Origin: Levilactobacillus lindianensis
GTDB lineage: Bacteria > Bacillota > Bacilli > Lactobacillales > Lactobacillaceae
Assembly (NCBI RefSeq): GCF_003946095.1
Contig: NZ_RHOD01000001.1
Location: 93,497-157,496, forward strand
Reading direction: 5' to 3'
DNA: 64,000 bases
Shown here: one piece after another, positions 1 through 64,000 of the stretch
Layout: the number at the start of each line of letters is the position of its first letter
Numbering within the stretch: the stretch's first letter is position 1
The notes under the pieces: model-generated
What the model was told of the DNA's origin: nothing
Seen by the model: the letters and a program-made list of their open reading frames with translations, nothing else
Database searches by the model: none
Position numbers and translations under genes: made by a program

Positions 1-491
1 TTAAAGTCGATCGTAGCACCCTTTAAGAAGTTAGTGTTTGTATCGGTGTTGCTCTTATCAATCATCTTCGTGCTAGATACTTGAACCGACCAGCCGGCGT
101 TAGAACCACGAGTGTCAGAAATTTCAGTAACGAAATTCGAGTTCGTTGTACCATCAGCAAATGTTTCAGGGGTAATTGTCGTTTGACCCTTAACATCTTG
201 GGAGCCAGAAGTTACTGACTTGCTTGAACCAAAGTCAAGGTTATTCGTAACGTATAAGAAAGTTAAGTTCCCGTCACCAGTAGTTGCACCGTTACCGGTT
301 TGAGTTCCAGTTGCTGGCTTTGATGGGTCGTTAGGATCAACTGGATTCGTAACAGGATCTGGTGCTTCAAACTTAGCCGTAGCATTCGTGGTACCAGAGG
401 TTAGTACTGAAGCCGCATTGGCAACGACTGGCGCAATGCTTCCTAATAATAATGCACTTGCTAATAAAATACTGCTTACTGTCTTCTTCAT
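1..491 (-). CDS. WxL-type cell-surface protein, N-terminal part (cut by window edge)
   Basis: The reading frame starts at 491 behind an AAAAGGAGTG ribosome-binding site and runs off the left edge, so only about 163 residues are visible. It opens with a signal peptide (MKKTVSSILLASALLLG, cleavage probably after VANAA). A Thr/Asn/Pro-rich linker follows (PVDPNDPSKPA), then the start of a domain with LTFLYVTNNLDFG and GWSVQV, which resembles the first half of a WxL domain. WxL domains bind peptidoglycan non-covalently on the outside of low-G+C Gram-positive cells, so this is likely exported and wall-bound. The distal W-x-L motif would lie outside the window. WxL genes usually sit in clusters with DUF916/LPXTG partners, which cannot be checked here. 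Confidence 0.8.
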   Translation of the reverse strand, partial: MKKTVSSILLASALLLGSIAPVVANAASVLTSGTTNATAKFEAPDPVTNPVDPNDPSKPATGTQTGNGATTGDGNLTFLYVTNNLDFGSSKSVTSGSQDVKGQTTITPETFADGTTNSNFVTEISDTRGSNAGWSVQVSSTKMIDKSNTDTNTNFLKGATIDF

Positions 492-1085
492 AATCTAATG
501 CACTCCTTTTAATCTGCTATGGATTCCCAAAACACTGTGACCAACAATACCCTGTGTGGCCTGAAACTTGTTGAGGCACCATCGCTGATCCCCATAATCA
601 TTCAGACTACCCCAGAAGTGACAACCTCCCTAGACGGTTGTTACGCTTCTTTAAGTATGTAACAACGTTAGTATAGCTCCGATATGTCAACTTGTAAACA
701 ATTATTTATCTAAAATGTAAATAAATTTTGGACATTTTTAAAAAGCCCTGCACCCCCGGCATGGCGGTATTCTTAGCGGTTTTATCAGGCAATGTTTTAC
801 ATACTATAAACTGTATTTTTCACCCATACAAATGAATTGTGTGAGCAAATTCAACCGCAATATGCCGTCAATCGTTGACCCCCATAGACTTTCGTTTACC
901 TTTTGTTAGTGAAGTTTTAACTAAATGATGCCAATTATTCTAAAAATATCATGATTTACAGTATTAATATAATTAATTTGGAACGAATTCCGGACTCAAC
1001 TCTCACGTCAAAATTGACAATTAATTGCCGAGAATATTTAATTTAAAACCAAATAATATTTTTTGTTTTTCTTTATATTGGTGAC
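492..1085. other. Gene-free AT-rich stretch; leader of the WxL gene
   Basis: No convincing gene. Near 624-652 the minus strand can form a short hairpin (arms GTAACAACC and GGTTGTCAC, one mismatch) inside the presumed WxL leader. From about 660 to 1085 the sequence is clearly more AT-rich than its surroundings and holds no long open frame. Confidence 0.5.
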
Positions 1086-1123
1086 AAAAAGGTCGACATG
1101 GAACATTCAATTCCGTGTCGACC
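1086..1123 (-). terminator. Intrinsic terminator after the 1152-2678 gene
   Basis: Arms at 1091-1103 and 1111-1123 (13 bp, one mismatch on the minus strand) are followed on the minus strand by five T. It lies just past the stop of the minus-strand gene ending at 1152. Confidence 0.75.
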
Positions 1124-1151
1124 CCCTCATTAACCTTTGCTTTAATTTCGT

Positions 1152-2678
1152 TTATTTCAACAACTGTCGCAGTAACGCTTGCGTCGCATCCTGCCGCTTG
1201 GCTTCGCGATCGCGTTGCCGCAGATAATACTGGTGTAACGCCGAGAGCGTGACGGCGTCATCCTCTGCGGGTAAGGCGTACAGTCGCCGGTAAGCCGTCT
1301 GTACAGCCGCAAAGTCTGGCTTTCCCGCCATTAGCTGACGCAGCTGACCGGGAGTCACGTGATTCTTTCTGGCCGGTACCCAGCCTTGCTCGGGTTGAAG
1401 CGCTAGCCGTTCCGTGAAGGCTTGCGTCAATCTCGTTGGCCAGCTCGTTGGAAATGACTTACCAGCCTCTAGCTCCGCACGAAGTGACTCACAATCGGTG
1501 AACACTTGTGCCGGGACTTGATGCCCTTCCCAGAGCTCACGCAGTGGTCGCAGGCGCGCCTGGCGTTCTTCTGCCGTCAGATCGAATCCCACCGTCACAT
1601 TGAACAAGTCGTCATCCCAATCGCGTTGCCGCTGTTTTGCCCGAAACCGCACGCGGCGATTCAAGTCGGCCACCAAGTAACGCGGCACAATCTGTAAACG
1701 TGCCGCCGCAATCTTGCCACTGCGGTCGAACTCCGTGGCCATGACTCCCAATTGATAGGAGTTGACTAACTTCTTCAACGCCCGGGGTTGTTCAATTTCA
1801 GCCAACCGGGCCTTGAAGTCGGCTAACGGCAGATGTTGAACAATTAGTTCGGCCACCGTCGCCCCATAATTACGGTAGGGTTGCGAGGCTCGCAGCTCCT
1901 GCACCGCGGCACTTTCCTGCGTCTCGGCGGACTTCCAAGCGGCGGCCACTTCACGTTCGGCACGTTGCTTGGTGACCTCATTCTGCTGGGCCTGTTGCTC
2001 AACCAACGCTCGGGCCGTCCGCTGATCCAATTCGGTCAATTGTGTGTACTCGGTTAAGTACGGCGTCAGCTCCGCCTGTGGCAGCTGGTGCCGTCGCCGT
2101 TTCAGGTAACCGTCCACCGTCGTCTGTGTTCCACGACGCACCCACCGCCGACGACCATGTTGGGTCTGTGGCAGGTGGGGTAACGCCGTTTGGTTCCACA
2201 AAATCTCTGGAACTTGCGGGTAATGTGCGGTCAAGTCGTCATACTGGGCAACTGCGTGGAAGTTATCCTCGGTGGTGATCGCCATCAGGTACTGCATTTC
2301 ATCACTCATGAACTTCTTGACGCACTCCGACCCCACCACGATCTCCTGACCGTCCGTGCGCAACACCACGTGGTACTCGTAGCGCACCGGCTTGTGGCAC
2401 AACGCACAGTGCGTCCAGTCCGTTCGGTTCTCACTGACGTTAATCGCATAGGGTAAACGCGCCAACAACTTCCAGACACTACTGCCCTGCAAGAGCCAGT
2501 CCACCCGTTGGTCCGTCAATAGTTCCCGTGCCGAGCGGGTCAAAAAGTCGCTGGTTGTTTTGACCGTCGGATGCTCCCGCAGCAGCGGCATGACCCGTGT
2601 CAGGTCCGGCAGTTGGAGTGCCGGTTGACTGAGCTGGAGAAAACGATTTTCAGCAGGTGTAAGGAGTGTGGTGACCAT
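1152..2678 (-). CDS. Hypothetical protein with a Cys-rich, zinc-finger-like site
   Basis: 508 residues, not recognised as a named family. ATG at 2678 follows an AAGGGAAG ribosome-binding site. Residues about 88-122 read HCALCHKP ... VGSECVKKF, with C91, C94 and C119. This CxxC ... GSxCVxxF pattern is typical of small metal-binding or nucleic-acid-associated modules. The middle (about residues 200-270) is rich in Gln, Glu, Arg and Ala and probably forms a coiled coil. There is no signal peptide or membrane segment, so it is probably cytoplasmic. It stands alone with its own terminator. A role in DNA or RNA handling is only a guess from the Cys motif and basic character. Confidence 0.75.
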   Translation of the reverse strand: MVTTLLTPAENRFLQLSQPALQLPDLTRVMPLLREHPTVKTTSDFLTRSARELLTDQRVDWLLQGSSVWKLLARLPYAINVSENRTDWTHCALCHKPVRYEYHVVLRTDGQEIVVGSECVKKFMSDEMQYLMAITTEDNFHAVAQYDDLTAHYPQVPEILWNQTALPHLPQTQHGRRRWVRRGTQTTVDGYLKRRRHQLPQAELTPYLTEYTQLTELDQRTARALVEQQAQQNEVTKQRAEREVAAAWKSAETQESAAVQELRASQPYRNYGATVAELIVQHLPLADFKARLAEIEQPRALKKLVNSYQLGVMATEFDRSGKIAAARLQIVPRYLVADLNRRVRFRAKQRQRDWDDDLFNVTVGFDLTAEERQARLRPLRELWEGHQVPAQVFTDCESLRAELEAGKSFPTSWPTRLTQAFTERLALQPEQGWVPARKNHVTPGQLRQLMAGKPDFAAVQTAYRRLYALPAEDDAVTLSALHQYYLRQRDREAKRQDATQALLRQLLK

Positions 2679-2753
2679 GCGGATCTTCCCTTCGTTTCAA
2701 AAATTCGATTCTCCTAGCATACCATAATTCCTCTGAATGGGGAACGTACGTTT

Positions 2754-5024
2754 TTAATTCTCGTTGATCCAGGCTCGCAAGGCGACCCCGGTCCGGGATT
2801 GGGCCACCTCGACCGATTCACGGGGAGTCCCACTGTACTGAATGTGACCGCCGTAACGCCCGGCATCTGGCCCGACGTCGATCAGCCAGTCGGCCTGACT
2901 AATCACGGCGAGATTGTGTTCGATAATAATCAAGGAGTTTCCGGCCGCGACCAAGCTGTTGAACAAGGTCATCAGTCGGGCCGTATCCTTTAAATGTAAC
3001 CCAGCGGTTGGTTCGTCTAGGAGGTAGACCGTCCCTTGCTTGCCGAGTTCGACGGCCAGCTTCAACCGTTGTAATTCACCACCAGACAGCGTGGTCAGGG
3101 GTTGTGCCAGCGTCAAATAACCCAGACCAACCTTATCCATGTTGGCTAGTTGGGCCGCAATCTTGGGCGTAGCCACGAAGAACTTAGCGGCCGCCGTAAC
3201 GGACAACTGAAGCACTTCGGCAATCGTTTTACCTTGATAGTGATACTGGAGGGCTTCTTCACTGTAGCGTTTACCGTGACAGCGTTCGCAGGTCTGCACG
3301 ACCGGGTCCATGAACGCCATATTGGTGATCGTGACCCCTTTTCCCTTACACCGCGGGCAGGCACCCTTACCGTTATAACTGAAGAGGCTGGTCCCGACGC
3401 GGTCGTTGGCGTCGCTGAAAAGCTTGCGAATGCCATCCAGGATCCCGAGGTAGGTCGCTGGCGTCGACCGGATATTAATACCGACTGGCGCTTGAGCCAA
3501 GTCGATGTAGTCACCCGTCAGCTTAGCCTTGAGGGCCGTGACCAGCGACGACTTCCCAGAGCCGGCAACCCCGGAGATCACCGTCATGACGCCCAGTGGC
3601 ACGTCCACGTCGACATCTTGCAAATTGTTCTGGGTCACGTGCCGCAATTCTAGCTGACCGGTTGGTTGACGCTCCGGGCCCCAATGATGGGCCTGCCGCA
3701 ACCAATCGCCGGTTAACGTGTCGGAAGCCAACAGGTCTTGATAAGTTCCCGTAAAGGTAATCTGACCACCACCCTGGCCGGCCAGTGGGCCCATTTCGAC
3801 CACGTAATCGGCGAAACTGATCATGGCCGGGTTGTGTTCAACCACCAGAATCGTATTGCCCTTGTCCTTTAATTTGGTGAGGGCCTGGCGAATCAACTGA
3901 ATGTCGTGTGGATGGAGGCCGACACTGGGTTCATCTAAGATGTAGACCATATCGACCAGCGCACTGGTCAGGTATTTGGCGATCTTGATCCGCTGGGCTT
4001 CCCCACCAGAAAGCGAACTGGTTCCCCGGTCCAAGGTCAGATAACCTAAGCCGATGTCGACCAGGGATTGAATCTTGGTACTGAGTTCGCGCACGACATC
4101 GGTGGCCAGTGGTTCGGTGATGCCCTGCAGAAAACGCAACACGTGGTTAAGATCCATCGCACTGACGTCGGCAATGTTGACGCCGTTGATGTGGACCGTT
4201 AGGACCTCCGGCTTCAGTCGCGTCCCGTGACAAACCGGACATGGCTTGCGGGTGACAATTTCGGCAATGGCCTCGCGGTGATGTTCGGCTTCCTTCTTAC
4301 CAATAACCGAGCGGCGAATCCGGGGTACGACCCCTTCATACAGGGCCGTCCGCGGAAAACCCTCGCCGGGATGGGCCAGCTTCTGTTGGGGCGCGTGCAT
4401 CAAGAGATCATATTCTTTAGCGGTGTAATCCTTGATGGGTTTATCGTCGTCAAAGAGACCGCTAGTGGCGTACCGCCGCCAACGCCAGGTATCAGGTCCA
4501 AAGCTGACAAAGGTGATCGCCCCTTCATTTAGCGACTTTTCGGGGTCAATCAGCTTGCTCTCGTCGATGTCATCCACGTAGCCCAAACCCTGGCAGGAGG
4601 GACACATCCCCTGTGGCAGGTTGAAGGAGAAACTGTCGGAATAGCCAATAAAGGGTTTCCCAATCCGGGAAAATAACAAACGCATCAGCGAATAGATTCC
4701 GGTGTACGTCGCCAGTGTTGAGCGCGCATTCTTCCCTAGTCGTTGTTGCGCAATCACGATGGCCACGGGCAGGTGTTCGATATCCTGAACGTGGGGCTGC
4801 CCGAATTTTGGTAAGTATTGTTGGGTAAAGCTCGGAAAGGTCTCGTTGAGTTCTCGTCGTGAAGCCGCGGCGATCGTATCAAACACCAACGACGACTTCC
4901 CCGACCCCGACAAACCGACAAAGACGGTCGTCTGATATTTGGGCACCTTTAAACTCACATGCTTCAGGTTGTTTTGCGTGGCATTCTTAATCTCGATGTA
5001 TCCTTGTTCAAATTGCATCGCCAT
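2754..5024 (-). CDS. UvrA-like excinuclease ABC subunit A paralogue
   Basis: 756 residues with two ABC ATPase halves. The first has Walker A GLSGSGKSS at about 37-45, a CPSCQGLGYVDD zinc element near 141, a second CPVCHGTR pair near 250 and signature SLSGGEAQRI. The second has GVAGSGKSS, CPRCKGKG, CERCHGKR and signature TLSGGELQRL. It is about 190 residues shorter than canonical UvrA (about 940), which suits the shortened class II paralogues (UvrA2/DrrC-like) linked to DNA damage or drug tolerance. ATG at 5024 follows AGAGGAG. It stands alone with no uvrB or uvrC nearby, so its part in nucleotide excision repair is uncertain. DNA binding and ATPase activity are expected from the family. Confidence 0.9.
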   Translation of the reverse strand: MAMQFEQGYIEIKNATQNNLKHVSLKVPKYQTTVFVGLSGSGKSSLVFDTIAAASRRELNETFPSFTQQYLPKFGQPHVQDIEHLPVAIVIAQQRLGKNARSTLATYTGIYSLMRLLFSRIGKPFIGYSDSFSFNLPQGMCPSCQGLGYVDDIDESKLIDPEKSLNEGAITFVSFGPDTWRWRRYATSGLFDDDKPIKDYTAKEYDLLMHAPQQKLAHPGEGFPRTALYEGVVPRIRRSVIGKKEAEHHREAIAEIVTRKPCPVCHGTRLKPEVLTVHINGVNIADVSAMDLNHVLRFLQGITEPLATDVVRELSTKIQSLVDIGLGYLTLDRGTSSLSGGEAQRIKIAKYLTSALVDMVYILDEPSVGLHPHDIQLIRQALTKLKDKGNTILVVEHNPAMISFADYVVEMGPLAGQGGGQITFTGTYQDLLASDTLTGDWLRQAHHWGPERQPTGQLELRHVTQNNLQDVDVDVPLGVMTVISGVAGSGKSSLVTALKAKLTGDYIDLAQAPVGINIRSTPATYLGILDGIRKLFSDANDRVGTSLFSYNGKGACPRCKGKGVTITNMAFMDPVVQTCERCHGKRYSEEALQYHYQGKTIAEVLQLSVTAAAKFFVATPKIAAQLANMDKVGLGYLTLAQPLTTLSGGELQRLKLAVELGKQGTVYLLDEPTAGLHLKDTARLMTLFNSLVAAGNSLIIIEHNLAVISQADWLIDVGPDAGRYGGHIQYSGTPRESVEVAQSRTGVALRAWINEN

Positions 5025-5228
5025 CCCAGACTCCTCTCAGATCGTTTTCCTTCTATGTACTAATCATCCCCAGAACCGACATCAAGGTTGGTCGCTGAGG
5101 GCACCTTCCCAGCCTACCACATTCTAAAATTTTCCACCTGCTCGAAAACTCGCAAGCTAATCACTCCGGTTTTTGATTGTGTACGCTTATACTTTAACGT
5201 GTAAGATTTTTAGAAGGAGGAACATCCC

Positions 5229-5753
5229 ATGTCCTTATTGAATAAACGCCCATTGAATTTACCCGCCGCCATCATCGCTGGTGGGGCCGCCGGAATCGTC
5301 TCCGGCTTGGTCAAGCTCGGCTGGGAGAACATTTTGCCCCCACGAACCGAAGAACGCGACGCCACGAATCCCCCGCAGACTTTATTGGAACAATTTGGGA
5401 TTCCCGCAAAGATTACGCACGCTACCTATACTTACTCTGGCCATAAATTACCGTGGGTGAGCTACATCATCCACTTTGGCTTCTCAACCACCTTTGCCGT
5501 CCTCTACCAAATCGTCGGTGAAAAACTCCCCATCGTGAAGAAAGACGCCGGAACCTGGTTCGGTCTGACCATCTGGATTGCCTTTCACGTTGGCTTGATG
5601 CCTGCTATGGGGACGGTTCCGGCTGCTAAGGATCAACCAACCGAAGAACACGTGTCCGAGGCCCTCGGCCACATCGCCTGGATGGTCACCAACGACTTGG
5701 TTGGTGCGGAAGTCTACCGGCGCCTGGTTCAAGAAAGTAAACGTCAGAAGTAA
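5229..5753 (+). CDS. YagU-family (DUF1440) membrane protein
   Basis: 174 residues; ATG at 5229 follows AGAAGGAGGAAC. The N-terminus has a Gly/Ala-rich membrane helix (AAIIAGGAAGIVSGLV) followed by WENILPPRTEERDATNPP, the hallmark of the YagU/DUF1440 family. Further helices lie at about 75-95 (YIIHFGFSTTFAVLYQIVG) and 105-125 (GLTIWIAFHVGLMPAMG). The family consists of cytoplasmic-membrane proteins; E. coli YagU has been linked to acid tolerance, but the mechanism is unknown. It precedes the GPH transporter by about 200 bp on the same strand without an obvious terminator between them, so co-transcription is possible. Confidence 0.85.
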   Translation: MSLLNKRPLNLPAAIIAGGAAGIVSGLVKLGWENILPPRTEERDATNPPQTLLEQFGIPAKITHATYTYSGHKLPWVSYIIHFGFSTTFAVLYQIVGEKLPIVKKDAGTWFGLTIWIAFHVGLMPAMGTVPAAKDQPTEEHVSEALGHIAWMVTNDLVGAEVYRRLVQESKRQK

Positions 5754-5960
5754 ACACGTTAATTGCAGCTAAAGGATCAAAGCCAGCGCTAACGCGTGGC
5801 GAAGACCTCGCCAGCTCGCGGCTGACAGGGCAGAAACGGGGTGGGACGTCTTGAAGACCCGATCCATGGGGCTTCAACCGTGCCCCACAGGACGGCGCTC
5901 CTGACCACCTGCGACGATCCCCATTTAAACCAATTGATTCAACCCTCTGGAGGCGACGCA

Positions 5961-7289
5961 ATGAACAAACCTTGGCAAACGAAATGGCCCGAACGTCTGA
6001 GTTACGGCCTGAGTGACGCCGCGGATAACCTGGTCTTTCAGATGATGACCACCTATCTGCTCTTCTTTTATACCGACGTCTATGGTCTGACCGCCAGTGC
6101 GGCCGCGATTCTCTTCGTGGTTGCTCGGCTAGCCGATGTCGTCGAGAGTCTCATCATTGGCCTGATGATTGACCGAACACATTCGAAGTGGGGCAAGAGC
6201 CGGCCATTCTTTCTGTGGTACGCCCTCCCCTACGTTATCTTCGCCATTCTGACCTTCGTGACTCCACCATTTGGTGGCACTGGCAAACTCGTCTGGGCCT
6301 ATGTCACTTATCTAGGACTGGGCTTTCTCTACACGGCGGTCAATCTGCCCATCACGTCGATTCTGCCCACGATGACGGAAAACGACCAGGAACAAACGGT
6401 ACTGGGCGTCATTCGCCAGTTCTGCGGAAGTTCCGTGCAGATCATTGTGGCCGTCTTCACCCTGCCATTAGTGGCGCTATTCGGCCATGGTAACCAACGA
6501 CGCGGCTTTCTCTTAACCATCGTGTTGTTCGGTGCCATCTCGCTAGTGCTCATCTGGAATACCTTCATTCACGTGCGCGAACGTTTCACCAACCCCGAGC
6601 ACGCTCATCAATCTTGGCGCGCCGTGAGTGGGATGTTGAAGAAAAACAAGCCGTGGCTCGTGATTTCCGTGGTCATCCTACTCTACTGGTTAACCACCGC
6701 AATTAAAAACCAGACAACCATCTATTATTTCAAATACATTCAAAATAACGAACAACTGGTTCCATACGCCAACGCCTTTACCTTTGCGGCGCTGATCGGG
6801 GTCCTGCTAATCGTCCGCTTCTCTAATCGTTGGGGTAAAAAGCGCACGATGCTAACAGGCATCTTCATTGCCGCCGTTGGTCAACTAATCCTCAGTCTAG
6901 GCGCCGTCGGTAATTTATTACCAGTCATCTTTACCGGTACCCTTATCAACTCTGTGGGAAATGGGCTCATCATTGGCCTCGTTTCCATCATGATTGCCGA
7001 TACTATTCGTTATGGGATGGCAATGGGTATTCAAGCGGAAGGTATCCTGGCTTCGACCGATGACTTCGGGGTTAACGTCGGTTTGGGGCTGGGTGGCTTG
7101 ATCACCGCCGGCCTCTTCCATCTGTCCGGCTACGCGGCTAACCACGCCCAAAATGGCGCCACGCAACACATGATCCTTTTGAATTACGCTTGGTTACCGT
7201 TAGTTCTCTACCTTGTCATGTTCGCGGTCCTGTTGCTCTACAACGAACGCGAACTCCAGGCTAAGATTCAACCGGACATTCAGGATTAA
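5961..7289 (+). CDS. GPH-family (glycoside-pentoside-hexuronide:cation) sugar symporter
   Basis: 442 residues from ATG 5961, chosen because TCTGGAGG lies 7 bases upstream and because MNKPWQTKWPERLSYGLSD is the normal start of this family; a longer frame back to 5841 lacks a ribosome-binding site. About twelve membrane helices are visible. Family motifs include SYGLSDAADNLVFQMM at the first helix and GLMIDRTHSKWGKSRPFFLW in the helix 2-3 loop (the D-R-T-x-S-x-W-G-K-x-R-P signature). These symporters import a sugar or glycoside with H+ or Na+. No glycosidase is adjacent, so the substrate is unknown. A strong terminator follows at 7488. Confidence 0.88.
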   Translation: MNKPWQTKWPERLSYGLSDAADNLVFQMMTTYLLFFYTDVYGLTASAAAILFVVARLADVVESLIIGLMIDRTHSKWGKSRPFFLWYALPYVIFAILTFVTPPFGGTGKLVWAYVTYLGLGFLYTAVNLPITSILPTMTENDQEQTVLGVIRQFCGSSVQIIVAVFTLPLVALFGHGNQRRGFLLTIVLFGAISLVLIWNTFIHVRERFTNPEHAHQSWRAVSGMLKKNKPWLVISVVILLYWLTTAIKNQTTIYYFKYIQNNEQLVPYANAFTFAALIGVLLIVRFSNRWGKKRTMLTGIFIAAVGQLILSLGAVGNLLPVIFTGTLINSVGNGLIIGLVSIMIADTIRYGMAMGIQAEGILASTDDFGVNVGLGLGGLITAGLFHLSGYAANHAQNGATQHMILLNYAWLPLVLYLVMFAVLLLYNERELQAKIQPDIQD

Positions 7290-7300
7290 CCCCTTATTAG

Positions 7301-7331
7301 TACTAACGAAATTCGAGGCAACTTTTTCGCA
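7301..7331 (+). repeat. Short intergenic motif shared with 28818-28848
   Basis: The 31 bases begin TACTAACGAAATT and end TTTTTCGCA. The same words, with identical spacing, recur at 28818-28848; 26 of 31 positions match. It lies 12 bp past the stop of the GPH transporter gene. Function unknown. Confidence 0.5.
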
Positions 7332-7487
7332 CATTTTGGCAAAATAAATTATTAAATATCAGATTACTTTCAAAATTCGGCAACATGTCGGTTCATTCGC
7401 CTAACGATCGGCTGAGACGGCACTTCCTGGCAACCCTACTGAAGATCAATAAGATCGGCCATAGTTATTCCCAAGAACCCGAAAAGC

Positions 7488-7537
7488 AAAATTGGCAAGC
7501 ACGACCTGAATAATCAGGTGGTGCTTGCCAATTTTTT
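7488..7537 (+). terminator. Intrinsic terminator after the GPH transporter
   Basis: Arms AAATTGGCAAGCAC and GTGCTTGCCAATTT pair perfectly and run into six T on the plus strand. Confidence 0.85.
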
Positions 7538-7639
7538 GTCATCACATCATTAGGAATTAGAACGGATCCACCTTGTCGCGAAGGCCAGCAAACTTAGCCG
7601 CAGACGGCCCATCTTAACAAATAGCCATCATCTGTTCAC

Positions 7640-7677
7640 AAAGAAGGGCTATGCCAATCGGCGCAGCCCACTTCTTT
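7640..7677 (-). terminator. Hairpin after the MarR gene
   Basis: Arms at 7640-7650 and 7665-7677 pair with a small bulge; a short T run follows on the minus strand. It lies 15 bp past the stop of the minus-strand MarR gene. Confidence 0.55.
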
Positions 7678-7691
7678 ACGATTTATCCTAA

Positions 7692-8237
7692 TTAATCTTG
7701 AGTCGTCGTGTGGTTCCGCGTACGGCCACGGTTGGAGTTCCGCCGTTTATCATGTAAACTGTCGAACCCAACGAAGCCAGCCGCAACGGCCCGCTCATTG
7801 GCGCGGTGAAGGACCTTGATAAAGTGTTCTGCTTCGTCCTTACCAAAGAAGCCTAACCAACGGTGGAACCGTTCGTCCGTCGCCTGTGCCAGGTTCCGTT
7901 GAACCCGACTACCCGCGGCTGTCAAAGTAATGTACTTGACCCGCCGGTCATTAGGATCGACCTTCTGCATCACGTAGTTTTCCTTCAACAACACGTTAAC
8001 TTGACGAGCAATGGCACTCTTTGAAACGCCTTCTAACTTGGCCAATTCCACCAACGTCTGCCCGTTCTTACTCCGCGCAACGTTTTCCATTACCATGAAG
8101 GCTTCAAAAGTTAAATTATACTTTTGGGTGGGAATCGAAACAAAGTCACCGATGTACTTGAAGATGTGCATGTACAGGTCGTCAAATTGTTTCTTTAATT
8201 CTGCTTCCGTAACGTTTTCGTTTGTCGTCTCTGTCAT
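7692..8237 (-). CDS. MarR-family transcriptional regulator
   Basis: 181 residues. The winged-helix core is visible at about 45-115: LTFEAFMVMENVA, then the helix-turn-helix TLVELAKLEGVSKSAIARQVNVLLKENYV, then the wing with the family DxRRVKYITLT motif (DPNDRRVKYITLTAAG). The C-terminal tail (RRNSNRGRTRNHTTTQD) is basic, low-complexity and not usual for the family. ATG at 8237; GAAGGAG lies 13 bases upstream, which is rather far. It is divergent from the LexA-boxed small gene at 8488, with 250 bp between. MarR proteins bind palindromes and respond to phenolics, oxidants or lipids; the target here is not evident. Confidence 0.88.
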   Translation of the reverse strand: MTETTNENVTEAELKKQFDDLYMHIFKYIGDFVSIPTQKYNLTFEAFMVMENVARSKNGQTLVELAKLEGVSKSAIARQVNVLLKENYVMQKVDPNDRRVKYITLTAAGSRVQRNLAQATDERFHRWLGFFGKDEAEHFIKVLHRANERAVAAGFVGFDSLHDKRRNSNRGRTRNHTTTQD

Positions 8238-8425
8238 TATAAATCCATTACTCCTTCTACTTCAGCGCGGGGCGCTGCCATTTACCGTCCTAAATTGGAT
8301 ACAGCCTACGGGACTTAATTTTAGCCGATAAAACGCCCGCCGTCACCGGTCAAAAGATCTAAAGTGGATAACCATACTTATATTTTATAGATAAAGTAAC
8401 TAATCCAGTAATATTATAGTTATGA

Positions 8426-8454
8426 TTGGCAAAATAGAACACCTGTTCTATAAT
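8426..8454 (+). promoter_or_regulatory. SigA promoter with embedded LexA (SOS) box
   Basis: TTGGCA at 8426-8431, a 17-bp spacer and TATAAT at 8449-8454 make a near-consensus promoter. In the spacer and overlapping the -10 lies a perfect inverted repeat, ATAGAAC-ACCT-GTTCTAT (8434-8451). It contains GAAC-N4-GTTC, the core of the Gram-positive LexA/DinR box. Repressor bound there would block polymerase, so the gene at 8488 is predicted to be SOS-induced. Confidence 0.8.
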
Positions 8455-8487
8455 GGGATTAATCTCCTGACCAAGGATGTGACATGA

Positions 8488-8733
8488 ATGCTAGACTATA
8501 CACCACAAAAAATCCGGCTCCTACTCCAAACCGCTTATCAAAAAAACCAGCTCACCACGATCACTTACCGTGGCGTTACCAAAACGGGAACCGTTGACTT
8601 CGTGACTGCCAGCACCGTTTATCTCGGTTTGGCTGCCGGCCATTCTCGTGAAATTCCCCTGACCCAGATCAGCCAAGTCAAACTACACCAATTACAGTCT
8701 TGGTGGTATCTTTATGATTCTTCCGCACAGTAA
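8488..8733 (+). CDS. Small YolD-like protein, predicted SOS-regulated
   Basis: 81 residues. The middle reads TTITYRGVTKTGTVDFVTASTVYLG and then IPLTQISQVK, a small beta-barrel pattern resembling YolD-like proteins, which often sit with UmuC/DinB-type polymerases under LexA control. The resemblance is by eye and modest, but the LexA box in its promoter points the same way. ATG at 8488 is 34 bases past the -10. The ribosome-binding site (AAGGA at 8473-8477) is weak. No error-prone polymerase gene is adjacent, so it is an orphan. Confidence 0.65.
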   Translation: MLDYTPQKIRLLLQTAYQKNQLTTITYRGVTKTGTVDFVTASTVYLGLAAGHSREIPLTQISQVKLHQLQSWWYLYDSSAQ

Positions 8734-9096
8734 CTCCCTCTAGTATCGCCTCTTCTGCCCAAAAAATAAAGCCCTTTTTTGTAAATTGTTTGTTTTTTCT
8801 TTACAATTCGAAGAAAACGCTGTCTTCTGCTTACTGCCTCACTTTCCTTCGGGTCATTTCTGCCGCAAATGTCCAACCAGTTGGTTCTTAAAATAGACCA
8901 ATTTAGGTCGTGGAACGCTCCAGTTGGCCTTCAATCCGTAATAACTTTCAGACAAAACTGCTAACGACCATAAAGTTGCATAGTTTGATTCATTCCAGGG
9001 GGACACTTGAACATTTAAGATTGATCACAACACACAGTAAATTCATTTCAAACATTAGCTTGCTAATCCCCTATCTTAAGTTTTTACCATGGTATT

Positions 9097-9191
9097 TATC
9101 TACGATTTATCTACGATAATTTCAGTTGTATCTACCCAAAATGTTGATATAATAGGCGTTGTAGCATATTATACTTTGGAAATTTATCTAC
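9097..9191 (+). promoter_or_regulatory. Promoter with four TATCTAC direct repeats
   Basis: TATCTAC occurs at 9097, 9108, 9129 and 9185. The first three are 11 and 21 bp apart, about one and two DNA turns, so they lie on one face. A -10 TATAAT sits at 9148-9153, with a weak -35 (TTGTAT at about 9126) overlapping the third repeat. The fourth repeat lies in the leader. The sites upstream and downstream of the start suggest a looped or cooperative operator, perhaps for the regulator encoded at 9220. Confidence 0.6.
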
Positions 9192-9219
9192 GATTTATCA
9201 TTGAAGAAGAATACTATAG

Positions 9220-10710
9220 ATGGCGAAACTTCCCGTTGAAAGCAATCAACTTGAATACAAAGAAACGGCGAAACATGGTCTGCCAAAAAGCATTTGGGAA
9301 TCCGTCAGTGCCTTTGCCAATACAGAAGGCGGCAAAATAATTCTAGGTGTTTCCGAGGTTAAGAAAAATCAAAAATTCATTGTAGTTGGTGTATCAAATC
9401 CTAATAAACTTAAAATTGAATTTTTAAATTTACAAAGTGATAAAACTACAATTTCTCAGCCTGTGGTTGAAGCCGACAACATTAAAATTAAGTCAATAGA
9501 GGGAAAAGACATTGTCACCATTACAGTTCCAAAAGTCTCATACAAGAACCGTCCCGTCTACCTCAAAGGTAACATCAAAAAGTCTTTTTATCGTGATCAT
9601 GAATCTGATCGCCAAGTTCCTGATAACCTACTCCGATACTTCCTGCGCGAATCAGATTCAACTGTTGACTCTGAAATAATTGCCAATTTTGATCTGAATG
9701 ACCTGGACTTGGTCTCTTTACAAAACTATAAAGTCTTTCTTGCGCAACACAGCCAGAATAATGAATACTTGTCAAAAGACTTTCCAGAGTTTCTCCAAAT
9801 GCTTGGCCTAATGCAGCGAGACCGAACCACTGAAAAAACAAAATGGCAATTAACTAAAGCCGCTCTACTATTGTTTGGAAAATACAATTCCATCACCGAA
9901 GTCTTTCCAAAATTCTTTTTAGATCTTGTTATCAAGAAGAATTCTTCTGATACCGACTATCTAGATCGTATTTATACTTCAAATGAAGCCCATCACCCAC
10001 AGAATATCTACAGTTTTTTTGAACTGGCTTTTCAAAAAATTCAAAGTCAGTTAAATAACAAGTTCGAATTAGATGGCATTAATCGGAAAGATAGTGGTGA
10101 GGCATTATTGGCGGCTGTTCGCGAAGGCTTAGTCAATACTTTAATTCACGCCGACTATTCAGCCGATTCCCAAATTAAGATTTTTCTGTTTAAAGATTAC
10201 GTAGAATTTAACAATCCAGGGGAAATGCGGGTTTCAAAAGAACGCTATGTATTAGGCGGCGATTCCCAGGCACGAAACCCCAAAATATTCACTATCTTTA
10301 CCCGAGCTAAACTAGGTGAGCGCACCGGCAGTGGTGGTCATCGTATTTACCAAACTGCAGACAGATTGAAGCTACGGATCCCCGAAATCACCTCAACCAT
10401 GGCTGATACACGTTTAATAATCTGGCTGATTCCGCTTTCAGAAACCGTACTTGAAAATATACCAGCTGAATGGCAATCTACTTACGAACGCATGACAAAA
10501 TTACTTATTGCCTCATACTCGGAGCTTCAGGATCTATATAGAAACTCCTATGAGGGCCATAAAATTATAAATGGCATGGTTGACGCAAGCTTACTCGAAA
10601 AAACCGGTAGGAATAAGGGAACAAAGTATATCTTATCGCATAATGAGCCTGCAATTAGAATGTCGATGAACAAGCTTATTCAACAAGTCCAAACTAACTT
10701 TCTTAAATAG
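9220..10710 (+). CDS. AlbA/Schlafen-type putative transcriptional regulator with C-terminal ATPase-like fold
   Basis: 496 residues. The N-terminal 120 residues match the AlbA_2 (Schlafen AAA_4) domain: ESNQLEYKETAKHGLPKSIWESVSAFANTEGG, then IILGV. At about 295-380 there is a GHKL/HATPase-like segment (ALLAAVREGLVNTLIHADYS, then YVEFNNPGEM and RNPKIFTIF, RTGSGGHRIY). The C-terminus looks like a winged helix. This architecture is typical of proteins annotated as ATP-binding transcriptional regulators in mobile or accessory DNA. The gene is visibly AT-richer than both neighbours and stands alone between its own promoter and a terminator, so horizontal acquisition is likely. No strong ribosome-binding site precedes ATG 9220 (GAAGAAG only). 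Confidence 0.82.
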   Translation: MAKLPVESNQLEYKETAKHGLPKSIWESVSAFANTEGGKIILGVSEVKKNQKFIVVGVSNPNKLKIEFLNLQSDKTTISQPVVEADNIKIKSIEGKDIVTITVPKVSYKNRPVYLKGNIKKSFYRDHESDRQVPDNLLRYFLRESDSTVDSEIIANFDLNDLDLVSLQNYKVFLAQHSQNNEYLSKDFPEFLQMLGLMQRDRTTEKTKWQLTKAALLLFGKYNSITEVFPKFFLDLVIKKNSSDTDYLDRIYTSNEAHHPQNIYSFFELAFQKIQSQLNNKFELDGINRKDSGEALLAAVREGLVNTLIHADYSADSQIKIFLFKDYVEFNNPGEMRVSKERYVLGGDSQARNPKIFTIFTRAKLGERTGSGGHRIYQTADRLKLRIPEITSTMADTRLIIWLIPLSETVLENIPAEWQSTYERMTKLLIASYSELQDLYRNSYEGHKIINGMVDASLLEKTGRNKGTKYILSHNEPAIRMSMNKLIQQVQTNFLK

Positions 10711-10714
10711 ATCA

Positions 10715-10763
10715 AAGAACAGTTCCGTAAAATCATTTCGACTTTACGGAACTGTTCTTGTTT
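10715..10763. terminator. Bidirectional terminator
   Basis: Perfect 17-bp arms (10715-10731 and 10743-10759) separate the converging genes ending at 10710 (+) and 10768 (-). Confidence 0.85.
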
Positions 10764-10767
10764 AAAT

Positions 10768-12183
10768 CTAATTAATTTCGACTGTCCCGTTTTGACTATC
10801 TACGCTGACCGTCTTCGCTGGATCCTCCCCAACGGTGCCGATCTTGTGATGCCGGTCGTCCAACGTGAACCGCGCAGCCAGCGGTGGCCGAACCGTCCCC
10901 TCTTCGTTGCGCAGGTCAAAGTTGTAATCCTGGCCCGCAGGAATCTCCAGACTCACGCTACCGTTGCTTTGAACCTTAATATTGCCGGTAACCTCAGCAC
11001 TGACCCGGCCATTCTTGGCGCGAATATCGCCATCACCGACAAGCCGCTTGACGCGGACACTCCCATTACGAGCGACCCCGGTCAACTGCCCCGTGATCCC
11101 ATCCACCTTGATGGCACCATTACGAGAGTTCACATAGAGCTCACCGGCGTGGTCGTTGACCCGAATAGCCCCGTTGATTGAATCAATCGTTCCCTTACCC
11201 TTGGCTTGACGAACAGCGACGGCCCCATTGTCGGCTTGAACCCGGTAGGTCGTACTCGTTAAATCATCAATCTTGATGGCCCCATTGGTTGCGGTGAGAT
11301 CCAAGCGATCAACACCGGCGTGAAAGACCCGGACACGGCCGTTCGTGGCGTGGGCGACCAGAAAAATGGAACTACGGAAATCACTCAGTTCCAGACTGCC
11401 ATTGCCGGCTTCCACCGTGACGTGGCCCGTCAAAACAGCGGGCAATAGAATTTCTACGCGGATGTGTACGGGCCAGAGACGAGCCCGTTCTCCTTGGCGA
11501 ATGGTGAGGGTGTCGCCGACACGAGTCGCCCGTAAGTGGAAACGGTCATTGTCGCGGCTCATGTACTCGTTAACCACGATATTCTCACCACTGGCCGCGC
11601 CGAGTTTAACGGCGGCATCCCGATAGTCGATCGCCACGTTGGCCAGATCGGTTACCGCAAAGGTCTGGGTGTTGACCAATTTTAGGGAGGTCACAATCGT
11701 TCGTTCTGGCTCCTGACCATTGACCGTCACGTGGTCGCCGTTAACGTCAATCAGACCATTGGCCACGGAAACATGGTCGCCATCCACCTGAACCAGACTG
11801 CCGAGATCGACCTTGTCCTTCTCGTTATCCACGAGCACGTGGTCGCCCCAGGTAACTTGGTCGTCGGTGATGTGAAGCTTGCCAACGTGAACACTGGACT
11901 GGGAGCTGTGCTTGGTCTGCGTCGTACTCTGCCGATTGTGGCCTTCGGTTTGACCGTCGCTGTCCTCGGCAACTTCTTTGAGGAGACTGTCGAGATCCCC
12001 AATTTGTTTGACCGCTTCTTCAATCGCCTTATCCGGCTCCATGCCGTCGTTGACCCGTTCGGAGACGGCTTCGGTCAAGTCGCCCACTAGTTCTTCCTTC
12101 AGTTCTGTTAACGCCCGCGATGGCTGGTAGTTGCTAAATAACTGGTCCAAACGTGTCCGAATTTCCATTGTAATATCGTCCAT
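10768..12183 (-). CDS. DUF4097 beta-strand-repeat protein with N-terminal HAAS-like region
   Basis: 471 residues. The first 75 residues (MDDITMEIRTRLDQLF ... AIEEAVKQIGDLDSLLKEV) look like the helical HAAS/DUF1700 module often encoded beside PadR regulators. After a Ser/Thr/Gln linker, residues about 190-470 form an Asn/Gly/Val-rich array (NGAIKIDDLTS, NGAVAVRQAKG, NGAIRVNDHAG, NGAIKVDGITG, NGSVRVKRLVG), a right-handed beta-helix of the DUF4097 type. No signal peptide or membrane helix is seen. The gene starts 2 bp after the PadR stop, and its GAGGAGG ribosome-binding site overlaps the end of padR, so the two are translated as a unit. PadR/HAAS/DUF4097 sets are associated with envelope-stress control in Firmicutes; the exact role is unknown. 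Confidence 0.82.
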   Translation of the reverse strand: MDDITMEIRTRLDQLFSNYQPSRALTELKEELVGDLTEAVSERVNDGMEPDKAIEEAVKQIGDLDSLLKEVAEDSDGQTEGHNRQSTTQTKHSSQSSVHVGKLHITDDQVTWGDHVLVDNEKDKVDLGSLVQVDGDHVSVANGLIDVNGDHVTVNGQEPERTIVTSLKLVNTQTFAVTDLANVAIDYRDAAVKLGAASGENIVVNEYMSRDNDRFHLRATRVGDTLTIRQGERARLWPVHIRVEILLPAVLTGHVTVEAGNGSLELSDFRSSIFLVAHATNGRVRVFHAGVDRLDLTATNGAIKIDDLTSTTYRVQADNGAVAVRQAKGKGTIDSINGAIRVNDHAGELYVNSRNGAIKVDGITGQLTGVARNGSVRVKRLVGDGDIRAKNGRVSAEVTGNIKVQSNGSVSLEIPAGQDYNFDLRNEEGTVRPPLAARFTLDDRHHKIGTVGEDPAKTVSVDSQNGTVEIN

Positions 12184-12185
12184 AA

Positions 12186-12536
12186 TTAAGCCTCCTCGGT
12201 AAGCTTACCGGTAATTAAATCATCAATAATCGGTTTGGCAAACTGCCAAGCCGCCGTCTTCTCCGCCAGCATTTCAAGCCCCACCGACGTGACGTGATAG
12301 TACTTGCGCCGCGACCCCTGGGTCTCATCACCCCAATAATCAGTCAGCGCGCCATTCTTTTCGAGTCGACGAAAGACCGTGTACAGCGTGGCCTCATTGA
12401 GTTCATAGTGCCCATGGCTTAAGGATTTCACCCGTTTGGCCACCTGGTACCCATAACTATCCCCCTGTTGGAGAATGTTCAAAATAATCGTATCCGTATG
12501 GCCCCGAATGAGATCTTTGGAAATATTCTCAGCCAT
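12186..12536 (-). CDS. PadR-family transcriptional repressor
   Basis: 116 residues. The sequence shows the PadR winged helix: DTIILNILQQGDSYGYQVAKRV, then LNEATLYTVFRRLEKNGALTDYW, then SRRKYYHVTSVGLEMLAEKTAAW. ATG at 12536 follows AAGGAAG. It is the first gene of a two-gene operon with the DUF4097 protein. A perfect 11-bp inverted repeat surrounds its -35 box (12574-12606), so autoregulation is very likely. PadR-s1 proteins of this size respond to phenolics, drugs or envelope stress; the inducer cannot be told from sequence. Confidence 0.92.
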   Translation of the reverse strand: MAENISKDLIRGHTDTIILNILQQGDSYGYQVAKRVKSLSHGHYELNEATLYTVFRRLEKNGALTDYWGDETQGSRRKYYHVTSVGLEMLAEKTAAWQFAKPIIDDLITGKLTEEA

Positions 12537-12566
12537 GCCGCCACTTCCTTTCTTTTGCTTGGATAT

Positions 12567-12606
12567 AATGTATCACATACTACTGTGCGTGTCAAAGTAG
12601 TATGTG
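12567..12606 (-). promoter_or_regulatory. padR promoter and perfect PadR-type operator
   Basis: On the minus strand TTGACA (12590-12595), a 17-bp spacer and TACATT (12567-12572) form a good promoter. A perfect inverted repeat, CACATACTACT and AGTAGTATGTG (12574-12584 and 12596-12606, 11-bp gap), has the -35 box between its arms, so a bound repressor would block it. Confidence 0.82.
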
Positions 12607-12722
12607 TCAAAAAATAAGAATTTGTTTGTCACGATTGCCTTAACTTTCATTTAAGGCGTGTTCCCCATGAAACCAGCATGGTACACTAAACACAGCAAAT
12701 TTATTCAGGGGAGACTTTTTCA

Positions 12723-13307
12723 ATGAAAACCTTTCGCAACATTCTAAGTTGGGTATTGCCCATCGTACTTGCCTTGGCGTTCGTTTTTGTGGTGCGCACC
12801 TACCTGTTAGAAGTCGTCAAGGTCTCGGGTGACTCGATGGAACCCAACCTAGTGAATGGTGAGGCCATGATTGTGACCAAGCCGACAGCGGTCAAACGAC
12901 TCAGTGTCATCGTCTTCGACGCCTACGGGGAAGACCCCACGGCGGCCAAGAATACCAACTATGTCAAACGGGTCATCGGTATGCCTGGCGATCAAGTCGC
13001 CAGCAAGAATGGCTACATTTACATCAATAACCGCAAGCTTAAACAGAGCTTCATCAGCAAGTCCGAACGGGGCATCGGTACCGGAAACTGGACGCTAGCT
13101 GGTCTGGCTAAGCAACACAACTGGGCCTACCAGGGCAACACCGTTCCTCAGGGTCACTACTTCGTTCTTGGCGATCATCGGAGTGTCTCCGAGGACGGCC
13201 GAGCCTGGGGTTACGTCAACGCTAAGAAAATCATGGGCGTGGTTAAGGTGCCATTCTGGGAAGGCAGTTCGGAACACCGGGCTAACGTGAATAGTTTGGC
13301 CAGCTAG
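12723..13307 (+). CDS. lepB: Signal peptidase I
   Basis: 194 residues with a single N-terminal membrane anchor (ILSWVLPIVLALAFVFVV). The family boxes are present: box B SGDSMEPNL with catalytic Ser38, box D YVKRVIGMPGD with the general base Lys82, and box E GDHRSVSEDGRAWGYV near 156-171. Box E has His where many homologues have Asn (GDNRxxSxDSR). The enzyme cleaves signal peptides of exported proteins on the outer face of the membrane. ATG 12723 follows GGGGAG. It is monocistronic, divergent from padR, and is followed by an E1 element. Confidence 0.95.
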   Translation: MKTFRNILSWVLPIVLALAFVFVVRTYLLEVVKVSGDSMEPNLVNGEAMIVTKPTAVKRLSVIVFDAYGEDPTAAKNTNYVKRVIGMPGDQVASKNGYIYINNRKLKQSFISKSERGIGTGNWTLAGLAKQHNWAYQGNTVPQGHYFVLGDHRSVSEDGRAWGYVNAKKIMGVVKVPFWEGSSEHRANVNSLAS

Positions 13308-13334
13308 GTGATAGGTAAGTAAAGCCGAAGAAGT

Positions 13335-13529
13335 CCGCCTGCGGCTGACAGGGGTTACGCCTGCTGTGGGGAACGCCTACAGCCTGAGGGTCGGGCTTCC
13401 GGCTCGCTTCAAAGCCCTGCCAAAAAACGCGGGTCTTCGAAGTCGTCCCATGCTGTAAGACCGGGAAGACCCTAGCGCCCGGCCTAACACCATCGACACG
13501 GCTGGCTCCACCCCTGTCCTCCTCCGGCT
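13335..13529 (+). repeat. E1 structured intergenic element, copy 1
   Basis: This 195-bp copy begins CCGCCTGCGGCTGACAGG and ends CCTCCTCCGGCT. The closing stem is ACAGGGGT with ACCCCTGT, two paired base changes from the CAGGGAT/ATCCCTG of other copies. Inside are three hairpins; the one near 13466-13482 has CCGGG/CCCGG in place of CCGAG/CTCGG. It lies 28 bp past lepB. It has diverged more than the other copies. Confidence 0.75.
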
Positions 13530-13884
13530 ATTGTGGTACTTAATTGCCACAACTGTTCGGGGCCAGGACCGTTACTTGGCTATTAGCCAAATTGCATTCA
13601 CGAATCCCTTAATAATCTTCAATTATCAGATAACTAACAAGCCGTCAGCTCTTGCAATCTAGCAAGATGCTGGCGGCTTTTCATTTGTCACACTGATGAC
13701 ACTGGGGACCTTCACGATACATGACTTAGCTTAGCCTTGTCAGCAGAACTAGGCTTACTGACCCACCCGATAGCGTTTCAGGACATAACCTCCAGACCAG
13801 CCTGAAAGACCACAGACGTTGTCTCTACGGAAACTAATCATACTGATGCATTCTGCCATCTATCTTGTTTGAATGCCACCACCT
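13530..13884. other. Gene-free spacer between two inverted E1 copies
   Basis: No gene is seen. It holds one strong hairpin (13639-13682) and is bounded on both sides by E1 elements in opposite orientation. Confidence 0.5.
13639..13682 (+). terminator. Terminator-like hairpin
   Basis: AAGCCGTCAGC...CTTGC pairs with GCAAG...GCTGGCGGCTTTT, ending in four T. It lies 330 bp after lepB, beyond E1 copy 1, and could be the real end of the lepB transcript. Confidence 0.65.
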
Positions 13885-14064
13885 AGCCGGAGGAGGCCAG
13901 GGATGGAGCCGGCCGTGGTGGTAGCGTTAGACCGAGTGACTTTCTCGGCCTTACGCTACGGGCGACTTTGAAGACTCGCGCTTTTAGCGAGGCTTCAAAT
14001 CGAGCGAGAAGCCCAAGGGGCTGAAGCATCCCCACAGCAGGCGGAATCCCTGGCAGCCGCAGGC
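13885..14064 (-). repeat. E1 structured intergenic element, copy 2 (inverted)
   Basis: Read on the plus strand it begins AGCCGGAGGAGGCCAGGGAT and ends ATCCCTGGCAGCCGCAGGC. The second hairpin stem is GTAGCGT/ACGCTAC and the third contains CTCGC/GCGAG; both differ from other copies but stay paired. It faces copy 1 across 355 bp. Confidence 0.8.
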
Positions 14065-14081
14065 TGCTGTCTTAGCAGATC

Positions 14082-14121
14082 AAAAAAATCCCAAGACCAT
14101 AGAGAATCATGTCTTGGGATT
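14082..14121 (-). terminator. Terminator of ohyA
   Basis: Arms AATCCCAAGAC and GTCTTGGGATT (11 bp) are followed by seven T on the minus strand. Confidence 0.85.
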
Positions 14122-14221
14122 CAATTTCGAAGAGACTGTCCGAGCAAGCCTGCCTCTCAGGACAGGTCATCCCCGGAATGCCACGGCGACCCCTCACTGG
14201 AGGCCATTAACGTGACAAGGT

Positions 14222-15916
14222 TTAGCTAAACATGCGCTTAGTGGCCTTCAACAAGGTCTTCGGATCCTTGTCATAACGAGGCGTATCGACCAAGTTATCC
14301 ATTGGAACCCCGGCAAAGTGGAACGCCGCGATTTCACCGGAACGGGTCGCACTCTGTTCCGTAAAGATCATCTGGTAAGGCTGTTCAACGAACTCACCGG
14401 TGAAAGCTAAGTTGGTTGAGTGCGCCGGAATAACCTCTGGCCGGTCGGTCTTCGCCCGGTTATTGAAGAGGGCTGAAGCGTATGGCATGTAGACCGGAAT
14501 ATTGTTGATAATGCTGTCGAGAATGGCGGGTTCCTTTTCCTTGATGTTGTTAGGACCTGGATCCACCTTGGACAACTGGCCAATCAGTTCCTGAGCCATT
14601 TCCTTACCCGTCATCTTGATGTACTGCTTGTGGACGAATTCACCCGTCCGGCGTGGATACAAGAAGTAACCCCAGATAACCGATTCATTAGGCTTCTGGC
14701 TGGTAAAGTGTGGCTGGTGGTGAACCACGATCGACATGTTAACATCCTTCTGCCCCAATGGCGTGATTGGCGTCGTGGACAGGAAGGAGTTCAACGCATT
14801 CCCTGGAACCTGAGTGGTAATCCGCGTAATTTCGTTCAACAGTAAGTGGTTCTTCGTGGTCAACGTGAAGCTGACCCATTCGGAATTCTTACGGTCGGCG
14901 AAGAACTTATCGGGTGTCCCCAAGTTGTAGAAACGTTCCGTGGCTTTCTTCCACAAGGCGGCACTGATCCCGTATTCCATATTTTCCCGAGCCGGTGTGT
15001 TGTAGTCCCCCATCGTGGCGGAATCCGTGATGGACCCGTTGGTGAAGATGACTGCCGTCTCATCGTCGATATCGACTAATTCCTCGGTCCCGTCTTCCAC
15101 GTTCTTAACGTGGATGCCCGTTACCGTGATTTCATCTTGCATCGCACTGTCGGCGAACTCCCAATCCGTGACGATCCGGTTGGAAATAAATTTAACCCCT
15201 TCACCCTTGAGGTAGTTAATCAGAGGCAAGATCATACTTTCAAATTGGTTATAACGAGTCCGGTTAACCCCAACCAAGTGTTCAATTTGCGTAAATTCGT
15301 AAATCATTTGGTGCATGTAACGCCGGAGTTCTTGAACGGAACTCTCGATCCGAAAGGCGAACGTGGTTTCCCACATATACCAGAAGTTGGTTTGGAACAT
15401 GTGTGGGTCATCCTTGAAGTATTCGGCGATCGTCATGTTATCCAACTTAGTTTCTTCGTCATCGGGCATCAGAACTAATTTCGATAACAGCGCCCGGTCC
15501 TTGTTGTTCAGACCCAACTTGCCACCATCGATGATCCCCTTGCCGCCTTGCATCAACCGTGCCTTGTCAAAAGTCCGGTGGTGCGCATCGAAGTCACGGG
15601 TATCCTCTGCGGCCGTCATTCCTTCCTCAGTTGCGGAAGGAATCCGATCTAGCAAGTCCATCAAATCAACGTAGGTCCGGTAGTTCAGCATCCGGCCACC
15701 CCGGGCAACGTAACCCGTCTGGTTGTCGAGTGGGTGTTCCTTGTTCCAGTATTCATCACTGAATTCTTCGGTCGTCCCACCATCGTTGGCACCGTGCATA
15801 TCTGCCCCATAAAAGGTGATATTGTCACCACGCCAATGGCCTTCTTGAATCAGGTAAACCGCCGCGGCCATATTAGATAAACCCGCACCGATCATTACTG
15901 CTTTTGTTTTAACCAT
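14222..15916 (-). CDS. ohyA: Oleate hydratase (FAD-dependent)
   Basis: 564 residues from ATG 15916, which has GGAGGTG 8 bases upstream; a GTG nine bases earlier is too close to that site. The N-terminus carries the Rossmann FAD motif (VMIGAGLSNMAAAVYL). Next come FYGADMHGANDGG and the flavin loop RGGRMLNYR. Later segments (NFWYMWETTFAFRIESSVQELRRYMHQMI and the C-terminal GEFVEQPYQMIFTEQSATRSGEI) are characteristic. The enzyme adds water to the cis-9 double bond of oleic and linoleic acid to give 10-hydroxy acids, which protects against free fatty acids. In many hydratases the loop reads RGGREME with a catalytic Glu; here Met occupies that place, as reported for the Rhodococcus-type branch. 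It is a single gene with a terminator, and a long palindrome lies upstream at 15972-15999. Confidence 0.95.
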   Translation of the reverse strand: MVKTKAVMIGAGLSNMAAAVYLIQEGHWRGDNITFYGADMHGANDGGTTEEFSDEYWNKEHPLDNQTGYVARGGRMLNYRTYVDLMDLLDRIPSATEEGMTAAEDTRDFDAHHRTFDKARLMQGGKGIIDGGKLGLNNKDRALLSKLVLMPDDEETKLDNMTIAEYFKDDPHMFQTNFWYMWETTFAFRIESSVQELRRYMHQMIYEFTQIEHLVGVNRTRYNQFESMILPLINYLKGEGVKFISNRIVTDWEFADSAMQDEITVTGIHVKNVEDGTEELVDIDDETAVIFTNGSITDSATMGDYNTPARENMEYGISAALWKKATERFYNLGTPDKFFADRKNSEWVSFTLTTKNHLLLNEITRITTQVPGNALNSFLSTTPITPLGQKDVNMSIVVHHQPHFTSQKPNESVIWGYFLYPRRTGEFVHKQYIKMTGKEMAQELIGQLSKVDPGPNNIKEKEPAILDSIINNIPVYMPYASALFNNRAKTDRPEVIPAHSTNLAFTGEFVEQPYQMIFTEQSATRSGEIAAFHFAGVPMDNLVDTPRYDKDPKTLLKATKRMFS

Positions 15917-15971
15917 CAAAAACACCTCCGTAGATTCTTTTTGCCTTTTACAACCTCATTATGCTTGCTTT

Positions 15972-15999
15972 GTCATGTATTGTAAAGCGTTTACATGAC
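15972..15999 (-). promoter_or_regulatory. Long palindrome upstream of ohyA (candidate operator)
   Basis: GTCATGTA (15972-15979) pairs with TACATGAC (15992-15999), and nested inside is TGTAAA-GCG-TTTACA (15981-15995). It lies 56-83 bp upstream of the ohyA start. The inner part resembles a catabolite-repression cre site with one extra base; the outer part looks like a TetR-type operator. Confidence 0.6.
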
Positions 16000-16134
16000 G
16001 GTTTTATAAAAAAGTCCAGATCGTTACGGATCCTTAATACACCGGTGATTGCGACACGTCGTGTTCCATTTATAGGGGCCAAATATCACCCAAATCTGCG
16101 TCGCAAAAACGGTCGAAACGGTTTACCAAAAAGA

Positions 16135-16203
16135 GTGCCAAAAAGGGCGATTAGTCAATGAGCATTATCGGGGTTAAGCGGAGTTGACTGCCTTTTTTGG
16201 CAC
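16135..16203 (-). repeat. E2 structured element, copy 1 (minimal, inverted)
   Basis: Outer arms GTGCCAAAAAGGGC and GCCTTTTTTGGCAC close it, with inner helix AGTCAA/TTGACT. The conserved loop strands TGAGCATTA and GGGGTTAAGCGGAG are present, but the distal hairpin of the other copies is missing. It lies between ohyA and the terminator of the gene ending at 16287. Confidence 0.7.
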
Positions 16204-16232
16204 ATTTCAGCAATATAAACTCAACCGTCCAC

Positions 16233-16263
16233 AAAAAAAGCCGAGACAACTGTCTCGACTTTT
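16233..16263 (-). terminator. Terminator after the 16287-17003 gene
   Basis: Arms AGCCGAGACA and TGTCTCGACT pair with one wobble; seven T follow on the minus strand. Confidence 0.85.
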
Positions 16264-16286
16264 AGGCTATTAGTAGGAGGTAACGG

Positions 16287-17003
16287 TTAGTCAGCTGCCA
16301 TGAACTTGCCGGCGGTCAACTTGGAAGCTAAAACCCAGCCCTTCGTCTTTCCGCTAGTAACGTAGAGGTACTTGACGTTCTTCTTAGATTTCTTAATCGA
16401 CATCTTCTTCGTTGCGTAGAAAGTCTTGCTTTCTGGCAACTTGCCCTTCAATTTCAACGTTACCTTTGATTTGTCGGCAGCGAATTTGCCCGTGTAGAAG
16501 GCTGGACGAGCGTTCTTGAAGTGGTAAGCACTCTTCTTAATCTTCTTGGCACTGACCAAGGTGTAGGTATTGGACTTGTGAACCCCATCGGCCGCCATGA
16601 ATTTGCCAGCGGTTAACTTGGAAAGGGCAACCCAACCCTTAACCTTGCCGTTGGCCGTCTTGATGTAGCCATAGCTGACCTTCTTGCCCTTGGCGTTCTT
16701 AATCACAATCTTCTTGCTGGCAGTGTAGGTGACGCCAGACTTCAGCGTGCCCTTCTTAGCCATCTTCACCTTGGACTTGTCAGCAGCAAATGCGGCACTA
16801 TAAAGGGCTGGCTTACCGGATTTAACGTGGTAAACAGCTTTCTTTAAAGCTGCACTACTCAATAAGGTATAGCTGACTTTCTTAGCGGCTGGTTTGGCAG
16901 CGGCAAATGCAGTCACAGAACTACTTACGGGAGCAATAGCCCCGACCCCTAATGGTAATACCATGGCTGCTGCCGCTGCGATCATTGCAACTTTCTTCAT
17001 CAT
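16287..17003 (-). CDS. Very basic secreted protein with two tandem SH3/GW-like repeats
   Basis: 238 residues starting at ATG 17003, with GGGGGG 8 bases upstream. It has an Ala-rich signal peptide (AMIAAAAAMVLPLGVGA, cleavage probably near AFAAA). The mature part is two repeats of about 93 residues, residues about 45-139 and 147-238. Each begins YTLxS and ends with GWVxxSKLTAGKFMAAD, and both contain AAFAADKSKV or GKFAADKSKV. The G-W near each repeat end and the beta-rich pattern recall GW/SH3b wall-binding modules. Lys is very abundant, so electrostatic binding to teichoic acid is plausible. No enzymatic domain is present. It is a single gene with its own terminator. Confidence 0.8.
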   Translation of the reverse strand: MMKKVAMIAAAAAMVLPLGVGAIAPVSSSVTAFAAAKPAAKKVSYTLLSSAALKKAVYHVKSGKPALYSAAFAADKSKVKMAKKGTLKSGVTYTASKKIVIKNAKGKKVSYGYIKTANGKVKGWVALSKLTAGKFMAADGVHKSNTYTLVSAKKIKKSAYHFKNARPAFYTGKFAADKSKVTLKLKGKLPESKTFYATKKMSIKKSKKNVKYLYVTSGKTKGWVLASKLTAGKFMAAD

Positions 17004-17280
17004 AACAATTACCCCCCGAATAATTTTGAACTCATCTCTGAATTCACGGGTATCATATCACGCTCCCCTGAGAGACGGAACTAACGACGCTTAAAAAACG
17101 CTCGAAAACGTTGCTAAATATGAGATTAGCGGTAAATTAACGCAACTTACTCTTAGGGCCTTATTCGTGTCAAATCGAAAAAATCGTGACCGCCAAATTA
17201 ATAGCGATCACGACTACTTGTCATTCTACTGATTTAATGGGTTTTAGAGTTTGAGACTACTGGCGATCAAGTCTCCGGGC

Positions 17281-17333
17281 GGTTGCTCAGAGGGCTGGAA
17301 CGTTGTGGCCACGATTGAACCCTCTGAGCAACC
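17281..17333. repeat. Perfect 14-bp inverted repeat with 25-bp loop
   Basis: GGTTGCTCAGAGGG (17281-17294) and CCCTCTGAGCAACC (17320-17333) pair perfectly. No T run follows on either strand, so it is not a simple terminator. It lies in the 680-bp gap between the basic secreted protein and the E1 element. Confidence 0.6.
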
Positions 17334-17490
17334 ACCCTCCAGCAGAGATCCAGCATTACCGGAACGTTGCGTTGCATTGATCAGTTGAGGAAGTCCAGCA
17401 CCAATCTGCTAGCACCAGTGACCGACTAACATCTGCCATCAACACCACCGTTCATACTCGAACATGCTGTTACCAACAACACACAATCCC

Positions 17491-17666
17491 AGCTGGAGGA
17501 AACCAGACAGAACCCCCGTGTCGGTAATCTTAGCCGAGGTTTTTTCTCGGCTTAGACCACGGCCAACTTTGAACCTCGTGATTTTCGAGGTTCAAGGTTG
17601 CCCTGAAGACCGAACTTTGGCTTCAAGTCTACCTCATGGGGGTTCTGTCTGGTTGCCGCAGGCGAC
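17491..17666 (-). repeat. E1 structured intergenic element, copy 3 (subtype B)
   Basis: Read on the plus strand it runs from AGCTGGAGG to CCGCAGGCGAC. The closing stem is long and perfect: CCAGACAGAACCCCC with GGGGGTTCTGTCTGG. The hairpins TTAGCCGAG/CTCGGCTTAG and TTGAACCTCG/CGAGGTTCAA are also perfect. It lies 20 bp past the stop of the acyltransferase gene and could end its transcript. Confidence 0.8.
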
Positions 17667-17686
17667 ACTCTCAAAACAAATTAAAG

Positions 17687-19630
17687 TTATTTTTGTTGGC
17701 TAACCTTCGTAACGGCCTTGGCAATGAGTGACGTGTAGTGCCGGTTTCCACGGTTATTCGGGTGCACGTGGTCACTGACGAACCACTTATCTTTGCCCTT
17801 AGCCGTGCTGTACCAATCGACGATGTGGACGTTCTTGTAAGCATCCGCCGTCTTTTGAATCCGCCGGTTAACCGAGTTCTGCCACTCCCGCGTTGGGACG
17901 TGTGCCGTGACCCAGAAGATCTCGTGATTGGGCCCAATGGCTTCGACGATATCCTTGGCTTGTTCCGGCGTGATGTAGCCGTTCGTTCCGATATTAACCA
18001 GAACATTCTTCGCCAGTTGTCCCTGTTGGCCGAGACTAGTCACAACGTCTTTCACATCAGCCGCTTGGCGCCCAACTTTACCATCCACGATGGCCCCAGG
18101 GAAGACCTTCTGTAGGTCACCCGAGTCGTCCAAAAGAACAGAATCCCCGATCGCCGTTAATGGCGTTTGCTTGCTGGTGACCACCTCTTCTGGCGTGAGA
18201 CCATAAGTCTTTGCGGTATCTTGATCCGTCTTGGACAGCTTCGAGAAGGCCACGGCCTTGTCATGCTTCCGTTTGGAGGCTTCCTTGGCCAACGCCTTCT
18301 GCTTCTTAGCGGCTTCGGTATTCTTCTTCTTAGCCGCCGCTTGCCGTTGGGTGATGGTCTGTTGCAGAGCCGTAGGCTTAGCCGCCGCGGGCTGTTGCAT
18401 GAAGCCAACTGCCGTCAACCCAAAGAGTACGGCGCCGATGACGCCAAGGCTGCTGGCCAACCGATGTGCGTCTGGCTGTTTGAAAAACGCCACAACGTCG
18501 TGGGTGAACCGACCATAATGGTAGTGCCGCAGTGGCCGTTCGATCCAGCGATAGCTGAGTTCTGTGGCGACCATGATTAACGCCACCTCGACTAAGGCAT
18601 TGAACAGCGGATGATTTCCAATATTGACGCGAGATTCGTAGAAAATCATCACTGGAAATTGATACAGATAGATCCCATAACTTCGTTGTCCCACATAACT
18701 AAAAACCGGATTCGATAAAATTCGATTCATATCACTACCGGGGTGAGCAACCGTTCCGACCAGAATTCCAGAGAGGACGGTGAACCAGAACATGCCCCCA
18801 CGATAAGTGCTAGCCGCTTGCCCGTTCATGTTAAAGAACAGGTAAATCAGGGCCAATAATGACGCCCCACCGAGGCCATCCATGACTAATCGATGGGCCC
18901 GGGTAACATCCGCACTGAGCCGATGAGCCGGCCAGACAAAGGCCATGGCCGCACCGATTAAGATGGCAAACATCCGTGTGTCCGTGCCGTAGTAAACCCG
19001 GTTGGTATTCTGTGGATTATAAAGTAACGCCATCGCTACAGCAGAAGCTACCGCCGCGGCCAACAAGATCACCAATGCCCGGCCCTGCTTCTTTACAAAT
19101 AGGAGCAACGCGAGAACGACTAACGGCCAGACGAGGTAGAACTGACCTTCGATGGATAGCGACCACAAGTGGGTAAACGGTGACTCCCCACTGAAGCGAT
19201 CAAAGTACGATTGGCCATGATTGATTTCAAACCAGTTATAGCCGTAAATGAGATTGGTCAAGACCGTCCTACGAATGTTGACCAGCAACTCCCGTTGAAA
19301 CAAGGTAATGTAGGCCGTCGTGGCCAAAATCATGGTGACTAGTGCCGGATACAGACGTTTCAAGCGCCGCCCGTAGAACCCCCAGATATCAATAGTGTGG
19401 GTCCGATCCCACTCTTGAATAAGCAGGTAAGTAATCAGATATCCCGAAACCACGAAAAAGATCGGAACCCCCAAGTACCCCCCTTGAAGTGTCGATGGTG
19501 CTAAGTGATAAATGATAACGCCTAGAACGGCTAAGGTTCGAATACCGTCGAACCCCGTTATGTAACGTTTTTTCCCCATGCGTTGCGTCCGAAAGTCGGA
19601 ACGCGTTAGCCGCGAGTTCAATTGATCCAT
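17687..19630 (-). CDS. OatA-like peptidoglycan O-acetyltransferase (acyltransferase-3 plus SGNH domain)
   Basis: 647 residues. The N-terminal half is an acyltransferase-3 domain with about ten or eleven membrane helices. It begins YITGFDGIRTLAVLGVIIYHL, with the R/H pair typical of the family, then FFVVSGYLIT, FYGRRLKRLYPAL and HLWSLSIEGQFYLVWP. A charged Lys/Ala linker (about 420-485) leads to an extracellular SGNH esterase-type domain with GDS at 495-497, GTNG at 548-551 and DHVH at 620-623, giving a Ser-His-Asp set. Such proteins move acetyl groups across the membrane onto MurNAc, or GlcNAc in the OatB variant, giving lysozyme resistance. Which sugar is used here cannot be told. ATG 19630 follows AAAAGGAG. 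Confidence 0.92.
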   Translation of the reverse strand: MDQLNSRLTRSDFRTQRMGKKRYITGFDGIRTLAVLGVIIYHLAPSTLQGGYLGVPIFFVVSGYLITYLLIQEWDRTHTIDIWGFYGRRLKRLYPALVTMILATTAYITLFQRELLVNIRRTVLTNLIYGYNWFEINHGQSYFDRFSGESPFTHLWSLSIEGQFYLVWPLVVLALLLFVKKQGRALVILLAAAVASAVAMALLYNPQNTNRVYYGTDTRMFAILIGAAMAFVWPAHRLSADVTRAHRLVMDGLGGASLLALIYLFFNMNGQAASTYRGGMFWFTVLSGILVGTVAHPGSDMNRILSNPVFSYVGQRSYGIYLYQFPVMIFYESRVNIGNHPLFNALVEVALIMVATELSYRWIERPLRHYHYGRFTHDVVAFFKQPDAHRLASSLGVIGAVLFGLTAVGFMQQPAAAKPTALQQTITQRQAAAKKKNTEAAKKQKALAKEASKRKHDKAVAFSKLSKTDQDTAKTYGLTPEEVVTSKQTPLTAIGDSVLLDDSGDLQKVFPGAIVDGKVGRQAADVKDVVTSLGQQGQLAKNVLVNIGTNGYITPEQAKDIVEAIGPNHEIFWVTAHVPTREWQNSVNRRIQKTADAYKNVHIVDWYSTAKGKDKWFVSDHVHPNNRGNRHYTSLIAKAVTKVSQQK

Positions 19631-20050
19631 AAAATTACTCCTTTTCTCTCTGATGCTTTGTAGAGATCCCCCAAATTAATCAATTAATTATTAATTTTTA
19701 GTCGTTTATATTTAAGGTGTAGATAATAGAGGCAACGACAAAGAAAATCGGCTTAAATATTGTTCCGCCGGGTGATCGTTAACCCCATCTAAGTAGCTTC
19801 ATTTTATAATGTTTTCCATTAAGAAACAACGCTTTTACTCGAAATTTCAAATTTGTAAAATTTGACACTCAGCCGACACATCCTACGGCAAAAATTCTCG
19901 GTAATTCGGGGGATCTTGCCACATGTTTGTTAGTTCAATAACCATTCACAAACGCTAACCGTGAAATCATTTCCGGCTAATCCTCCCACCCCTTACGCCA
20001 CCCTAACTCATGGTATACTGAAATCATATCAACTGAATTGATCGCTTTGA

Positions 20051-20143
20051 CCCGCCTACGGTGGTCAGCAATATCAGCTGAACAATGACCAACTTTCCAT
20101 ACTGTTGTCGTTCAGCCGAAGGCACCTGGTTTCCGCAGGCGGG
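20051..20143 (+). promoter_or_regulatory. Structured leader upstream of the adenosine deaminase gene
   Basis: CCCGCCTACGG (20051-20061) can close on CCGCAGGCGGG (20133-20143). Inside, GCTGAAC (20077-20083) pairs with GTTCAGC (20110-20116), with CAAC/GTTG nested further in. It ends 34 bp before the start codon. It does not match the purine riboswitch consensus as I recall it. The terminal CCGCAGGCGG word is shared with E1 elements, so it may be a distant relative. Confidence 0.5.
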
Positions 20144-20177
20144 ATCATTCTAATACAACTTTATAGGAGGAATTTCC

Positions 20178-21200
20178 ATGACCCAACAGCCATTTACCCC
20201 CGTTACCGTCCGCCAGTACCCCAAAGTCGACCTGCACTGTCACCTTGAAGGCTCACTCTCCCTCGGTGCCTTGCGGGAAATGGCCGCAGTGACAGATACG
20301 CCGCTTCCCGTGGGTGACCGAGCCTTGCACGACCTACTCATCGCCACCGCCACGAATCCCGAGACTACCGACTATTTAAAGCGCTTTCAACCGGTTATCG
20401 ACCTGATGCAGACCGCTAAGCAACTCGAAATTGCCGGTGCGGACATCGTGCGAACCGCCGCAGCCGATGGTCTCATCTACATGGAGACGCGATTCACACC
20501 GACCCTTTACACCCAGGGTGACCTGAACCTAGGCACGGCCATTGCGGCACTCCTTCGGGGACTTCATGCTGGAACCAAGACTTACGGCGTGCCGGTCAAC
20601 GCCATTGTCTGTGGCCGCCGCGAAGGGGCGTTAGCGGAACTCACCACCGTCTTTGAAACGGCCGCTAAGTTTACCGATCAAGGCGTCGTGGGCTTGGACC
20701 TCGTCGGCGATGAGGCCGAGTACCCCACGATCGACCTTGCCGATGCCATCCGTGCCGCACACGCCACCGGTCTACCCATTGCCCTACACGCCGGGGAAAC
20801 GGCGCCCGTCGACAACGTCGTGGTGGCGATGACCTTACAAGTCGAGCGAATCGGTCACGGCCAGCGACTCAATGGCTTCCCGGCCGCCATGGCACGGGAT
20901 AAACGGACCGGGACCACGCTGGAGACTTGCCTCACCAGTAGTCACCGATCGGTTGACCTTCCCGATTATCCCAACTTGCCACTCCAGGACTTTCTCGATG
21001 CCGGACTGAAGGTCACCGTTAATACCAATCATCGGACGATTGCCGACGTCAATTTGACCGACGAAATCCTAGCGTTGCATGATCACAGCGATTTAGATTG
21101 GGATCAATTAGCCCAGCTGACTCACAATGCCATCGACGGGGCCTTCCTGAAGGATGCGGATAAGACCGTACTTCACGCTAAAGTACCCGTGATCGCTTAA
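20178..21200 (+). CDS. add: Adenosine deaminase-family protein with altered metal site
   Basis: 340 residues; ATG 20178 follows ATAGGAGG. The family pattern is clear: KVDLHCHLEGS (zinc ligands H20 and H22), ALHAGE (ligand H204 and general acid E207), then ERIGHGQRL. Adenosine deaminase converts adenosine to inosine in purine salvage. The last conserved motif, normally NTDN or NTDD with the zinc-binding Asp, reads NTNHRT here (N284, H285). The preceding TSN element reads TSSHRS. The zinc ligand is therefore replaced by Asn through a one-base change, so activity or substrate may differ. It is followed closely by the integrase-like gene on the same strand, but no operon logic is evident. Confidence 0.85.
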   Translation: MTQQPFTPVTVRQYPKVDLHCHLEGSLSLGALREMAAVTDTPLPVGDRALHDLLIATATNPETTDYLKRFQPVIDLMQTAKQLEIAGADIVRTAAADGLIYMETRFTPTLYTQGDLNLGTAIAALLRGLHAGTKTYGVPVNAIVCGRREGALAELTTVFETAAKFTDQGVVGLDLVGDEAEYPTIDLADAIRAAHATGLPIALHAGETAPVDNVVVAMTLQVERIGHGQRLNGFPAAMARDKRTGTTLETCLTSSHRSVDLPDYPNLPLQDFLDAGLKVTVNTNHRTIADVNLTDEILALHDHSDLDWDQLAQLTHNAIDGAFLKDADKTVLHAKVPVIA

Positions 21201-21316
21201 CTTTATCACCAGGTCCCGACCCTAACCGTCGGGCCTTTTTCTTTGCTACCAAAAGGTGATGACTTGCCAGTGACCTCTTTCTTAGTTAAAGTAATCTTTA
21301 TCAAGGAGGCTTTGCC

Positions 21317-22141
21317 ATGTCCCAAACTTATCCTTATCAAGACGCCTTCAATCGCGTGCTCCACGAACGATCCATGGCGCAGGCCACGTTCGAGGAGTAC
21401 AACGCCACGTTGGCAGACTTCTTCAAGTACCTCGAAAACTTCAATCCGACTTATCAACGTGAACATCGTGTCAATCAACTCCAAACCGCCGATGTCCAAC
21501 AATACCTCGCCATGCTGGTCGATCAACGCGAGATTCAAAATCAGACCTATAACAAGGTGCTATCCCACCTCAACGTCTACTTCAAATTTCTCTTCTCCCA
21601 CCGGTGGACACCTTATCTACCAACTCTGGATCTCAAAAGTAAGCCCAAACAAGCTGCTCGCCCCCTAAATTTCCGATGGGTCGATCACCTCGATGACTTA
21701 CTGGCAGACCAACGCCTCCACGTCTATACCCGCCTGACGCTTCTGCTAATCGCCCACGGTTATCCGGTTCAGGCCTTCCTACGTCCCGGCTTTACCGCCG
21801 ATCTCGATACGCGGTCTTGGTCCCCGGCGGCGCAGACCTTCTTGACTGAGCTCCGTGAATTTATCACTCCCCTCCAGGCGCGCTTCCGGTCGTCCGACTG
21901 GTTTCTCAAGCAACGGGCCTCAACCGACCCCCACCTGACACTTCCGGGACTCCATAAATATCTAAAGCCCGACGAGGCTCTCACTGGCTTTTCCCTCGGC
22001 CCAGCCGGCCTGTACCAAGGTTACTTAGTTAACTATCTCCGTCGCCATCCCCAGAAGTCCGATCGCGAGGTCATTGCGGCCCTGCACCTCGCACCAGATG
22101 CCATCGACTACTATCGTCGTTTAGCGCAACGGGCAGACTAA
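21317..22141 (+). CDS. Tyrosine-recombinase-like protein with degenerate catalytic domain
   Basis: 274 residues; ATG 21317 follows AAGGAGG. Residues about 1-100 resemble the SAM-like core-binding domain of phage integrases (ATFEEYNATLADFFKYLENF, then NQTYNKVLSHLNVYFKFLF). The rest has the right length for a catalytic domain, but the signature residues are missing. Where integrases have T-G-x-R-x-x-E-L it reads AHGYPVQAFL, and no H-x-x-R pair is recognisable. It probably binds DNA without recombining it. It has no phage neighbours or visible attachment sites, so it looks like a domesticated or decayed recombinase. Confidence 0.7.
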   Translation: MSQTYPYQDAFNRVLHERSMAQATFEEYNATLADFFKYLENFNPTYQREHRVNQLQTADVQQYLAMLVDQREIQNQTYNKVLSHLNVYFKFLFSHRWTPYLPTLDLKSKPKQAARPLNFRWVDHLDDLLADQRLHVYTRLTLLLIAHGYPVQAFLRPGFTADLDTRSWSPAAQTFLTELREFITPLQARFRSSDWFLKQRASTDPHLTLPGLHKYLKPDEALTGFSLGPAGLYQGYLVNYLRRHPQKSDREVIAALHLAPDAIDYYRRLAQRAD

Positions 22142-22207
22142 GCATTGCCACTTCACGTTGAACCCCCTATACTATGTAGGTGAGATAACTAATTGGGGGA
22201 ATTAGAC

Positions 22208-23065
22208 ATGAAGAAACACTGGGGTATCCTGGGAAGTCTGGTCGCACTACTCGTCGTTCTGATCGGGGTCGTCGTCTGGCAACAAAGCCAACCGGCCAAA
22301 CAATCGGCAACACCCGCTAAGGAAAGTCGCCGCAAGGAAGCCGACGTCAAACGCACTGTGGCCAAGCAACCCAAGGCTAAGCCATGGGTTAAATTGAAAA
22401 AACCGTTGAAGTTACCAATCCTGATGTACCACAGCATTTCTAGTGGCAATTCACTGCGGGTGCCCGCGCGACAATTTCAACAGGAGATGGCCTATCTACA
22501 ACGTCATCACTACCACACCCTGACCGCCGACGAAGCGGTTCGCGCGCTCACCACCAATACCGTGCCCCAGAAGAAGGTCGTCTGGGTCACCCTCGACGAC
22601 GCCTACAAGGACAACCTGACGCACGGCCTGCCCGCCTTGGAACAGGCCAAGGTCCACGCCACCATCAACGCCATCACCGGGTTCACTCACAAGTCCAATC
22701 ACCTGACGCTCTCGGAGATGAAACAAATGAAGGCTACCGGACGCGTTGATTTTGCCAGCCACACCGTCCAACACCTGGATTTAAACGAAATCACCGCCGC
22801 CCAGCAAAAGACTGAGCTGGTCAATTCCAAAAAGTGGCTGGACGCCAAACTGAATCAGAAGATCCAGGTTCTCTGTTACCCCGCCGGTCGAGCCGACAGG
22901 ACGACCCACCGGTTAGCCAAGAAAGCCGGGTACAGTATTGCGCTGACCACACAGGAAGGCATGGCTCAAATGAGTCAGGGTCGCTACAACCTGTCGCGGT
23001 TACGGGTCATTCCGGGGATGTCGACCGCTACCTTTGCGAGTCTGATCGCGGTGAATAATCGATAA
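22208..23065 (+). CDS. Membrane-anchored polysaccharide deacetylase
   Basis: 285 residues from ATG 22208, with GGGGGA upstream; an in-frame TTG at 22193 is unlikely. An N-terminal anchor (WGILGSLVALLVVLIGVVVW) is followed by a Lys-rich linker. The NodB homology domain begins at about 70 with LPILMYHSIS. Motif 1 is VTLDDAYKDN (D130, D131) and the metal-binding motif is SHTVQH (H185, H189); YPAGRADRT then GYSIALTT follow. Such enzymes remove acetyl groups from GlcNAc or MurNAc in peptidoglycan or exopolysaccharide, on the outer face. The family usually has TFDDG; here Ala replaces that Gly. It stands alone. Confidence 0.88.
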   Translation: MKKHWGILGSLVALLVVLIGVVVWQQSQPAKQSATPAKESRRKEADVKRTVAKQPKAKPWVKLKKPLKLPILMYHSISSGNSLRVPARQFQQEMAYLQRHHYHTLTADEAVRALTTNTVPQKKVVWVTLDDAYKDNLTHGLPALEQAKVHATINAITGFTHKSNHLTLSEMKQMKATGRVDFASHTVQHLDLNEITAAQQKTELVNSKKWLDAKLNQKIQVLCYPAGRADRTTHRLAKKAGYSIALTTQEGMAQMSQGRYNLSRLRVIPGMSTATFASLIAVNNR

Positions 23066-23079
23066 GAATCTGCGCATGG

Positions 23080-23124
23080 TGAAAGCGTTTCCTATTGTGT
23101 CCTGCTGGGACTCGGCGTACAATA
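23080..23124 (+). promoter_or_regulatory. Promoter with CcpA (cre) site
   Basis: TGAAAGCGTTTCCT (23080-23093) matches the catabolite-responsive element in 13 of 14 positions. It abuts a promoter with TTGTGT (23095-23100) and TACAAT (23119-23124) at 18-bp spacing. CcpA bound here would be expected to repress the small gene downstream when glucose is abundant. Confidence 0.65.
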
Positions 23125-23158
23125 AGAGTAAGCAGATAGACACAAGGAGGTCTTCACC

Positions 23159-23251
23159 ATGGGGAGCGTTGTGACATTAGCAACCTGGTCATTCATGCTG
23201 GTTTTAATCGGTGCCGAGATTATTCGGGGAATCTTTATGTTTAAGGGTTAA
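23159..23251 (+). CDS. 30-residue single-span membrane peptide
   Basis: The frame reads MGSVVTLATWSFMLVLIGAE then IIRGIFMFKG and stops at TAA 23249-23251. A full AAGGAGG ribosome-binding site precedes the ATG, and a good promoter with a cre site lies just upstream, so it is very likely translated. One hydrophobic helix with a positively charged C-terminus predicts a small membrane protein. No antisense RNA or obvious toxin signature was recognised, but a type I toxin or a transporter-modulating peptide is possible. Confidence 0.65.
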   Translation: MGSVVTLATWSFMLVLIGAEIIRGIFMFKG

Positions 23252-23357
23252 CATTTAAAATAAGTCATTTATGTTGGTCGCACAAAAACGCAGTCTAGCG
23301 CTGGTTTTTATGTGGCCTTTTTCGATCACAACCAACACTAGTTCCGCCAAATGTGTG

Positions 23358-23386
23358 TTGACAGCGCTTCACCCGACACCTAAAAT
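23358..23386 (+). promoter_or_regulatory. Promoter of the L,D-transpeptidase gene
   Basis: TTGACA (23358-23363), a 17-bp spacer and TAAAAT (23381-23386) sit 38 bp before the start codon. Confidence 0.75.
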
Positions 23387-23423
23387 TAAAGGCATATCGG
23401 GAGTATTTCAAGGAGGAGTCATC

Positions 23424-23978
23424 ATGAAAAAATTTAGAATTGGCCTCATCACCGGGTTAGCGATCTTCGCCCTCTTCGGTGGGGTCATTGGCACGAACTT
23501 ACCGGGGAATCAAGCCACGGCCTACGCTAAGACCACCAAAAAGGTCAAGAAAGCCAAGAAGCCACGCTGGGAACGGCCATCTGAAAACAAGCCTTACCCT
23601 AATCTGAAAGTACATAAGCACGTTTACCTCCAAGTTTCCCTCAAGAAACAACGGGTTTACGTCATGAGCAAGCATCACAAGGTACTCTACACCATGATCT
23701 GTTCGACGGGGAAGAAATCAACGCCCACCCCTAAGGGAACCTTCCACATTCAAAATCGGGGAAAGCACTTCGTCGGCGCCAACTACTGGACCTCATTCAA
23801 GGGCTGGGGGATCTACATGTTCCACTCTGTAGTCATCAACAGCCACGGCCACTACATCAAGAGTGAAGCCAAGAAGTTGGGCCACCGAGCTAGCCATGGC
23901 TGCATTCGGATGCCAATTCCCGATGCGCACTGGATCAACAGCCACATTCCAGCTAAGACCAAAGTTATTATTAAATAG
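23424..23978 (+). CDS. L,D-transpeptidase (YkuD domain)
   Basis: 184 residues from ATG 23424, which has AAGGAGGAG upstream; the frame is open further back but without a ribosome-binding site. A signal peptide or anchor (LITGLAIFALFGGVIGT) is followed by a Lys-rich linker. The YkuD domain spans about 66-184: VYLQVSLKKQRVYVM, STGKKSTPTPKGTFHI, then the active-site motif SHGCIRM with the nucleophile Cys160. These enzymes form 3-3 peptidoglycan cross-links or attach proteins to the wall, and they resist most beta-lactams. At this small size, with no wall-binding domain, its exact substrate is unclear. Confidence 0.92.
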   Translation: MKKFRIGLITGLAIFALFGGVIGTNLPGNQATAYAKTTKKVKKAKKPRWERPSENKPYPNLKVHKHVYLQVSLKKQRVYVMSKHHKVLYTMICSTGKKSTPTPKGTFHIQNRGKHFVGANYWTSFKGWGIYMFHSVVINSHGHYIKSEAKKLGHRASHGCIRMPIPDAHWINSHIPAKTKVIIK

Positions 23979-24060
23979 TTGTTTTTCATGATTAAGGGGC
24001 GAGACCTTTGTGTCTTGCCTCTTTTTGATTGGGTTAGCTATTTGAACGTTGCGATAAAAG

Positions 24061-24238
24061 GCCGCCTGCGGCTGCCGGGGATTGCGCCTGCTGTGGGGAC
24101 GCTTCAGCCCCTTGGGCTTCTCGCTCGATTTGAAGCCCCGCCAAGAACGCGAGTCTTCAAAGTGTACTGTAAGGCCGAGAAAAACACTCGGTCTAACAGT
24201 ACCACCACGGCCGGCTCCATCCCTGGCCTCCTCCGGCT
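24061..24238 (+). repeat. E1 structured intergenic element, copy 4
   Basis: This 178-bp copy begins GCCGCCTGCGGCTGCC and ends CCTCCTCCGGCT. The hairpin stem is GTACTGT/ACAGTAC where copy 7 has GTGATGT/ACATCAC, and AGCCC/GGGCT where copy 7 has AGCCTGG/CCAGGCT. It lies between the L,D-transpeptidase gene and the small gene at 24255. Confidence 0.8.
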
Positions 24239-24254
24239 TTGGTCCATCTTTCAG

Positions 24255-24404
24255 TTAACCTAAGAATAACTTTTCAGGTCTATCCACCAAAATCCAAGGA
24301 TAACTACTATCTCGCCTAACGTAATTAAGAAAAATAAACCCATTCGAAACTTTATAAATGCCAACCTTATTAGTTTGACTTAACTGAATTTGTTTAATGA
24401 ACAT
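24255..24404 (-). CDS. 49-residue hypothetical protein
   Basis: ATG at 24404 is preceded by AGGAGGGG, a strong ribosome-binding site. The protein starts MFIKQIQLSQTNKVGIYKV and ends WILVDRPEKLFLG. It has no membrane segment and looks like a short beta-rich protein. The local sequence is AT-richer than its neighbours. Its stop is 16 bp from E1 copy 4. I do not recognise the family. Confidence 0.6.
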   Translation of the reverse strand: MFIKQIQLSQTNKVGIYKVSNGFIFLNYVRRDSSYPWILVDRPEKLFLG

Positions 24405-24606
24405 AATATCCCCTCCTTTTCTTATAGTTAATATAGCACGTAAAAATGGGGCGGCATATTGGCCGCCTTGACTGACGTATTCACCGGCTGTACTCTGGCC
24501 GAGAACGGCCACTTAATCGCTACTCACCTATCACTGTAAAAGGAAGTACGTTACACTAGAAATAATTGTTTCTCCTCAGATCACACTCAGAAAGGAATTC
24601 ACCCGC

Positions 24607-26325
24607 ATGTTGTTAGTCGCTTTCTTCTGTACCCTGTCCGCCTTTATTATGGCGATCATGGGTATCGTTCAACGCCGTCAACACCTCCGCCTACTGGCTG
24701 GGGTCTACGTCGTCTACTACCTGATCGCTCTGGTCGCCGTGTTCGTCGTCCTGCCGAGCAAGGCCCTCTTTAGCCTGATTATTTTAAATGTCATCAGTGG
24801 GGTCTGCTATCTACCATTCCTGGCCTTCAGCAGTCCTGACGTCGTCATTGAGGCCGGTGAGAACCGACCACATGTCCGGAGCCGTAATCGTGGTTTAAAC
24901 ATCGCAGCCGGCATTCTAGGGCTTCTCTTCTTGACTAGTCTTTTCGGGGCCGCGCAGACCAAGTTCGGCGTCAAACCCGTCTACAATTCCCTCAAGATTA
25001 AGACGATGAAGACCGCGCCGCTCCTGGATAAGGACGCCACGCCCATCGCCATTGCCCCCAAGACCGTCCGCAACAAGATGAACAAGGCCATGAGTGCCGT
25101 GCCCAATACATCCTATTACAAGCTGGGCGCGCTTCAGACCCAGGTCGTGAAGGGTAAGACCGTCTACATCGCCCCCGTTGAATTTGATGGTTTCTGGCGT
25201 TGGCAACGGGCGAAGAAGAGTCCCGGCTACTTCATGATTGACGCCACCAACGTCAATGCGGAACCACACTTCATCAAGCAACCCATGAAGTACACGCCGA
25301 GTGCCTACCTCTTTGACGACGCCCAACGAGTCATCTACAACCGTTTCCCAAGCTGGGTGCAGGAAGGTCAACCCCAACTGGAAATCAAAGACAACGGAGA
25401 ACCTTACTTCATCCAAACCGTTTACAAGGCCCGCGGCGTCTCCAGTCGAATCAACTACAAGAGTCTCCACGTCGCGGTCCTAAACGCTAAGACCGGGGAG
25501 ACCAAGCTCTACTCGGCTGCCGGGGCACCGAAATTTATCAACGAGTCGATTGCCTCCTCGACTGCCGCCGAGATGAATGAGATCTTCGGCTGGTACGGCA
25601 ATGGGTTCTTCAACGCTCATTTCAACAAGACCGGCGTCAAGGATCCTAACAGTAACGGGACCGAAGATGGCGTTACTCCCGTCGTTGACAAGCACGGGAA
25701 CATTTCGTATTTCAACGACTTCACCTCGCCGAAGACTGGGGCCGACTCAACCATGGGTTACTCCATGATTAACGCCCGAACTGGGACGCTGACTTACTAT
25801 ACCGGTAAGAATATCGGCGTCATGGATAGTGACGGGGCCAAGAAGATTGCCGAGAAGGAATACGTCGCCCAGAAATGGTCGGCCACGATGCCGATCATGT
25901 ACAACATCGACGGCACCCCGACCTGGGTCGTCTCCCTCTTAGACTCCACCGGGGCCTTCCGGAGCTACGCCTACATCAAGGCAGCCGACCAAAGTGTGAA
26001 GGCTTACGCGACCACGGCCACCCAGGCTCTGGACCAGTACCGCGTTCAGCTGGCCTCCTCTGGATCGACGGCCAGTTCCACCACAAATTCCAAGACCACC
26101 AAGGTTAGCGGCACCGTCGAACGGGTCGTGGTCATCCCCAACGGCGACACCCAGAACGTGCTCTTCGCCTTGAAGGGACAAGACACCCTCTGGACCATCG
26201 GCACCGCCGACTACCCCAAAGCCGTCCTGATGACCACTGGTGATCAAGTGAAGATCACCGGTCGCGTCAATGAAAGTGCCAAGACCGGGACCGTTGAGGC
26301 TTATGTGAACCGGACGTTTAAGTAA
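24607..26325 (+). CDS. Membrane protein with large extracytoplasmic domain, unknown function
   Basis: 572 residues; ATG 24607 follows AAAGGAA. The first 120 residues contain four probable membrane helices (about 3-20, 28-50, 54-74 and 98-116). The remaining 450 residues are polar and probably outside, with a Ser/Thr-rich linker at about 485-502 (SSGSTASSTTNSKTTKV). A short C-terminal beta domain follows (VSGTVERVVVIPNGDTQNVLFA, then GDQVKITGRV), which resembles an OB-like fold. I do not recognise a named family or catalytic motif. It is monocistronic, with a terminator at 26356. Confidence 0.75.
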   Translation: MLLVAFFCTLSAFIMAIMGIVQRRQHLRLLAGVYVVYYLIALVAVFVVLPSKALFSLIILNVISGVCYLPFLAFSSPDVVIEAGENRPHVRSRNRGLNIAAGILGLLFLTSLFGAAQTKFGVKPVYNSLKIKTMKTAPLLDKDATPIAIAPKTVRNKMNKAMSAVPNTSYYKLGALQTQVVKGKTVYIAPVEFDGFWRWQRAKKSPGYFMIDATNVNAEPHFIKQPMKYTPSAYLFDDAQRVIYNRFPSWVQEGQPQLEIKDNGEPYFIQTVYKARGVSSRINYKSLHVAVLNAKTGETKLYSAAGAPKFINESIASSTAAEMNEIFGWYGNGFFNAHFNKTGVKDPNSNGTEDGVTPVVDKHGNISYFNDFTSPKTGADSTMGYSMINARTGTLTYYTGKNIGVMDSDGAKKIAEKEYVAQKWSATMPIMYNIDGTPTWVVSLLDSTGAFRSYAYIKAADQSVKAYATTATQALDQYRVQLASSGSTASSTTNSKTTKVSGTVERVVVIPNGDTQNVLFALKGQDTLWTIGTADYPKAVLMTTGDQVKITGRVNESAKTGTVEAYVNRTFK

Positions 26326-26355
26326 ACAATTTCAACCAATTATGAAGGACTAAAT

Positions 26356-26399
26356 GAAACGACTATCTGAGCCTGATGAGCTCTGATAGTCGTTTCTTA
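26356..26399 (+). terminator. Terminator after the 24607-26325 gene
   Basis: Arms GAAACGACTATC and GATAGTCGTTTC pair perfectly, followed by a short T-rich stretch. Confidence 0.8.
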
Positions 26400-26486
26400 T
26401 TAAACAGATAATATCGAAAACTTTATTGAGCACGTTCTACGGCATCGAACCTCAAAGGTGCTAGGATTACTCCGAGTTGATTAGAT

Positions 26487-26753
26487 TTGTCCCCCAACGT
26501 GTCCTTAACCCCAACCGTAGATGCTAAAGTCAAAGCTCGTGCCAGTGAAGTTGCTGCTAGTAACGGCCTAAATTTAACCGACGTTATCACACTGTTTTTG
26601 CAAGAAGTCTGTCAAACTGGAAAGCTACCATTTACATCATCCACAACCGACTTCCCCGATATTTGGAACGACGATCCTCAGGCAATCGCAACGTTCAATA
26701 AAAAATTAGGAATTGCCAACGATCACCATGATTTTGGTATAGAACAGCCTTAA
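26487..26753 (+). CDS. RelB/DinJ-family antitoxin-like protein (orphan)
   Basis: About 84-88 residues. The ribbon-helix-helix region reads VDAKVKARASEVAASNGLNL then TDVITLFLQEV, matching the DinJ/RelB pattern, and the tail NKKLGIANDHHDFG resembles antitoxin C-termini. The start is uncertain: TTG 26487 or GTG 26499, neither with a good ribosome-binding site, so the 5' end may be damaged. No RelE/YafQ toxin gene follows; a terminator starts 9 bp after the stop. It may be a stranded antitoxin or an anti-addiction gene. Confidence 0.6.
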   Translation: MSPNVSLTPTVDAKVKARASEVAASNGLNLTDVITLFLQEVCQTGKLPFTSSTTDFPDIWNDDPQAIATFNKKLGIANDHHDFGIEQP

Positions 26754-26761
26754 TTAAGACT

Positions 26762-26800
26762 AAGAAGCGGACAGTTTGAATTGCTGTCCGCTTCTTTATT
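26762..26800. terminator. Bidirectional terminator
   Basis: Arms AAGAAGCGGACAG and CTGTCCGCTTCTT lie between the converging antitoxin-like gene and aldo/keto reductase gene. Confidence 0.8.
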
Positions 26801-26818
26801 CATCTTCAATTCAGTCGA

Positions 26819-27826
26819 TTACCGTGTGAAATTCGTGTCATCCGCCGCTAGTGGTCCCACCAATTCATGAGGCCGATAAGGTTCCTCCAGATAGGCAATA
26901 TCTTCGGCGGATAATGTCAGATCCAACGCCTTCACAGCGTCTTGGAGATGACTAGACTTAGTCGCTCCGATGATCGGCGCCGTGACGGTTGGCTTCTGTA
27001 AGAGCCAGGCCAAAGCAACCTGAACCCGGTCGACACCATACTTCTGGGCGATCTCACCGACACGCGCAATGATGGGCATATCTAAGTCTTTGCTGTCATT
27101 GTACTTTTCGCGGGCCACCTTATCCGTGGCATAGCGCTTGGTTTCGCCAGCCCAATCACGGGTCAACCGACCCGAAGCCAGAGGACTATACGGCGTCACA
27201 GCGATACCTTGATCGGCACACAGTGGCAACATCTCCCGTTCCTCCTCACGATAGAGCAGGTTCAGGTGATTTTGCATTGACACAAACTTGGTCCACCCGT
27301 GTTGTTCGGCGACGGCTTGGGCCTTTTCAAATTGCCAAGCAAACATGGCCGAGGCCCCGATATAACGGGCCTTCCCCGACTTAACGACATCGTTCAAGGC
27401 TTCCATGGTCTCTTCGATTGGCGTGGTGTAATCCCACCGATGAATGATATAGAGGTCAACGTAGTCCGTTTGAAGGCGTTCCAGACTCTGGTCAATTTGT
27501 GACAAAATCGCCTTACGCGAGAGTCCCGCTAAGTTGGGCCCTTGCGTTGGCGTGAAGAAGACCTTTGTGGCCAAGACAATCTTGTCGCGGTCGGCCAACT
27601 TATTCAGGGCGTGCCCGACGAATCGTTCGCTGTCCCCATGGGAATAAATATTGGCCGTATCAAAAAAGTTAATCCCGAGATCCAAAGCTTCCTTGATGAC
27701 CGCTTCACTCGGTTCCTCACCAATCGCCCAGGGAAACATCCCCGTGGATGCGTTACCGAAGCCCATCGTTCCCAAACACAAGCGAGAAACGTCGAGTCCA
27801 GTATGACCTAATTTCGTATATTGCAT
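26819..27826 (-). CDS. Aldo/keto reductase (YajO-like)
   Basis: 335 residues; ATG 27826 follows AAAGGAAG. The AKR barrel is clear: LGHTGLDVSRLCLGTMGFG at the N-terminus, NFFDTANIYSHGDSE (catalytic Asp and Tyr), KIVLATKVF (Lys) and DYVDLYIIHRWD (His). The nucleotide-binding end has ALAWLLQKPTVTAPIIGATK. It would reduce aldehydes or ketones with NADPH in the cytoplasm; the substrate is unknown. It is the last gene of a run with the NAD(P)H-binding protein at 28052 and the decayed monooxygenase fragment, whose stop codon overlaps the AKR ribosome-binding region. Together they suggest a small redox or detoxification operon. Confidence 0.9.
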   Translation of the reverse strand: MQYTKLGHTGLDVSRLCLGTMGFGNASTGMFPWAIGEEPSEAVIKEALDLGINFFDTANIYSHGDSERFVGHALNKLADRDKIVLATKVFFTPTQGPNLAGLSRKAILSQIDQSLERLQTDYVDLYIIHRWDYTTPIEETMEALNDVVKSGKARYIGASAMFAWQFEKAQAVAEQHGWTKFVSMQNHLNLLYREEEREMLPLCADQGIAVTPYSPLASGRLTRDWAGETKRYATDKVAREKYNDSKDLDMPIIARVGEIAQKYGVDRVQVALAWLLQKPTVTAPIIGATKSSHLQDAVKALDLTLSAEDIAYLEEPYRPHELVGPLAADDTNFTR

Positions 27827-27841
27827 CTGTTTCAGCTTCCT

Positions 27842-28051
27842 TTAATCAATTTTGTGAATGACGGTCAACCCACCCTGATTAACCAAGGTATCGCCCGTCA
27901 AAACCGTCGCATCGGCCATCGTGATCAGCGACTGCGATTCGGTCTGATAGATTTGAAAGGCGGGTGTCTGACAATGGGCCTTAAAGGCCGCCAGATCTTG
28001 AAAGACTTCAAAAAGCATCCAACGCGTCGGATCGTCGACGACTTGTCCTCC
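27842..28051 (-). pseudogene. Truncated antibiotic-biosynthesis-monooxygenase (ABM) gene
   Basis: About 69 open codons follow directly after, and in frame with, the stop of the gene at 28052. The protein would read DPTRWMLFEVFQDLAAFKAH then CQTPAFQIYQ, the C-terminal half of a small ABM-fold monooxygenase (family about 95-110 residues). The GGAGG ribosome-binding site is intact, but no ATG, GTG or TTG start follows it at a usable distance. The N-terminal 25-30 codons appear deleted. An internal ATG (WMLFEV) lacks a ribosome-binding site. It is probably a remnant of an operon gene. Confidence 0.7.
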
Positions 28052-28693
28052 TTAATACCAGCTGGGTTTGTCGCCATCGGTGCCGGCCTTATCTAAGCCA
28101 ACGCTGGCATTCTGGTACTGACTTGGATCGGCAATGACCTTGAAGGCAAAGTCAGCTACACTCCGACGAGAAACTTCGGTCCCCTTAAAGCCATCCGCCA
28201 AGGTTGTCACTTCATAGTCAACCTCGTCGTTGTCGGTCAACCAAGCTGGCCGAATTTCGGTAAAGGTCACACCGGACTGCGCAACGACATCAGCCGTCTC
28301 ACGGAAACCAGGTAGGTAGGCACCAATCATCTTTTCATTCCATTCCCCGAACTTACCGGGAACTTCACGGTGTGCGCCCAGTGAACTGATGTAGAGCAAA
28401 CGTTGGACCTTCGTTTGCGCCATGGCGTCCACCACACTCTGCGTTTGGGTGGCCAGATCTTGGCCCCCTAAATTCGAGTAAACGACGTCGACACTAGCCA
28501 TGGCCTTAGCAACCGCCGCCGTGTCGTTAACATCTCCATCAACCAGCGTGACACGGTCATTGGCCGCATACTGGTTCAACCGGTCGGCGTTCCGCAAAAA
28601 TAACGTTAAGGTATCCGTGGTTTCATGCAACAGGCGCTCCGTTAAAATCCGAGCCATGGCCCCGTTGGCCCCAATAATCATCACTTTAGTCAT
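28052..28693 (-). CDS. NAD(P)H-binding atypical SDR protein
   Basis: 213 residues; ATG 28693 follows ATAGGAGG. The Rossmann motif is at the start (KVMIIGANGAMARILTERLL), followed by VTLVDGDVNDTAAVAKAM, VVYSNLGG and RLLYISSLGAH. These match the NmrA/YwnB-like atypical short-chain dehydrogenases that bind NAD(P)H and act as sensors or reductases. The gene leads a probable operon with the ABM remnant and the aldo/keto reductase. The conserved 31-bp motif (28818-28848) lies about 125 bp upstream of its start. Confidence 0.85.
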   Translation of the reverse strand: MTKVMIIGANGAMARILTERLLHETTDTLTLFLRNADRLNQYAANDRVTLVDGDVNDTAAVAKAMASVDVVYSNLGGQDLATQTQSVVDAMAQTKVQRLLYISSLGAHREVPGKFGEWNEKMIGAYLPGFRETADVVAQSGVTFTEIRPAWLTDNDEVDYEVTTLADGFKGTEVSRRSVADFAFKVIADPSQYQNASVGLDKAGTDGDKPSWY

Positions 28694-28817
28694 TTAAAAA
28701 ACCTCCTATTTTCGTAAACCGAAACCGGTCTCAACGAGATCGCCCTCTGGTAGTCATCATACGCTACTTAGAGCTGAGTCCCTTCTCAGAAACCTTTTTA
28801 AAATTAAGCTTCACTAT

Positions 28818-28848
28818 TACTAACGAAATTGGACCCAATTTTTTCGCA
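28818..28848 (+). repeat. Short intergenic motif shared with 7301-7331
   Basis: The copy begins TACTAACGAAATT and ends TTTTTCGCA with the same 31-bp length as the copy at 7301. It lies between two minus-strand genes, upstream of 28693 and downstream of the MerR gene. Confidence 0.5.
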
Positions 28849-28910
28849 TTAATTTTTAGCAACCGTTTCTATCCGCTTAATCAATCACCCTATCCATAAT
28901 AAGCACCCGC

Positions 28911-29264
28911 CTAACAAGCAGCGCTGGTCTGTAACATCTGGGTTGGTAAATCAGCAATCTTCGTTTCGAGCCGTTTCAGGGATTCCTGTAAGTGATCAAT
29001 TTGGTTGCGTAGTTCTGCGGCCTGATCCGTTAAAATCTCGCGTTGTTCTTCGCTTGATTTGGCTGCTTGGAACTGCCTAATTTCCTCGATTGTGACACCA
29101 CAGTCTCGTAGATCCAAAATTCCCTTGATCTGGGCCAGATCGGCGGCGCTGTAATCGCGCATCCCACTGATTCGGGTAATCGGCGCCATAATCCTAATCT
29201 GTTCATAATAACGGAGTGTCCATGCACTGGTTCTTAACTGCTTAGCGGCTTCATTGATTTTCAT
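28911..29264 (-). CDS. MerR-family transcriptional regulator
   Basis: 117 residues from ATG 29264, with AGAGGG at normal distance; a GTG at 29279 would lie on the wrong side of that site. The MerR helix-turn-helix is clear (MKINEAAKQL, TLRYYEQIRIMAP, RDYSAADLAQIKGILDLRDCGVTIEEI). It is followed by a dimerisation coiled coil (AAELRNQIDHLQESLKRLETKI). The tail ends in a single Cys (TSAAC). MerR proteins of this size sense small molecules or stress. Its start is 18 bp from the stop of the DUF2255 gene, so the two form an operon. Confidence 0.9.
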   Translation of the reverse strand: MKINEAAKQLRTSAWTLRYYEQIRIMAPITRISGMRDYSAADLAQIKGILDLRDCGVTIEEIRQFQAAKSSEEQREILTDQAAELRNQIDHLQESLKRLETKIADLPTQMLQTSAAC

Positions 29265-29282
29265 GGGAATCCCTCTCACTTT

Positions 29283-29660
29283 CTAGGCTGGCAAAATTTC
29301 TACGGTAGCCGACTGTGGCCCCGCTTCTAACATCGGTTGAACGTAGGCACTGTCCTGATATTTCTGGCAATAGGCGTTATCAATCCGGGTGGTCAATTCG
29401 GCATCGCCGCGGACGGGACGAAATCCCACCTGAAAGGTCCGACCAGCCAAGTAGATTCGCCCCGCCCGCTGGTCAATTGCTGAGCGATACCACGAGGAAC
29501 GCTGGCCATTCCAGGCCCGGACGTACAAGTGCTCACCCACCAACACGGACCAAATCCAAGTTGGCGTCCCATAGGTCTGACCATCGCTATAAAACGGCGA
29601 GATCCGCAGGTCATCGGCGGTGGCGAAGGCTTGTAACCGTTCTGTGGTCCACTTTTTCAT
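29283..29660 (-). CDS. DUF2255 family protein
   Basis: 125 residues. The sequence KKWTTERLQAFATADDLRIS, then YGTPTWIWSVLVGEHLYVRAWNG, then SWYRSAIDQRAGRI is the pattern of DUF2255, a small family related to split-barrel flavin/nitroreductase-like folds. The function is not established. It is first in a two-gene unit with MerR and is divergent from the LysR gene at 29779. The 118-bp gap between them carries an AATGCTTA motif that also occurs before the acetyltransferase gene. Confidence 0.82.
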   Translation of the reverse strand: MKKWTTERLQAFATADDLRISPFYSDGQTYGTPTWIWSVLVGEHLYVRAWNGQRSSWYRSAIDQRAGRIYLAGRTFQVGFRPVRGDAELTTRIDNAYCQKYQDSAYVQPMLEAGPQSATVEILPA

Positions 29661-29725
29661 CTACCCTCGTTCCCTTCTGTCGTTATCTTCAAGTTCTATC
29701 TTATGAGTTGACTTTTAATATGTCG

Positions 29726-29741
29726 AATGCTTAGATCAAAT
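29726..29741. promoter_or_regulatory. Candidate LysR-type operator, site 1
   Basis: AATGCTTAGATCAAAT, followed by TAAG, contains CTTA-N8-TAAG. Fourteen of the 16 bases recur at 31803-31818 before the acetyltransferase operon. It sits between the divergent DUF2255 and LysR genes. Confidence 0.55.
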
Positions 29742-29778
29742 TAAGTGCTATACAAATTAGTTATAGGAGATGACGACG

Positions 29779-30660
29779 ATGGAATTACGCGTCTTACGTT
29801 ACTTTTTGATGGTCGTTCAGGAAAAGAATATCAGTCAAGCTTCGGCACGGCTCCACGTCTCGCAACCCACCGTTTCGCGGCAACTCAAAGAGTTAGAGGC
29901 CGAACTCGGCACGGTGCTTTTCGAGCGGGGCAATCGCAGCATTCAGCTAACGGCCGACGGCGAGTACTTTGCCAATCAGGCCAAGCAAATCCTATCCTTG
30001 ACCGACAAGACGCTGGCCAATATCCATCAGGAACAGGACGTTCGGGGAGCCGTCTACGTTGGCAGTGCCGAGGCGCGAAGCATTTTGACCGTGGCACAGG
30101 CCATCGGCCACCTAAATCAGCAGCATCCGCACGTCCAGATTAACCTCGTCAGCACCGATGCCAGTGATATCCACCAACAACTCGGCTCCGGCATCTTTGA
30201 TTTCGGCGTCGTCATGGAACCCACGGACAAGTCCGACTATGACTTCTTGCGGTTGCCGGGCGAGAGTCGCTGGGGACTCCTGGTCCAGAATCACTCGCCG
30301 CTGGCCCAACAAGCCACGGTAAGTCTCGACGACATCGCCCACGCCACACTCATCTTGCCGCAACAAGGTGGCAGTCAGCGCATCCACGCCCTCTTTGGAC
30401 TGGACACGGCCGCCTTGCACATCGCGGCCACCTACAACCTGCTGTACAACGCCTCACTTCTGGTCTCGGCCGGCGTTGGGAGTGCATTAGGCCTCGACGG
30501 AATCATCAACACGAATCAATCTGACCTCACCTTTGTTCCCCTGGAACCACGGACCTCATCTGGGTCTAGTCTAATCTGGTTGAAGGGCCAGCGTCTGTCT
30601 ACTGCCGCCCAGGCATTACTGGCGCAGATTCGAGCCGAGTTGACGCCCGTCGAGAATTAA
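29779..30660 (+). CDS. LysR-family transcriptional regulator
   Basis: 293 residues from ATG 29779, with TAGGAG 9 bases before it; an ATG at 29770 abuts the ribosome-binding site and is unlikely. The LysR helix-turn-helix is textbook (MELRVLRYFLMVVQEKNIS, then RLHVSQPTVSRQLKELEAELG). The effector domain begins near 90 (GAVYVGSAEARSI). LysR proteins usually regulate themselves and a nearby target. Here the shared AATGCTTA motif suggests that targets are the divergent DUF2255-MerR unit and the O-acetyltransferase/lipoprotein operon at 31745-30668, whose 3' end is 8 bp away. Confidence 0.92.
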   Translation: MELRVLRYFLMVVQEKNISQASARLHVSQPTVSRQLKELEAELGTVLFERGNRSIQLTADGEYFANQAKQILSLTDKTLANIHQEQDVRGAVYVGSAEARSILTVAQAIGHLNQQHPHVQINLVSTDASDIHQQLGSGIFDFGVVMEPTDKSDYDFLRLPGESRWGLLVQNHSPLAQQATVSLDDIAHATLILPQQGGSQRIHALFGLDTAALHIAATYNLLYNASLLVSAGVGSALGLDGIINTNQSDLTFVPLEPRTSSGSSLIWLKGQRLSTAAQALLAQIRAELTPVEN

Positions 30661-30667
30661 AACCAGT

Positions 30668-31168
30668 CTAGTCTGCGGTGATTCTGACCGTAAACGGCCG
30701 AAATTGCTGGCGAATCAGTTTTTCCGCTCGGCGCCGCTGGTCAAAGTGACCCAACACATGAATCCCTTGATAATACGCCACATCTCCCCAGTAGAAGACC
30801 AGTCGGGGTTGGGGGGCCCAATAGGCAATATCGCCAGGACGCGGATCGGCCCCGCTTGGTGTGTGCTTTACCCGCAGTGCCTGCTTTAAGTCGCTCGTCT
30901 TTTCAGGGTCGCCAGCACCCATCCCGTTGAACCGAAATTTGGTCGGTAACTGGCGGCGTAGCTGTTTCGCCGGTTGACTCTGATTCAAGTGTGCCTTAAA
31001 CCGGTGACCAGCAATGGTGACTTGAATCGCAGTACTTGCCGAACGCCGGTGGCTCATCTTCGTAGACGCGGCCGCAGAACTAGCCCTAGCCGACTTAGCT
31101 GTTGGTTGCGACGCACAGCCGGACAACCCGACTAGACTGAGGCCAAGCAAGAGCCACTTAATTTTCAT
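30668..31168 (-). CDS. Lipoprotein with cyclophilin-like domain
   Basis: 166 residues with a lipoprotein signal (LLLGLSLVGLSGCAS, lipobox LSGC). After a Ser/Ala linker the domain reads IQVTIAGHRFKAHLNQSQPA, then KQLRRQLP, then FNGMGAGD, PRPGDIAYWAPQPRLVFYWG and IHVLGHF. This is the pattern of small bacterial cyclophilin-like proteins (Cyclophil_like), which often occur with reductases or flavoproteins. It is probably anchored on the outer face of the membrane. The start codon overlaps the last 11 bp of the acetyltransferase gene, so it is translationally coupled to it. Confidence 0.82.
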   Translation of the reverse strand: MKIKWLLLGLSLVGLSGCASQPTAKSARASSAAASTKMSHRRSASTAIQVTIAGHRFKAHLNQSQPAKQLRRQLPTKFRFNGMGAGDPEKTSDLKQALRVKHTPSGADPRPGDIAYWAPQPRLVFYWGDVAYYQGIHVLGHFDQRRRAEKLIRQQFRPFTVRITAD

Positions 31169-31745
31169 CTGGTGTGCTTCCTTTCACGCGGCGTAAGATC
31201 CGAACGGGCGATCCCACGACAACCATATTGGCTGGGACGTCCTTAGTCACAATGGACCCGGCTCCGACGATAGCATTTTCACCCACCGTGACTCCTGGGA
31301 GAATCAGAGCCTTGGCGCCGACCCAGGCATTCTTTTCAATGTGAATCGACTTGGCATAGACGTCACGCCGATGGGCGGGATCCTCGACATGATTGACCGT
31401 GATCAACATGGCGCCCGGGCCAATCAAGGCCCCGTCTGCCAAATAAATGCCGCCCAAGTCCACAAACATCACGCCTTGATTGACGTAGACATTTTCACCG
31501 AAAAAGAGATGTGGCCCAAAGTCGCTGTGCACCGGGGCATTCACCTCGGTTGATTCCGGAATGTTGTACCCTACGACGCGACTGAGCGTGGCACGACGTT
31601 CGGCATTGGTCTGATCGATATGGTTAAATTTTTTCAGTAACTCTTGTGTCTTTTGAACGGTCTGATTGACCAGTTGAAAGTCTGCCCCGGTGAAGTCCAG
31701 AGGCTTCCCGGATAAGGCACGTTGAAAAATTGCGGGTTCTGTCAT
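31158..31745 (-). CDS. Maltose/galactoside-type sugar O-acetyltransferase
   Basis: 195 residues; ATG 31745 follows AAAGGAGG. After a helical N-terminal part (LLKKFNHIDQTNAERRATL) comes a left-handed beta-helix of hexapeptide repeats (PVHSDFGPHLFFGENVYVNQ ... IGPGAMLITVNH ... AWVGAKALILPGVTVGENAI ... IVTKDVPANMVVVGSPVRIL). The catalytic His is probably in TVNHVED. The enzyme moves acetyl groups from acetyl-CoA to sugars or glycosides. It leads a two-gene operon with the cyclophilin-like lipoprotein, an unusual pairing. Confidence 0.88.
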   Translation of the reverse strand: MTEPAIFQRALSGKPLDFTGADFQLVNQTVQKTQELLKKFNHIDQTNAERRATLSRVVGYNIPESTEVNAPVHSDFGPHLFFGENVYVNQGVMFVDLGGIYLADGALIGPGAMLITVNHVEDPAHRRDVYAKSIHIEKNAWVGAKALILPGVTVGENAIVGAGSIVTKDVPANMVVVGSPVRILRRVKGSTPDEN

Positions 31746-31802
31746 GTTGATGACCTCCTTTGGTTACAAATGCCAGTATAGGAAGTCTGATTGTATATAG
31801 CC

Positions 31803-31818
31803 AATGCTTAAATTAAAT
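31803..31818. promoter_or_regulatory. Candidate LysR-type operator, site 2
   Basis: AATGCTTAAATTAAAT lies 58-73 bp upstream of the acetyltransferase start and matches site 1 (29726) in 14 of 16 bases. Confidence 0.55.
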
Positions 31819-31862
31819 CATCATGTATAACTTTAAGGCATAGTCGTCTAAAAATTAACGCC

Positions 31863-31904
31863 AAAAAAGCCAAATCGAGACGGGGGAGTGTCGGTTTGGC
31901 TTTT
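31863..31904 (-). terminator. Terminator downstream of aldo/keto reductase 2
   Basis: Arms AAAAGCCAAA and TTTGGCTTTT with an inner CGA/CGG-type pairing; six T follow on the minus strand. E2 copy 2 lies between the gene and this hairpin. Confidence 0.75.
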
Positions 31905-32058
31905 CTGATGTGGTTTGTCTGATAGTTCTGGTCAGATTGACTGTTGTCTGTTTTCTTTACTGTGTTTGATGCATTTTATTAAATAGTTAGACCTGTTTGA
32001 TGCGTTAGAACCGGATCGGCTTCCGCCGCTTGATCCTTGGGGTGGCGGCCTCCGAAAC

Positions 32059-32169
32059 GTGCTCCGCCAACCAGCTCCCTGCGCTTAACCCCGTATCGGT
32101 CATGACCCAAGACCAGGGTCATAACCGATACGACGTTAATGCTCAGGAGCTAACCGGTTGGCTCCGCAC
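32059..32169 (+). repeat. E2 structured element, copy 2
   Basis: Outer helix GCCAACC/GGTTGGC, second helix AGCTCC/GGAGCT, then loop strands TGCGCTTAACCCC and ACGTTAATGCTC, and distal helix GTATCGGT/ACCGATAC capped by ATGACCC/GGGTCAT. All helix sequences differ from the other copies, but the loop is nearly unchanged. It ends 10 bp from the stop of the aldo/keto reductase gene. Confidence 0.8.
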
Positions 32170-32178
32170 TCTATTTTT

Positions 32179-33024
32179 TTAATCCCCAACCGGATGCCAG
32201 CCGTTGGCATCACTCAGCCGGTTCAAGAACGCCATGTCCTTGTCGTTGATTTCGAAGTCGAGCTTGGCGTTGGCTTCAACGTGGGCCATTGCCCGGGCCT
32301 TTGGGAGTGGCGCCACGCCATTTTGGATGACGAAACGCAACGCTAATTGGGGAATCGACACGTTGTAGTTACCGGCAACGCGTTCGAGCTCTGGGCTATC
32401 GACCAAGCCACCGGTTGCCAGTGGAGAGTAAGCCTGAACCAGAATCTGGTTGGCCTTGGCCGTCTTCACAATCGTGTCCTGCGTGTGCCCCACGTAGTAT
32501 TGAATCTGGTCAACGGCCGGTTTAACCGTCAGGCCGTCCCACGTTAACAGGTTGTCGAGGTCATGGGAATTGAAGTTAGAGACCCCAATCGCCTTGGCCC
32601 GGCCACTGTTGTAGATAGCTTGCATGGCTCGCCACACGTCGCGGTTTTCGGCATCATGATTACTGCCCATTTGGACCCATGGCCAAGGTGCATGGATGAT
32701 GTAAGAATCCACGTAGTCCAAGTTCAAGGCGGCTAAGCTACTCTCGAAGTCAGCCATTGCGGCATCGTAACTCTTCGACTCGGCAGGCAACTTCGTTTGG
32801 ACGAAAATGTCCTCGCGCGCCACGTCACTGTCAGCGATGGCCTCACCCACGCTCTGTTCATTCTGGTAAGCCTTGGCGGTATCAATGAAACGGTAACCAG
32901 CCGTTAGAGCATTGGTCACGGCATCGTAGGTTTCCTTGCCGGGCCGCGTTTGCCAAGTCCCAAAACCAACTTTGGGCATCTTTAAGTCATTATTTAAGGT
33001 AAATTCATCTGTAATTGTCGGCAT
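32179..33024 (-). CDS. Aldo/keto reductase (2,5-diketogluconate-reductase type)
   Basis: 281 residues; ATG 33024 follows ATGGAGGAG. Motifs include LKMPKVGFGTWQT, YRFIDTAKAYQNEQSVGEAI (Asp and Tyr of the catalytic tetrad), FVQTKLPAES (Lys), DYVDSYIIHAPWPW (His) and GVSNFNSHDLDNL. It is of the YvgN/DkgA type that reduces small carbonyls such as methylglyoxal or keto-sugars with NADPH. It is a different branch from the 335-residue reductase at 26819. It lies 73 bp after the CoA-disulfide reductase gene on the same strand, so co-transcription is possible. Confidence 0.92.
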   Translation of the reverse strand: MPTITDEFTLNNDLKMPKVGFGTWQTRPGKETYDAVTNALTAGYRFIDTAKAYQNEQSVGEAIADSDVAREDIFVQTKLPAESKSYDAAMADFESSLAALNLDYVDSYIIHAPWPWVQMGSNHDAENRDVWRAMQAIYNSGRAKAIGVSNFNSHDLDNLLTWDGLTVKPAVDQIQYYVGHTQDTIVKTAKANQILVQAYSPLATGGLVDSPELERVAGNYNVSIPQLALRFVIQNGVAPLPKARAMAHVEANAKLDFEINDKDMAFLNRLSDANGWHPVGD

Positions 33025-33097
33025 TGTGTCTCCTCCATTTCAGTTTATGGTTAACATCTTAGACCCTTAGGGCCACTCGAAGGCAAGAAGTTTCTTG

Positions 33098-34744
33098 CTA
33101 AAATTTGACCAAATCCTGAGGACGAACCGCCTGATATAGATTGAAGGCCCCGTCCAGGTTAACCACATCAAACCCATGTTGCCGCAAGATCCGCTCGGCC
33201 ATGTAGCTCCGTTGCCCACTAAAACAGCTGACCACGTAAGCCTGCTTAGGGTCCAGTTCATCCAACCGATCCCGCAATTCATTGAGCGGAATCGTGACGG
33301 AGTTTGGAAAGACGCCCTCACTAAGCTCCGCCGCATTTCGGACGTCCAGCACCCGTTTGCCGGCCTGAAGTGCCGCCGGCAGCTCGGACCACTGAATCGA
33401 GTGACTGAGGCCATCCATCACGTTTTGTGCCGCATAGCCCAGCATGTTCACGGGATCTTTAGCCGATCCAAATGGCGGCGCATAGGTTAATTCTAACTCG
33501 GGTAAATCCGCCACCGTGAGGCCCCCCTTGATGGCGGTCGCCAAGACGTCTAGACGTTTATCAACACCGGCTTGGCCAACACCCTGAGCGCCATAGATCG
33601 TCCCGGAGTCTGCATTAAAAATGAGCTTCAGGAGTAATGGTGTACCACCGGGGAAATACCCAGCATGACTGGTGCCACGCACGTGAACCACGCTGACCGC
33701 CAGTCCTTTTTCTTTGGCTTGTTGCTCGCTAAAACCAGTCGCGGCCGCTGTGAGATCAAAGGTCCGCACGATGGCGGTTCCCAGACTTCCCCGGTTCGGT
33801 CGGTCGAGACCGGCTAAGTTATCGGCAACCTGCCGGCCTTGACGATTAGCCGGCGAGGCCAACGGAATTAGAGTTGGCGTACCATCCAACACTTGGTTAA
33901 CCACAATCGCATCCCCCACCGCATAGATGGCAGGGTCACTGGTTTGATAATGCCGATCGACGATGAGTCCGCCCCGCAGCCCTAGTTTCAGCCCAGCCTC
34001 CTTGGCCAAGCGGGTATCCGGCCGGACCCCGACGGCCAACAAGGTCAGTGCCGTTGAAATCTGGGTGCCATCGGTCAAGACCGCCGTCTGCCCGCGATCC
34101 TGAAAGGCCGCCACGGCTTGCCCCGTCACAACCCGCACGCCATGCTGCTGGAGTTCATTTTCAACAAACGCCGCCATCTCGGTATCCAGTGCTGGTAGGA
34201 CGTGATCGGCTTGTTCCACCACGGTTACGGCAACCCCGCGCTTGGTCAGAGCCTCGGCCACCTCTAAACCAATAAAACCGCCACCGACGACTAACGCTGG
34301 TTGATCGGCCTTTAGCCCTGTCATAAGGCAATCGAGATCAGGAATATTCCGTAAAACGTGGACGTTTTCGGCGGTAGCTAATCCTGTAATCGGCGGCACC
34401 ACGGGCGTTGCTCCTGGTGATAAGACTAACCGGTCATAACTTTCCCGGGTCTCCTGGCCATCGTGACGAACAACCACCTGGTGATCCGCTGGCAAAATCT
34501 GCGTCACCTCGTGGTTTGGCCGCACATCGAGGGTGAACCGTTGTTGTAATTTATCCGCCGTCTGAACGATTAGATCACTGCGATCGGCAATCTCCCCTGA
34601 CAGATAATACGGCAACCCGCAGTTCGCAAACGACACATAGGGGCCCTTTTCCAAGACCACAATCTCGGCGTCCTCATCCAACCGCCGCAACCGGGTCGCC
34701 GCGGACATCCCGCCGGCTACACCACCAACAATGACAACTTTCAT
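33098..34744 (-). CDS. CoA-disulfide reductase with C-terminal rhodanese domain
   Basis: 548 residues; ATG 34744 follows AAAGAGGTTG. The N-terminal 445 residues are a pyridine nucleotide-disulfide oxidoreductase: FAD motif VVIVGGVAGGMSAATRLRRL, single active-site Cys42 in SFANCGLPYYLSG, NAD(P) motif ALVVGGGFIGLEVAE, and IYAVGDAI. Residues about 465-548 form a rhodanese domain with Cys507 in SCFSGQRSY. This fusion (CoADR-RHD) reduces CoA disulfide or persulfides with NAD(P)H and handles sulfane sulfur. A redox-protective role fits with the neighbouring aldo/keto reductase. Confidence 0.93.
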   Translation of the reverse strand: MKVVIVGGVAGGMSAATRLRRLDEDAEIVVLEKGPYVSFANCGLPYYLSGEIADRSDLIVQTADKLQQRFTLDVRPNHEVTQILPADHQVVVRHDGQETRESYDRLVLSPGATPVVPPITGLATAENVHVLRNIPDLDCLMTGLKADQPALVVGGGFIGLEVAEALTKRGVAVTVVEQADHVLPALDTEMAAFVENELQQHGVRVVTGQAVAAFQDRGQTAVLTDGTQISTALTLLAVGVRPDTRLAKEAGLKLGLRGGLIVDRHYQTSDPAIYAVGDAIVVNQVLDGTPTLIPLASPANRQGRQVADNLAGLDRPNRGSLGTAIVRTFDLTAAATGFSEQQAKEKGLAVSVVHVRGTSHAGYFPGGTPLLLKLIFNADSGTIYGAQGVGQAGVDKRLDVLATAIKGGLTVADLPELELTYAPPFGSAKDPVNMLGYAAQNVMDGLSHSIQWSELPAALQAGKRVLDVRNAAELSEGVFPNSVTIPLNELRDRLDELDPKQAYVVSCFSGQRSYMAERILRQHGFDVVNLDGAFNLYQAVRPQDLVKF

Positions 34745-34875
34745 TTGAACAACCTCTTTCTATTTTAGAATTATTATAGCTGATTTAATTAACAACTATT
34801 CTGCCACGCCCAGTAGCACAACGCCAACCCAACATTAGGATTGATCCACACACCACGGAAATTAAGCTTAATGCC

Positions 34876-35052
34876 AGCCGGAGGCAACCGGACAGAACCC
34901 CCGTGTCGGTGGTCTTAGTCGAGGTTTTGTCTCGACTTAGAGCACCGACAACTTTGAAACTCGTGGCTTTCGAGGTTCAAGGTTGCCCTGAAGACCGCCC
35001 CTCAGGCTTCAGGTCTGCCTCATGGGGGTTCTGTCTGGTTGCCGCAGGCGAC
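34876..35052 (-). repeat. E1 structured intergenic element, copy 5 (subtype B)
   Basis: Plus-strand ends are AGCCGGAGG and CCGCAGGCGAC. The closing stem CCGGACAGAACCCCC pairs with GGGGGTTCTGTCTGG (one G-T pair). The hairpin TTAGTCGAG/CTCGACTTAG replaces TTAGCCGAG/CTCGGCTTAG of copy 3, a paired change. It lies in the 440-bp gap between the divergent CoADR and ABC genes. Confidence 0.8.
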
Positions 35053-35183
35053 CCTTTTTATCTCTAAATGTAGTATACCCTAATGTAACCGTTTTCCGTT
35101 GCGTAAACCGGCGTTTCCGCCTACAATTGGACTAGCGATTCCGGACCGAAAAACCAGTCCCATCAGACCAGGAGGCACAACGC

Positions 35184-35885
35184 ATGTCCTACATAGAAGT
35201 TAAAAATGAAACACGTAAATTTACTCAAGGCGACCAAGAAACAATCGCCAATCATGACATCTCCTTCGCCGTCGAACGAGGTGAAATCGTCACGATTCTC
35301 GGACCCAGTGGTGCTGGCAAGTCCACCCTGCTCAACATCTTGGGCGGGATGGACAGCCCTACCAGTGGCCAAGTCCTCATTGATGGCAAGGACATTGCCC
35401 AACTGAATGCCAAACAACTCACAACCTACCGGCGCCAAGACGTCGGCTTCGTCTTTCAATTTTACAATCTAGTTCCCAATCTGACCGCCAGAGAAAATGT
35501 CGAGTTGGCTTCTCAGATTACTGCGGACGCCCACGATGTCGGAGAAACCTTACGACTGGTTGGACTCGCCGACCGGGCTGGCAACTTTCCGGCTCAGCTC
35601 TCCGGTGGGGAACAGCAGCGGGTCGCCATTGCCCGGGCAATCGCCAAGAATCCCAAGCTCCTATTGTGTGACGAACCTACGGGAGCCTTGGATTATCAGA
35701 CGGGAAAGCAGGTCCTTCAGGTTATTCAGGACGGCGCCCGGCAGACCAATATGACGGTCATCATCGTTACCCATAACAGCGCCATTGCCGAAATGGGCGA
35801 TCAGGTCATCCATATCAATGATGCCCGCGTTCAGTCGGTCCACCACAATGCTCACCCGACCCCCGTGGCCGAGATTGAATGGTAG
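35184..35885 (+). CDS. ABC transporter ATP-binding protein (MacB/LolD type)
   Basis: 233 residues; ATG 35184 follows CAGGAGG. Walker [10 protein letters not shown] is at 40-48, followed by the Q-loop ([19 protein letters not shown], typical of the LolD/MacB/FtsE group), signature [15 protein letters not shown], Walker [13 protein letters not shown] and the switch His in VTHNSAI. It works with the FtsX-type permease encoded next to it. Such mechanotransmission systems export peptides, lipids or antimicrobials, or transmit envelope stress. No two-component system of the Bce type is adjacent. Confidence 0.93.
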
Positions 35886-35893
35886 GTGGCAAA

Positions 35894-38470
35894 ATGACAA
35901 AAGTTTATTTCAAAGCCATTCTCCGAGAGATTGGCCGATCCAAGGCCCGCTTTCTCTCCATTATGTTGATTATCTTTCTCGGCGTAGCCTTCTACACCGG
36001 TATCCGGGCAACTGGACCCGACATGCTACAGGCCGCCGATGACTACTACACAACTCAAAAACTCGCCACCAACAGCGTCCAATCCACGGCGGGCCTCACG
36101 AAAAATGATCTCGCCGTGCTTCAGCGGCACCGTAATGCCTTAACCTATCAGGCAGTTAAATACCTAGACATTAATCAGCTCAACAATAACCGTGCCGTCC
36201 GAGTCGCCGAGATCCCCGCTAAACAACGGGTTAACCGCCTCACCGTGGTCAGTGGACACCTGCCACACCAGGCGAACGAAATTGTTTTGGACCAACAGGC
36301 CAAGGTCCTTCAGCCGAGTCTCAAGCTTGGGGACCCCTACCGGATTGCCACGACAGCTAAACTCAACCGACAGTTCAAGCGGCGAACCTTTAAGATCGTA
36401 GGCTTCGTGACTTCGCCCCGTTACATCGAAAAGGCCACGCGGGGTGTCACTAATGTTGGTAAGGGAACCCTGGACTATTTCGCCCTGGTGAAACCAGGCA
36501 CCCTCACCCAAACTGTTGCCAGTCGCATTGACATTCAATTCAAGAATCTGGCAACCGTCACGCCGTACTCCGCCACCTACAAACGTCTGGACAAGGCTAA
36601 CACCGCCAAGCTCAAGCACTGGCTCAAACCGATGGCGGCCAAACGCCAAACGCAGCTCCAACAACAGGCAACAGCCAAGCTAGCGCCACAAGCCAACAAG
36701 GTGGATCAGCTAGCCCAACAATTACCGGCCAATTCCCCCATCCTGACGGCGGCAAAAGCCAAGATCACCCAGGCCAAGGCACAGATTGCGGCCATCGACC
36801 GACCAACCTACTTGTATAGTGGGCGGGCCGCTAATCCTGGCTACAGTGAATATCACGAGAATACGCAACGGGTTGTGGCCCTCTCCACGGTCTTTCCCCT
36901 CTTCTTCATTGCGATTGCCGCGCTAATCTGTCTGACCACCATGACACGGATGGTTGCGGAACTCCGGGTTCAAATGGGGACACTAAAGGCCCTGGGTTAC
37001 AGCAATACCGCCATTGGGAGTGAATTTCTCCTCTACGGAGGCCTCGCGAGTCTTCTAGGAACCCTCTTGGGTGTGGGTTTCGGGGTTAATTTCTTCCCGC
37101 GGTTCATTGCCCAAGCTTACGGTAGTATGTACAATCTGCCCGCCATCAACGTACAGTACCTCTGGGGCGATATTGGCATCGCCCTCATCATTGCGCTAGC
37201 CTGCACCATGGGAAGCGCCGCCATCGTCCTGCGTGTCGATCTCAACAGTTTACCCGCCGTTCTGATGCAACCGAAGGCTCCCAAGGCCGGTAAGACCCTG
37301 TGGCTGGAACATTGGCACAGTCTGTGGCGCCGCCTGAGTTTTAACCACAAGGTGACCTTACGCAATCTCTTCCGCTATAAACAACGCCTGCTAATGACGG
37401 TGCTGGGAATTGCTGGCTGTATGGCTATGATGATCACCGGGTTCGGCCTTAAGGACTCTATCGGTGACATCAGTCTCAAGCAATTCGACCAACTCTGGCA
37501 CTACGACGCAGTCGTGGTCCGCAGTGGATCCCAGACCGCCGCCCAACGTCGCGCCTTACATCGCCAGTCCCTCTACCGCCAAGACCTCGTGTTAAAGCAG
37601 TCCCAGGTGACGGTCGAAAAGGATGGGGTTGCCAACCAAACAGCTACCCTCAGCGTGCCGCAACACCCAACAAAATTGAAAAAGTTCGTCGTTTTGCGTA
37701 ACCGGCAAACGCATCAAGCTTACCGTCTCAACAATCACGGCGCCATCATCGACGAGAAGCTGGCTAAGCTTTACCACGTCAAGGTTGGCGATAGCTTGCC
37801 GGTCAAACTAGGCAACCGATCCTTAAAGCAAGTTAAAGTCGCCGCCATTGCCGAAAATTACGTCAATCATTTCATCTACTTGTCACCAACTGCCTACCGT
37901 CAGGTGTTTGGCCACGCCGCCGTCTACAATGGCAACCTGGTCCAATTTACCCAACACGGTGAACGGGCCCAGAACCAATTTGCCAGCGACCTCCTAAAGA
38001 CTAAGGGCATGCTCAACGTGACGCTTCTCAGTACCGAGAAGAAGACCAACTTCCAGATGCTCGACACCATGGATCTGGTCGTCATTATCTTCGTTGTCGC
38101 CGCTGGTGCTTTGGCACTGGTAGTCCTCTACAATCTCACCAATATCAACGTTTCCGAGCGAATTCGAGAACTCTCCACGATTAAGGTGCTGGGCTTCTAT
38201 GACCACGAAGTCACGATGTACATCTTTCGGGAAAACTTGATTCTAACGGTGCTGGGTATCCTTGTCGGGTGTTTCATGGGAAACTGGCTTCACAGCTATA
38301 TCCTCAACACGGCCGAGACGGACAGTCTGATGTTCTCGCCGGGGATTCATCCCCTGAGCTACGTTTATTCAGCGTTGCTGACCCTGGCCTTTAGCCTGTT
38401 GGTCATGTGGCTGATGCACCGAAAGCTCAAGCGGATTAACATGCTCGATGCTTTGCAGTCGGTGGACTAG
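35894..38470 (+). CDS. FtsX-type ABC transporter permease, large
   Basis: 858 residues from ATG 35894, 5 bases after AGGTGG; an in-frame ATG at 35879 that overlaps the end of the ATPase gene would add five residues. It has an N-terminal membrane helix (FLSIMLIIFLGVAFYTGI) and a large outer domain with a Gln/Ala-rich coiled coil (about 250-295). A three-helix FtsX core follows at about 335-450, then a second helix set beginning near 495 (LLMTVLGIAGCMAMMITGFGL), another outer domain and the final FtsX core (about 735-850). This duplicated architecture is the MacB-like permease type of the DUF214 group. It pairs with the ATPase in front; substrate unknown. Confidence 0.9.
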   Translation: MTKVYFKAILREIGRSKARFLSIMLIIFLGVAFYTGIRATGPDMLQAADDYYTTQKLATNSVQSTAGLTKNDLAVLQRHRNALTYQAVKYLDINQLNNNRAVRVAEIPAKQRVNRLTVVSGHLPHQANEIVLDQQAKVLQPSLKLGDPYRIATTAKLNRQFKRRTFKIVGFVTSPRYIEKATRGVTNVGKGTLDYFALVKPGTLTQTVASRIDIQFKNLATVTPYSATYKRLDKANTAKLKHWLKPMAAKRQTQLQQQATAKLAPQANKVDQLAQQLPANSPILTAAKAKITQAKAQIAAIDRPTYLYSGRAANPGYSEYHENTQRVVALSTVFPLFFIAIAALICLTTMTRMVAELRVQMGTLKALGYSNTAIGSEFLLYGGLASLLGTLLGVGFGVNFFPRFIAQAYGSMYNLPAINVQYLWGDIGIALIIALACTMGSAAIVLRVDLNSLPAVLMQPKAPKAGKTLWLEHWHSLWRRLSFNHKVTLRNLFRYKQRLLMTVLGIAGCMAMMITGFGLKDSIGDISLKQFDQLWHYDAVVVRSGSQTAAQRRALHRQSLYRQDLVLKQSQVTVEKDGVANQTATLSVPQHPTKLKKFVVLRNRQTHQAYRLNNHGAIIDEKLAKLYHVKVGDSLPVKLGNRSLKQVKVAAIAENYVNHFIYLSPTAYRQVFGHAAVYNGNLVQFTQHGERAQNQFASDLLKTKGMLNVTLLSTEKKTNFQMLDTMDLVVIIFVVAAGALALVVLYNLTNINVSERIRELSTIKVLGFYDHEVTMYIFRENLILTVLGILVGCFMGNWLHSYILNTAETDSLMFSPGIHPLSYVYSALLTLAFSLLVMWLMHRKLKRINMLDALQSVD

Positions 38471-38491
38471 TTGCTGAACTACTACTAGAAA

Positions 38492-38610
38492 GCCGCCTGC
38501 GGCTGCCAGGGATTACGCCTGCTGTCGGGACGCTTCAGCCTGGGAACCAGGCTTATCGCTCGGTCTAACATCACCGCCACGGCCGGCTCCATCCCTGCCC
38601 TCCTCCGGCT
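38492..38610 (+). repeat. E1 structured intergenic element, copy 6 (internal deletion)
   Basis: Only 119 bp. Both ends and the CAGGGAT/ATCCCTG closing stem are intact, and the first hairpin (AGCCTGG/CCAGGCT) is present. About 70 bp covering the second hairpin and half of the third are missing. It lies 22 bp past the permease stop. Confidence 0.75.
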
Positions 38611-38759
38611 ACATTGGTGCTTTCCGGTAACGTTGTTGGAACGTCCTTCAACCTACCGTCGCGTATAATCCGAAATTAATCAATTCAATTTTGCTTTTCT
38701 TTTGGGCCTGGGACAACCGTTCCAGACCCTTTTGCACGCCAAATATCTACAGTCGCAAC

Positions 38760-38870
38760 GTGCGACAAAAAGGCCGTCAACTCCGCTTAACCCCGAAAGC
38801 CAAATAATCCAGGATCAGGATTATTCGCCTATCGACGTTAATGCTCATTGACTAACCGCCTTTTTCTCAC
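38760..38870 (+). repeat. E2 structured element, copy 3
   Basis: Outer helix AAAAAGGC/GCCTTTTT, second helix GTCAA/TTGAC, loop strands CTCCGCTTAACCCCG and ACGTTAATGCTC, distal helix AATAATCC/GGATTATT. The T-rich 3' arm makes it look like an elaborate terminator. Confidence 0.8.
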
Positions 38871-38913
38871 TCTCCTTTTTGTAATTTGTAATTTACATGG
38901 TCGCAACTAGCCG

Positions 38914-38948
38914 AAAAAAGCCCCGGAGTCTTTACCCTCCGGGGCTTT
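38914..38948. terminator. Bidirectional terminator by dacA
   Basis: AAAGCCCCGGAG and CTCCGGGGCTTT pair perfectly; six T follow on the minus strand, 28 bp past the dacA stop. Confidence 0.88.
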
Positions 38949-38976
38949 CGATTACACTAAACATTGTACGCGGTCA

Positions 38977-40251
38977 CTATTTACTTGTAGCGTGTTGCAT
39001 CGGAGCCACCAGAGCCTGCATTAATTGATCGGTCTGGTGTTTGGCCGCGAAGACGGCGCGTTCCGCGAAGAGCGTGGCGGCCTGCTGGGCCTTGTAAGTT
39101 ACCAACTGTTTGGCGCCAGTCTGAGTATCCGTCACCGTAGCCTGCGCCACCGGATCACCGACACCCACCATGCCCCTGCTGAGCTGGGTCGGCGTGAGCT
39201 TAGTTTCAACTTTTGTCGTCAAGGCGGCCGTCTTGTCTTGGTACCAGACGCCGGCCTGTGAGGTGGTGGGTTGTGCCGTCACTTTGGTGGCTAAGCCATT
39301 AGATAATGAGATCGTTTGGCTGGACAGCGGTGTCGTCTCCAATTGATAACTCGCCTTCAGCTGTTTGATGAGCTTGTTCATCGCGGAGAACGTGGTATCC
39401 CCACCGAGAATCGTGGCGACCATCCGTTGGCCGTCAACCGTATAGGTGGCGGTGAAACACAACTTGGCATTCTCTGTGAAGCCAGTCTTCAAGCCATCAA
39501 TCTGGCTTTCCTTCTTATACTGCGTCTGTCCCGGTAAGCAACTGTTTTCGTTAAAGATCTTGGTACCGTTGATGCTTTCCTGGGTCTTGCTGGCAACCTG
39601 GGTGATCGTCGGATCGGCCTTCAGAAGTTGCTGTGCTACGATTGAAATGGCTTTGGCGGACACCAGGTTCTCTTCCGACTTACCGGTATCTGGCAACACG
39701 AGATCATAATCTTTCAGATCGGTATTGTCTAATCCGGAAGAACTAATGAAGTGGGCCTCTAGTCCCCAGTCTTCACTCTGTTGGTTCATCTGCGCGACAA
39801 ACCTGGCGTTACTGCCAGCGACGTATTCTCCCAAGGCGGTCGCTGCACTGTTTGACGAGGCAATCATCGCGGCCGCCACGAGTTGGCGCACCGTGAATTG
39901 TTCGCCGTTCTTCATTCGTAATGATGAATAGGCAAAGCTGTGGCTCAACTTGATGAGGTTCCTAGCCATTGGGACCTGATCGTCCCACGCAATCTTCCCG
40001 TCATTAATGGCCTGAACGGTGAGATAGACCGTTAGTAGCTTTGATAGCGACGCAATCGGGTAGCGCTTGTCCGCATTCTGTTGGTAGAGGACTTGACCAC
40101 TCGTGGCGTCCATCACGTAGGCCGCTCTGGCCGGAACTTTACCGACCTTTGTCGTGGCCGCCTTAACTGGCAGACCTGGTGCTAGGATCAGCGCAATCAG
40201 CCCGCTAATCACACTCAATCGCAACCATCGTTTCAACCCACTCACCAGCAC
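38977..40251 (-). CDS. dacA: D-alanyl-D-alanine carboxypeptidase (PBP5-type)
   Basis: 424 residues if started at GTG 40251, which follows AAAGGAG. The frame extends to ATG 40287, but a TATAAT -10 box (40286-40291) overlaps that codon, so the transcript should begin inside the extra 12 codons. The protein has a signal peptide (LSVISGLIALILAPGLPVKAA), the serine motif SLSK (about 68-71), SSN (about 131-133) and KTG in DGLKTGFT. A C-terminal PBP5 domain and tail follow. The enzyme trims the terminal D-Ala of peptidoglycan stem peptides on the outer surface. It is monocistronic and convergent with the ABC exporter. Confidence 0.93.
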   Translation of the reverse strand: MLVSGLKRWLRLSVISGLIALILAPGLPVKAATTKVGKVPARAAYVMDATSGQVLYQQNADKRYPIASLSKLLTVYLTVQAINDGKIAWDDQVPMARNLIKLSHSFAYSSLRMKNGEQFTVRQLVAAAMIASSNSAATALGEYVAGSNARFVAQMNQQSEDWGLEAHFISSSGLDNTDLKDYDLVLPDTGKSEENLVSAKAISIVAQQLLKADPTITQVASKTQESINGTKIFNENSCLPGQTQYKKESQIDGLKTGFTENAKLCFTATYTVDGQRMVATILGGDTTFSAMNKLIKQLKASYQLETTPLSSQTISLSNGLATKVTAQPTTSQAGVWYQDKTAALTTKVETKLTPTQLSRGMVGVGDPVAQATVTDTQTGAKQLVTYKAQQAATLFAERAVFAAKHQTDQLMQALVAPMQHATSK

Positions 40252-40384
40252 ATTCACTCCTTTTCGTAACGCAAACTTTTCATCCATTATACAAATTGTA
40301 CCAAGGGATGGGGGGGTTCGTGGGAATCTTGCCCAAATTTTAAGGTCTTATTATTCGATTTGTAATCTGCTCGACATCTTTTTC

Positions 40385-40442
40385 TTGACACCTATCGTTT
40401 ACAGTTGTAAACTCAGTTTATTGATTGAGGATTACATTTGTA
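40385..40442 (+). promoter_or_regulatory. copYB promoter with two cop boxes
   Basis: TTGACA (40385-40390) and TAAACT (40408-40413) at 17-bp spacing form the promoter. The CopY-binding sequence TACANNTGTA occurs twice: TACAGTTGTA at 40400-40409 in the spacer and -10, and TACATTTGTA at 40433-40442, 33 bp apart. This is the classic copper-responsive operator arrangement. Confidence 0.92.
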
Positions 40443-40461
40443 AACAAAGGAGAGAACGAGA

Positions 40462-40902
40462 ATGCCAACCACTGAATTAACAGCTACCATCACTGACGCT
40501 GAATGGCGTGTGATGCGTATCGTCTGGACACTGGGCCAGGCCGACAGCCACACTATCATCGACCTCCTGGTTCGCCAGCATGACTGGAAACCGGCGACGA
40601 TTAAGACCCTGATTGGCCGCCTGGTCAAGAAGGGTGCATTGGGAACGACCAAGGATGGCCGGCAGTACATCTATCACCCCCTGGTTGCCGAACAGGCCGC
40701 CATGGATACGGCCTTAACGACCGAGCTTAGCCAGATGTGTGCCATGTGCCGCGGCAAGTCTTTCGTCCACGCGATTGACGAGACAGAGCTTAGCCAAGAC
40801 GACATCCAAACCTTAATTAGCCACTTACAAAAGAAATTAACGACGGCACCCACCGCAGTCTCCTGCGATTGTTTGCCAGCCGATTACGAAGGGAGCTGTT
40901 AG
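40462..40902 (+). CDS. copY: CopY/TcrY copper-responsive repressor
   Basis: 146 residues; ATG 40462 follows AAAGGAG. The N-terminus is the BlaI/CopY winged helix (ITDAEWRVMRIVWTLGQADS, then WKPATIKTLIGRLVKKGAL). The C-terminus carries metal-binding cysteines: CAMC near 92-95, and CDC plus a terminal Cys at the end (SCDCLPADYEGSC). This is a variant of the usual CxCx4CxC, with a longer gap and one Cys fewer. With zinc it binds the two cop boxes upstream; copper displaces zinc and releases DNA. Its stop is 1 bp from the copB start, so the two are translationally coupled. Confidence 0.94.
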   Translation: MPTTELTATITDAEWRVMRIVWTLGQADSHTIIDLLVRQHDWKPATIKTLIGRLVKKGALGTTKDGRQYIYHPLVAEQAAMDTALTTELSQMCAMCRGKSFVHAIDETELSQDDIQTLISHLQKKLTTAPTAVSCDCLPADYEGSC

Positions 40903-40903
40903 T

Positions 40904-43057
40904 ATGAATGAATCAGAACGACACTTGGGCATGACCCACATGAATATGGACCACGATATGAAAGGCATGGACCACAGCCAAATGGACCATATGAACATGA
41001 ACAGCCAGGATATGGAACACCATGACATGAGTAATATGGATATGAGTAACATGGATATGGACATGGGTGACGGTCACATGATGCATATGGGCAACTTGAA
41101 ACGGAAGTTCTGGGTCTCCCTGATTCTCACCATCCCCGTCATTCTGATGTCGCCAATGATGGGCGTTACCCTCCCCTTCCAAGTGATCTTCCCTGGAAGT
41201 GACTGGATCGTCGCCATTCTTGGGACCATCCTCTTCTTCTATGGCGGGATGCCTTTCTTTAGCGGTGCCAAGGCCGAACTACAGATGAAGCAGCCAGCCA
41301 TGATGACCCTGATCGCCATGGGGATCGGCGTGGCCTACGTCTACAGTATCTACGCCGTGATCGCTAACAACCTCTTCCACGTTACGCCAACCGTCAACAA
41401 TTTCTTCTGGGAACTCTCAACCTTGATTGTCATCATGTTGTTGGGTCACTGGATTGAAATGAACACGGTCATGAATGCCGGGTCTGCCGTTGAAGCACTG
41501 GGCAAACTCTTGCCACAAGAAGCCCACGTGCTCGACGAAAATGGCAAGACCACTGATGTTCAACTCAGTGATCTGCAGGTTGGCCAGCTGGTCGCCGTGC
41601 GCGCTGGGGAACAAATCCCAGCCGACGCTACCATCATTTCTGGGAATTCTGACGTTAATGAATCCTTGGTTACCGGTGAATCTAAGGCTGTTAAGAAAGC
41701 CGTTGGCGACGCCGTCATCGGCGGTTCCGTCAATGGAACGGGCACCTTCACTGCTAAGGTCACGGGAACTGGCGAGACCGGTTACCTGGCTCAAGTGATG
41801 AAGCTCATCAGTGACGCTAAGAATGCCAAGTCCAAGTCAGAGAACTTGGCCAACAAAGTGGCGGGTTGGTTGTTCTACGCCGCACTCTTCGCCGGAATCC
41901 TCGCCTTTATTGTTTGGCTTACCGTGGCCAACCTCGCCGTGGCCTTACCAGTAGCCGTCGCCGTCTTCGTAATCGCTTGTCCACACGCTTTAGGTTTAGC
42001 CGTTCCTCTAGTGGTTTCTCGAAGCACCGCGATCGCCGCTCAAAATGGGTTGTTGATCCGGAACCGTAACGCCATGGAACAAGTTAACCAAATCAAGTAC
42101 GCCCTGATGGACAAGACCGGAACGTTGACGATGGGTGAATTCAAGGTTAACCACCTGGTCAGCCTCAGTGATGATCTCAGCGATAACGACGTCTTGGCCT
42201 TGATGGCTGGCTTGGAAAATGGGTCGAGTCACCCCTTAGCTACCGGGATCTTGACCGCTGCTAAGACGCAGAACGTAACCTTTACTGGTGCCTCTGACAC
42301 CCACCAAGAAACTGGAATGGGTCAATTTGGAACCATCGATGGCACCACGTATGGCGTTGTTGCCGTCAACTACCTGGACCAACATCAGTTAGCTTACGAC
42401 CACGACCAATTCACCACATTCGCCGCTGAAGGAAACTCGATCAGTTACCTCGTTGCCGGTGACCAAGTGCTCGGTCTCGTTGCCCAAGGTGACCAGATTA
42501 AGCCTGCCGCAAAACAACTGATTGCTTCTCTGAAGCACCAAGGTATCACGCCAGTTATGTTGACTGGGGACAACCAGGAAACGGCCAACAAGGTGGCTTC
42601 AAACATCGGGATCGACGATGTTCAGGCACGCCTGTTGCCCGAAGATAAGGAACGCCTGGTTCAGGAATACCAACACAAGGGTAAGGTCCTCTTCATTGGG
42701 GATGGGGTAAACGATGCCCCTAGCCTGACTCGTGCTGATATTGGGATTGCGATTGGTTCTGGGACCGATGTTGCCATTGAATCCGCCGACATTATCCTGG
42801 TTTCTAGCGATCCAGCCGATGTCATCCAGTTCTTAGACTTAGCCCGGGCAACGCGGCGGAAGATGACTGAAAACCTCTGGTGGGGTGCCGGTTATAACTT
42901 AATCGCCATTCCATTGGCTGCTGGGGTCTTGGCTCCTGTTGGCTTTATGTTGGACCCAATGGTCGGTGCCATTATCATGTCCTTGAGCACCATTATCGTG
43001 GCGATTAACGCCATGACATTGCGGATTAAGAATGTTAAGGACGTTGCTCAGGACTAG
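40904..43057 (+). CDS. copB: Copper-exporting P1B-type ATPase (CopB type)
   Basis: 717 residues; its ribosome-binding site GAAGGGAG lies in the end of copY. The first 63 residues are a metal-binding tail with about 19 Met and 9 His. The membrane metal motif is CPH (Cys359, IACPHALGLA), which is typical of CopB/P1B-3 pumps rather than the CPC of CopA. Other motifs are TGES, the phosphorylation site DKTGTLT (Asp403), HP in SSHPLA, MLTGDN and GDGVNDAPSL. It exports copper, or silver, from the cytoplasm using ATP. No copZ chaperone gene follows; an E1 element comes next. Confidence 0.95.
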   Translation: MNESERHLGMTHMNMDHDMKGMDHSQMDHMNMNSQDMEHHDMSNMDMSNMDMDMGDGHMMHMGNLKRKFWVSLILTIPVILMSPMMGVTLPFQVIFPGSDWIVAILGTILFFYGGMPFFSGAKAELQMKQPAMMTLIAMGIGVAYVYSIYAVIANNLFHVTPTVNNFFWELSTLIVIMLLGHWIEMNTVMNAGSAVEALGKLLPQEAHVLDENGKTTDVQLSDLQVGQLVAVRAGEQIPADATIISGNSDVNESLVTGESKAVKKAVGDAVIGGSVNGTGTFTAKVTGTGETGYLAQVMKLISDAKNAKSKSENLANKVAGWLFYAALFAGILAFIVWLTVANLAVALPVAVAVFVIACPHALGLAVPLVVSRSTAIAAQNGLLIRNRNAMEQVNQIKYALMDKTGTLTMGEFKVNHLVSLSDDLSDNDVLALMAGLENGSSHPLATGILTAAKTQNVTFTGASDTHQETGMGQFGTIDGTTYGVVAVNYLDQHQLAYDHDQFTTFAAEGNSISYLVAGDQVLGLVAQGDQIKPAAKQLIASLKHQGITPVMLTGDNQETANKVASNIGIDDVQARLLPEDKERLVQEYQHKGKVLFIGDGVNDAPSLTRADIGIAIGSGTDVAIESADIILVSSDPADVIQFLDLARATRRKMTENLWWGAGYNLIAIPLAAGVLAPVGFMLDPMVGAIIMSLSTIIVAINAMTLRIKNVKDVAQD

Positions 43058-43087
43058 CATTGGTTTAATTGGTTTAAAGATTAGGAG

Positions 43088-43274
43088 GCCGCCTGCGGCT
43101 GCCAGGGATTACACCTGCTATGGGGACGCTTCAGCCTGGGGACCAGGCTTCTCGCTCGATTTGAAGCCCCGCCAAAAACGCGGGTCTTCAAAGTCGCCCG
43201 TGATGTAAGGCCGAGAAAAACACTCGGTCTAACATCACCACCACGGCCGGCTCCATCCCTGACCTCCTCCGGCT
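43088..43274 (+). repeat. E1 structured intergenic element, copy 7 (reference copy)
   Basis: This 187-bp copy shows all parts. The closing stem is CAGGGAT/ATCCCTG. The hairpins are AGCCTGG/CCAGGCT, TTTGAAG with CCCGC/GCGGG and CTTCAAA, and GTGATGT plus CCGAG/CTCGG with ACATCAC. The ends are GCCGCCTGCGGC and CTCCTCCGGCT. It lies 30 bp past copB. Confidence 0.82.
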
Positions 43275-43335
43275 CACACTGATGGTCAATGCTAGTTGAT
43301 GGCAGTTGTATAAATATTATTTGTAATCAAAATCT

Positions 43336-43383
43336 AGAGACACAACCATCGATGAAACTCGACATGGTTGTGTCTCTTTTTTT
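43336..43383 (+). terminator. Terminator after copB and E1 copy 7
   Basis: Perfect arms AGAGACACAACCAT and ATGGTTGTGTCTCT are followed by seven T. Confidence 0.88.
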
Positions 43384-43486
43384 CTCTGCTGTTAGTCGTG
43401 CTCAGAATCAACTTGTCTACCGTCATGCAAAGGCTTACAATTTAGTTAGGAGTCAACTATATTCGGGGATTAGAGGAGGCCATTTT

Positions 43487-44701
43487 ATGTCAAAACTAGG
43501 AATCAAAGTAGTTGCCGCGCTGGCGCTATTTGTTGGTGGCGGTATGCTCACCACAACCACCGCTCAGGCATCTGCCTACAAGATTACGTCAAGTGAGGAT
43601 ATCACACCAACACCTTATTACTTAACAAGATATACCAAACCGCGGTATGCGTGGGATAAGACGCATACAAAGAAGATGACGGTGTTGAATTTTATTTACC
43701 CATACTACGATGAATACGTCGTCCAAAAGGTAACGATGCGTCATAACGGGAAAGACACCGCTTACTTTCATCTCAAAACCTGCTACGGCACCGACCTGGG
43801 CTATGTGACGACAGATGGCTTTAAAAAAGGATATAATCCTCAGGGAGATGAACAAATTCCCTTCGACGATGGCAACGCTAATCGACCAGCATCAGAACCC
43901 CATCGTCAGATGATTAATCCAACCACTAAAAAAGAATTTGCCAAAGCTGCTAAGCAGATCGGTGAATATGATTTCTATAAAACCACAAAGAAAATGACTT
44001 TCAACGTTCCCTTCACCGCTTATACAGGGTTTGGTGATGTTAATATTCCAATAACCATACCAGCTGGAACCCTTATTCAAGGGGAAGCCAATGCCAGCGG
44101 CCCGGCCTTCTTCTTGAGTGCCGGACTGTTGAGTCAAAAGATTCTCAACCCAGGTTACCGTGAAGGCTTGTGGCTACCAGAAGGTGGACTCAGTATCTAT
44201 AATCGCAAAAAGATGAAAAACTTTAAGCGTGTTAAACGCCCCGCTTACCTTCCTAAGAACGGGAGCACCGGCGACTTCTATTCTGGTGGCATGACTGCCA
44301 TGCAATACAGGGGATCGCTTCTCTCCAAGCAGTCGGTTCAAATTACCACTGATGGGTACGTTGAAGTCCGTCAAAACAATCCTAAAGACGACGCGATTGT
44401 CTACAGCTCTAAGCCAGCAACCTCCGTTAAAATCAAACGGACGCGGATTAAAGGCCACACCCGCTACCTTTACTTAGCCAAAAAGCTGAAGGGCTTCAAG
44501 ACCACAAAAGTTCGTTACAAAGGTAAACATCAATACCGATTAGCATTGGTTAACCTTCAAGATACTTATGAGACGCCACCGTACGACTCAGAGTACGATG
44601 ACATGCCTTACACGGTGCCATCAAGTTATTTCGGTATCATGCATCTGGGGGGTAAAACGTTCTATACCCCTTATGGCTCAATTCCCTACGATCTACCATA
44701 A
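43487..44701 (+). CDS. Secreted protein of unknown function
   Basis: 404 residues from ATG 43487, which has GAGGAGG upstream; the open frame extends 66 codons further without a ribosome-binding site and through the terminator. The signal peptide is clear (LGIKVVAALALFVGGGMLTT, cleavage near AQASA). The mature protein is rich in Lys, Tyr, Thr and Pro and looks beta-rich, with repeated stretches such as VKIKRTRIKGHTRYLYLAKK that resemble the SH3-like secreted proteins elsewhere in the window. No catalytic motif is recognised. The gene appears AT-richer than its neighbours. It has its own terminator. Confidence 0.72.
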   Translation: MSKLGIKVVAALALFVGGGMLTTTTAQASAYKITSSEDITPTPYYLTRYTKPRYAWDKTHTKKMTVLNFIYPYYDEYVVQKVTMRHNGKDTAYFHLKTCYGTDLGYVTTDGFKKGYNPQGDEQIPFDDGNANRPASEPHRQMINPTTKKEFAKAAKQIGEYDFYKTTKKMTFNVPFTAYTGFGDVNIPITIPAGTLIQGEANASGPAFFLSAGLLSQKILNPGYREGLWLPEGGLSIYNRKKMKNFKRVKRPAYLPKNGSTGDFYSGGMTAMQYRGSLLSKQSVQITTDGYVEVRQNNPKDDAIVYSSKPATSVKIKRTRIKGHTRYLYLAKKLKGFKTTKVRYKGKHQYRLALVNLQDTYETPPYDSEYDDMPYTVPSSYFGIMHLGGKTFYTPYGSIPYDLP

Positions 44702-44710
44702 GTAAATTAA

Positions 44711-44758
44711 AGAGTCGTAGTGTCAGCTGAATTGTCAGCTAGCGCTACGACTCTTTTT
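44711..44758. terminator. Bidirectional terminator
   Basis: Arms AGAGTCGTAG and CTACGACTCT enclose an inner TCAGCT pair and run into five T on the plus strand. It separates converging genes. Confidence 0.85.
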
Positions 44759-44768
44759 AATTTAAATT

Positions 44769-45710
44769 TTAATCTGTCCGCCAACGACGGAAAAGATTGA
44801 GAATTTTCTGCGCGTTGATGGAAAGAATCATGACCGCAATGATAATCAAGGATCCCCCCACCAAATCGAAACCGGTGAGTTGGACATTCAGGAAAATTAC
44901 GGAGAACACTGTAGCCGACAAGGGCTCGAAGGCATCTAGCAGACTGGCCGTTGTTGGGAGAATATATCCCAGAGCGTGTGCAAACATCAAGAATGGGAAA
45001 ATCGTCCCAAACAGCACGATAAAAGCAATCAGCCCCGCTTCTTGCCACGTCAGTGTCACTGGAACCAACCACAGGGGACCAAATATATTCAGGCAGATAC
45101 CGGCCAAAAACAGACCCCAACCGGTCACGTTAATTGCTCCAAATTTCGGTAATAATGGCCGGGGCAACAGGGTATTCGTCGCAACCCCAACCGCCGACAA
45201 CCCACCCCAGAAAAGGACGACGGGTGAGATAGCCAGGCTATTTAAGTGCCCATGGGTCACAATTAGAAACGTTCCCACAAAGGCAATCACCATGCCAACG
45301 CCCTCGGCGCGGGATGGCTTGGTATGTTTGAATAAAAAGTAATAAATGCTAATAATAAAGGGTCCAAGGAATTGAATGATCGTGGCGATCGGCGCACTTC
45401 CGTATTTAACGGCTTCAAAGTAGCACCATTGAACCGGCACCAATCCCAGCAGGCCGTAGCTGATGACGCGCAGGCTGGTCGACCGTTGTTTGAAAATCTC
45501 AAACGGGTGCGTCCCAATAATGAGGCCCATAACCAAGAGGATTAACCCGGCACTAATCATTCGAACCTGAGTCAACCACAGCGGGGTCACATGGGCATTT
45601 AAGATAAACAGGGTACTCGCGGCAACCCCGGAGACGCCCCATAACATGCAGGCCACACTAGCCAACAGAACGCCACGTAGATGATGTTGTTGGGTTACCA
45701 CGTCTGCCAC
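44769..45710 (-). CDS. DMT-superfamily (EamA) transporter
   Basis: 313 residues with ten predicted helices in two EamA halves: VLLASVACMLWGVSGVAASTLF and LGLVPVQWCYFEAVKYGSAPIAT in the first, GLSAVGVATNTLLP and FLMFAHALGYILPTTASLLDAFEPLSATVFS in the second. Such proteins move amino acids, nucleotide precursors or other metabolites; the substrate is unknown. The only in-frame start is GTG 45710, with a weak ribosome-binding site. A 14-codon open frame with GAGAGG and ATG 45739 overlaps it and stops at 45695, so translation may be coupled. Confidence 0.88.
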   Translation of the reverse strand: MADVVTQQHHLRGVLLASVACMLWGVSGVAASTLFILNAHVTPLWLTQVRMISAGLILLVMGLIIGTHPFEIFKQRSTSLRVISYGLLGLVPVQWCYFEAVKYGSAPIATIIQFLGPFIISIYYFLFKHTKPSRAEGVGMVIAFVGTFLIVTHGHLNSLAISPVVLFWGGLSAVGVATNTLLPRPLLPKFGAINVTGWGLFLAGICLNIFGPLWLVPVTLTWQEAGLIAFIVLFGTIFPFLMFAHALGYILPTTASLLDAFEPLSATVFSVIFLNVQLTGFDLVGGSLIIIAVMILSINAQKILNLFRRWRTD

Positions 45711-46115
45711 CGCCCAACTTCCATTCCGATCATAATCATTTTCATATTCCTCTCGTTTTCAAAGTTCACAATGCGAGATCCATTATAACAAATCTCGCGG
45801 GGAAACCCACGGGCTCCCGCTAAATCTTCATGAGAATATAATTTACAAGAATAATTATCATCGCACCCCAAAACAAAAAGGCCTCCGATAACCCGGAAGC
45901 CCCACAAACCCAGCTACGAATACGATCACAGCAACAATTGATGGTAGTCGCCCGACATATCCGTTTAATAAACTGCTGAGTATGAGTGTCAGGAGGCCAA
46001 GCCTCCCCTAACTCTGACGCCTATTTTACTCTATGACCGAATGACCGATCGTGTGCTATCACCCGGTTTGCTTGGCGAATAAATTAAAGGCCAACATAAC
46101 TTCAGGGCTAATTGA
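45711..46115. other. Gene-free gap with hairpins
   Basis: No gene of normal size. It holds the short overlapping frame upstream of the DMT gene, a terminator at 45875-45902, and a second imperfect hairpin at about 45968-46010 (GTCAG/CTGAC around GGAGGC/GCCTCC). Confidence 0.5.
45875..45902 (-). terminator. Terminator-like hairpin (minus strand)
   Basis: GGCCTCCG and CGGAAGCC pair with one mismatch; five T follow on the minus strand. It could end transcripts from the gene at 46116. Confidence 0.6.
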
Positions 46116-47114
46116 TCATGCATAAGCTACGGTCGACATGGCCGTAGAAACCTTGCCGGCTGCAGTAACAGTGATCGCATAGTCATCAACCTCACCGTCC
46201 CTCCACGCAAGTCGTCTGAAGGTTACCTTGCTTTGTGGCGTAGTAAATTCCTTGACCTGGGTCTTGGTGCCATCCCCCAGTCGATGGATCTTCTTAACCG
46301 CCAGACCATCCTTGAAATCAATCGTGGTGGTCTCACTCCACTCATCCACGATAACCACGCGTTGGACCATGCCATCCCGTTTGGCCACGCCAACTCTAAG
46401 ATTGCGCTTCCGATTGACTACCTTGATCTTGGTCGTCGTGTCCGGCAAATCACGGGCTAACTCACGCTTCAGCGGGTCGGAATAAGTTCCCCGGTACACC
46501 GCATCTGCTGGCAACCAGCCGATCTCCTGTCCCTTAGCCGTCTTAAAATTCAAGTAGCGGTGATGGGTCACCGTCGTCAGTGTTTGAAATGCGTAAATTG
46601 TCTGGTAGGCAAAATTTTTCGCGTATTCAACAGCGCTCGTATTCCCCACGGTTTCCGCTGGCATATCCCAGAAATCTTGATCTTGGTTTGGTAGCCAGTA
46701 AGCCGTCTTCTTCATGGTCGTATATGATTGAATTTTCTTATGCGACCGCAGCTTGCTGAGCGGAACGTAGCCACTATTCAGGTTGCTCCATACCACACCG
46801 CGAATCACCGATCCATGTTGTAGCGGTATCTGATCACTTTGTCTGATCTTACCGTAGCGCTTGCCCTTAATCCGCACCACTTTGGTTATCGTCCAAGTCC
46901 GCTTGGTACTCTTGTTTTTCCCAAGATAATTGCTATGTGGGTGACTGGCCCGAGGATAGCTGTAGACCTTGGTATTCTTGGCCTTGAAGGTCATAATCCG
47001 ATCTACCGGATATGGCGCTAACTTGATGTGCTTGGCGGCCTGAGCCGTGGTCGCGCCACCCCCTCCGATAACGAATCCCATCACCACAATCAATCCTAAC
47101 TTTATTCCCCGCAT
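46116..47114 (-). CDS. Secreted SH3/GW-like protein, paralogue A
   Basis: 332 residues with a signal peptide (LGLIVVMGFVIGGGGATTAQA). The mature part has YPVDRIMTFKAKNTKVYSYP, then GYVPLSKLRSHKKIQ, KKTAYWLPNQDQDFWDMPAE and AKGQEIGWLPADAVY, ending in a 100-residue beta domain (GMVQRVVIVDEW, DFKDGLAVKK). It matches the protein encoded at 47467 along its whole length in the same order, so the two arose by tandem duplication. The GYV/GWL elements resemble GW/SH3b wall-binding modules. No enzyme domain is seen. ATG 47114 has GGAGAGG about 11 bases upstream. Confidence 0.75.
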   Translation of the reverse strand: MRGIKLGLIVVMGFVIGGGGATTAQAAKHIKLAPYPVDRIMTFKAKNTKVYSYPRASHPHSNYLGKNKSTKRTWTITKVVRIKGKRYGKIRQSDQIPLQHGSVIRGVVWSNLNSGYVPLSKLRSHKKIQSYTTMKKTAYWLPNQDQDFWDMPAETVGNTSAVEYAKNFAYQTIYAFQTLTTVTHHRYLNFKTAKGQEIGWLPADAVYRGTYSDPLKRELARDLPDTTTKIKVVNRKRNLRVGVAKRDGMVQRVVIVDEWSETTTIDFKDGLAVKKIHRLGDGTKTQVKEFTTPQSKVTFRRLAWRDGEVDDYAITVTAAGKVSTAMSTVAYA

Positions 47115-47290
47115 CTCTGACGCGTCCTCTCCTGGATGGTCCTCGATTTAAATCTTGATGGGGACTATCGATTCATTGTATTAATTATAATTTTATTATA
47201 CTACAATCCGGGTAATTGCGTTCAATCACTCGAGTCTGAGGGGTGGAGGTTATGAGGTGGCAACACTCCTTTGAAAATGTGTAGATCAAA

Positions 47291-47321
47291 AGGGAGGCCT
47301 TGCCGATTGGCACGCCTCCCT
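47291..47321 (-). terminator. Terminator downstream of paralogue B and E2 copy 4
   Basis: AGGGAGGC pairs with GCCTCCCT; four T follow on the minus strand. Confidence 0.75.
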
Positions 47322-47351
47322 GGGTTGCTTTGAATTTTATGTGGTCGAAAC

Positions 47352-47462
47352 GTGTGAAGAAGGGCAGTCGACTCCGCTTAACCCCGCTAAGAAAATCATC
47401 CAAGACCAGGATGATTCTCTTAGCGACGTTAATGCTCGACGACTAACCGCCCTTTTTCACAC
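47352..47462 (+). repeat. E2 structured element, copy 4
   Basis: Outer helix GTGTGAA/TTCACAC, second helix AGTCG/CGACT, loop strands CTCCGCTTAACCCCG and ACGTTAATGCTC, distal helices GCTAAGA/TCTTAGC and AATCATCC/GGATGATT. It starts 5 bp from the stop of paralogue B. The flank before it (TTTGAATTTTA...GGTCGAAAC) is also shared with copy 5. Confidence 0.82.
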
Positions 47463-47466
47463 TCTT

Positions 47467-48474
47467 CTATGCCATCCACCCACCGACGTCAACGAAGCTA
47501 ACCTTCCCGGCCGGCGTTACCGTAACCTGATAGACAATCCCTTGAATATCAAAGTTAGCGCGGGCCTTAAAGGTCAGATTCGTGTCATCAGTTGGGGTCA
47601 ACGTGGCGACCTCTTTGACCGCACCAGTGGCGGTCCGGGTCGTCCGCGTGGTCACACGCCCATCTTTAAAATTGTAAATGATGGTCTGACTGTTCTGCTT
47701 TAACAAAACGACGCGTTGGACGACACCATCCTTGACGGCAACCCCCACCTTAACGTGACCCTTCTTATCAATGGTCGTGGTGGTCGTGCTGGTTCCTGTC
47801 AGATCGCGCGTTAATTCACGGTTAATCAGGTCGGGATAGGTGCCCTTGTTGAGTGTCTTTGCTGGTAACCAGCCAACCGCCTTACCCGCTGCCGTTTCCA
47901 GGTACAGGTATTGCTTCTTGCTGGTCGTGGTCAACGACTGAATCGCATACAACGTCCGGTAACCATAGGTGCTCCCATAATGTAACGCCACCGTGGTTCC
48001 TAGCGTCTTAGCCGGCATACTCCAGAAGTCATGCGTCGTCGTTGGGGTCCAGTAGGCCGTCTTCTGAAGAGACTTGAGCTGCGTGATCTTCTCGTGCGCC
48101 TTCAGTTTGTTCAAGGCAACATAGCCCCCAACTAATTTAGTAGAGGCTGGCTTCGACCCAATCACAATCGTCCCGTGAGACAACGGCTTAGCACTCACCA
48201 GAGCTAACCGCACGTAGCGTTTCCCCTTGACCGCCACAACCTTGGTGGCCGTCCACCGCTTCGTCGTACTCTTGGCCTGGCCTAAGGCGTGCTGGCCCGA
48301 AGCCGCGGCCTTAGGTGTCCGGTAAACCGGTGTCCCCTTGGCCTTAAACGTTAAGATTCGTTGCACGGGATACGTGGGTAACTTGACCCGACTCGCGGCC
48401 TGAGCTACCGTGACGCTGGTTCCCACGGTCAGCCCTAGGACGGCGGCGACCGTTAACTTTAACCATCTCTGCAT
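47467..48474 (-). CDS. Secreted SH3/GW-like protein, paralogue B
   Basis: 335 residues from ATG 48474, directly behind GGAGGAG; a start 12 codons upstream lacks a ribosome-binding site. The signal peptide (LTVAAVLGLTVGTSVTVAQA) is followed by YPVQRILTFKAKGTPVYRTP, GYVALNKLKAHEKI, LQKTAYWTPTTTHDFWSMPA and GKAVGWLPAKTLNKGTYPDL. A C-terminal beta domain follows (GVVQRVVLLKQN, NFKDGRVTTR). The order and many residues match paralogue A. It is likely a wall-associated protein of unknown role. The gene starts 50 bp after the C69 dipeptidase gene and may be co-transcribed with it. Confidence 0.75.
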   Translation of the reverse strand: MQRWLKLTVAAVLGLTVGTSVTVAQAASRVKLPTYPVQRILTFKAKGTPVYRTPKAAASGQHALGQAKSTTKRWTATKVVAVKGKRYVRLALVSAKPLSHGTIVIGSKPASTKLVGGYVALNKLKAHEKITQLKSLQKTAYWTPTTTHDFWSMPAKTLGTTVALHYGSTYGYRTLYAIQSLTTTSKKQYLYLETAAGKAVGWLPAKTLNKGTYPDLINRELTRDLTGTSTTTTTIDKKGHVKVGVAVKDGVVQRVVLLKQNSQTIIYNFKDGRVTTRTTRTATGAVKEVATLTPTDDTNLTFKARANFDIQGIVYQVTVTPAGKVSFVDVGGWMA

Positions 48475-48523
48475 AGTCTCCTCCTCCGAAACGCAAACGA
48501 CTGTTTCCAATTCTGACGATAGC

Positions 48524-49945
48524 CTAGAGGTTCTGACCCTTTTCCCAAGCCGTCTTCGATAGGTTCAAGCCATGCTTGACCAGTTCATCAAACAACGCGT
48601 GGGTCCGCTTGGAAATCTCGCCGGCCGTCTCCGCATTGCTCTGGGTCAAGAATGCCGTGACATCGCCACCAACCGCGGCATCAGTCGCTGCGACCCGTGA
48701 ACGGGCGTATGACTGACAGCCTTCACGAAAGGCATTGACACTCTCCACGTAGTCGTGGAAGTGTGGTTCGATGATGACGGACAAAGTCTTATTCAACCAG
48801 TAAACGTTGTCGACATCGACCGAAGTCGTCGTGTTCTGATAATCCACTGGGGTGTCATTGATGTTGGTAAAGAATGGCACGTAAGGGGCATAGGCAAAGA
48901 AGCCCATGGCAATCCATTGAATTGCCGCGTGATCGGCATCGACGTCATTTCTAATCTGTAAAATTGAGGAACATTGATTCCGATCCATGGCGATTGGCCG
49001 GTACTTCCGTTGATCGTTAGCGGAACCAGAGGCATAGGTGCCAAATGGATCGTATGGCGTGCCGTTATAGTGAGAAGACAGGAAGAATTGTACATCTTCG
49101 ATGGCAATCTTCTTCGCTGGTTTCCGGGTAAACGGCATGTCTTGATCGGTAGGTTCTTGGTCGGTAATCTCTGGATTGAAGAGCGTTTGCCCGTACCAAG
49201 TCCGTGGCGTGTTGTAGTACGCGTCGTCTTCACCGTGAGTCCCAAAGATTTCGCGGAAGTTAAAGCTTCCGGGCGTTGGGTTCAGGTGGTTCTTTTCGAC
49301 AAAGTCAACCAGGTCAGTCGCGACCAGGAAGTTATCGGTATCGGTCAGATCGACCTCTTGCATCAACGTCTGGTTAGGTGCGATCGCATAGGTGTCTTCG
49401 GGAAGCCGCATAGCTGCCCAATGATGCCCACCGGCCGTTTCCAAATACCAAATTTCGTTGTGGTCGTTGAAGGCGATACTGTTACTTTCACCGGTCCCAT
49501 ACTTTTCCAGTAAGGCCCCCAAACGTTGGGCCCCTTCCTTGGCCGTCTTGATATACGGCAGAACCAGGGTAACCATTGCTTCTTCATTGATCCCATCATT
49601 TACTAGGGGATCGTAGCCCAAGACCCGGGCATTCGTCGCCGTCGTTTCGGTCGCACTCATCCCGACATTTAATTCGTTAATACCGGCTTCTTCGTACTGG
49701 CCATCGCTTTGATCAGCTTGCGGAGTTCCCGTATACCGATAGGCATGGTCGGGTAAGGGTACCGTCACGCCGGTTACAGCCGACGTAAACGTTGCCTGCG
49801 TCTGATCTGTGGCTGGATGCACCACAAATTTGATTGGGTTGACTGGCCCATACCCATCCTCATTACGCGCAACAATCGTGGAGCCATCCATACTGGCGGC
49901 TTTCCCCACTAAAATCTCGGTACAATCGGAACTCTTTTTCTTCAC
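48524..49945 (-). CDS. C69-family dipeptidase
   Basis: 473 residues. The N-terminus MKKKSSDCTEILVGKAAS then MDGSTIVARNED carries Cys8, the nucleophile exposed after removal of a short propeptide, as in PepD of lactobacilli. Downstream motifs GINELNVGMSATET, GTGESNSIAFNDHNEIWYLET and WYGQTLFN agree with the Ntn-hydrolase fold of family C69. The start is GTG 49945 behind AAAGGAGGCGG. The enzyme cleaves dipeptides in the cytoplasm and supports growth on milk or cereal peptides. No signal peptide is present. Confidence 0.92.
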   Translation of the reverse strand: MKKKSSDCTEILVGKAASMDGSTIVARNEDGYGPVNPIKFVVHPATDQTQATFTSAVTGVTVPLPDHAYRYTGTPQADQSDGQYEEAGINELNVGMSATETTATNARVLGYDPLVNDGINEEAMVTLVLPYIKTAKEGAQRLGALLEKYGTGESNSIAFNDHNEIWYLETAGGHHWAAMRLPEDTYAIAPNQTLMQEVDLTDTDNFLVATDLVDFVEKNHLNPTPGSFNFREIFGTHGEDDAYYNTPRTWYGQTLFNPEITDQEPTDQDMPFTRKPAKKIAIEDVQFFLSSHYNGTPYDPFGTYASGSANDQRKYRPIAMDRNQCSSILQIRNDVDADHAAIQWIAMGFFAYAPYVPFFTNINDTPVDYQNTTTSVDVDNVYWLNKTLSVIIEPHFHDYVESVNAFREGCQSYARSRVAATDAAVGGDVTAFLTQSNAETAGEISKRTHALFDELVKHGLNLSKTAWEKGQNL

Positions 49946-50170
49946 AGTGCTCCGCCTCCTTTGTGTTAAGTATAGGATTATCAGGTGCTAAGAGCCAGCG
50001 TAATTTGTAAAATAGTTACAAAGGTTGCCAGTGTCGATCGTGATAGGCCTGAACTCTTAGCAGCTAGCTTTAGAATGATCGTTGACCTAACAGCACTTGA
50101 ACCAGCCTCTCGACTTATCTATACTGAATCTAACTCTAAAGTTAACCCCCATTCAAGGAGGCAAATCCGC

Positions 50171-50494
50171 ATGGCCACTACGCAAATGAAACTCGCGGCC
50201 GACCAATTCGACCTCATGGCAGTCGGCAGCAAGACCATTGAAATCCGCCTCCATGATCCCAAGCGCCAATCTATCCAAGTCGGCGATACCATTCGCTTCG
50301 TTAATCTCGCCGACGCCAGTCAGGTTCTGGAGAAACGGGTCCGTGGCCATCGGCTATTTCCAACCTTCGCCGCCCTCTATCACGCCTACTCACCGGTTAG
50401 CGTGGGTAGCCAGCCGCAGATGGTACAGGCGACTTATACGATTTACACAATTGAACAGGAACGACGTTGGGGAACCATGGCGATTGAAGTTTGA
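50171..50494 (+). CDS. ASCH-domain protein
   Basis: 107 residues from ATG 50171, which has AAGGAGG upstream; the open frame extends back to 49985 but without a ribosome-binding site. The sequence reads LAADQFDLMAVGSKTIEIRL, then HDPKRQSIQVGDTIRFVN, then RVRGHRLFPTFAAL. This is the ASCH pattern (x-I-E-x-R ... GDxIxF), a small beta-barrel related to PUA that binds RNA or acts on modified nucleosides. It is a single gene followed by a strong terminator. Confidence 0.85.
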   Translation: MATTQMKLAADQFDLMAVGSKTIEIRLHDPKRQSIQVGDTIRFVNLADASQVLEKRVRGHRLFPTFAALYHAYSPVSVGSQPQMVQATYTIYTIEQERRWGTMAIEV

Positions 50495-50502
50495 TTGGAC
50501 AC

Positions 50503-50547
50503 AAAGAAGAGAGGGACTGTGGTGATGCCACGGTCCCTCTCTTCTTT
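50503..50547. terminator. Bidirectional terminator
   Basis: Arms AAAGAAGAGAGGGAC and GTCCCTCTCTTCTTT pair perfectly, between the ASCH gene and E2 copy 5. Confidence 0.85.
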
Positions 50548-50566
50548 GAATTTACATGGTCGAAAC

Positions 50567-50677
50567 GTGTGAAAACAGGCAGCCGACTCCGCTTAAGCCT
50601 GATAACCACCTAATCCAAGTGCGGGATTAGCCGGTTATCAACCTTAATGCTCATCGGCTAACCGCCTGTTGTCACAC
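50567..50677 (+). repeat. E2 structured element, copy 5
   Basis: Outer helix GTGTGA...ACAGGC/GCCTGT...TCACAC, second helix GCCGA/TCGGC, loop strands CTCCGCTTAAGCC and CCTTAATGCTC, distal helices GATAACC/GGTTATC and TAATCC/GGATTA. It ends 5 bp from the stop of the P-type ATPase gene. Confidence 0.82.
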
Positions 50678-50681
50678 TCTT

Positions 50682-53426
50682 TTACAAGCGCTGTTCTCTC
50701 TGAACAATACTATTATCCAACCGGTGGCGAATTGCCTTGGCGATCTCCGTCACGATGAGGACCACCGCCCCCGCCATGATTGGGATCCCCCAACCATAGT
50801 GGAAGTTGACCGACGTCGTGTGGAAGACACTCTGCATGGCTGGCCAGTAAATAATGCCGGCCTGTAGAACCAACAGAATGGCCACAATCACAAAGCTCAT
50901 CTTGTTTCTAAAGAAGTACTTCGACAGAACTGGGTGATCATTTTGCAAGTTGAAGAGGTAGAAGACCTTCCCGAAGATGATGACATTTAACGTCATGGTA
51001 CTGCCAATCACTGCTGACAGTCCTTGGGACGTCAGGAGGTCGTAGGCGAACATCCCCAGCCCAGAAATCAGGAGAGAGACGTAGGCTACCTCAAACATAT
51101 CAAGCTTCGATAAGATTCCGCGGCTGACGTCTCGTGGCCCCCGCTTCATGATCCCACTCTCGGCAGGTTCGAAGATGAAGGCAAATTGAATCGTCAACGC
51201 GGATACCATGTTAATCCACAACAGTTGCGTTGGGAACAAGGGTAGCTCTTGGTCCATCAGGATACTGAGGACCACGATCAGCCCTTCGGCAAAACTGGTT
51301 GGCAAGAGGAATCGAATCGTTTTACGAATGTTATCGAAAACGTGGCGCCCCTCACGAACCGCCCCTAAAATCGAAGTGAAGTCATCATCGGCCAGCACCA
51401 TATCGGCGGAGTCCTTGGCGACGTCGGTTCCCCGAATCCCCATGGCAACCCCAATATCGGCTTGCTTCAAGGCGGGCGCATCGTTGACCCCGTCACCCGT
51501 CATGGAAACCACGTGACCACGCTGTTGTTGGGCCTTCACGATCCGCAATTTATCAGCAGGGGTGGTCCGGGCAAACACCGTGTACTGGTCAATCTTAGCG
51601 GCCAGTTCGTCGTCACTCAGCTGGGCCAACTCGGGTCCAGTGATGGCCTTGGCCTTCTCGGACAGGTTCAGCTGCTGAGCAATCGCGGCCGCGGTCTCAG
51701 GGTCATCCCCCGTGATCATCTTGACCTTGATACCAGCATACCGGAGTTGTTTAACGGCATCGGCCACCCCAGGACGTGGGGGATCAATGATCCCAGCCAT
51801 CCCGGCCAGGTGGAAGTTCTGCCCGATTGGCAGGTCATCCACTTCATCGGCGTCGGCGGCCACAGATTGGTACCCTAAGGCGACGACCCGCTTTCCTTGT
51901 TGTGTCAGCTGAGAAATCCGGGCTTGCCAGGCATCTTGATCGACGGTCTGGCCCTGTTCGGTCATCAACCGCATCAAGGTTTGCGGTGCCCCCTTAACCA
52001 ACAATACCCGTTGGTCACGGTGATCCACCAGTCGTGCGGAATAGCGGATAGCGGAGTCAAATGGTAACGAGTCAATCTCCTGCGGTGCGGGGTCGTTGCC
52101 GATTAGCTTATGATACAGCGCGGTCAAGGCCCCATCGGTTGGTTCCCCGGTCAAGACCCACTGCCCATCTTCCTCGTGGAACTGGGCATCGGAGGTCTGA
52201 CCGGCGATCTGAACTAACCACTCGAGGTCGGTATCATCGCGCCAAGCCACGGTCTGACCCTCGTCATTTTCAACCTGACCAGCCGCATCATACCCAACGC
52301 CGGAAACGGTATAGGTGTCGGCGGCGGTCAGGACATCCGTCACGGTCATTTCATTTTTCGTCAACGTCCCGGTCTTATCGGTGTTAACGATATCGACGGC
52401 CCCCAGTGTTTCCACTGCGGGTAACGTCTTCACGATCACATTTTGCTTAGTCATCGCTTGGGTCCCCATGGCCAAGACCACCGACGTACTAGCCGGTAAC
52501 CCTTCAGGCATCGAACCCACAACCATCGTAATTACGGCAATCAACAGTGTTGGTAGGCTGTAAACGTGGGTAATCATTCCCAGGATAAAGAGCAGAACTG
52601 CCGCGACCAAGATGGCAATCGACAGACCAAGTCCCAGCCCATTGAGGTTCTTCATCAGTGGCGTTCGTTGTTGCTTAACTTCGGCCACGTTCTGTTGGAT
52701 GTGACCAATCTCAGTGTTGGCACCGGTCACCGTCACAATTCCTCGACCGGACCCACTGGTCACCGCCGTCGAAGCAAAGGCTTGATTCGACCGTTCGGCC
52801 AGCGCTAAATTAGCACTGGGTAAGGGATCCTCACCCTTTTCGACCGAGTCAGTTTCCCCAGTCAAGGCGGATTCCTGAATCTTCAGGTTATCCGCATCAA
52901 TTAGCCGCAGGTCGGCGGGGACGGTATCCCCCGCTTCCAGCTGAACGACGTCCCCCTTCACCAATTCACGGGAAGGTAAGGTGATCTTCTGGCCATCACG
53001 GAAGACGACGGCCTCGGAGACCAGCAGGGCCTTAATTTTATCGAGGGCATTATCCGCCGACTTTTCTTGGAAATAACCGATAAAGGCGTTCGCGATAATC
53101 ACCAGTCCGATAACGATTGAGTCGGAGTAGTGGTGCATGAAGAAGGTGAGTAAGGCGGCACCCGCCAGGATATAGATGATACTGTTGTTGAACTGCTTTA
53201 AGAAACGTAAGAGGTTCGATTGTTTCTTAGCGGTCAGTTCGTTAGGCCCATCCGCACGCAGTCTTTGCTGCGCCTCGTCGGTCGTGAGCCCGGCATCCCT
53301 ATCGGTAGCGAATTCGGTTAACAGCTCTGACGTTGTCTTTTGCCAAAGCGACTCCTGACTGGGTCCAGGGTCGGTGGTTTCAGTTTCGGTAGTTGTGGAG
53401 ACAGTTGCTTCTGTTTCTTGTGCCAT
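50682..53426 (-). CDS. P2-type cation-transporting ATPase (Ca2+-type)
   Basis: 914 residues; ATG 53426 follows AAAGGAT. The N-terminal cation ATPase domain reads WQKTTSELLTEFATDRDAGL and then EAQQRLRADGPNELT. TGET(D)SVEKG is the actuator loop, and PEGLPASTSVVLA in helix 4 is typical of P2A Ca2+ pumps. The phosphorylation site is NTDKTGTLTKNEMTV, and the hinge is MTGDGVNDAPALKQADIGVAMG. Ten membrane helices are expected. The N-terminal 20 residues are Thr/Glu-rich. It probably exports Ca2+ or a related cation. It is monocistronic; E2 copy 5 lies at its 3' end. Confidence 0.92.
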   Translation of the reverse strand: MAQETEATVSTTTETETTDPGPSQESLWQKTTSELLTEFATDRDAGLTTDEAQQRLRADGPNELTAKKQSNLLRFLKQFNNSIIYILAGAALLTFFMHHYSDSIVIGLVIIANAFIGYFQEKSADNALDKIKALLVSEAVVFRDGQKITLPSRELVKGDVVQLEAGDTVPADLRLIDADNLKIQESALTGETDSVEKGEDPLPSANLALAERSNQAFASTAVTSGSGRGIVTVTGANTEIGHIQQNVAEVKQQRTPLMKNLNGLGLGLSIAILVAAVLLFILGMITHVYSLPTLLIAVITMVVGSMPEGLPASTSVVLAMGTQAMTKQNVIVKTLPAVETLGAVDIVNTDKTGTLTKNEMTVTDVLTAADTYTVSGVGYDAAGQVENDEGQTVAWRDDTDLEWLVQIAGQTSDAQFHEEDGQWVLTGEPTDGALTALYHKLIGNDPAPQEIDSLPFDSAIRYSARLVDHRDQRVLLVKGAPQTLMRLMTEQGQTVDQDAWQARISQLTQQGKRVVALGYQSVAADADEVDDLPIGQNFHLAGMAGIIDPPRPGVADAVKQLRYAGIKVKMITGDDPETAAAIAQQLNLSEKAKAITGPELAQLSDDELAAKIDQYTVFARTTPADKLRIVKAQQQRGHVVSMTGDGVNDAPALKQADIGVAMGIRGTDVAKDSADMVLADDDFTSILGAVREGRHVFDNIRKTIRFLLPTSFAEGLIVVLSILMDQELPLFPTQLLWINMVSALTIQFAFIFEPAESGIMKRGPRDVSRGILSKLDMFEVAYVSLLISGLGMFAYDLLTSQGLSAVIGSTMTLNVIIFGKVFYLFNLQNDHPVLSKYFFRNKMSFVIVAILLVLQAGIIYWPAMQSVFHTTSVNFHYGWGIPIMAGAVVLIVTEIAKAIRHRLDNSIVQREQRL

Positions 53427-53700
53427 GTAATGGGGTCATCCTTTCTGAGATGAAATAAATTTAGCGGTCAGGTATTGGGAGAGCAATCAAACGGTCGTGC
53501 AAGACGTCCACCTCCAGTTATCATGTTAAGTTAATTAATTCTACCAAGGTTTTTAAATAATTGCACCCAATTAGCGGGTAATGCAACCTAAATTTAACAT
53601 ATAGTCATAATCAATAGGGGTGCTAACCAAATGAATAACTTTCCCTTTCAGTCCGCTTCCCCTAAGATGGAACTAACTCTAAAGAATAGGACTGATTGCG

Positions 53701-54690
53701 ATGCAAGCATGGACGATTATGGGATACGGTCCCCACGACCTCGACGATGTCCGGCAATTAGAAATTGCCACCCCCACCCCGGGAACGGGTGAACTACTCA
53801 TCAAGGTCGCCGCAGTAGGCCTGAATCCGGCTGACTACAAGGTCATTGAAAACGGCACCTGGAATGACCCACACGTCATTGGCATGGATGCCGCGGGCAT
53901 TGTAGCGGGACTGGGTACCGGTGTCACCGACTTTGCCGTGGGGGACCGGGTCTTCTATCATGGCGATCTACGCCGAGCTGGCAGCCTCGCTACCTACACG
54001 GTTACCACCAGTCAGAGTGTGGCCCACCTGCCAGCCAATGTCAGTCTGGACGCGGCTGCCGCCAGTCTATGTGGCACCCTGACAGCCTACCAGGCGCTGC
54101 ACCGTAAGACTAACTTGACCACTGCCCAAAGTGTGCTGATTCATGCTGGGGGCGGTGCTGTCGGACTGGCCGCCTTACAATTTGCCCACCAGCTTGGCCT
54201 ACAAACCATCACGACAACCTCTGCTCGTAAACGGGCCTTGGTCGAACGCGTTGGCGCAGATGTCATCATTGACTATCACCAAACCAATGTCACGCAGGCC
54301 GTGCTCGACGCCACCAATGGCCGTGGTGTCGACGTCAGTCTCAATACCCTCGGCGGTGAGGCCTTAGCAGCAGACACCGCTAGAATGGCCTACAACGGCC
54401 AAATTATCGCCATTGGCGACGGCATGCCTGCCCACTTTGACTTCGATACTCGGGCCCTGAGTCTAAATCGCGCCGGACTGGGAGGCGTCTATCGTTCCGC
54501 GGATCCCGTAGGCATCCACGATCTGGCTGTCATGGCGACTACGGTTGGCGAACAGCTAGCCAGTAGCACGTTAGATCCGGTGATTGGCGCCACACTATCC
54601 TTTAACCAGGCCGTCATTGGGTTAAAGCACCTGAAACATGACGAAAATCTGGGGAAACTGGTGGTTCAGGTGGATAGTTCGCTTAAGTAA
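53701..54690 (+). CDS. Zinc-free quinone oxidoreductase/alcohol dehydrogenase-like MDR protein
   Basis: 329 residues; ATG 53701 with a weak site (ATAGGAC) upstream. The GroES-like part reads GELLIKVAAVGLNPADYKVIEN and VIGMDAAGIVAGLGTGVTDFAVGDRVFYH. The Rossmann part has SVLIHAGGGAVGLAALQFAHQLG and GADVIIDYHQTNV. No structural zinc Cys cluster is present, which fits the quinone oxidoreductase branch of medium-chain dehydrogenases. It probably uses NADPH to reduce quinones or enals. It stands alone; a 13-bp remnant of E1 lies past its stop. Confidence 0.9.
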   Translation: MQAWTIMGYGPHDLDDVRQLEIATPTPGTGELLIKVAAVGLNPADYKVIENGTWNDPHVIGMDAAGIVAGLGTGVTDFAVGDRVFYHGDLRRAGSLATYTVTTSQSVAHLPANVSLDAAAASLCGTLTAYQALHRKTNLTTAQSVLIHAGGGAVGLAALQFAHQLGLQTITTTSARKRALVERVGADVIIDYHQTNVTQAVLDATNGRGVDVSLNTLGGEALAADTARMAYNGQIIAIGDGMPAHFDFDTRALSLNRAGLGGVYRSADPVGIHDLAVMATTVGEQLASSTLDPVIGATLSFNQAVIGLKHLKHDENLGKLVVQVDSSLK

Positions 54691-54707
54691 CTAGAAACGC
54701 TAAAAAG

Positions 54708-54720
54708 GCCGCCTGCGGCT
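54708..54720 (+). repeat. E1 remnant (5' end only)
   Basis: GCCGCCTGCGGCT, preceded by TAAAAAG much as in copy 4, is the outer end of an E1 element; the sequence then departs completely. It is a possible deletion scar, too short to be certain. Confidence 0.4.
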
Positions 54721-54887
54721 ATGATTGTTTTTATCCATTATCGTTAGTTTTCAATAACGAGCGTTGGTCACTTCTGCTCAAATGCCTCGATCACTTGCCA
54801 AACTCATGCTACTTCCAAAAGCTTTGAGCCTCATTGAAGTAAACTGATTCTTAATGATTAAACACTTCTTCAAAATGGAGGACTAGC

Positions 54888-55316
54888 ATGGCTCAGCTGA
54901 TTGCACACCTCATGGTTCCGACCGAACAAGGTATTTTACTACTACGACGCACAGCCTTTGAACGCGGCAAGCCCAATGTTTTCCCGCACTACTGAGATTT
55001 TCCAGATGGCTTAGTTCAGCCACACGAATTTCCCCGGGACGCCGCAATCCGCGAATATTACGAAGAAACTGGTCTGACCGGGACAATTCGGCGGATCATG
55101 GCGGAAGATTTCCATCTTGATTTACACCAGAGAATGGTCTTTACCCGGCTAGGCTACTTAGCCGAAGCGGTCAATCTTAGTCATGATCAACGACTTCACT
55201 TGAACTTAGCAGAACACGATCGCTTACGTTTTGTCACTACCCGGTCCGACCTTGGGACCCCCGCATCACTGGTGCCCTACGTTGTCGCCGCGCTTAATGA
55301 AATTTGGCGCAACTAA
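54888..55316 (+). pseudogene. Nudix hydrolase gene interrupted by one TGA stop
   Basis: The start has GGAGG and ATG 54888, and the frame reads MAQLIAHLMVPTEQGILLLR to PHY. TGA at 54993-54995 then stands where Nudix proteins have Trp before DFPDG (normally W-D/E-F-P-G-G). The same frame continues without a shift through an intact Nudix box (GLVQPHEFPRDAAIREYYEE then TGL) to a stop at 55316, for 142 residues in total. A single TGG to TGA change explains it. Translation could restart at ATG 55098, but that product lacks the Nudix box. It may be a recent loss, a sequencing error, or read through at low level. Confidence 0.82.
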
Positions 55317-55317
55317 A

Positions 55318-55366
55318 AACCGCACCAGCTAAATGGACCTTAGTCCACCTAGCTGGTGCGGTTTTC
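55318..55366. terminator. Bidirectional terminator
   Basis: AACCGCACCAGCTA pairs with TAGCTGGTGCGGTT (one bulge), with GGAC/GTCC inside. It ends the Nudix pseudogene and the converging phn operon. Confidence 0.85.
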
Positions 55367-55380
55367 TTCCGGTGCGGGTC

Positions 55381-56937
55381 TCATGCCCGAACCTGGAAGT
55401 TGGTTTGCGGTTTGCCCGTGACCACGGGATGGTGCTCAAAATAATCTAAGATGAGGGCCACCATGTCCACGTTAATTTCACGAACAATCTTGCTAGCGGC
55501 AAACATCGGATAGTCGCCGCCCCCGTTGCCGCGATACTGGTTCACCGCGATCAGGAGTTCCTGATCGGGCTGAACGGGTTGCCCCTGATAACTCAGGGCC
55601 ACCACGCGTTGCCCGATTGGTTGCTGAAGATCGAAGGTGTAGTCAATCCCACTATACACATCATAATTGTAGAGCTGTCGCTTCGGATAAATGAAAGCTG
55701 GATTGACTTTGACCGTCGCCCCCTCACAGGTAAAGAAACTGGCACTGCGTTCCAACGCCGCCTTGAGCGCTGATCCCGTCAGACGCTCGACAACCAAGGT
55801 GTTGGGATAGCCATAGCTATTTAACAGTTGACGCATGGTGACGTGGGTCCCTAAACCCCGCACGTCATCGTTAAACAGGCTGGTCAAGGCGATATCCGTC
55901 TGCCCCGCATCCATGGCGACCTCATTGACAAATTGGAGGTACGGATGCCCATGGAGGCGTGCATCAAAGGAATCGGTCACGGCCAGACTGGCCCCAGTAA
56001 CTTCACCGATCGGCTGGTCCAACCAGGCCTGAACGGCGGCTTCGGTATCCGCCGTTGCCACCTGGAGGGCACGTTTGGGGGTCGCTTGGGCCGTCGACAG
56101 CAACTCCGCGCGGTGGGTAACCACCTGATGGTGCGCGTCAAGTTCCAAATCGATTAGGCCCACGGCGACGCCCTTTTCGCCGGGTTGGGTGACCGGCACG
56201 TTGTGATAAACACCCGCGATCTCGCGGTGTTGGTGCCCCGTGATCAGGGCATCAATTCCCGGCACCGCCGTCATGAGTTGATAACCCTCATTTTCCCCAG
56301 TCAGTCGCTCCGTCGGTTCCCCCGTCTGTGGATCGGCTTCGAGGCCCCCGTGATAAGCCACGATGACCACGTCAGCCAACTCTCGCAAGCGGGGTACCCA
56401 ATGCTGAGCAGTCGTCAGTGCCGACGCAAACGTCAGACCCTGGATGTGCGCCGCCGTTTCCCACATGGGAATATAGGCGGTAGTCAGCCCTAAGATGGCA
56501 ATCTTCACCCCGCCCCGTTCCAGAATGGTATACGGCGCATCAACGATTCCCGCTCGTTGACCGCCCTGAATATTCGCGCCGAGCAACGGGTACTGGCGCG
56601 CGGCCTCACAGGACCGTAAGTAGGGCAACCCATAGTTAAACTCGTGGTTGCCTAGCACGCCAGCATCATATGCCATGGCTGAACTTAATTGCGTAAAGAG
56701 ATCGCGTGGGGCGTCAGCGTGCTTCGCAATGTACGTCGCAAACGGCGACCCTTGAATCCAATCCCCATTTTCAATCGTGATAACGATATCATCTGGTCCA
56801 GCGGTTTGGCGCACCGTATCAATAACCGTAGTGGCCTTCAAAAAGCCGAAAGCTCGCTGATCATCAGGTGTGCTGTATCCCGTGGGATACACGTAGCCGT
56901 GAACATCACTGGTCGATAAAATCTTGAGGTGCGTCAT
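55381..56937 (-). CDS. 5'-nucleotidase/2',3'-cyclic phosphodiesterase family metallophosphatase
   Basis: 518 residues. The metallophosphatase domain has LKILSTSDVHGYVYP (Asp, His), IENGDWIQGSP, GVLGNHEFNYGLPYL, VIVAYHGGLE and ALITGHQHREI. The C-terminal 5'-nucleotidase domain includes NTLVVERLTGSALKAALERS and NQYRGNGGGDYPMF. There is no signal peptide, so unlike UshA/CpdB it should act in the cytoplasm. Its ATG overlaps the stop of phnE (TAATG), and it is the last gene of the phn-type operon. A role in dephosphorylating a nucleotide or phosphoester brought in by that transporter is inferred. Confidence 0.9.
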   Translation of the reverse strand: MTHLKILSTSDVHGYVYPTGYSTPDDQRAFGFLKATTVIDTVRQTAGPDDIVITIENGDWIQGSPFATYIAKHADAPRDLFTQLSSAMAYDAGVLGNHEFNYGLPYLRSCEAARQYPLLGANIQGGQRAGIVDAPYTILERGGVKIAILGLTTAYIPMWETAAHIQGLTFASALTTAQHWVPRLRELADVVIVAYHGGLEADPQTGEPTERLTGENEGYQLMTAVPGIDALITGHQHREIAGVYHNVPVTQPGEKGVAVGLIDLELDAHHQVVTHRAELLSTAQATPKRALQVATADTEAAVQAWLDQPIGEVTGASLAVTDSFDARLHGHPYLQFVNEVAMDAGQTDIALTSLFNDDVRGLGTHVTMRQLLNSYGYPNTLVVERLTGSALKAALERSASFFTCEGATVKVNPAFIYPKRQLYNYDVYSGIDYTFDLQQPIGQRVVALSYQGQPVQPDQELLIAVNQYRGNGGGDYPMFAASKIVREINVDMVALILDYFEHHPVVTGKPQTNFQVRA

Positions 56938-57764
56938 TAGATCAGCCTCTTTCTCAGCTGTTCTGATAAGGTATCGATCAGAAGCACCATGACCACGATC
57001 CCTAACAGAATAATCCCGACTCGTGACCAGGCCCGCGTCTGAATGGCAAAGATCATTGGTGTCCCAATACCACCGGCACCCACCATCCCCAGGATGGAGG
57101 CAGACCGCACGGCAATTTCAAAGCGATAAAGCGTATAAGAAATGAATTCTGGCATGATCGTGGGAATCGTCGCCAACATGAACACCTGTGGGCTATTGCC
57201 CCCGGCACTCACGATGGCTTCTTCGGCCCCGCGATCCATATTTTCGATAGCTTCACTGAACAATTTACCCAACATCCCAATGGAATGAATGCTGACGGCT
57301 AAAACCCCGGCATAGGAACCTGGGCCCACGGCCTTAATGAACATGATAGCCAAGACGATTTCTGGAAAAGTCCGAATCAACGTCAGGACAATCTTCCCAC
57401 TGCCGGAACGTAGGTGGCCCCACTCGTGTTCACCCCGAGCGGCCCAGAAAGCGAAGGGCACACTGATGATGGCCGACACGAAGGTCCCCAGTAGCGCAAT
57501 AGCCAGCGTCTGAATGATCAGCGACACTAAATCTTCCCCACTACCGTTGTAAACGTAGGCCCAGTCCGGGTTCACTAGCCCGTGGACGATGGACTTGGAG
57601 ACGGACCCGGCGGATTCCTGTAGTCCGGTGAAATGTAGCCCCGTAATAGCCCAGGTATAGACCCCGGCAACCAGAATCAGCCAGATGAGCCAACTCCAAC
57701 GTCGCCAAGGGTTCAAGTGGACGGGCTTCTCTGGTTTATTTGCCATTGTCGTTTGCATATTCAT
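56937..57764 (-). CDS. phnE: Phosphonate-type ABC transporter permease 2
   Basis: 275 residues with about six helices. The binding-protein-dependent permease (EAA) motif is in the segment AVSIHSIGMLGKLFSEAIEN then MDRGAEEAIVSAGGN, and ASILGMVGAGGIGTPM follows. It pairs with the permease encoded just upstream (57766), one base away. Two PhnE-like permeases form the channel with PhnC and PhnD. ATG 57764 has GGAGGG 12 bases upstream, inside the previous gene. Confidence 0.92.
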   Translation of the reverse strand: MNMQTTMANKPEKPVHLNPWRRWSWLIWLILVAGVYTWAITGLHFTGLQESAGSVSKSIVHGLVNPDWAYVYNGSGEDLVSLIIQTLAIALLGTFVSAIISVPFAFWAARGEHEWGHLRSGSGKIVLTLIRTFPEIVLAIMFIKAVGPGSYAGVLAVSIHSIGMLGKLFSEAIENMDRGAEEAIVSAGGNSPQVFMLATIPTIMPEFISYTLYRFEIAVRSASILGMVGAGGIGTPMIFAIQTRAWSRVGIILLGIVVMVLLIDTLSEQLRKRLI

Positions 57765-57765
57765 C

Positions 57766-58560
57766 TTAGAGTAAGACCCTCCTTAAATGATTGCTGACCC
57801 CGTCGATCACCATGACCACTACCAGTGTGGCCAGAATAATCACGGCCGTTTTGTTATAGTCAAATTCACTCAGTGACCGTTGCAAGAAGACCCCGATCCC
57901 CCCGGCACCCAAGTACCCCAGGACGGTCGACGCCCGGACGTTAATTTCCAACGTATAGAGAAAGTAACTCACGAATTGATTCATAATTTGTGGGAGCACG
58001 GCGTACCAAATAATGGTAACCTTGCTGGCCCCAACGGATTCCATGGCTTCCAGTGGTCCCATATCAATGGTTTCGATGACTTCGTAGAAGAGCTTGGAGA
58101 TCATCCCAAAAGAGAAGATAGCCAAGGTGATGACCCCAGCAGTCGACCCAATCCCAAAGATAGCGACGAAGATGGCTGCCAATAACAGGTCGGGTAACGT
58201 CCGCACCAAATCCAAGATCAGGCGAATGATACCGCGTAGCCACCGGTTATGGACCAAGTTACTGGCCGCCAAAACCGCAAATGGCACGGCGAAGACGGTC
58301 CCGATGGTCGTTCCCAGAATTGCCATCTGAATGGTTTCATAGAGGGGTTGAATGATGATTGGCACGTAGGACCAAGCTGGCTGAGACATCCGAACCAAAA
58401 GATTGGTGAACTGGTCAAAGTTGCTAAAGAACATCCCCACGTCGACTCCCGTCATCTTGGAGGATCCCATGAGCAGGGCCACCAAGAGGGCAGTCCAGCC
58501 CACGGCCTTCACGTGCCAGCGCTGGCTCCACGAACGTTGCGGAATTTCCGGTGTTGTCAT
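57766..58560 (-). CDS. phnE: Phosphonate-type ABC transporter permease 1
   Basis: 264 residues; ATG 58560 follows TAGGAGGTG, which overlaps the stop of phnC. Six helices; the EAA loop reads VITLAIFSFGMISKLFYEVI then ETIDMGPLEAMESVGAS, and VRASTVLGYLGAGGIGV follows. It resembles permease 2 throughout, so the pair arose by duplication. Tight spacing in the operon supports one membrane complex. Confidence 0.92.
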   Translation of the reverse strand: MTTPEIPQRSWSQRWHVKAVGWTALLVALLMGSSKMTGVDVGMFFSNFDQFTNLLVRMSQPAWSYVPIIIQPLYETIQMAILGTTIGTVFAVPFAVLAASNLVHNRWLRGIIRLILDLVRTLPDLLLAAIFVAIFGIGSTAGVITLAIFSFGMISKLFYEVIETIDMGPLEAMESVGASKVTIIWYAVLPQIMNQFVSYFLYTLEINVRASTVLGYLGAGGIGVFLQRSLSEFDYNKTAVIILATLVVVMVIDGVSNHLRRVLL

Positions 58561-58571
58561 TTTGCCACCTC

Positions 58572-59324
58572 CTAGGCTGTCTGGTAAATCTTCGTCAGGT
58601 CAGCCTCGGTCACGTCGGCGATCGCTTTGTCATAGACCACGGCTCCGGCGCGCAGACCCACAATCCGGTCCGCGTATTGCCGAGCCAAGGCCACCGAGTG
58701 CAAGTTCACAATCACGGTGATACCGTCTTCTTGGTTCAAACGCTTCAAGATATCCATCACGGTCTGGGTCGTCAGCGGATCCAGTGAGGCCACTGGTTCA
58801 TCGGCCAAGATTACCTTAGGATCCTGCATTAACGTTCTAGCAATGGCCACCCGCTGTTGCTGGCCACCCGACAACTCATCGGCTCGCGTGTAGAGCTTCT
58901 CGGTTAAATTAACCCGTTCTAAAGCATGGATTGCGCGGTCCTTGTCCGCTGCACTGAAGAGGTTCAAGACGCTCTTCCAGGTGGGGTAGTAACTCACCCG
59001 CCCCGACAATACATTCCGTTGAACCGTTGAGCGTTTGATCAGGTTGAAATCCTGAAAAATCATGCCAATCTTTCGGCGCAACAACCGCAATGATTGCCCC
59101 TTGTAGTCACTGATCGGTTCGTTCTCAATCGTAATCTCACCGGATGAAATCTCATGCATCCGGTTAATCGTCCGGAGCAAGGTACTCTTCCCGGCCCCTG
59201 ACAACCCGACGACCACCAGGAATTCTCCGCGGGGAATATCAAAATTAATGTCTTTCAAACCCACGGTTCCGTTGTTATAAATCTTATTTACATTTTTGAA
59301 AGAAATGATTGGTTGTTGATCCAT
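58572..59324 (-). CDS. phnC: Phosphonate-type ABC transporter ATP-binding protein
   Basis: 250 residues; ATG 59324 follows AGGGGG. Walker [10 protein letters not shown] is at 40-48, the Q-loop is [20 protein letters not shown] (characteristic of PhnC), the signature [16 protein letters not shown], Walker [14 protein letters not shown], and the switch His is in [19 protein letters not shown]. It drives uptake through the two PhnE permeases. A terminator-like hairpin (59342-59386) separates it from phnD, so less of it than of the binding protein is probably made. Confidence 0.94.
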
Positions 59325-59341
59325 TAGTCTGATCCCCCTAT

Positions 59342-59386
59342 AAAAAAGTAGCAGAGGCGCTCGCTATGTGCTGCCCCCCGCTACTT
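59342..59386 (-). terminator. Intercistronic attenuator-like terminator between phnD and phnC
   Basis: AAGTAGC pairs with GCTACTT around a GGGC/GCC-rich stem; six T follow on the minus strand. Partial termination here would make binding protein exceed the membrane components. Confidence 0.75.
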
Positions 59387-59416
59387 TCTGTCGTTGTCAC
59401 CTAATTCTCGACCAGT

Positions 59417-60370
59417 TTACTTGTCGAGCTTCTCTGCTTGTTTGTCGTATTTCCGGATGATATCGAAGTTGCTGTCCTTGGAATCTGCGTAACCTTCGTG
59501 AGAGTAGACACTTGAAATGATGTCATGCCCCTTCTTAGTCTTAGCAATTTCCTTAAAGGCCGCCGCAATCTTCTTCTGCCATTTATCAGTCATGTCCCCA
59601 CGAACCGTAATCGTATCGTTAGGAATCTTGCCCGTCGTGTAGATTGGGACAACGTCCTTCATGATGTTCTTTTGGTCCTTCATAACTAACTTCCGAGCGC
59701 CTTGGAAGACGAAGGCAGCGTCCGTGTTCTTGTTGTAAACGGACAAGACGCCTTGGTCATGACCTTTTACTTGAACCGTCTTGATGCCGTCCTTGTTGAC
59801 GTTAACACCATGTTCTAGCATTTCAACGGCTGGGTAAATCCACCCGGCAGTTGACGTCGTGTCTTGCACGGCAATCTTCTTGCCCTTCAGATCCTTGATA
59901 GACTTAATCCCGCTATCCTTGCGAACCAAGATTTGTGACCGGTAGTAACTCACGAGATCCTTCGTGGCCTGGTCGTTAGGTTCCTTAATCCCAAAACGTT
60001 GGGCCTGTAAGATGACCTTGTCACCGTACTGTTTGTGCGCCAACACGTATGCATCAGGCGGTAAGAAGCCGACATCCACCTTCTTGGACCCCATGGCCTC
60101 AACAATGGTGTTGTAGTCGGTCGAAACACTAACCGTCACTGGAATTCCTAACTGCTTCTTCAGCAAGCCTTCCAGTGGCTTGGCCTTAGCTTCAATCGTT
60201 CCCGCGTTAGATGATGGCACGAATTCTACCGTCAACTTCTTGGGGGTAAATCCCTTAGAACTAGAAGAACTGGTTGAACTCGTTGACTTGCCACACCCCA
60301 CCAAAGTTACTGGTAAGGCAAGTAATGCCGTCACGACTAAGAGCCATTTAACCTTGTTTCTCAGATGCAT
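59417..60370 (-). CDS. phnD: Phosphate/phosphonate-type ABC transporter substrate-binding lipoprotein
   Basis: 317 residues from ATG 60370, 8 bases after GGAG; a GTG nine bases earlier is too close to that site. The lipoprotein signal is WLLVVTALLALPVTLVGCGKS with lipid-attachment Cys26. The mature domain reads KKLTVEFVPSSNAGTIEAKA, then KPLEGLLKKQLGIPVTVSVS, then DVGFLPPDAYVLAH and KKIAVQDTTSTAGWIYPAVEML, the pattern of PhnD/PtxB-type binding proteins. It is first in the phnD-phnC-phnE-phnE-nucleotidase operon. No C-P lyase or phosphite dehydrogenase genes are near, so the ligand may be another phosphorus compound. Confidence 0.92.
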   Translation of the reverse strand: MHLRNKVKWLLVVTALLALPVTLVGCGKSTSSTSSSSSKGFTPKKLTVEFVPSSNAGTIEAKAKPLEGLLKKQLGIPVTVSVSTDYNTIVEAMGSKKVDVGFLPPDAYVLAHKQYGDKVILQAQRFGIKEPNDQATKDLVSYYRSQILVRKDSGIKSIKDLKGKKIAVQDTTSTAGWIYPAVEMLEHGVNVNKDGIKTVQVKGHDQGVLSVYNKNTDAAFVFQGARKLVMKDQKNIMKDVVPIYTTGKIPNDTITVRGDMTDKWQKKIAAAFKEIAKTKKGHDIISSVYSHEGYADSKDSNFDIIRKYDKQAEKLDK

Positions 60371-61087
60371 CAAGCTCACTCCTCAGATATGTAGTTGGTG
60401 TTCAATAACCACTCCCAATGATAGCAAGTATCCGAACTTTTGCAACCATTTTTCGGAAAATGCTTCGTCATAAAAATAATTATTAGAAGTGAAACCGCTA
60501 ATTAACGGCAGGTAAACCGTAAAACCTGAACGATATATAAAATTATTAATAAAAGAACCCCGGTTACGCAACGATTCGTCCCCACCCTCAAATCGCCAAA
60601 TTTCTTTGATAAACCACTGGTTACCGGCATCTTCCGCACTTTCAACGCTAAAGGAAACTGACGCCCCTCTAAAGAATATCGAGCATGCCAACCGTCCCAG
60701 CCAGCTATCCACATTTTCGGGGTGTCCGGGACCTTGAAAGCACGGCATCATTTCCTTTGTCGCTAGGCCGCCTGAGAACCATTAACCGGCTAAATCACCC
60801 CTTTTTCATTGGCCGATCGTCAAGGAAGGAGAACCACTCTTAATTTCTCAGAATTCGGGGATTTCCTCTCATTTAGTTTGACTGGTGACCCACCCAACCG
60901 ATCACCCATCTCCATTTTTTTAGGTTATCAAACGGAAAAAGGCGATGGGGTAAATTTTTCCATCACCCAAGTCATATTCATCTTTCAGTATACTTATTCA
61001 AAAACCACTGCCTGTGGCCCTGACTCATGAACCCCCTGAGTGGGAACGATTACCGACCGGTTGTTCCCCGAAATGAGTATGGCATGA
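60371..61087. other. Gene-free stretch upstream of phnD
   Basis: Minus-strand frames here lack ribosome-binding sites and do not look like proteins. The phnD promoter must lie within the first 100-150 bp. A weak hairpin is at about 60942-60966 (CGATGG/CCATCA). Otherwise nothing is recognised. Confidence 0.45.
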
Positions 61088-61105
61088 ATTTGTAATATTA
61101 CAAAT
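61088..61105. promoter_or_regulatory. Perfect 18-bp palindrome
   Basis: ATTTGTAATATTACAAAT reads the same on both strands and looks like a dimeric repressor site. It lies 45 bp before the stem-loop series at 61150 and about 720 bp upstream of phnD, with no coding gene obviously attached. Confidence 0.6.
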
Positions 61106-61149
61106 CGCGAGAATCACCCAAAACCCTTGATTTCTTTGTTATTATGAAG

Positions 61150-61318
61150 TTGTCGTAAACAATTGCTTAACAAACAGACGACAAACTAAAGCTTTTTTGG
61201 TAGCAGTGATTAGGGTACCCGGAAAATGCCCCAATCGTAGCTGCCCCAAAATAATCGTTAACCGGCTTGAATCAGACTAAATCCCAGTCTAATTCAAGGT
61301 GGTTAATTTTTTTATTTT
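61150..61318 (+). ncRNA. Candidate structured small RNA ending in a terminator
   Basis: Three consecutive stem-loops lie on the plus strand: TTGTCGT/ACGACAA (61150-61184); a longer stem with TTTTGG/CCAAAA, AGC/GCT and GATTAGGG/CCCCAATC (61195-61251); and a strong terminator. TATTAT at 61140-61145 could be a -10, but no good -35 is seen. No coding frame explains the terminator. This is inference only. Confidence 0.45.
61258..61318 (+). terminator. Strong terminator of an unassigned plus-strand transcript
   Basis: TTAACC...CTTGAAT...AGACT pairs with AGTCT...ATTCAAG...GGTTAA and runs into seven T. No plus-strand gene lies within 1 kb upstream. Confidence 0.8.
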
Positions 61319-61339
61319 CATAAACGTACATATTATAAA

Positions 61340-61384
61340 AGACCAACCGTCGATGGCAATTTCATCGACGATCGGTCTCTTTTT
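61340..61384. terminator. Bidirectional terminator after the 61397 gene
   Basis: AGACC and CGTCGATG pair with CATCGACG and GGTCT; T runs lie on both sides. Confidence 0.8.
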
Positions 61385-61396
61385 CTGAATTTCAAT

Positions 61397-62032
61397 TTAG
61401 ACGACCCACCACTGTTCTTCGGTGGGATAGTAGACCCAGCCCAGATGATGGACATCCACACTTAGCTTCGGGTCCGATTGTGTGGGAATCAGGCCCACTT
61501 CGGTCACGTTGTAATTATAGGTGGTCACCCTGCCCGCCTTGTCGGAAGATGATTTGGCAATGAACGCCTGAACCGGTGAGGCGTATCCGGCCACAAACAA
61601 CCGGCCGGCAGTGATTGGCGTCAATAGGCAAAGCCCGGTGGCTACGACACTGACCCCCGTCACCCACCAGGTGGTAGACCGTGGCATTGATTGAACAAAT
61701 AAGCCGGCCACTTGCCACCCTGTCAGAATCGTTAACAAGGGAATGACCGGCGCAACCTTCGCACTAAACGCTTCCGAAGAAGCTACCGTCAACACCGCTA
61801 ACCAGCCAGTGCTCACGACGGGCATCCACTGACGGTGATGAATTCCCCGGCCAACCAAATAGACAATCATGGGCCAAGGCAATAGCACCAGGCCCAAAAC
61901 AATGACGCTCAACACAGTGGGCCAGAATCCCCCACTGTTATTGCTAGAAAACCAGGCCCAGCCCACTGTTCGTAAGACCCAGCAGACGTAAAATCCAATT
62001 AAGATTAACCCACGCTTAATTCCTTGACGCAT
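61397..62032 (-). CDS. Hypothetical multi-span membrane protein
   Basis: 211 residues from ATG 62032, behind AAAGGGGATGGGG; a TTG 24 bases upstream is less likely. Five probable helices lie in the first 145 residues (GLILIGFYVCWVLRTVGWAWF, TVLSVIVLGLVLLPWPMIVYLV, WMPVVSTGWLAVLTVASS, VIPLLTILTGWQVAGLFV, WWVTGVSVVATGLCLL). A C-terminal outer part of about 65 residues ends in GWVYYPTEEQWWVV. I recognise no family. It lies about 100 bp after the PepSY lipoprotein gene, but a terminator separates them. Confidence 0.72.
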   Translation of the reverse strand: MRQGIKRGLILIGFYVCWVLRTVGWAWFSSNNSGGFWPTVLSVIVLGLVLLPWPMIVYLVGRGIHHRQWMPVVSTGWLAVLTVASSEAFSAKVAPVIPLLTILTGWQVAGLFVQSMPRSTTWWVTGVSVVATGLCLLTPITAGRLFVAGYASPVQAFIAKSSSDKAGRVTTYNYNVTEVGLIPTQSDPKLSVDVHHLGWVYYPTEEQWWVV

Positions 62033-62091
62033 CGCCCCATCCCCTTTAATCCCCAAAACAATTTAGACCCCATTATACGCGTCTGCGAAAC

Positions 62092-62124
62092 TAAAAACCG
62101 GTCAACCGACTATCGGTGACCGGT
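62092..62124 (-). terminator. Terminator of the PepSY lipoprotein gene
   Basis: ACCGGTCA/TGACCGGT with CCGA/TCGG inside; five T follow on the minus strand. Confidence 0.85.
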
Positions 62125-62129
62125 CCCAG

Positions 62130-62711
62130 TTAATCATCATCCGTTTCAATAGCAACGGCTTTAGCAGTATAGGCATCCACTTGGACCTCATGGGTCTCAC
62201 GACCATCGCGAACTTTGACTTCCCACTGCGTCTCGCCATGATCCTTTTCCAGCGTCCAGGCAATCGCAGTCCCAGCCCCAACCTTGGCCGTTGCTGCCTT
62301 AGAGATAGTGGCCAAGGCTTTCAGACCTGTCGTCTTAATCTCCGCAGCCTTTCTTTCGACGCCGTTAGCCTCGTCAGCATCTAATCTTTCCTTTTTCTGC
62401 CGATCTAGCCGTCCCGTTTTAGCCGTCCAGGTTGTCTCAATTTCCACCTGATCGTCTACACCCGTGACCTCATAATAATAAGCTTGACCGCCCCGCTTCA
62501 AAGAGATCTCTGTAATCCCCATCTGGGGATACTTCTGCTGAAACTTTCGAATAATAGTCGGCACGGTGACTTTAATGGTCTTTGCAGGTGACACTACCTG
62601 CGAACTCGCCGAGGATTGCGACTGACTGGTTGTCCCTTCATCCGCCGGCTTTCTCGCTGTGCACCCGGCCAACAACGTCACACTTAATAAAAGTAGCGCT
62701 AGTTTTTTCAT
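62130..62711 (-). CDS. PepSY-domain lipoprotein
   Basis: 193 residues; ATG 62711 follows AATGGAGG. The lipoprotein signal is ALLLLSVTLLAGCTA with lipobox LAGC. After a Ser/Gln-rich linker there are two PepSY-like units of about 60 residues: IIRKFQQKYPQMGITEISLK then YYYEVTGVDDQVEIETTWTA, and LATISKAATAKVGAGTAIAW then TQWEVKVRDGRETHEVQVDA. PepSY domains often inhibit or modulate proteases or two-component sensors at the membrane. The ligand is unknown. It stands alone. Confidence 0.88.
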   Translation of the reverse strand: MKKLALLLLSVTLLAGCTARKPADEGTTSQSQSSASSQVVSPAKTIKVTVPTIIRKFQQKYPQMGITEISLKRGGQAYYYEVTGVDDQVEIETTWTAKTGRLDRQKKERLDADEANGVERKAAEIKTTGLKALATISKAATAKVGAGTAIAWTLEKDHGETQWEVKVRDGRETHEVQVDAYTAKAVAIETDDD

Positions 62712-62806
62712 GATCGTCCTCCATTTTTTATTCGGGGGTAATCGTTAACGTTTCCGCTTATTGCCATAATTCGATCAAAATCCTTGCTGCCCTGATGTCC
62801 TAAAAA

Positions 62807-63268
62807 CTACTTTAAATCATCTTCGTCATACTCGTCGACTGCCTCACCGGTCAGCGTTCCCGCCAGCTGTTGTAGGACCCGGACCAACTCGGCCCGATCG
62901 GTATTGGAGTAGCTCGCTAACCGTTCTCGTAACGCTGCCTCCCGTGCGAGCTTAATTTGCATGAGTCCCCGTTGTCCTTGCTGGGTGAGGGCCACCAACC
63001 GGACCCGTTGATCGCGGCGATCCACTTCGCGTAGCCAGCCTGCTGCGACGAGCTTGTCCACCTGGCGGCTAATCGAGGAGTGATTGCGGCCAATCTGATC
63101 AGCCAACTCGCCAATGCTAATGTCCGCCTGACGCCCGGCACGCACCACGATTGGGAGTGCGGCCGGTTCCAACGGTACGTTGGCCTGCTGAAGCAGGCGA
63201 CGGTCCTGTTGGGGCTGGTTAAAGAAGGTCACAATTTCAAATAGTGCTTCAAAAATTTCATTATCCAT
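62807..63268 (-). CDS. MarR-family regulator (probably leaderless)
   Basis: 153 residues with a MarR winged helix: ISIGELADQIGRNHSSISRQ then VDKLVAAGWLREVDRRDQRV, and LVALTQQG. It is divergent from the FMN reductase gene at 63348 and probably controls it. On the minus strand a TATAAT box (63276-63281) ends only 7 bases before the ATG, and no ribosome-binding site lies between, so the mRNA should start at or next to the start codon. A TGTGCACA palindrome (63301-63308) lies just upstream, in the -35 region, as a candidate operator. Confidence 0.88.
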   Translation of the reverse strand: MDNEIFEALFEIVTFFNQPQQDRRLLQQANVPLEPAALPIVVRAGRQADISIGELADQIGRNHSSISRQVDKLVAAGWLREVDRRDQRVRLVALTQQGQRGLMQIKLAREAALRERLASYSNTDRAELVRVLQQLAGTLTGEAVDEYDEDDLK

Positions 63269-63275
63269 ACTTGTG

Positions 63276-63308
63276 ATTATACCAGATAAATGCTAATATG
63301 TGTGCACA
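63276..63308. promoter_or_regulatory. marR promoter and candidate MarR operator
   Basis: The minus-strand -10 TATAAT (63276-63281) and the palindrome TGTGCACA (63301-63308, followed by ACGCAC) lie in the 79-bp gap between divergent genes, so one site could control both. Confidence 0.55.
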
Positions 63309-63347
63309 ACGCACCTATTAATTTTTTAAATCTAAGGAGCACTCAGC

Positions 63348-63905
63348 ATGGCTAAAAAAATCGGTCTCATCATCGGATCCACTCGTCCCACCCGAATCAG
63401 CCCCAGCATTGCCACCTGGCTACAAACGGCCGTGGCCCAACCCGGCCTGGACGTCGATCTCATTGACCTGGCAGAGATCAATCTGCCGTTACTAGACGAG
63501 GTTGAACAACCTTCCACTGGCATTTATCACGAGGAACACACGCAGCGTTGGAGCCAACTCATTCAGGGTTACGACGGCTTCATCCTCCTCTTCCCACAAT
63601 ACAATTGGGGCTACCCCGCACCCTTGAAAAATGCCCTGGACTACCTATACAAAGAATGGCGAGGCAAACCGGTCAGCATGGTTTCTTACGGCGGTCACGG
63701 CGGTTTCCAAGCGGCCCTGAGCATGAACTTAGTCCTACGCGGTCTCAAGTTCCAACTGATGGCTACCAACCTCCAGTTGACCTTAAAGAAGGACGAGATT
63801 GACGAGAACGGCCAATTCAAAGACCCAGCACGGGCGCTGGCACCCTATGACTACAATGCCCACCAGCTGGGCGCAGAATTCTTACACCGACTCACACAGG
63901 ATTAA
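63348..63905 (+). CDS. NADPH-dependent FMN reductase (flavodoxin-like)
   Basis: 185 residues; ATG 63348 follows AAGGAGC. The flavodoxin-like phosphate loop is GLIIGSTRPTRISPSIATWL. Then come VDLIDLAEINLPLLDEVEQP, FILLFPQYNWGYPAPLKNAL and DYLYKEWRGKPVSMVSYGGHGG. The P-Q-Y-N-W/G-x-P motif is typical of the NAD(P)H:FMN/quinone/azo-reductase family. It probably reduces quinones or azo compounds. The MarR regulator next door suggests induction by such compounds. Confidence 0.92.
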   Translation: MAKKIGLIIGSTRPTRISPSIATWLQTAVAQPGLDVDLIDLAEINLPLLDEVEQPSTGIYHEEHTQRWSQLIQGYDGFILLFPQYNWGYPAPLKNALDYLYKEWRGKPVSMVSYGGHGGFQAALSMNLVLRGLKFQLMATNLQLTLKKDEIDENGQFKDPARALAPYDYNAHQLGAEFLHRLTQD

Positions 63906-63949
63906 CTTCAAGCACACAAAATAGAGGCTGTGACATAAGTCTCCAAAAT

Positions 63950-63996
63950 GAAAGCTGGTTGAGAGGAATCTTCGGATTTCTCCCGACCAGCTTTTT
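63950..63996 (+). terminator. Terminator after the FMN reductase
   Basis: AAAGCTGGT pairs with ACCAGCTTT around GAGA.../...TCTC and a TTCG tetraloop between AATC and GATT; five T follow. The preceding words GAGGCTGTGACATAAGTC resemble a repeat seen beside lactobacillus insertion sequences, but I cannot show an element here. Confidence 0.8.
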
Positions 63997-64000
63997 GGTA

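What the first reader, a model, noticed from the sequence alone, without database searches (positions are those of the whole stretch)
47352..47462. Family E2: five elements with a conserved asymmetric internal loop between covarying helices
Copies lie at 16135 (inverted, short), 32059, 38760, 47352 and 50567. The helix next to the loop is GTCAA/TTGAC, AGCTCC/GGAGCT, AGTCG/CGACT or GCCGA/TCGGC; distal helices are different in every copy yet pair. The loop strands (CTCCGCTTAACCCCG and ACGTTAATGCTC) hardly change. A conserved loop flanked by freely changing helices is the usual mark of a binding site in RNA. I do not recognise the motif from known riboswitches or sRNAs.
Basis: seen in the sequence. 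Interest (0 to 1): 0.78.

Follow-up and report, generated by a model that had tools for sequence, protein, structure and literature searches.

The report
Stop-codon-docked mRNA hairpin repeat
Lactic acid bacteria carry, up to dozens of times per genome, a roughly 120-base sequence that can fold into a hairpin, keeps its base pairing while its letters change, and very often starts within a few bases of the stop codon of an unrelated gene; it likely works as RNA in the tail of the message, where it would be expected to influence how long the message lasts.

Summary
The five copies are real and belong to a large family: 48 places in this genome, 34 of 35 genomes of the genus (Levilactobacillus by matching contig lengths), 184 of 397 sampled genomes of the family. 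Covariation is strong: 24 of 40 pairs show double changes; 0 of 500 shuffles reach that. No Rfam match reached threshold.

The "asymmetric loop" is mostly a helix (GC-TTAAC/GTTAA-T-GC). And the selected strand is the opposite one: mismatches inside helices are A·C 119 to G·T 25 as read, that is G·U 119 to A·C 25 on the other strand, which also folds more stably in 112 of 112 copies. On that strand a stop codon ends within -14..+12 nt of the hairpin's 5' edge in 73 of 140 copies, against 1 of 140 at the other edge and 28 of 1138 control points.

So this looks like a dispersed 3'-UTR RNA module, often followed by a terminator-like hairpin, behind genes with no evident shared function. Tandem arrays, loss and block-wise helix differences show turnover. 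Its function (message stability or processing) is inferred; a selfish mobile repeat is the main rival.

The parts
47345..47465 (-). Element e47 (the finding itself); functional strand is minus, the sense strand of the gene 47467-48510
   Evidence: R1 137.5 bits; folds on minus strand at -69.5 kcal/mol, z -11.0
47467..47469 (-). Stop codon of the neighbouring gene, 1 nt from the element's sense 5' edge
   Evidence: (L062)
47292..47320 (.). Terminator-like hairpin beyond the element's other edge, after a conserved linker
   Evidence: read in the sequence; the strict scan does not list it
50560..50680 (-). Element e50, with the compensated C-G to G-C change in the core helix
   Evidence: R1 130.3 bits
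50682..50684 (-). Stop codon of the P-type cation ATPase gene 50682-53426, 1 nt from e50
   Evidence: L067
50506..50544 (.). Terminator-like hairpin between e50 and the convergent gene
   Evidence: read in the sequence; not listed by the strict scan
32052..32172 (-). Element e32; its outer helix differs as a block from that of the orthologous copies in G013 and G020
   Evidence: R1 120.4 bits
32179..32181 (-). Stop codon of the aldo/keto reductase gene 32179-33024, 6 nt from e32
   Evidence: L082
38753..38873 (-). Element e38; nearest stop codon about 103 nt away, with another terminator-like hairpin in between
   Evidence: R1 108.5 bits; (L087)
38704..38729 (.). Hairpin of the GGGTCTGGGAC type beyond e38
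   Evidence: read in the sequence
16132..16210 (+). Truncated element e16 (inner helix missing), functional strand plus; no ORF of 90 aa or more ends at its edge
   Evidence: R1 73.3 bits

Best explanation
This is a dispersed, roughly 120-nt hairpin repeat that on the coding strand very often abuts the stop codon of an unrelated gene, and it likely acts as a structured RNA in the 3' untranslated region, where it is predicted to set message lifetime or 3'-end processing through a bound protein or RNase III. Shown: the copies, the covariation, the strand bias of mismatches, the docking at stop codons, the frequent terminator-like hairpin beyond it, tandem arrays and turnover between species. Anatomy on the sense strand: stop codon, AGAGUG, outer helix, GGUU bulge, second helix, GA/GGA purine loop, GC(A)UUAAC/GUUAAGC helix with a bulged A, small mismatch, inner helix, 7-nt apical loop, then CACGUUUCGA, linker and often a terminator-like hairpin. 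Inferred: that it is transcribed with the gene; that the purine-rich motifs are a protein site; that the effect is on RNA stability or processing and not on termination alone; that copies arise and are exchanged by recombination or transposition at gene ends.
For: Covariation: 24 of 40 pairs with double changes, 0 of 500 shuffles. Position: stop codon within -14..+12 nt in 73 of 140, other edge 1 of 140, control points 28 of 1138; 20 of 49 rows in named non-Levilactobacillus loci. Terminator-like hairpin downstream in 36 of 73 and 19 of 67, on the other side 9 of 73 and 7 of 67, random 47 of 700. Elements at orthologous sites keep pairing although helices differ. Neighbouring genes are diverse.
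Against: No transcript data were available. 67 of 140 copies are not stop-adjacent by this test (21 behind another unit, 9 behind a terminator-like hairpin, 6 inside MITE-like repeats, 31 none of these). In the 19 copies of A2 alone the wobble bias is weak (5:10). Rows are related by descent, so counts are not independent, and transcription-linked C-to-T bias could add to the G.U excess (not controlled). The strict scan finds no terminator at e47 or e50. Losses, remnants and relatives without the element show that it is dispensable at a given gene. Copies in MITE-like repeats fit a mobile element better.
Confidence: 0.5

Rival explanations
1. A selfish non-autonomous mobile repeat (MITE/ERIC-like) that inserts at gene 3' ends and needs its folded or RNA form for its own spread; effects on host mRNAs are incidental.
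For: Up to dozens of copies per genome, patchy over the family; nearly unrelated neighbouring genes; an extra copy in L147 against L069 and a changed gene end in L065 against L174; copies inside MITE-like repeats.
Against: No clean empty site or target duplication was found; the one change examined at L147/L069 replaces sequence instead of adding it. Y1_Tnp is absent from 12 of 35 genomes, among them G002 and G020 with 90 and 87 model rows; RVT_1 is absent from the window's own genome; other transposase families were not tested. Pairing is kept at orthologous sites.
Confidence: 0.3
2. A composite transcription terminator or insulator: the hairpin only strengthens termination between genes, above all convergent ones.
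For: Position behind stop codons and a terminator-like hairpin beyond it in 36 of 73; e38 and e50 lie between convergent genes; stem-loops near stop codons in low-GC Firmicutes were read as mostly terminator-like (passages of PMC1590033).
Against: The hairpin itself is followed by CACGUUUCGA and a linker, not by a U-run; conserved internal motifs are not needed for intrinsic termination (established knowledge).
Confidence: 0.12
3. A single-stranded DNA hairpin recognised by a recombinase or HUH transposase (attC- or REP-like), where structure counts more than sequence.
For: Structure outlives sequence and the helix letters are free.
Against: The G.U over A.C bias is expected of RNA and hardly of DNA; docking to stop codons in one orientation; no Y1_Tnp in 12 of 35 genomes.
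Confidence: 0.05
4. An RNA on the reader's own strand (small RNA or riboswitch-like element).
For: That strand folds well too.
Against: Strand tests point the other way; at the other edge only 1 of 140 copies has a stop codon docked.
Confidence: 0.03

Closest known systems
ERIC/IRU and Correia/NEMIS repeats (passages of PMC2229807 seen)
   Same: Short dispersed intergenic repeats (127 bp; about 107 and 155 bp) whose transcripts form long hairpins; effects on mRNA stability (ERIC) or RNase III substrates (NEMIS) are reported there.
   Different: The passages describe terminal inverted repeats and target duplications; neither was shown here. Here helices covary between copies, mismatches are strand-biased, and the edge docks at stop codons.
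BOX, RUP and SPRITE of Streptococcus pneumoniae (passages of PMC3049150 seen)
   Same: Dispersed, foldable, enriched between convergent genes; SPRITE resembles a terminator; a stabilising 3' stem-loop role is suggested there.
   Different: The passages shown do not report covarying helices ('covari' occurs 0 times in the text) or docking at stop codons. No sequence comparison was made.
Efa-1 family of Enterococcus faecalis (passages of PMC2267715 seen)
   Same: 163-nt family, 65 members, intergenic, two adjacent stem-loops: a similar plan of long hairpin plus second hairpin.
   Different: Sequence relation not tested.
L17 downstream element, RF01708 (table row in PMC2864571 seen)
   Same: Listed for Lactobacillales and Listeria; by its name it lies downstream of a gene.
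   Different: No Rfam family, this one included, reached threshold in the window or in five further loci; here many unrelated genes carry the element.

Membership tests
Any Rfam 15 family | Score at or above the family's gathering threshold | tested here: not met
   Window, both strands: 0 matches at gathering score; five element-bearing loci at E up to 2: three matches, all far below their gathering scores
MITE | Terminal inverted repeats | tested here: inconclusive
   Ends pair (GTG/CAC) as the base of the hairpin, but that helix varies from copy to copy
MITE | Target-site duplication at a clean empty site | tested here: inconclusive
   Pairs with and without the element show replacement, deletion remnants or diverged flanks, no clean empty site
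REP/RAYT elements | A Y1 (RAYT) transposase in the genomes that carry the repeats | tested here: not met
   PF01797 absent from 12 of 35 genus genomes, among them G002 and G020 rich in the element; a lost enzyme is not excluded
Retroelement or group II intron | Reverse transcriptase in the genome | tested here: not met
   PF00078 in 10 of 35 genomes, none in G000; a lost enzyme is not excluded
3'-UTR RNA element of the mRNA strand | Position between stop codon and terminator, sense orientation | tested here: met
   73 of 140 against 1 of 140 and 28 of 1138; terminator-like hairpin in 36 of these 73; 67 of 140 do not meet the stop test
3'-UTR RNA element of the mRNA strand | Conserved RNA secondary structure with covariation | tested here: met
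3'-UTR RNA element of the mRNA strand | Transcribed together with the gene | not testable with these tools
   no transcriptome data
ERIC/NEMIS-like RNA function | Cleavage by RNase or change of mRNA half-life | not testable with these tools
   needs experiments
Efa-1 of E. faecalis | Sequence or structure homology to the E. faecalis repeat | not tested
   no named E. faecalis genome was searched

The most novel reading that the evidence does not exclude
A mobile 3'-UTR cassette system: RNA modules that dock to stop codons, carry their own terminator, swap helices as blocks between copies, and spread through unrelated genes of lactobacilli, giving host mRNAs a common, exchangeable tail read by one RNA-binding protein.
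Probability: 0.22. Interest if true: 0.82.

Novelty: new variant of a known kind. Interest (0 to 1): 0.62.

Why it matters
Interspersed bacterial repeats are usually treated as DNA parasites. This family shows strand-biased RNA selection and docking at stop codons in several genera of food and gut bacteria, so it gives a directly testable case of dispersed repeats serving as a shared mRNA tail (stability, processing or ribosome release), and a warning that such hairpins are easily read on the wrong strand.

Tried and rejected
attC/integron- or REP-like ssDNA hairpin: considered because structure outlives sequence; set aside on the G.U/A.C bias and the Y1_Tnp distribution. RT-driven element: no RVT_1 in G000. 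Gene-specific regulation: neighbours look unrelated. Stop-codon read-through: the 73 gaps listed show no clear frame preference (my tally by remainder of three: 19, 28, 26). Phage or plasmid origin: blastn with one copy found nothing in the plasmid or phage collections; the loop pattern occurs in two stretches of viral contigs, not examined further. Clean insertion sites: none obtained; e50 in G012 looks like a deletion remnant. Paper searches (listings only, except passages of five papers) listed no description of this family; most subscription papers are not held. R1 E-values are rough, and searches over 40 genomes used stricter filters; some hits outside the family (for instance L136, L137) lack the core motifs and may be unrelated hairpins. 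Two pattern loci, L171 (Bacilli MAG) and L209 (MAG titled Bacteroidetes), were not confirmed by R1 at 1e-7.

Full report
OBSERVATION. Four fold with z of -5.1 to -10.5 and the truncated one with -4.4. I aligned 19 genomic copies (A2); RNAalifold gave 40 pairs, 24 of them with compensatory double changes. Against 500 shuffles of partners none reached the observed 94.6% paired cells, 24 double-changed pairs or covariation score of 0.411; sliding the partners by 1-3 columns drops the score to 0.10 or less. The structure came from the same alignment, so the slid control flatters it, and the shuffles do not correct for relatedness.

The two 'loop strands' pair: GC-TTAAC with GTTAA-T-GC, one base bulged, then a small mismatch. 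The helix varies with compensation in copy e50 (TTAAG/CTTAA) and at one column pair of 112 copies (A-T 103, G-C 8, C-G 1). On the opposite strand the unpaired parts are purine-rich: GGUU bulge, GA/GGA loop, bulged A, G.G mismatch.

WHICH STRAND. An A.C mismatch on one strand is a G.U pair on the other. Counting only cells with Watson-Crick pairs on both sides: 25 and 119, with pyrimidine-pyrimidine 93 and purine-purine 18. The bias is seen at 22 column pairs against 5, and separately in 63 rows mainly of Levilactobacillus (14:64) and in 49 rows of other named genera and MAGs (11:55); capped at three per position it is 25:62. In the 19 copies of A2 it is weaker, 5:10. RNA folding energy favours the opposite strand in 112 of 112 copies, mean -61.5 against -45.3 kcal/mol; part of that difference comes from the conserved motifs and is shared by all rows. 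A mutation bias linked to transcription was not controlled.

WHERE IT SITS. Read on that strand, the element begins with AGAGTG. For 140 copies (those 112 plus 28 of 30 own-genome loci) the stop codon of an ORF of at least 70 aa ends between -14 and +12 nt of that edge in 73; the same test at the other edge gives 1 of 140, and points 300-900 nt away 28 of 1138. In the window this holds for e32 (6 nt), e47 (1 nt) and e50 (1 nt); e38 is 103 nt away behind another terminator-like hairpin, and at e16 no ORF of 90 aa or more ends there. By name, 20 of 49 rows in loci outside Levilactobacillus (MAGs included) and 46 of 81 in Levilactobacillus are stop-adjacent; 10 rows of unlisted loci hold the other 7. 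The remaining 67 of 140: 21 directly behind another unit, 9 behind a terminator-like hairpin, 6 inside MITE-like repeats, 31 none of these; the classes rest on simple patterns. A loose terminator test is positive within 110 nt downstream in 36 of 73 stop-adjacent and 19 of 67 other copies, on the other side in 9 and 7, and in 47 of 700 random stretches; the strict scan does not list the window's own examples.

GENES. In the window the genes ending at or nearest to the elements are an aldo/keto reductase (e32), a protein without a family match (e47), a P-type cation ATPase (e50) and a D-Ala-D-Ala carboxypeptidase (e38). Of 85 proteins ending near an element 64 have no homologue in the set; 7 of the 10 clusters of the rest are at least 86% identical, that is orthologues of close species.

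SPREAD. R1 finds 48 places in the window's genome (75 rows, 27 of them the same hairpin on the other strand), 34 of 35 genomes of the genus, 184 of 397 of the family in 22 of 40 genera, and 32 of 295 in an order sample, 16 of these outside the family. L122-L126, from one such outside genus, keep the core motifs. Tandem arrays exist: in Latilactobacillus fuchuensis four different units fill 4759-5264 of L206, the first of them, in sense direction, 1 nt behind a stop codon.

TURNOVER. At e32 the outer helix differs over several pairs on both arms while the inner part is closer; at e47 in G020 the outer helix is nearly the same and inner helices differ; e50 is present in G013, has collapsed in G020 and looks like a remnant in G012; at e38 G020 holds a decayed copy and G013 a different one. 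L213 and L232 are 96% identical upstream, yet the helices of element and terminator differ and still pair. L147 has an extra element that its relative L069 lacks, and in L065 the gene's last codons differ from those of the element-free relative L174. Six other species lack e32; they have the stop and then about 16-110 nt to a terminator-like hairpin (judged by eye). In L. cerevisiae the element occupies the centre of a MITE-like repeat whose other copies hold a different hairpin there. Block exchange between copies is my inference; fast compensatory change is the alternative.

MECHANISM. Strand, position and motifs point to a 3'-UTR RNA. Likely action: the long hairpin, bound at its purine motifs or cut by RNase III, sets decay from the 3' end; repeats with RNA effects of this sort are ERIC and NEMIS (passages of PMC2229807) and, as a suggestion, pneumococcal repeats (passages of PMC3049150). 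None of this was tested here. The selfish-repeat reading explains copy number and turnover better, but explains less well why pairing is kept at orthologous sites and why docking is so tight; Y1 transposases and reverse transcriptases do not track the element.

NOVELTY. No Rfam match and no description in the listings of six paper searches. It may work like known transcribed repeats but differs in strand-biased covariation and stop-codon docking, so I call it a new variant of a known kind.

Noticed in passing
L271, L277, L278 (L. cerevisiae): A different hairpin (AGGACGCGGG...CCCGCGTTTCAAAG) fills the slot of a MITE-like repeat that holds this element in other copies; its ends resemble those of the element, so it may be a second interchangeable module family.
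   Followed up: partly
L258-L262 and other rows: A multi-copy MITE-like palindromic repeat in Levilactobacillus cerevisiae, 54 match rows in one genome, carrying the element as its centre in at least five copies.
   Followed up: partly
window 31990-32050; L145 1230-1800, L152 4870-5560: A subfamily (e32, the copies behind rpoC and others) has a further conserved stretch after GTTTCGGAGGC (CGCCAGnAnnnGGATAnnATGGCGAGAGC in several copies) in place of the usual linker.
   Followed up: no
window 8019-8029 (-): Exact match to GCGTTTCAAAG, the 3' end of the second module family; four matches with up to one mismatch against 1.5 expected, possibly chance.
   Followed up: no
L065 1240-1680 against L174 3990-4250: The gene end differs where the element begins: the relative without the element reads about four more codons.
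   Followed up: partly
L256, L257 (viral contigs): Two viral contigs hold the loop pattern of the element.
   Followed up: no
G004: The only genome of 35 in the genus without any model match (99% complete); a natural contrast for finding a partner protein.
   Followed up: no
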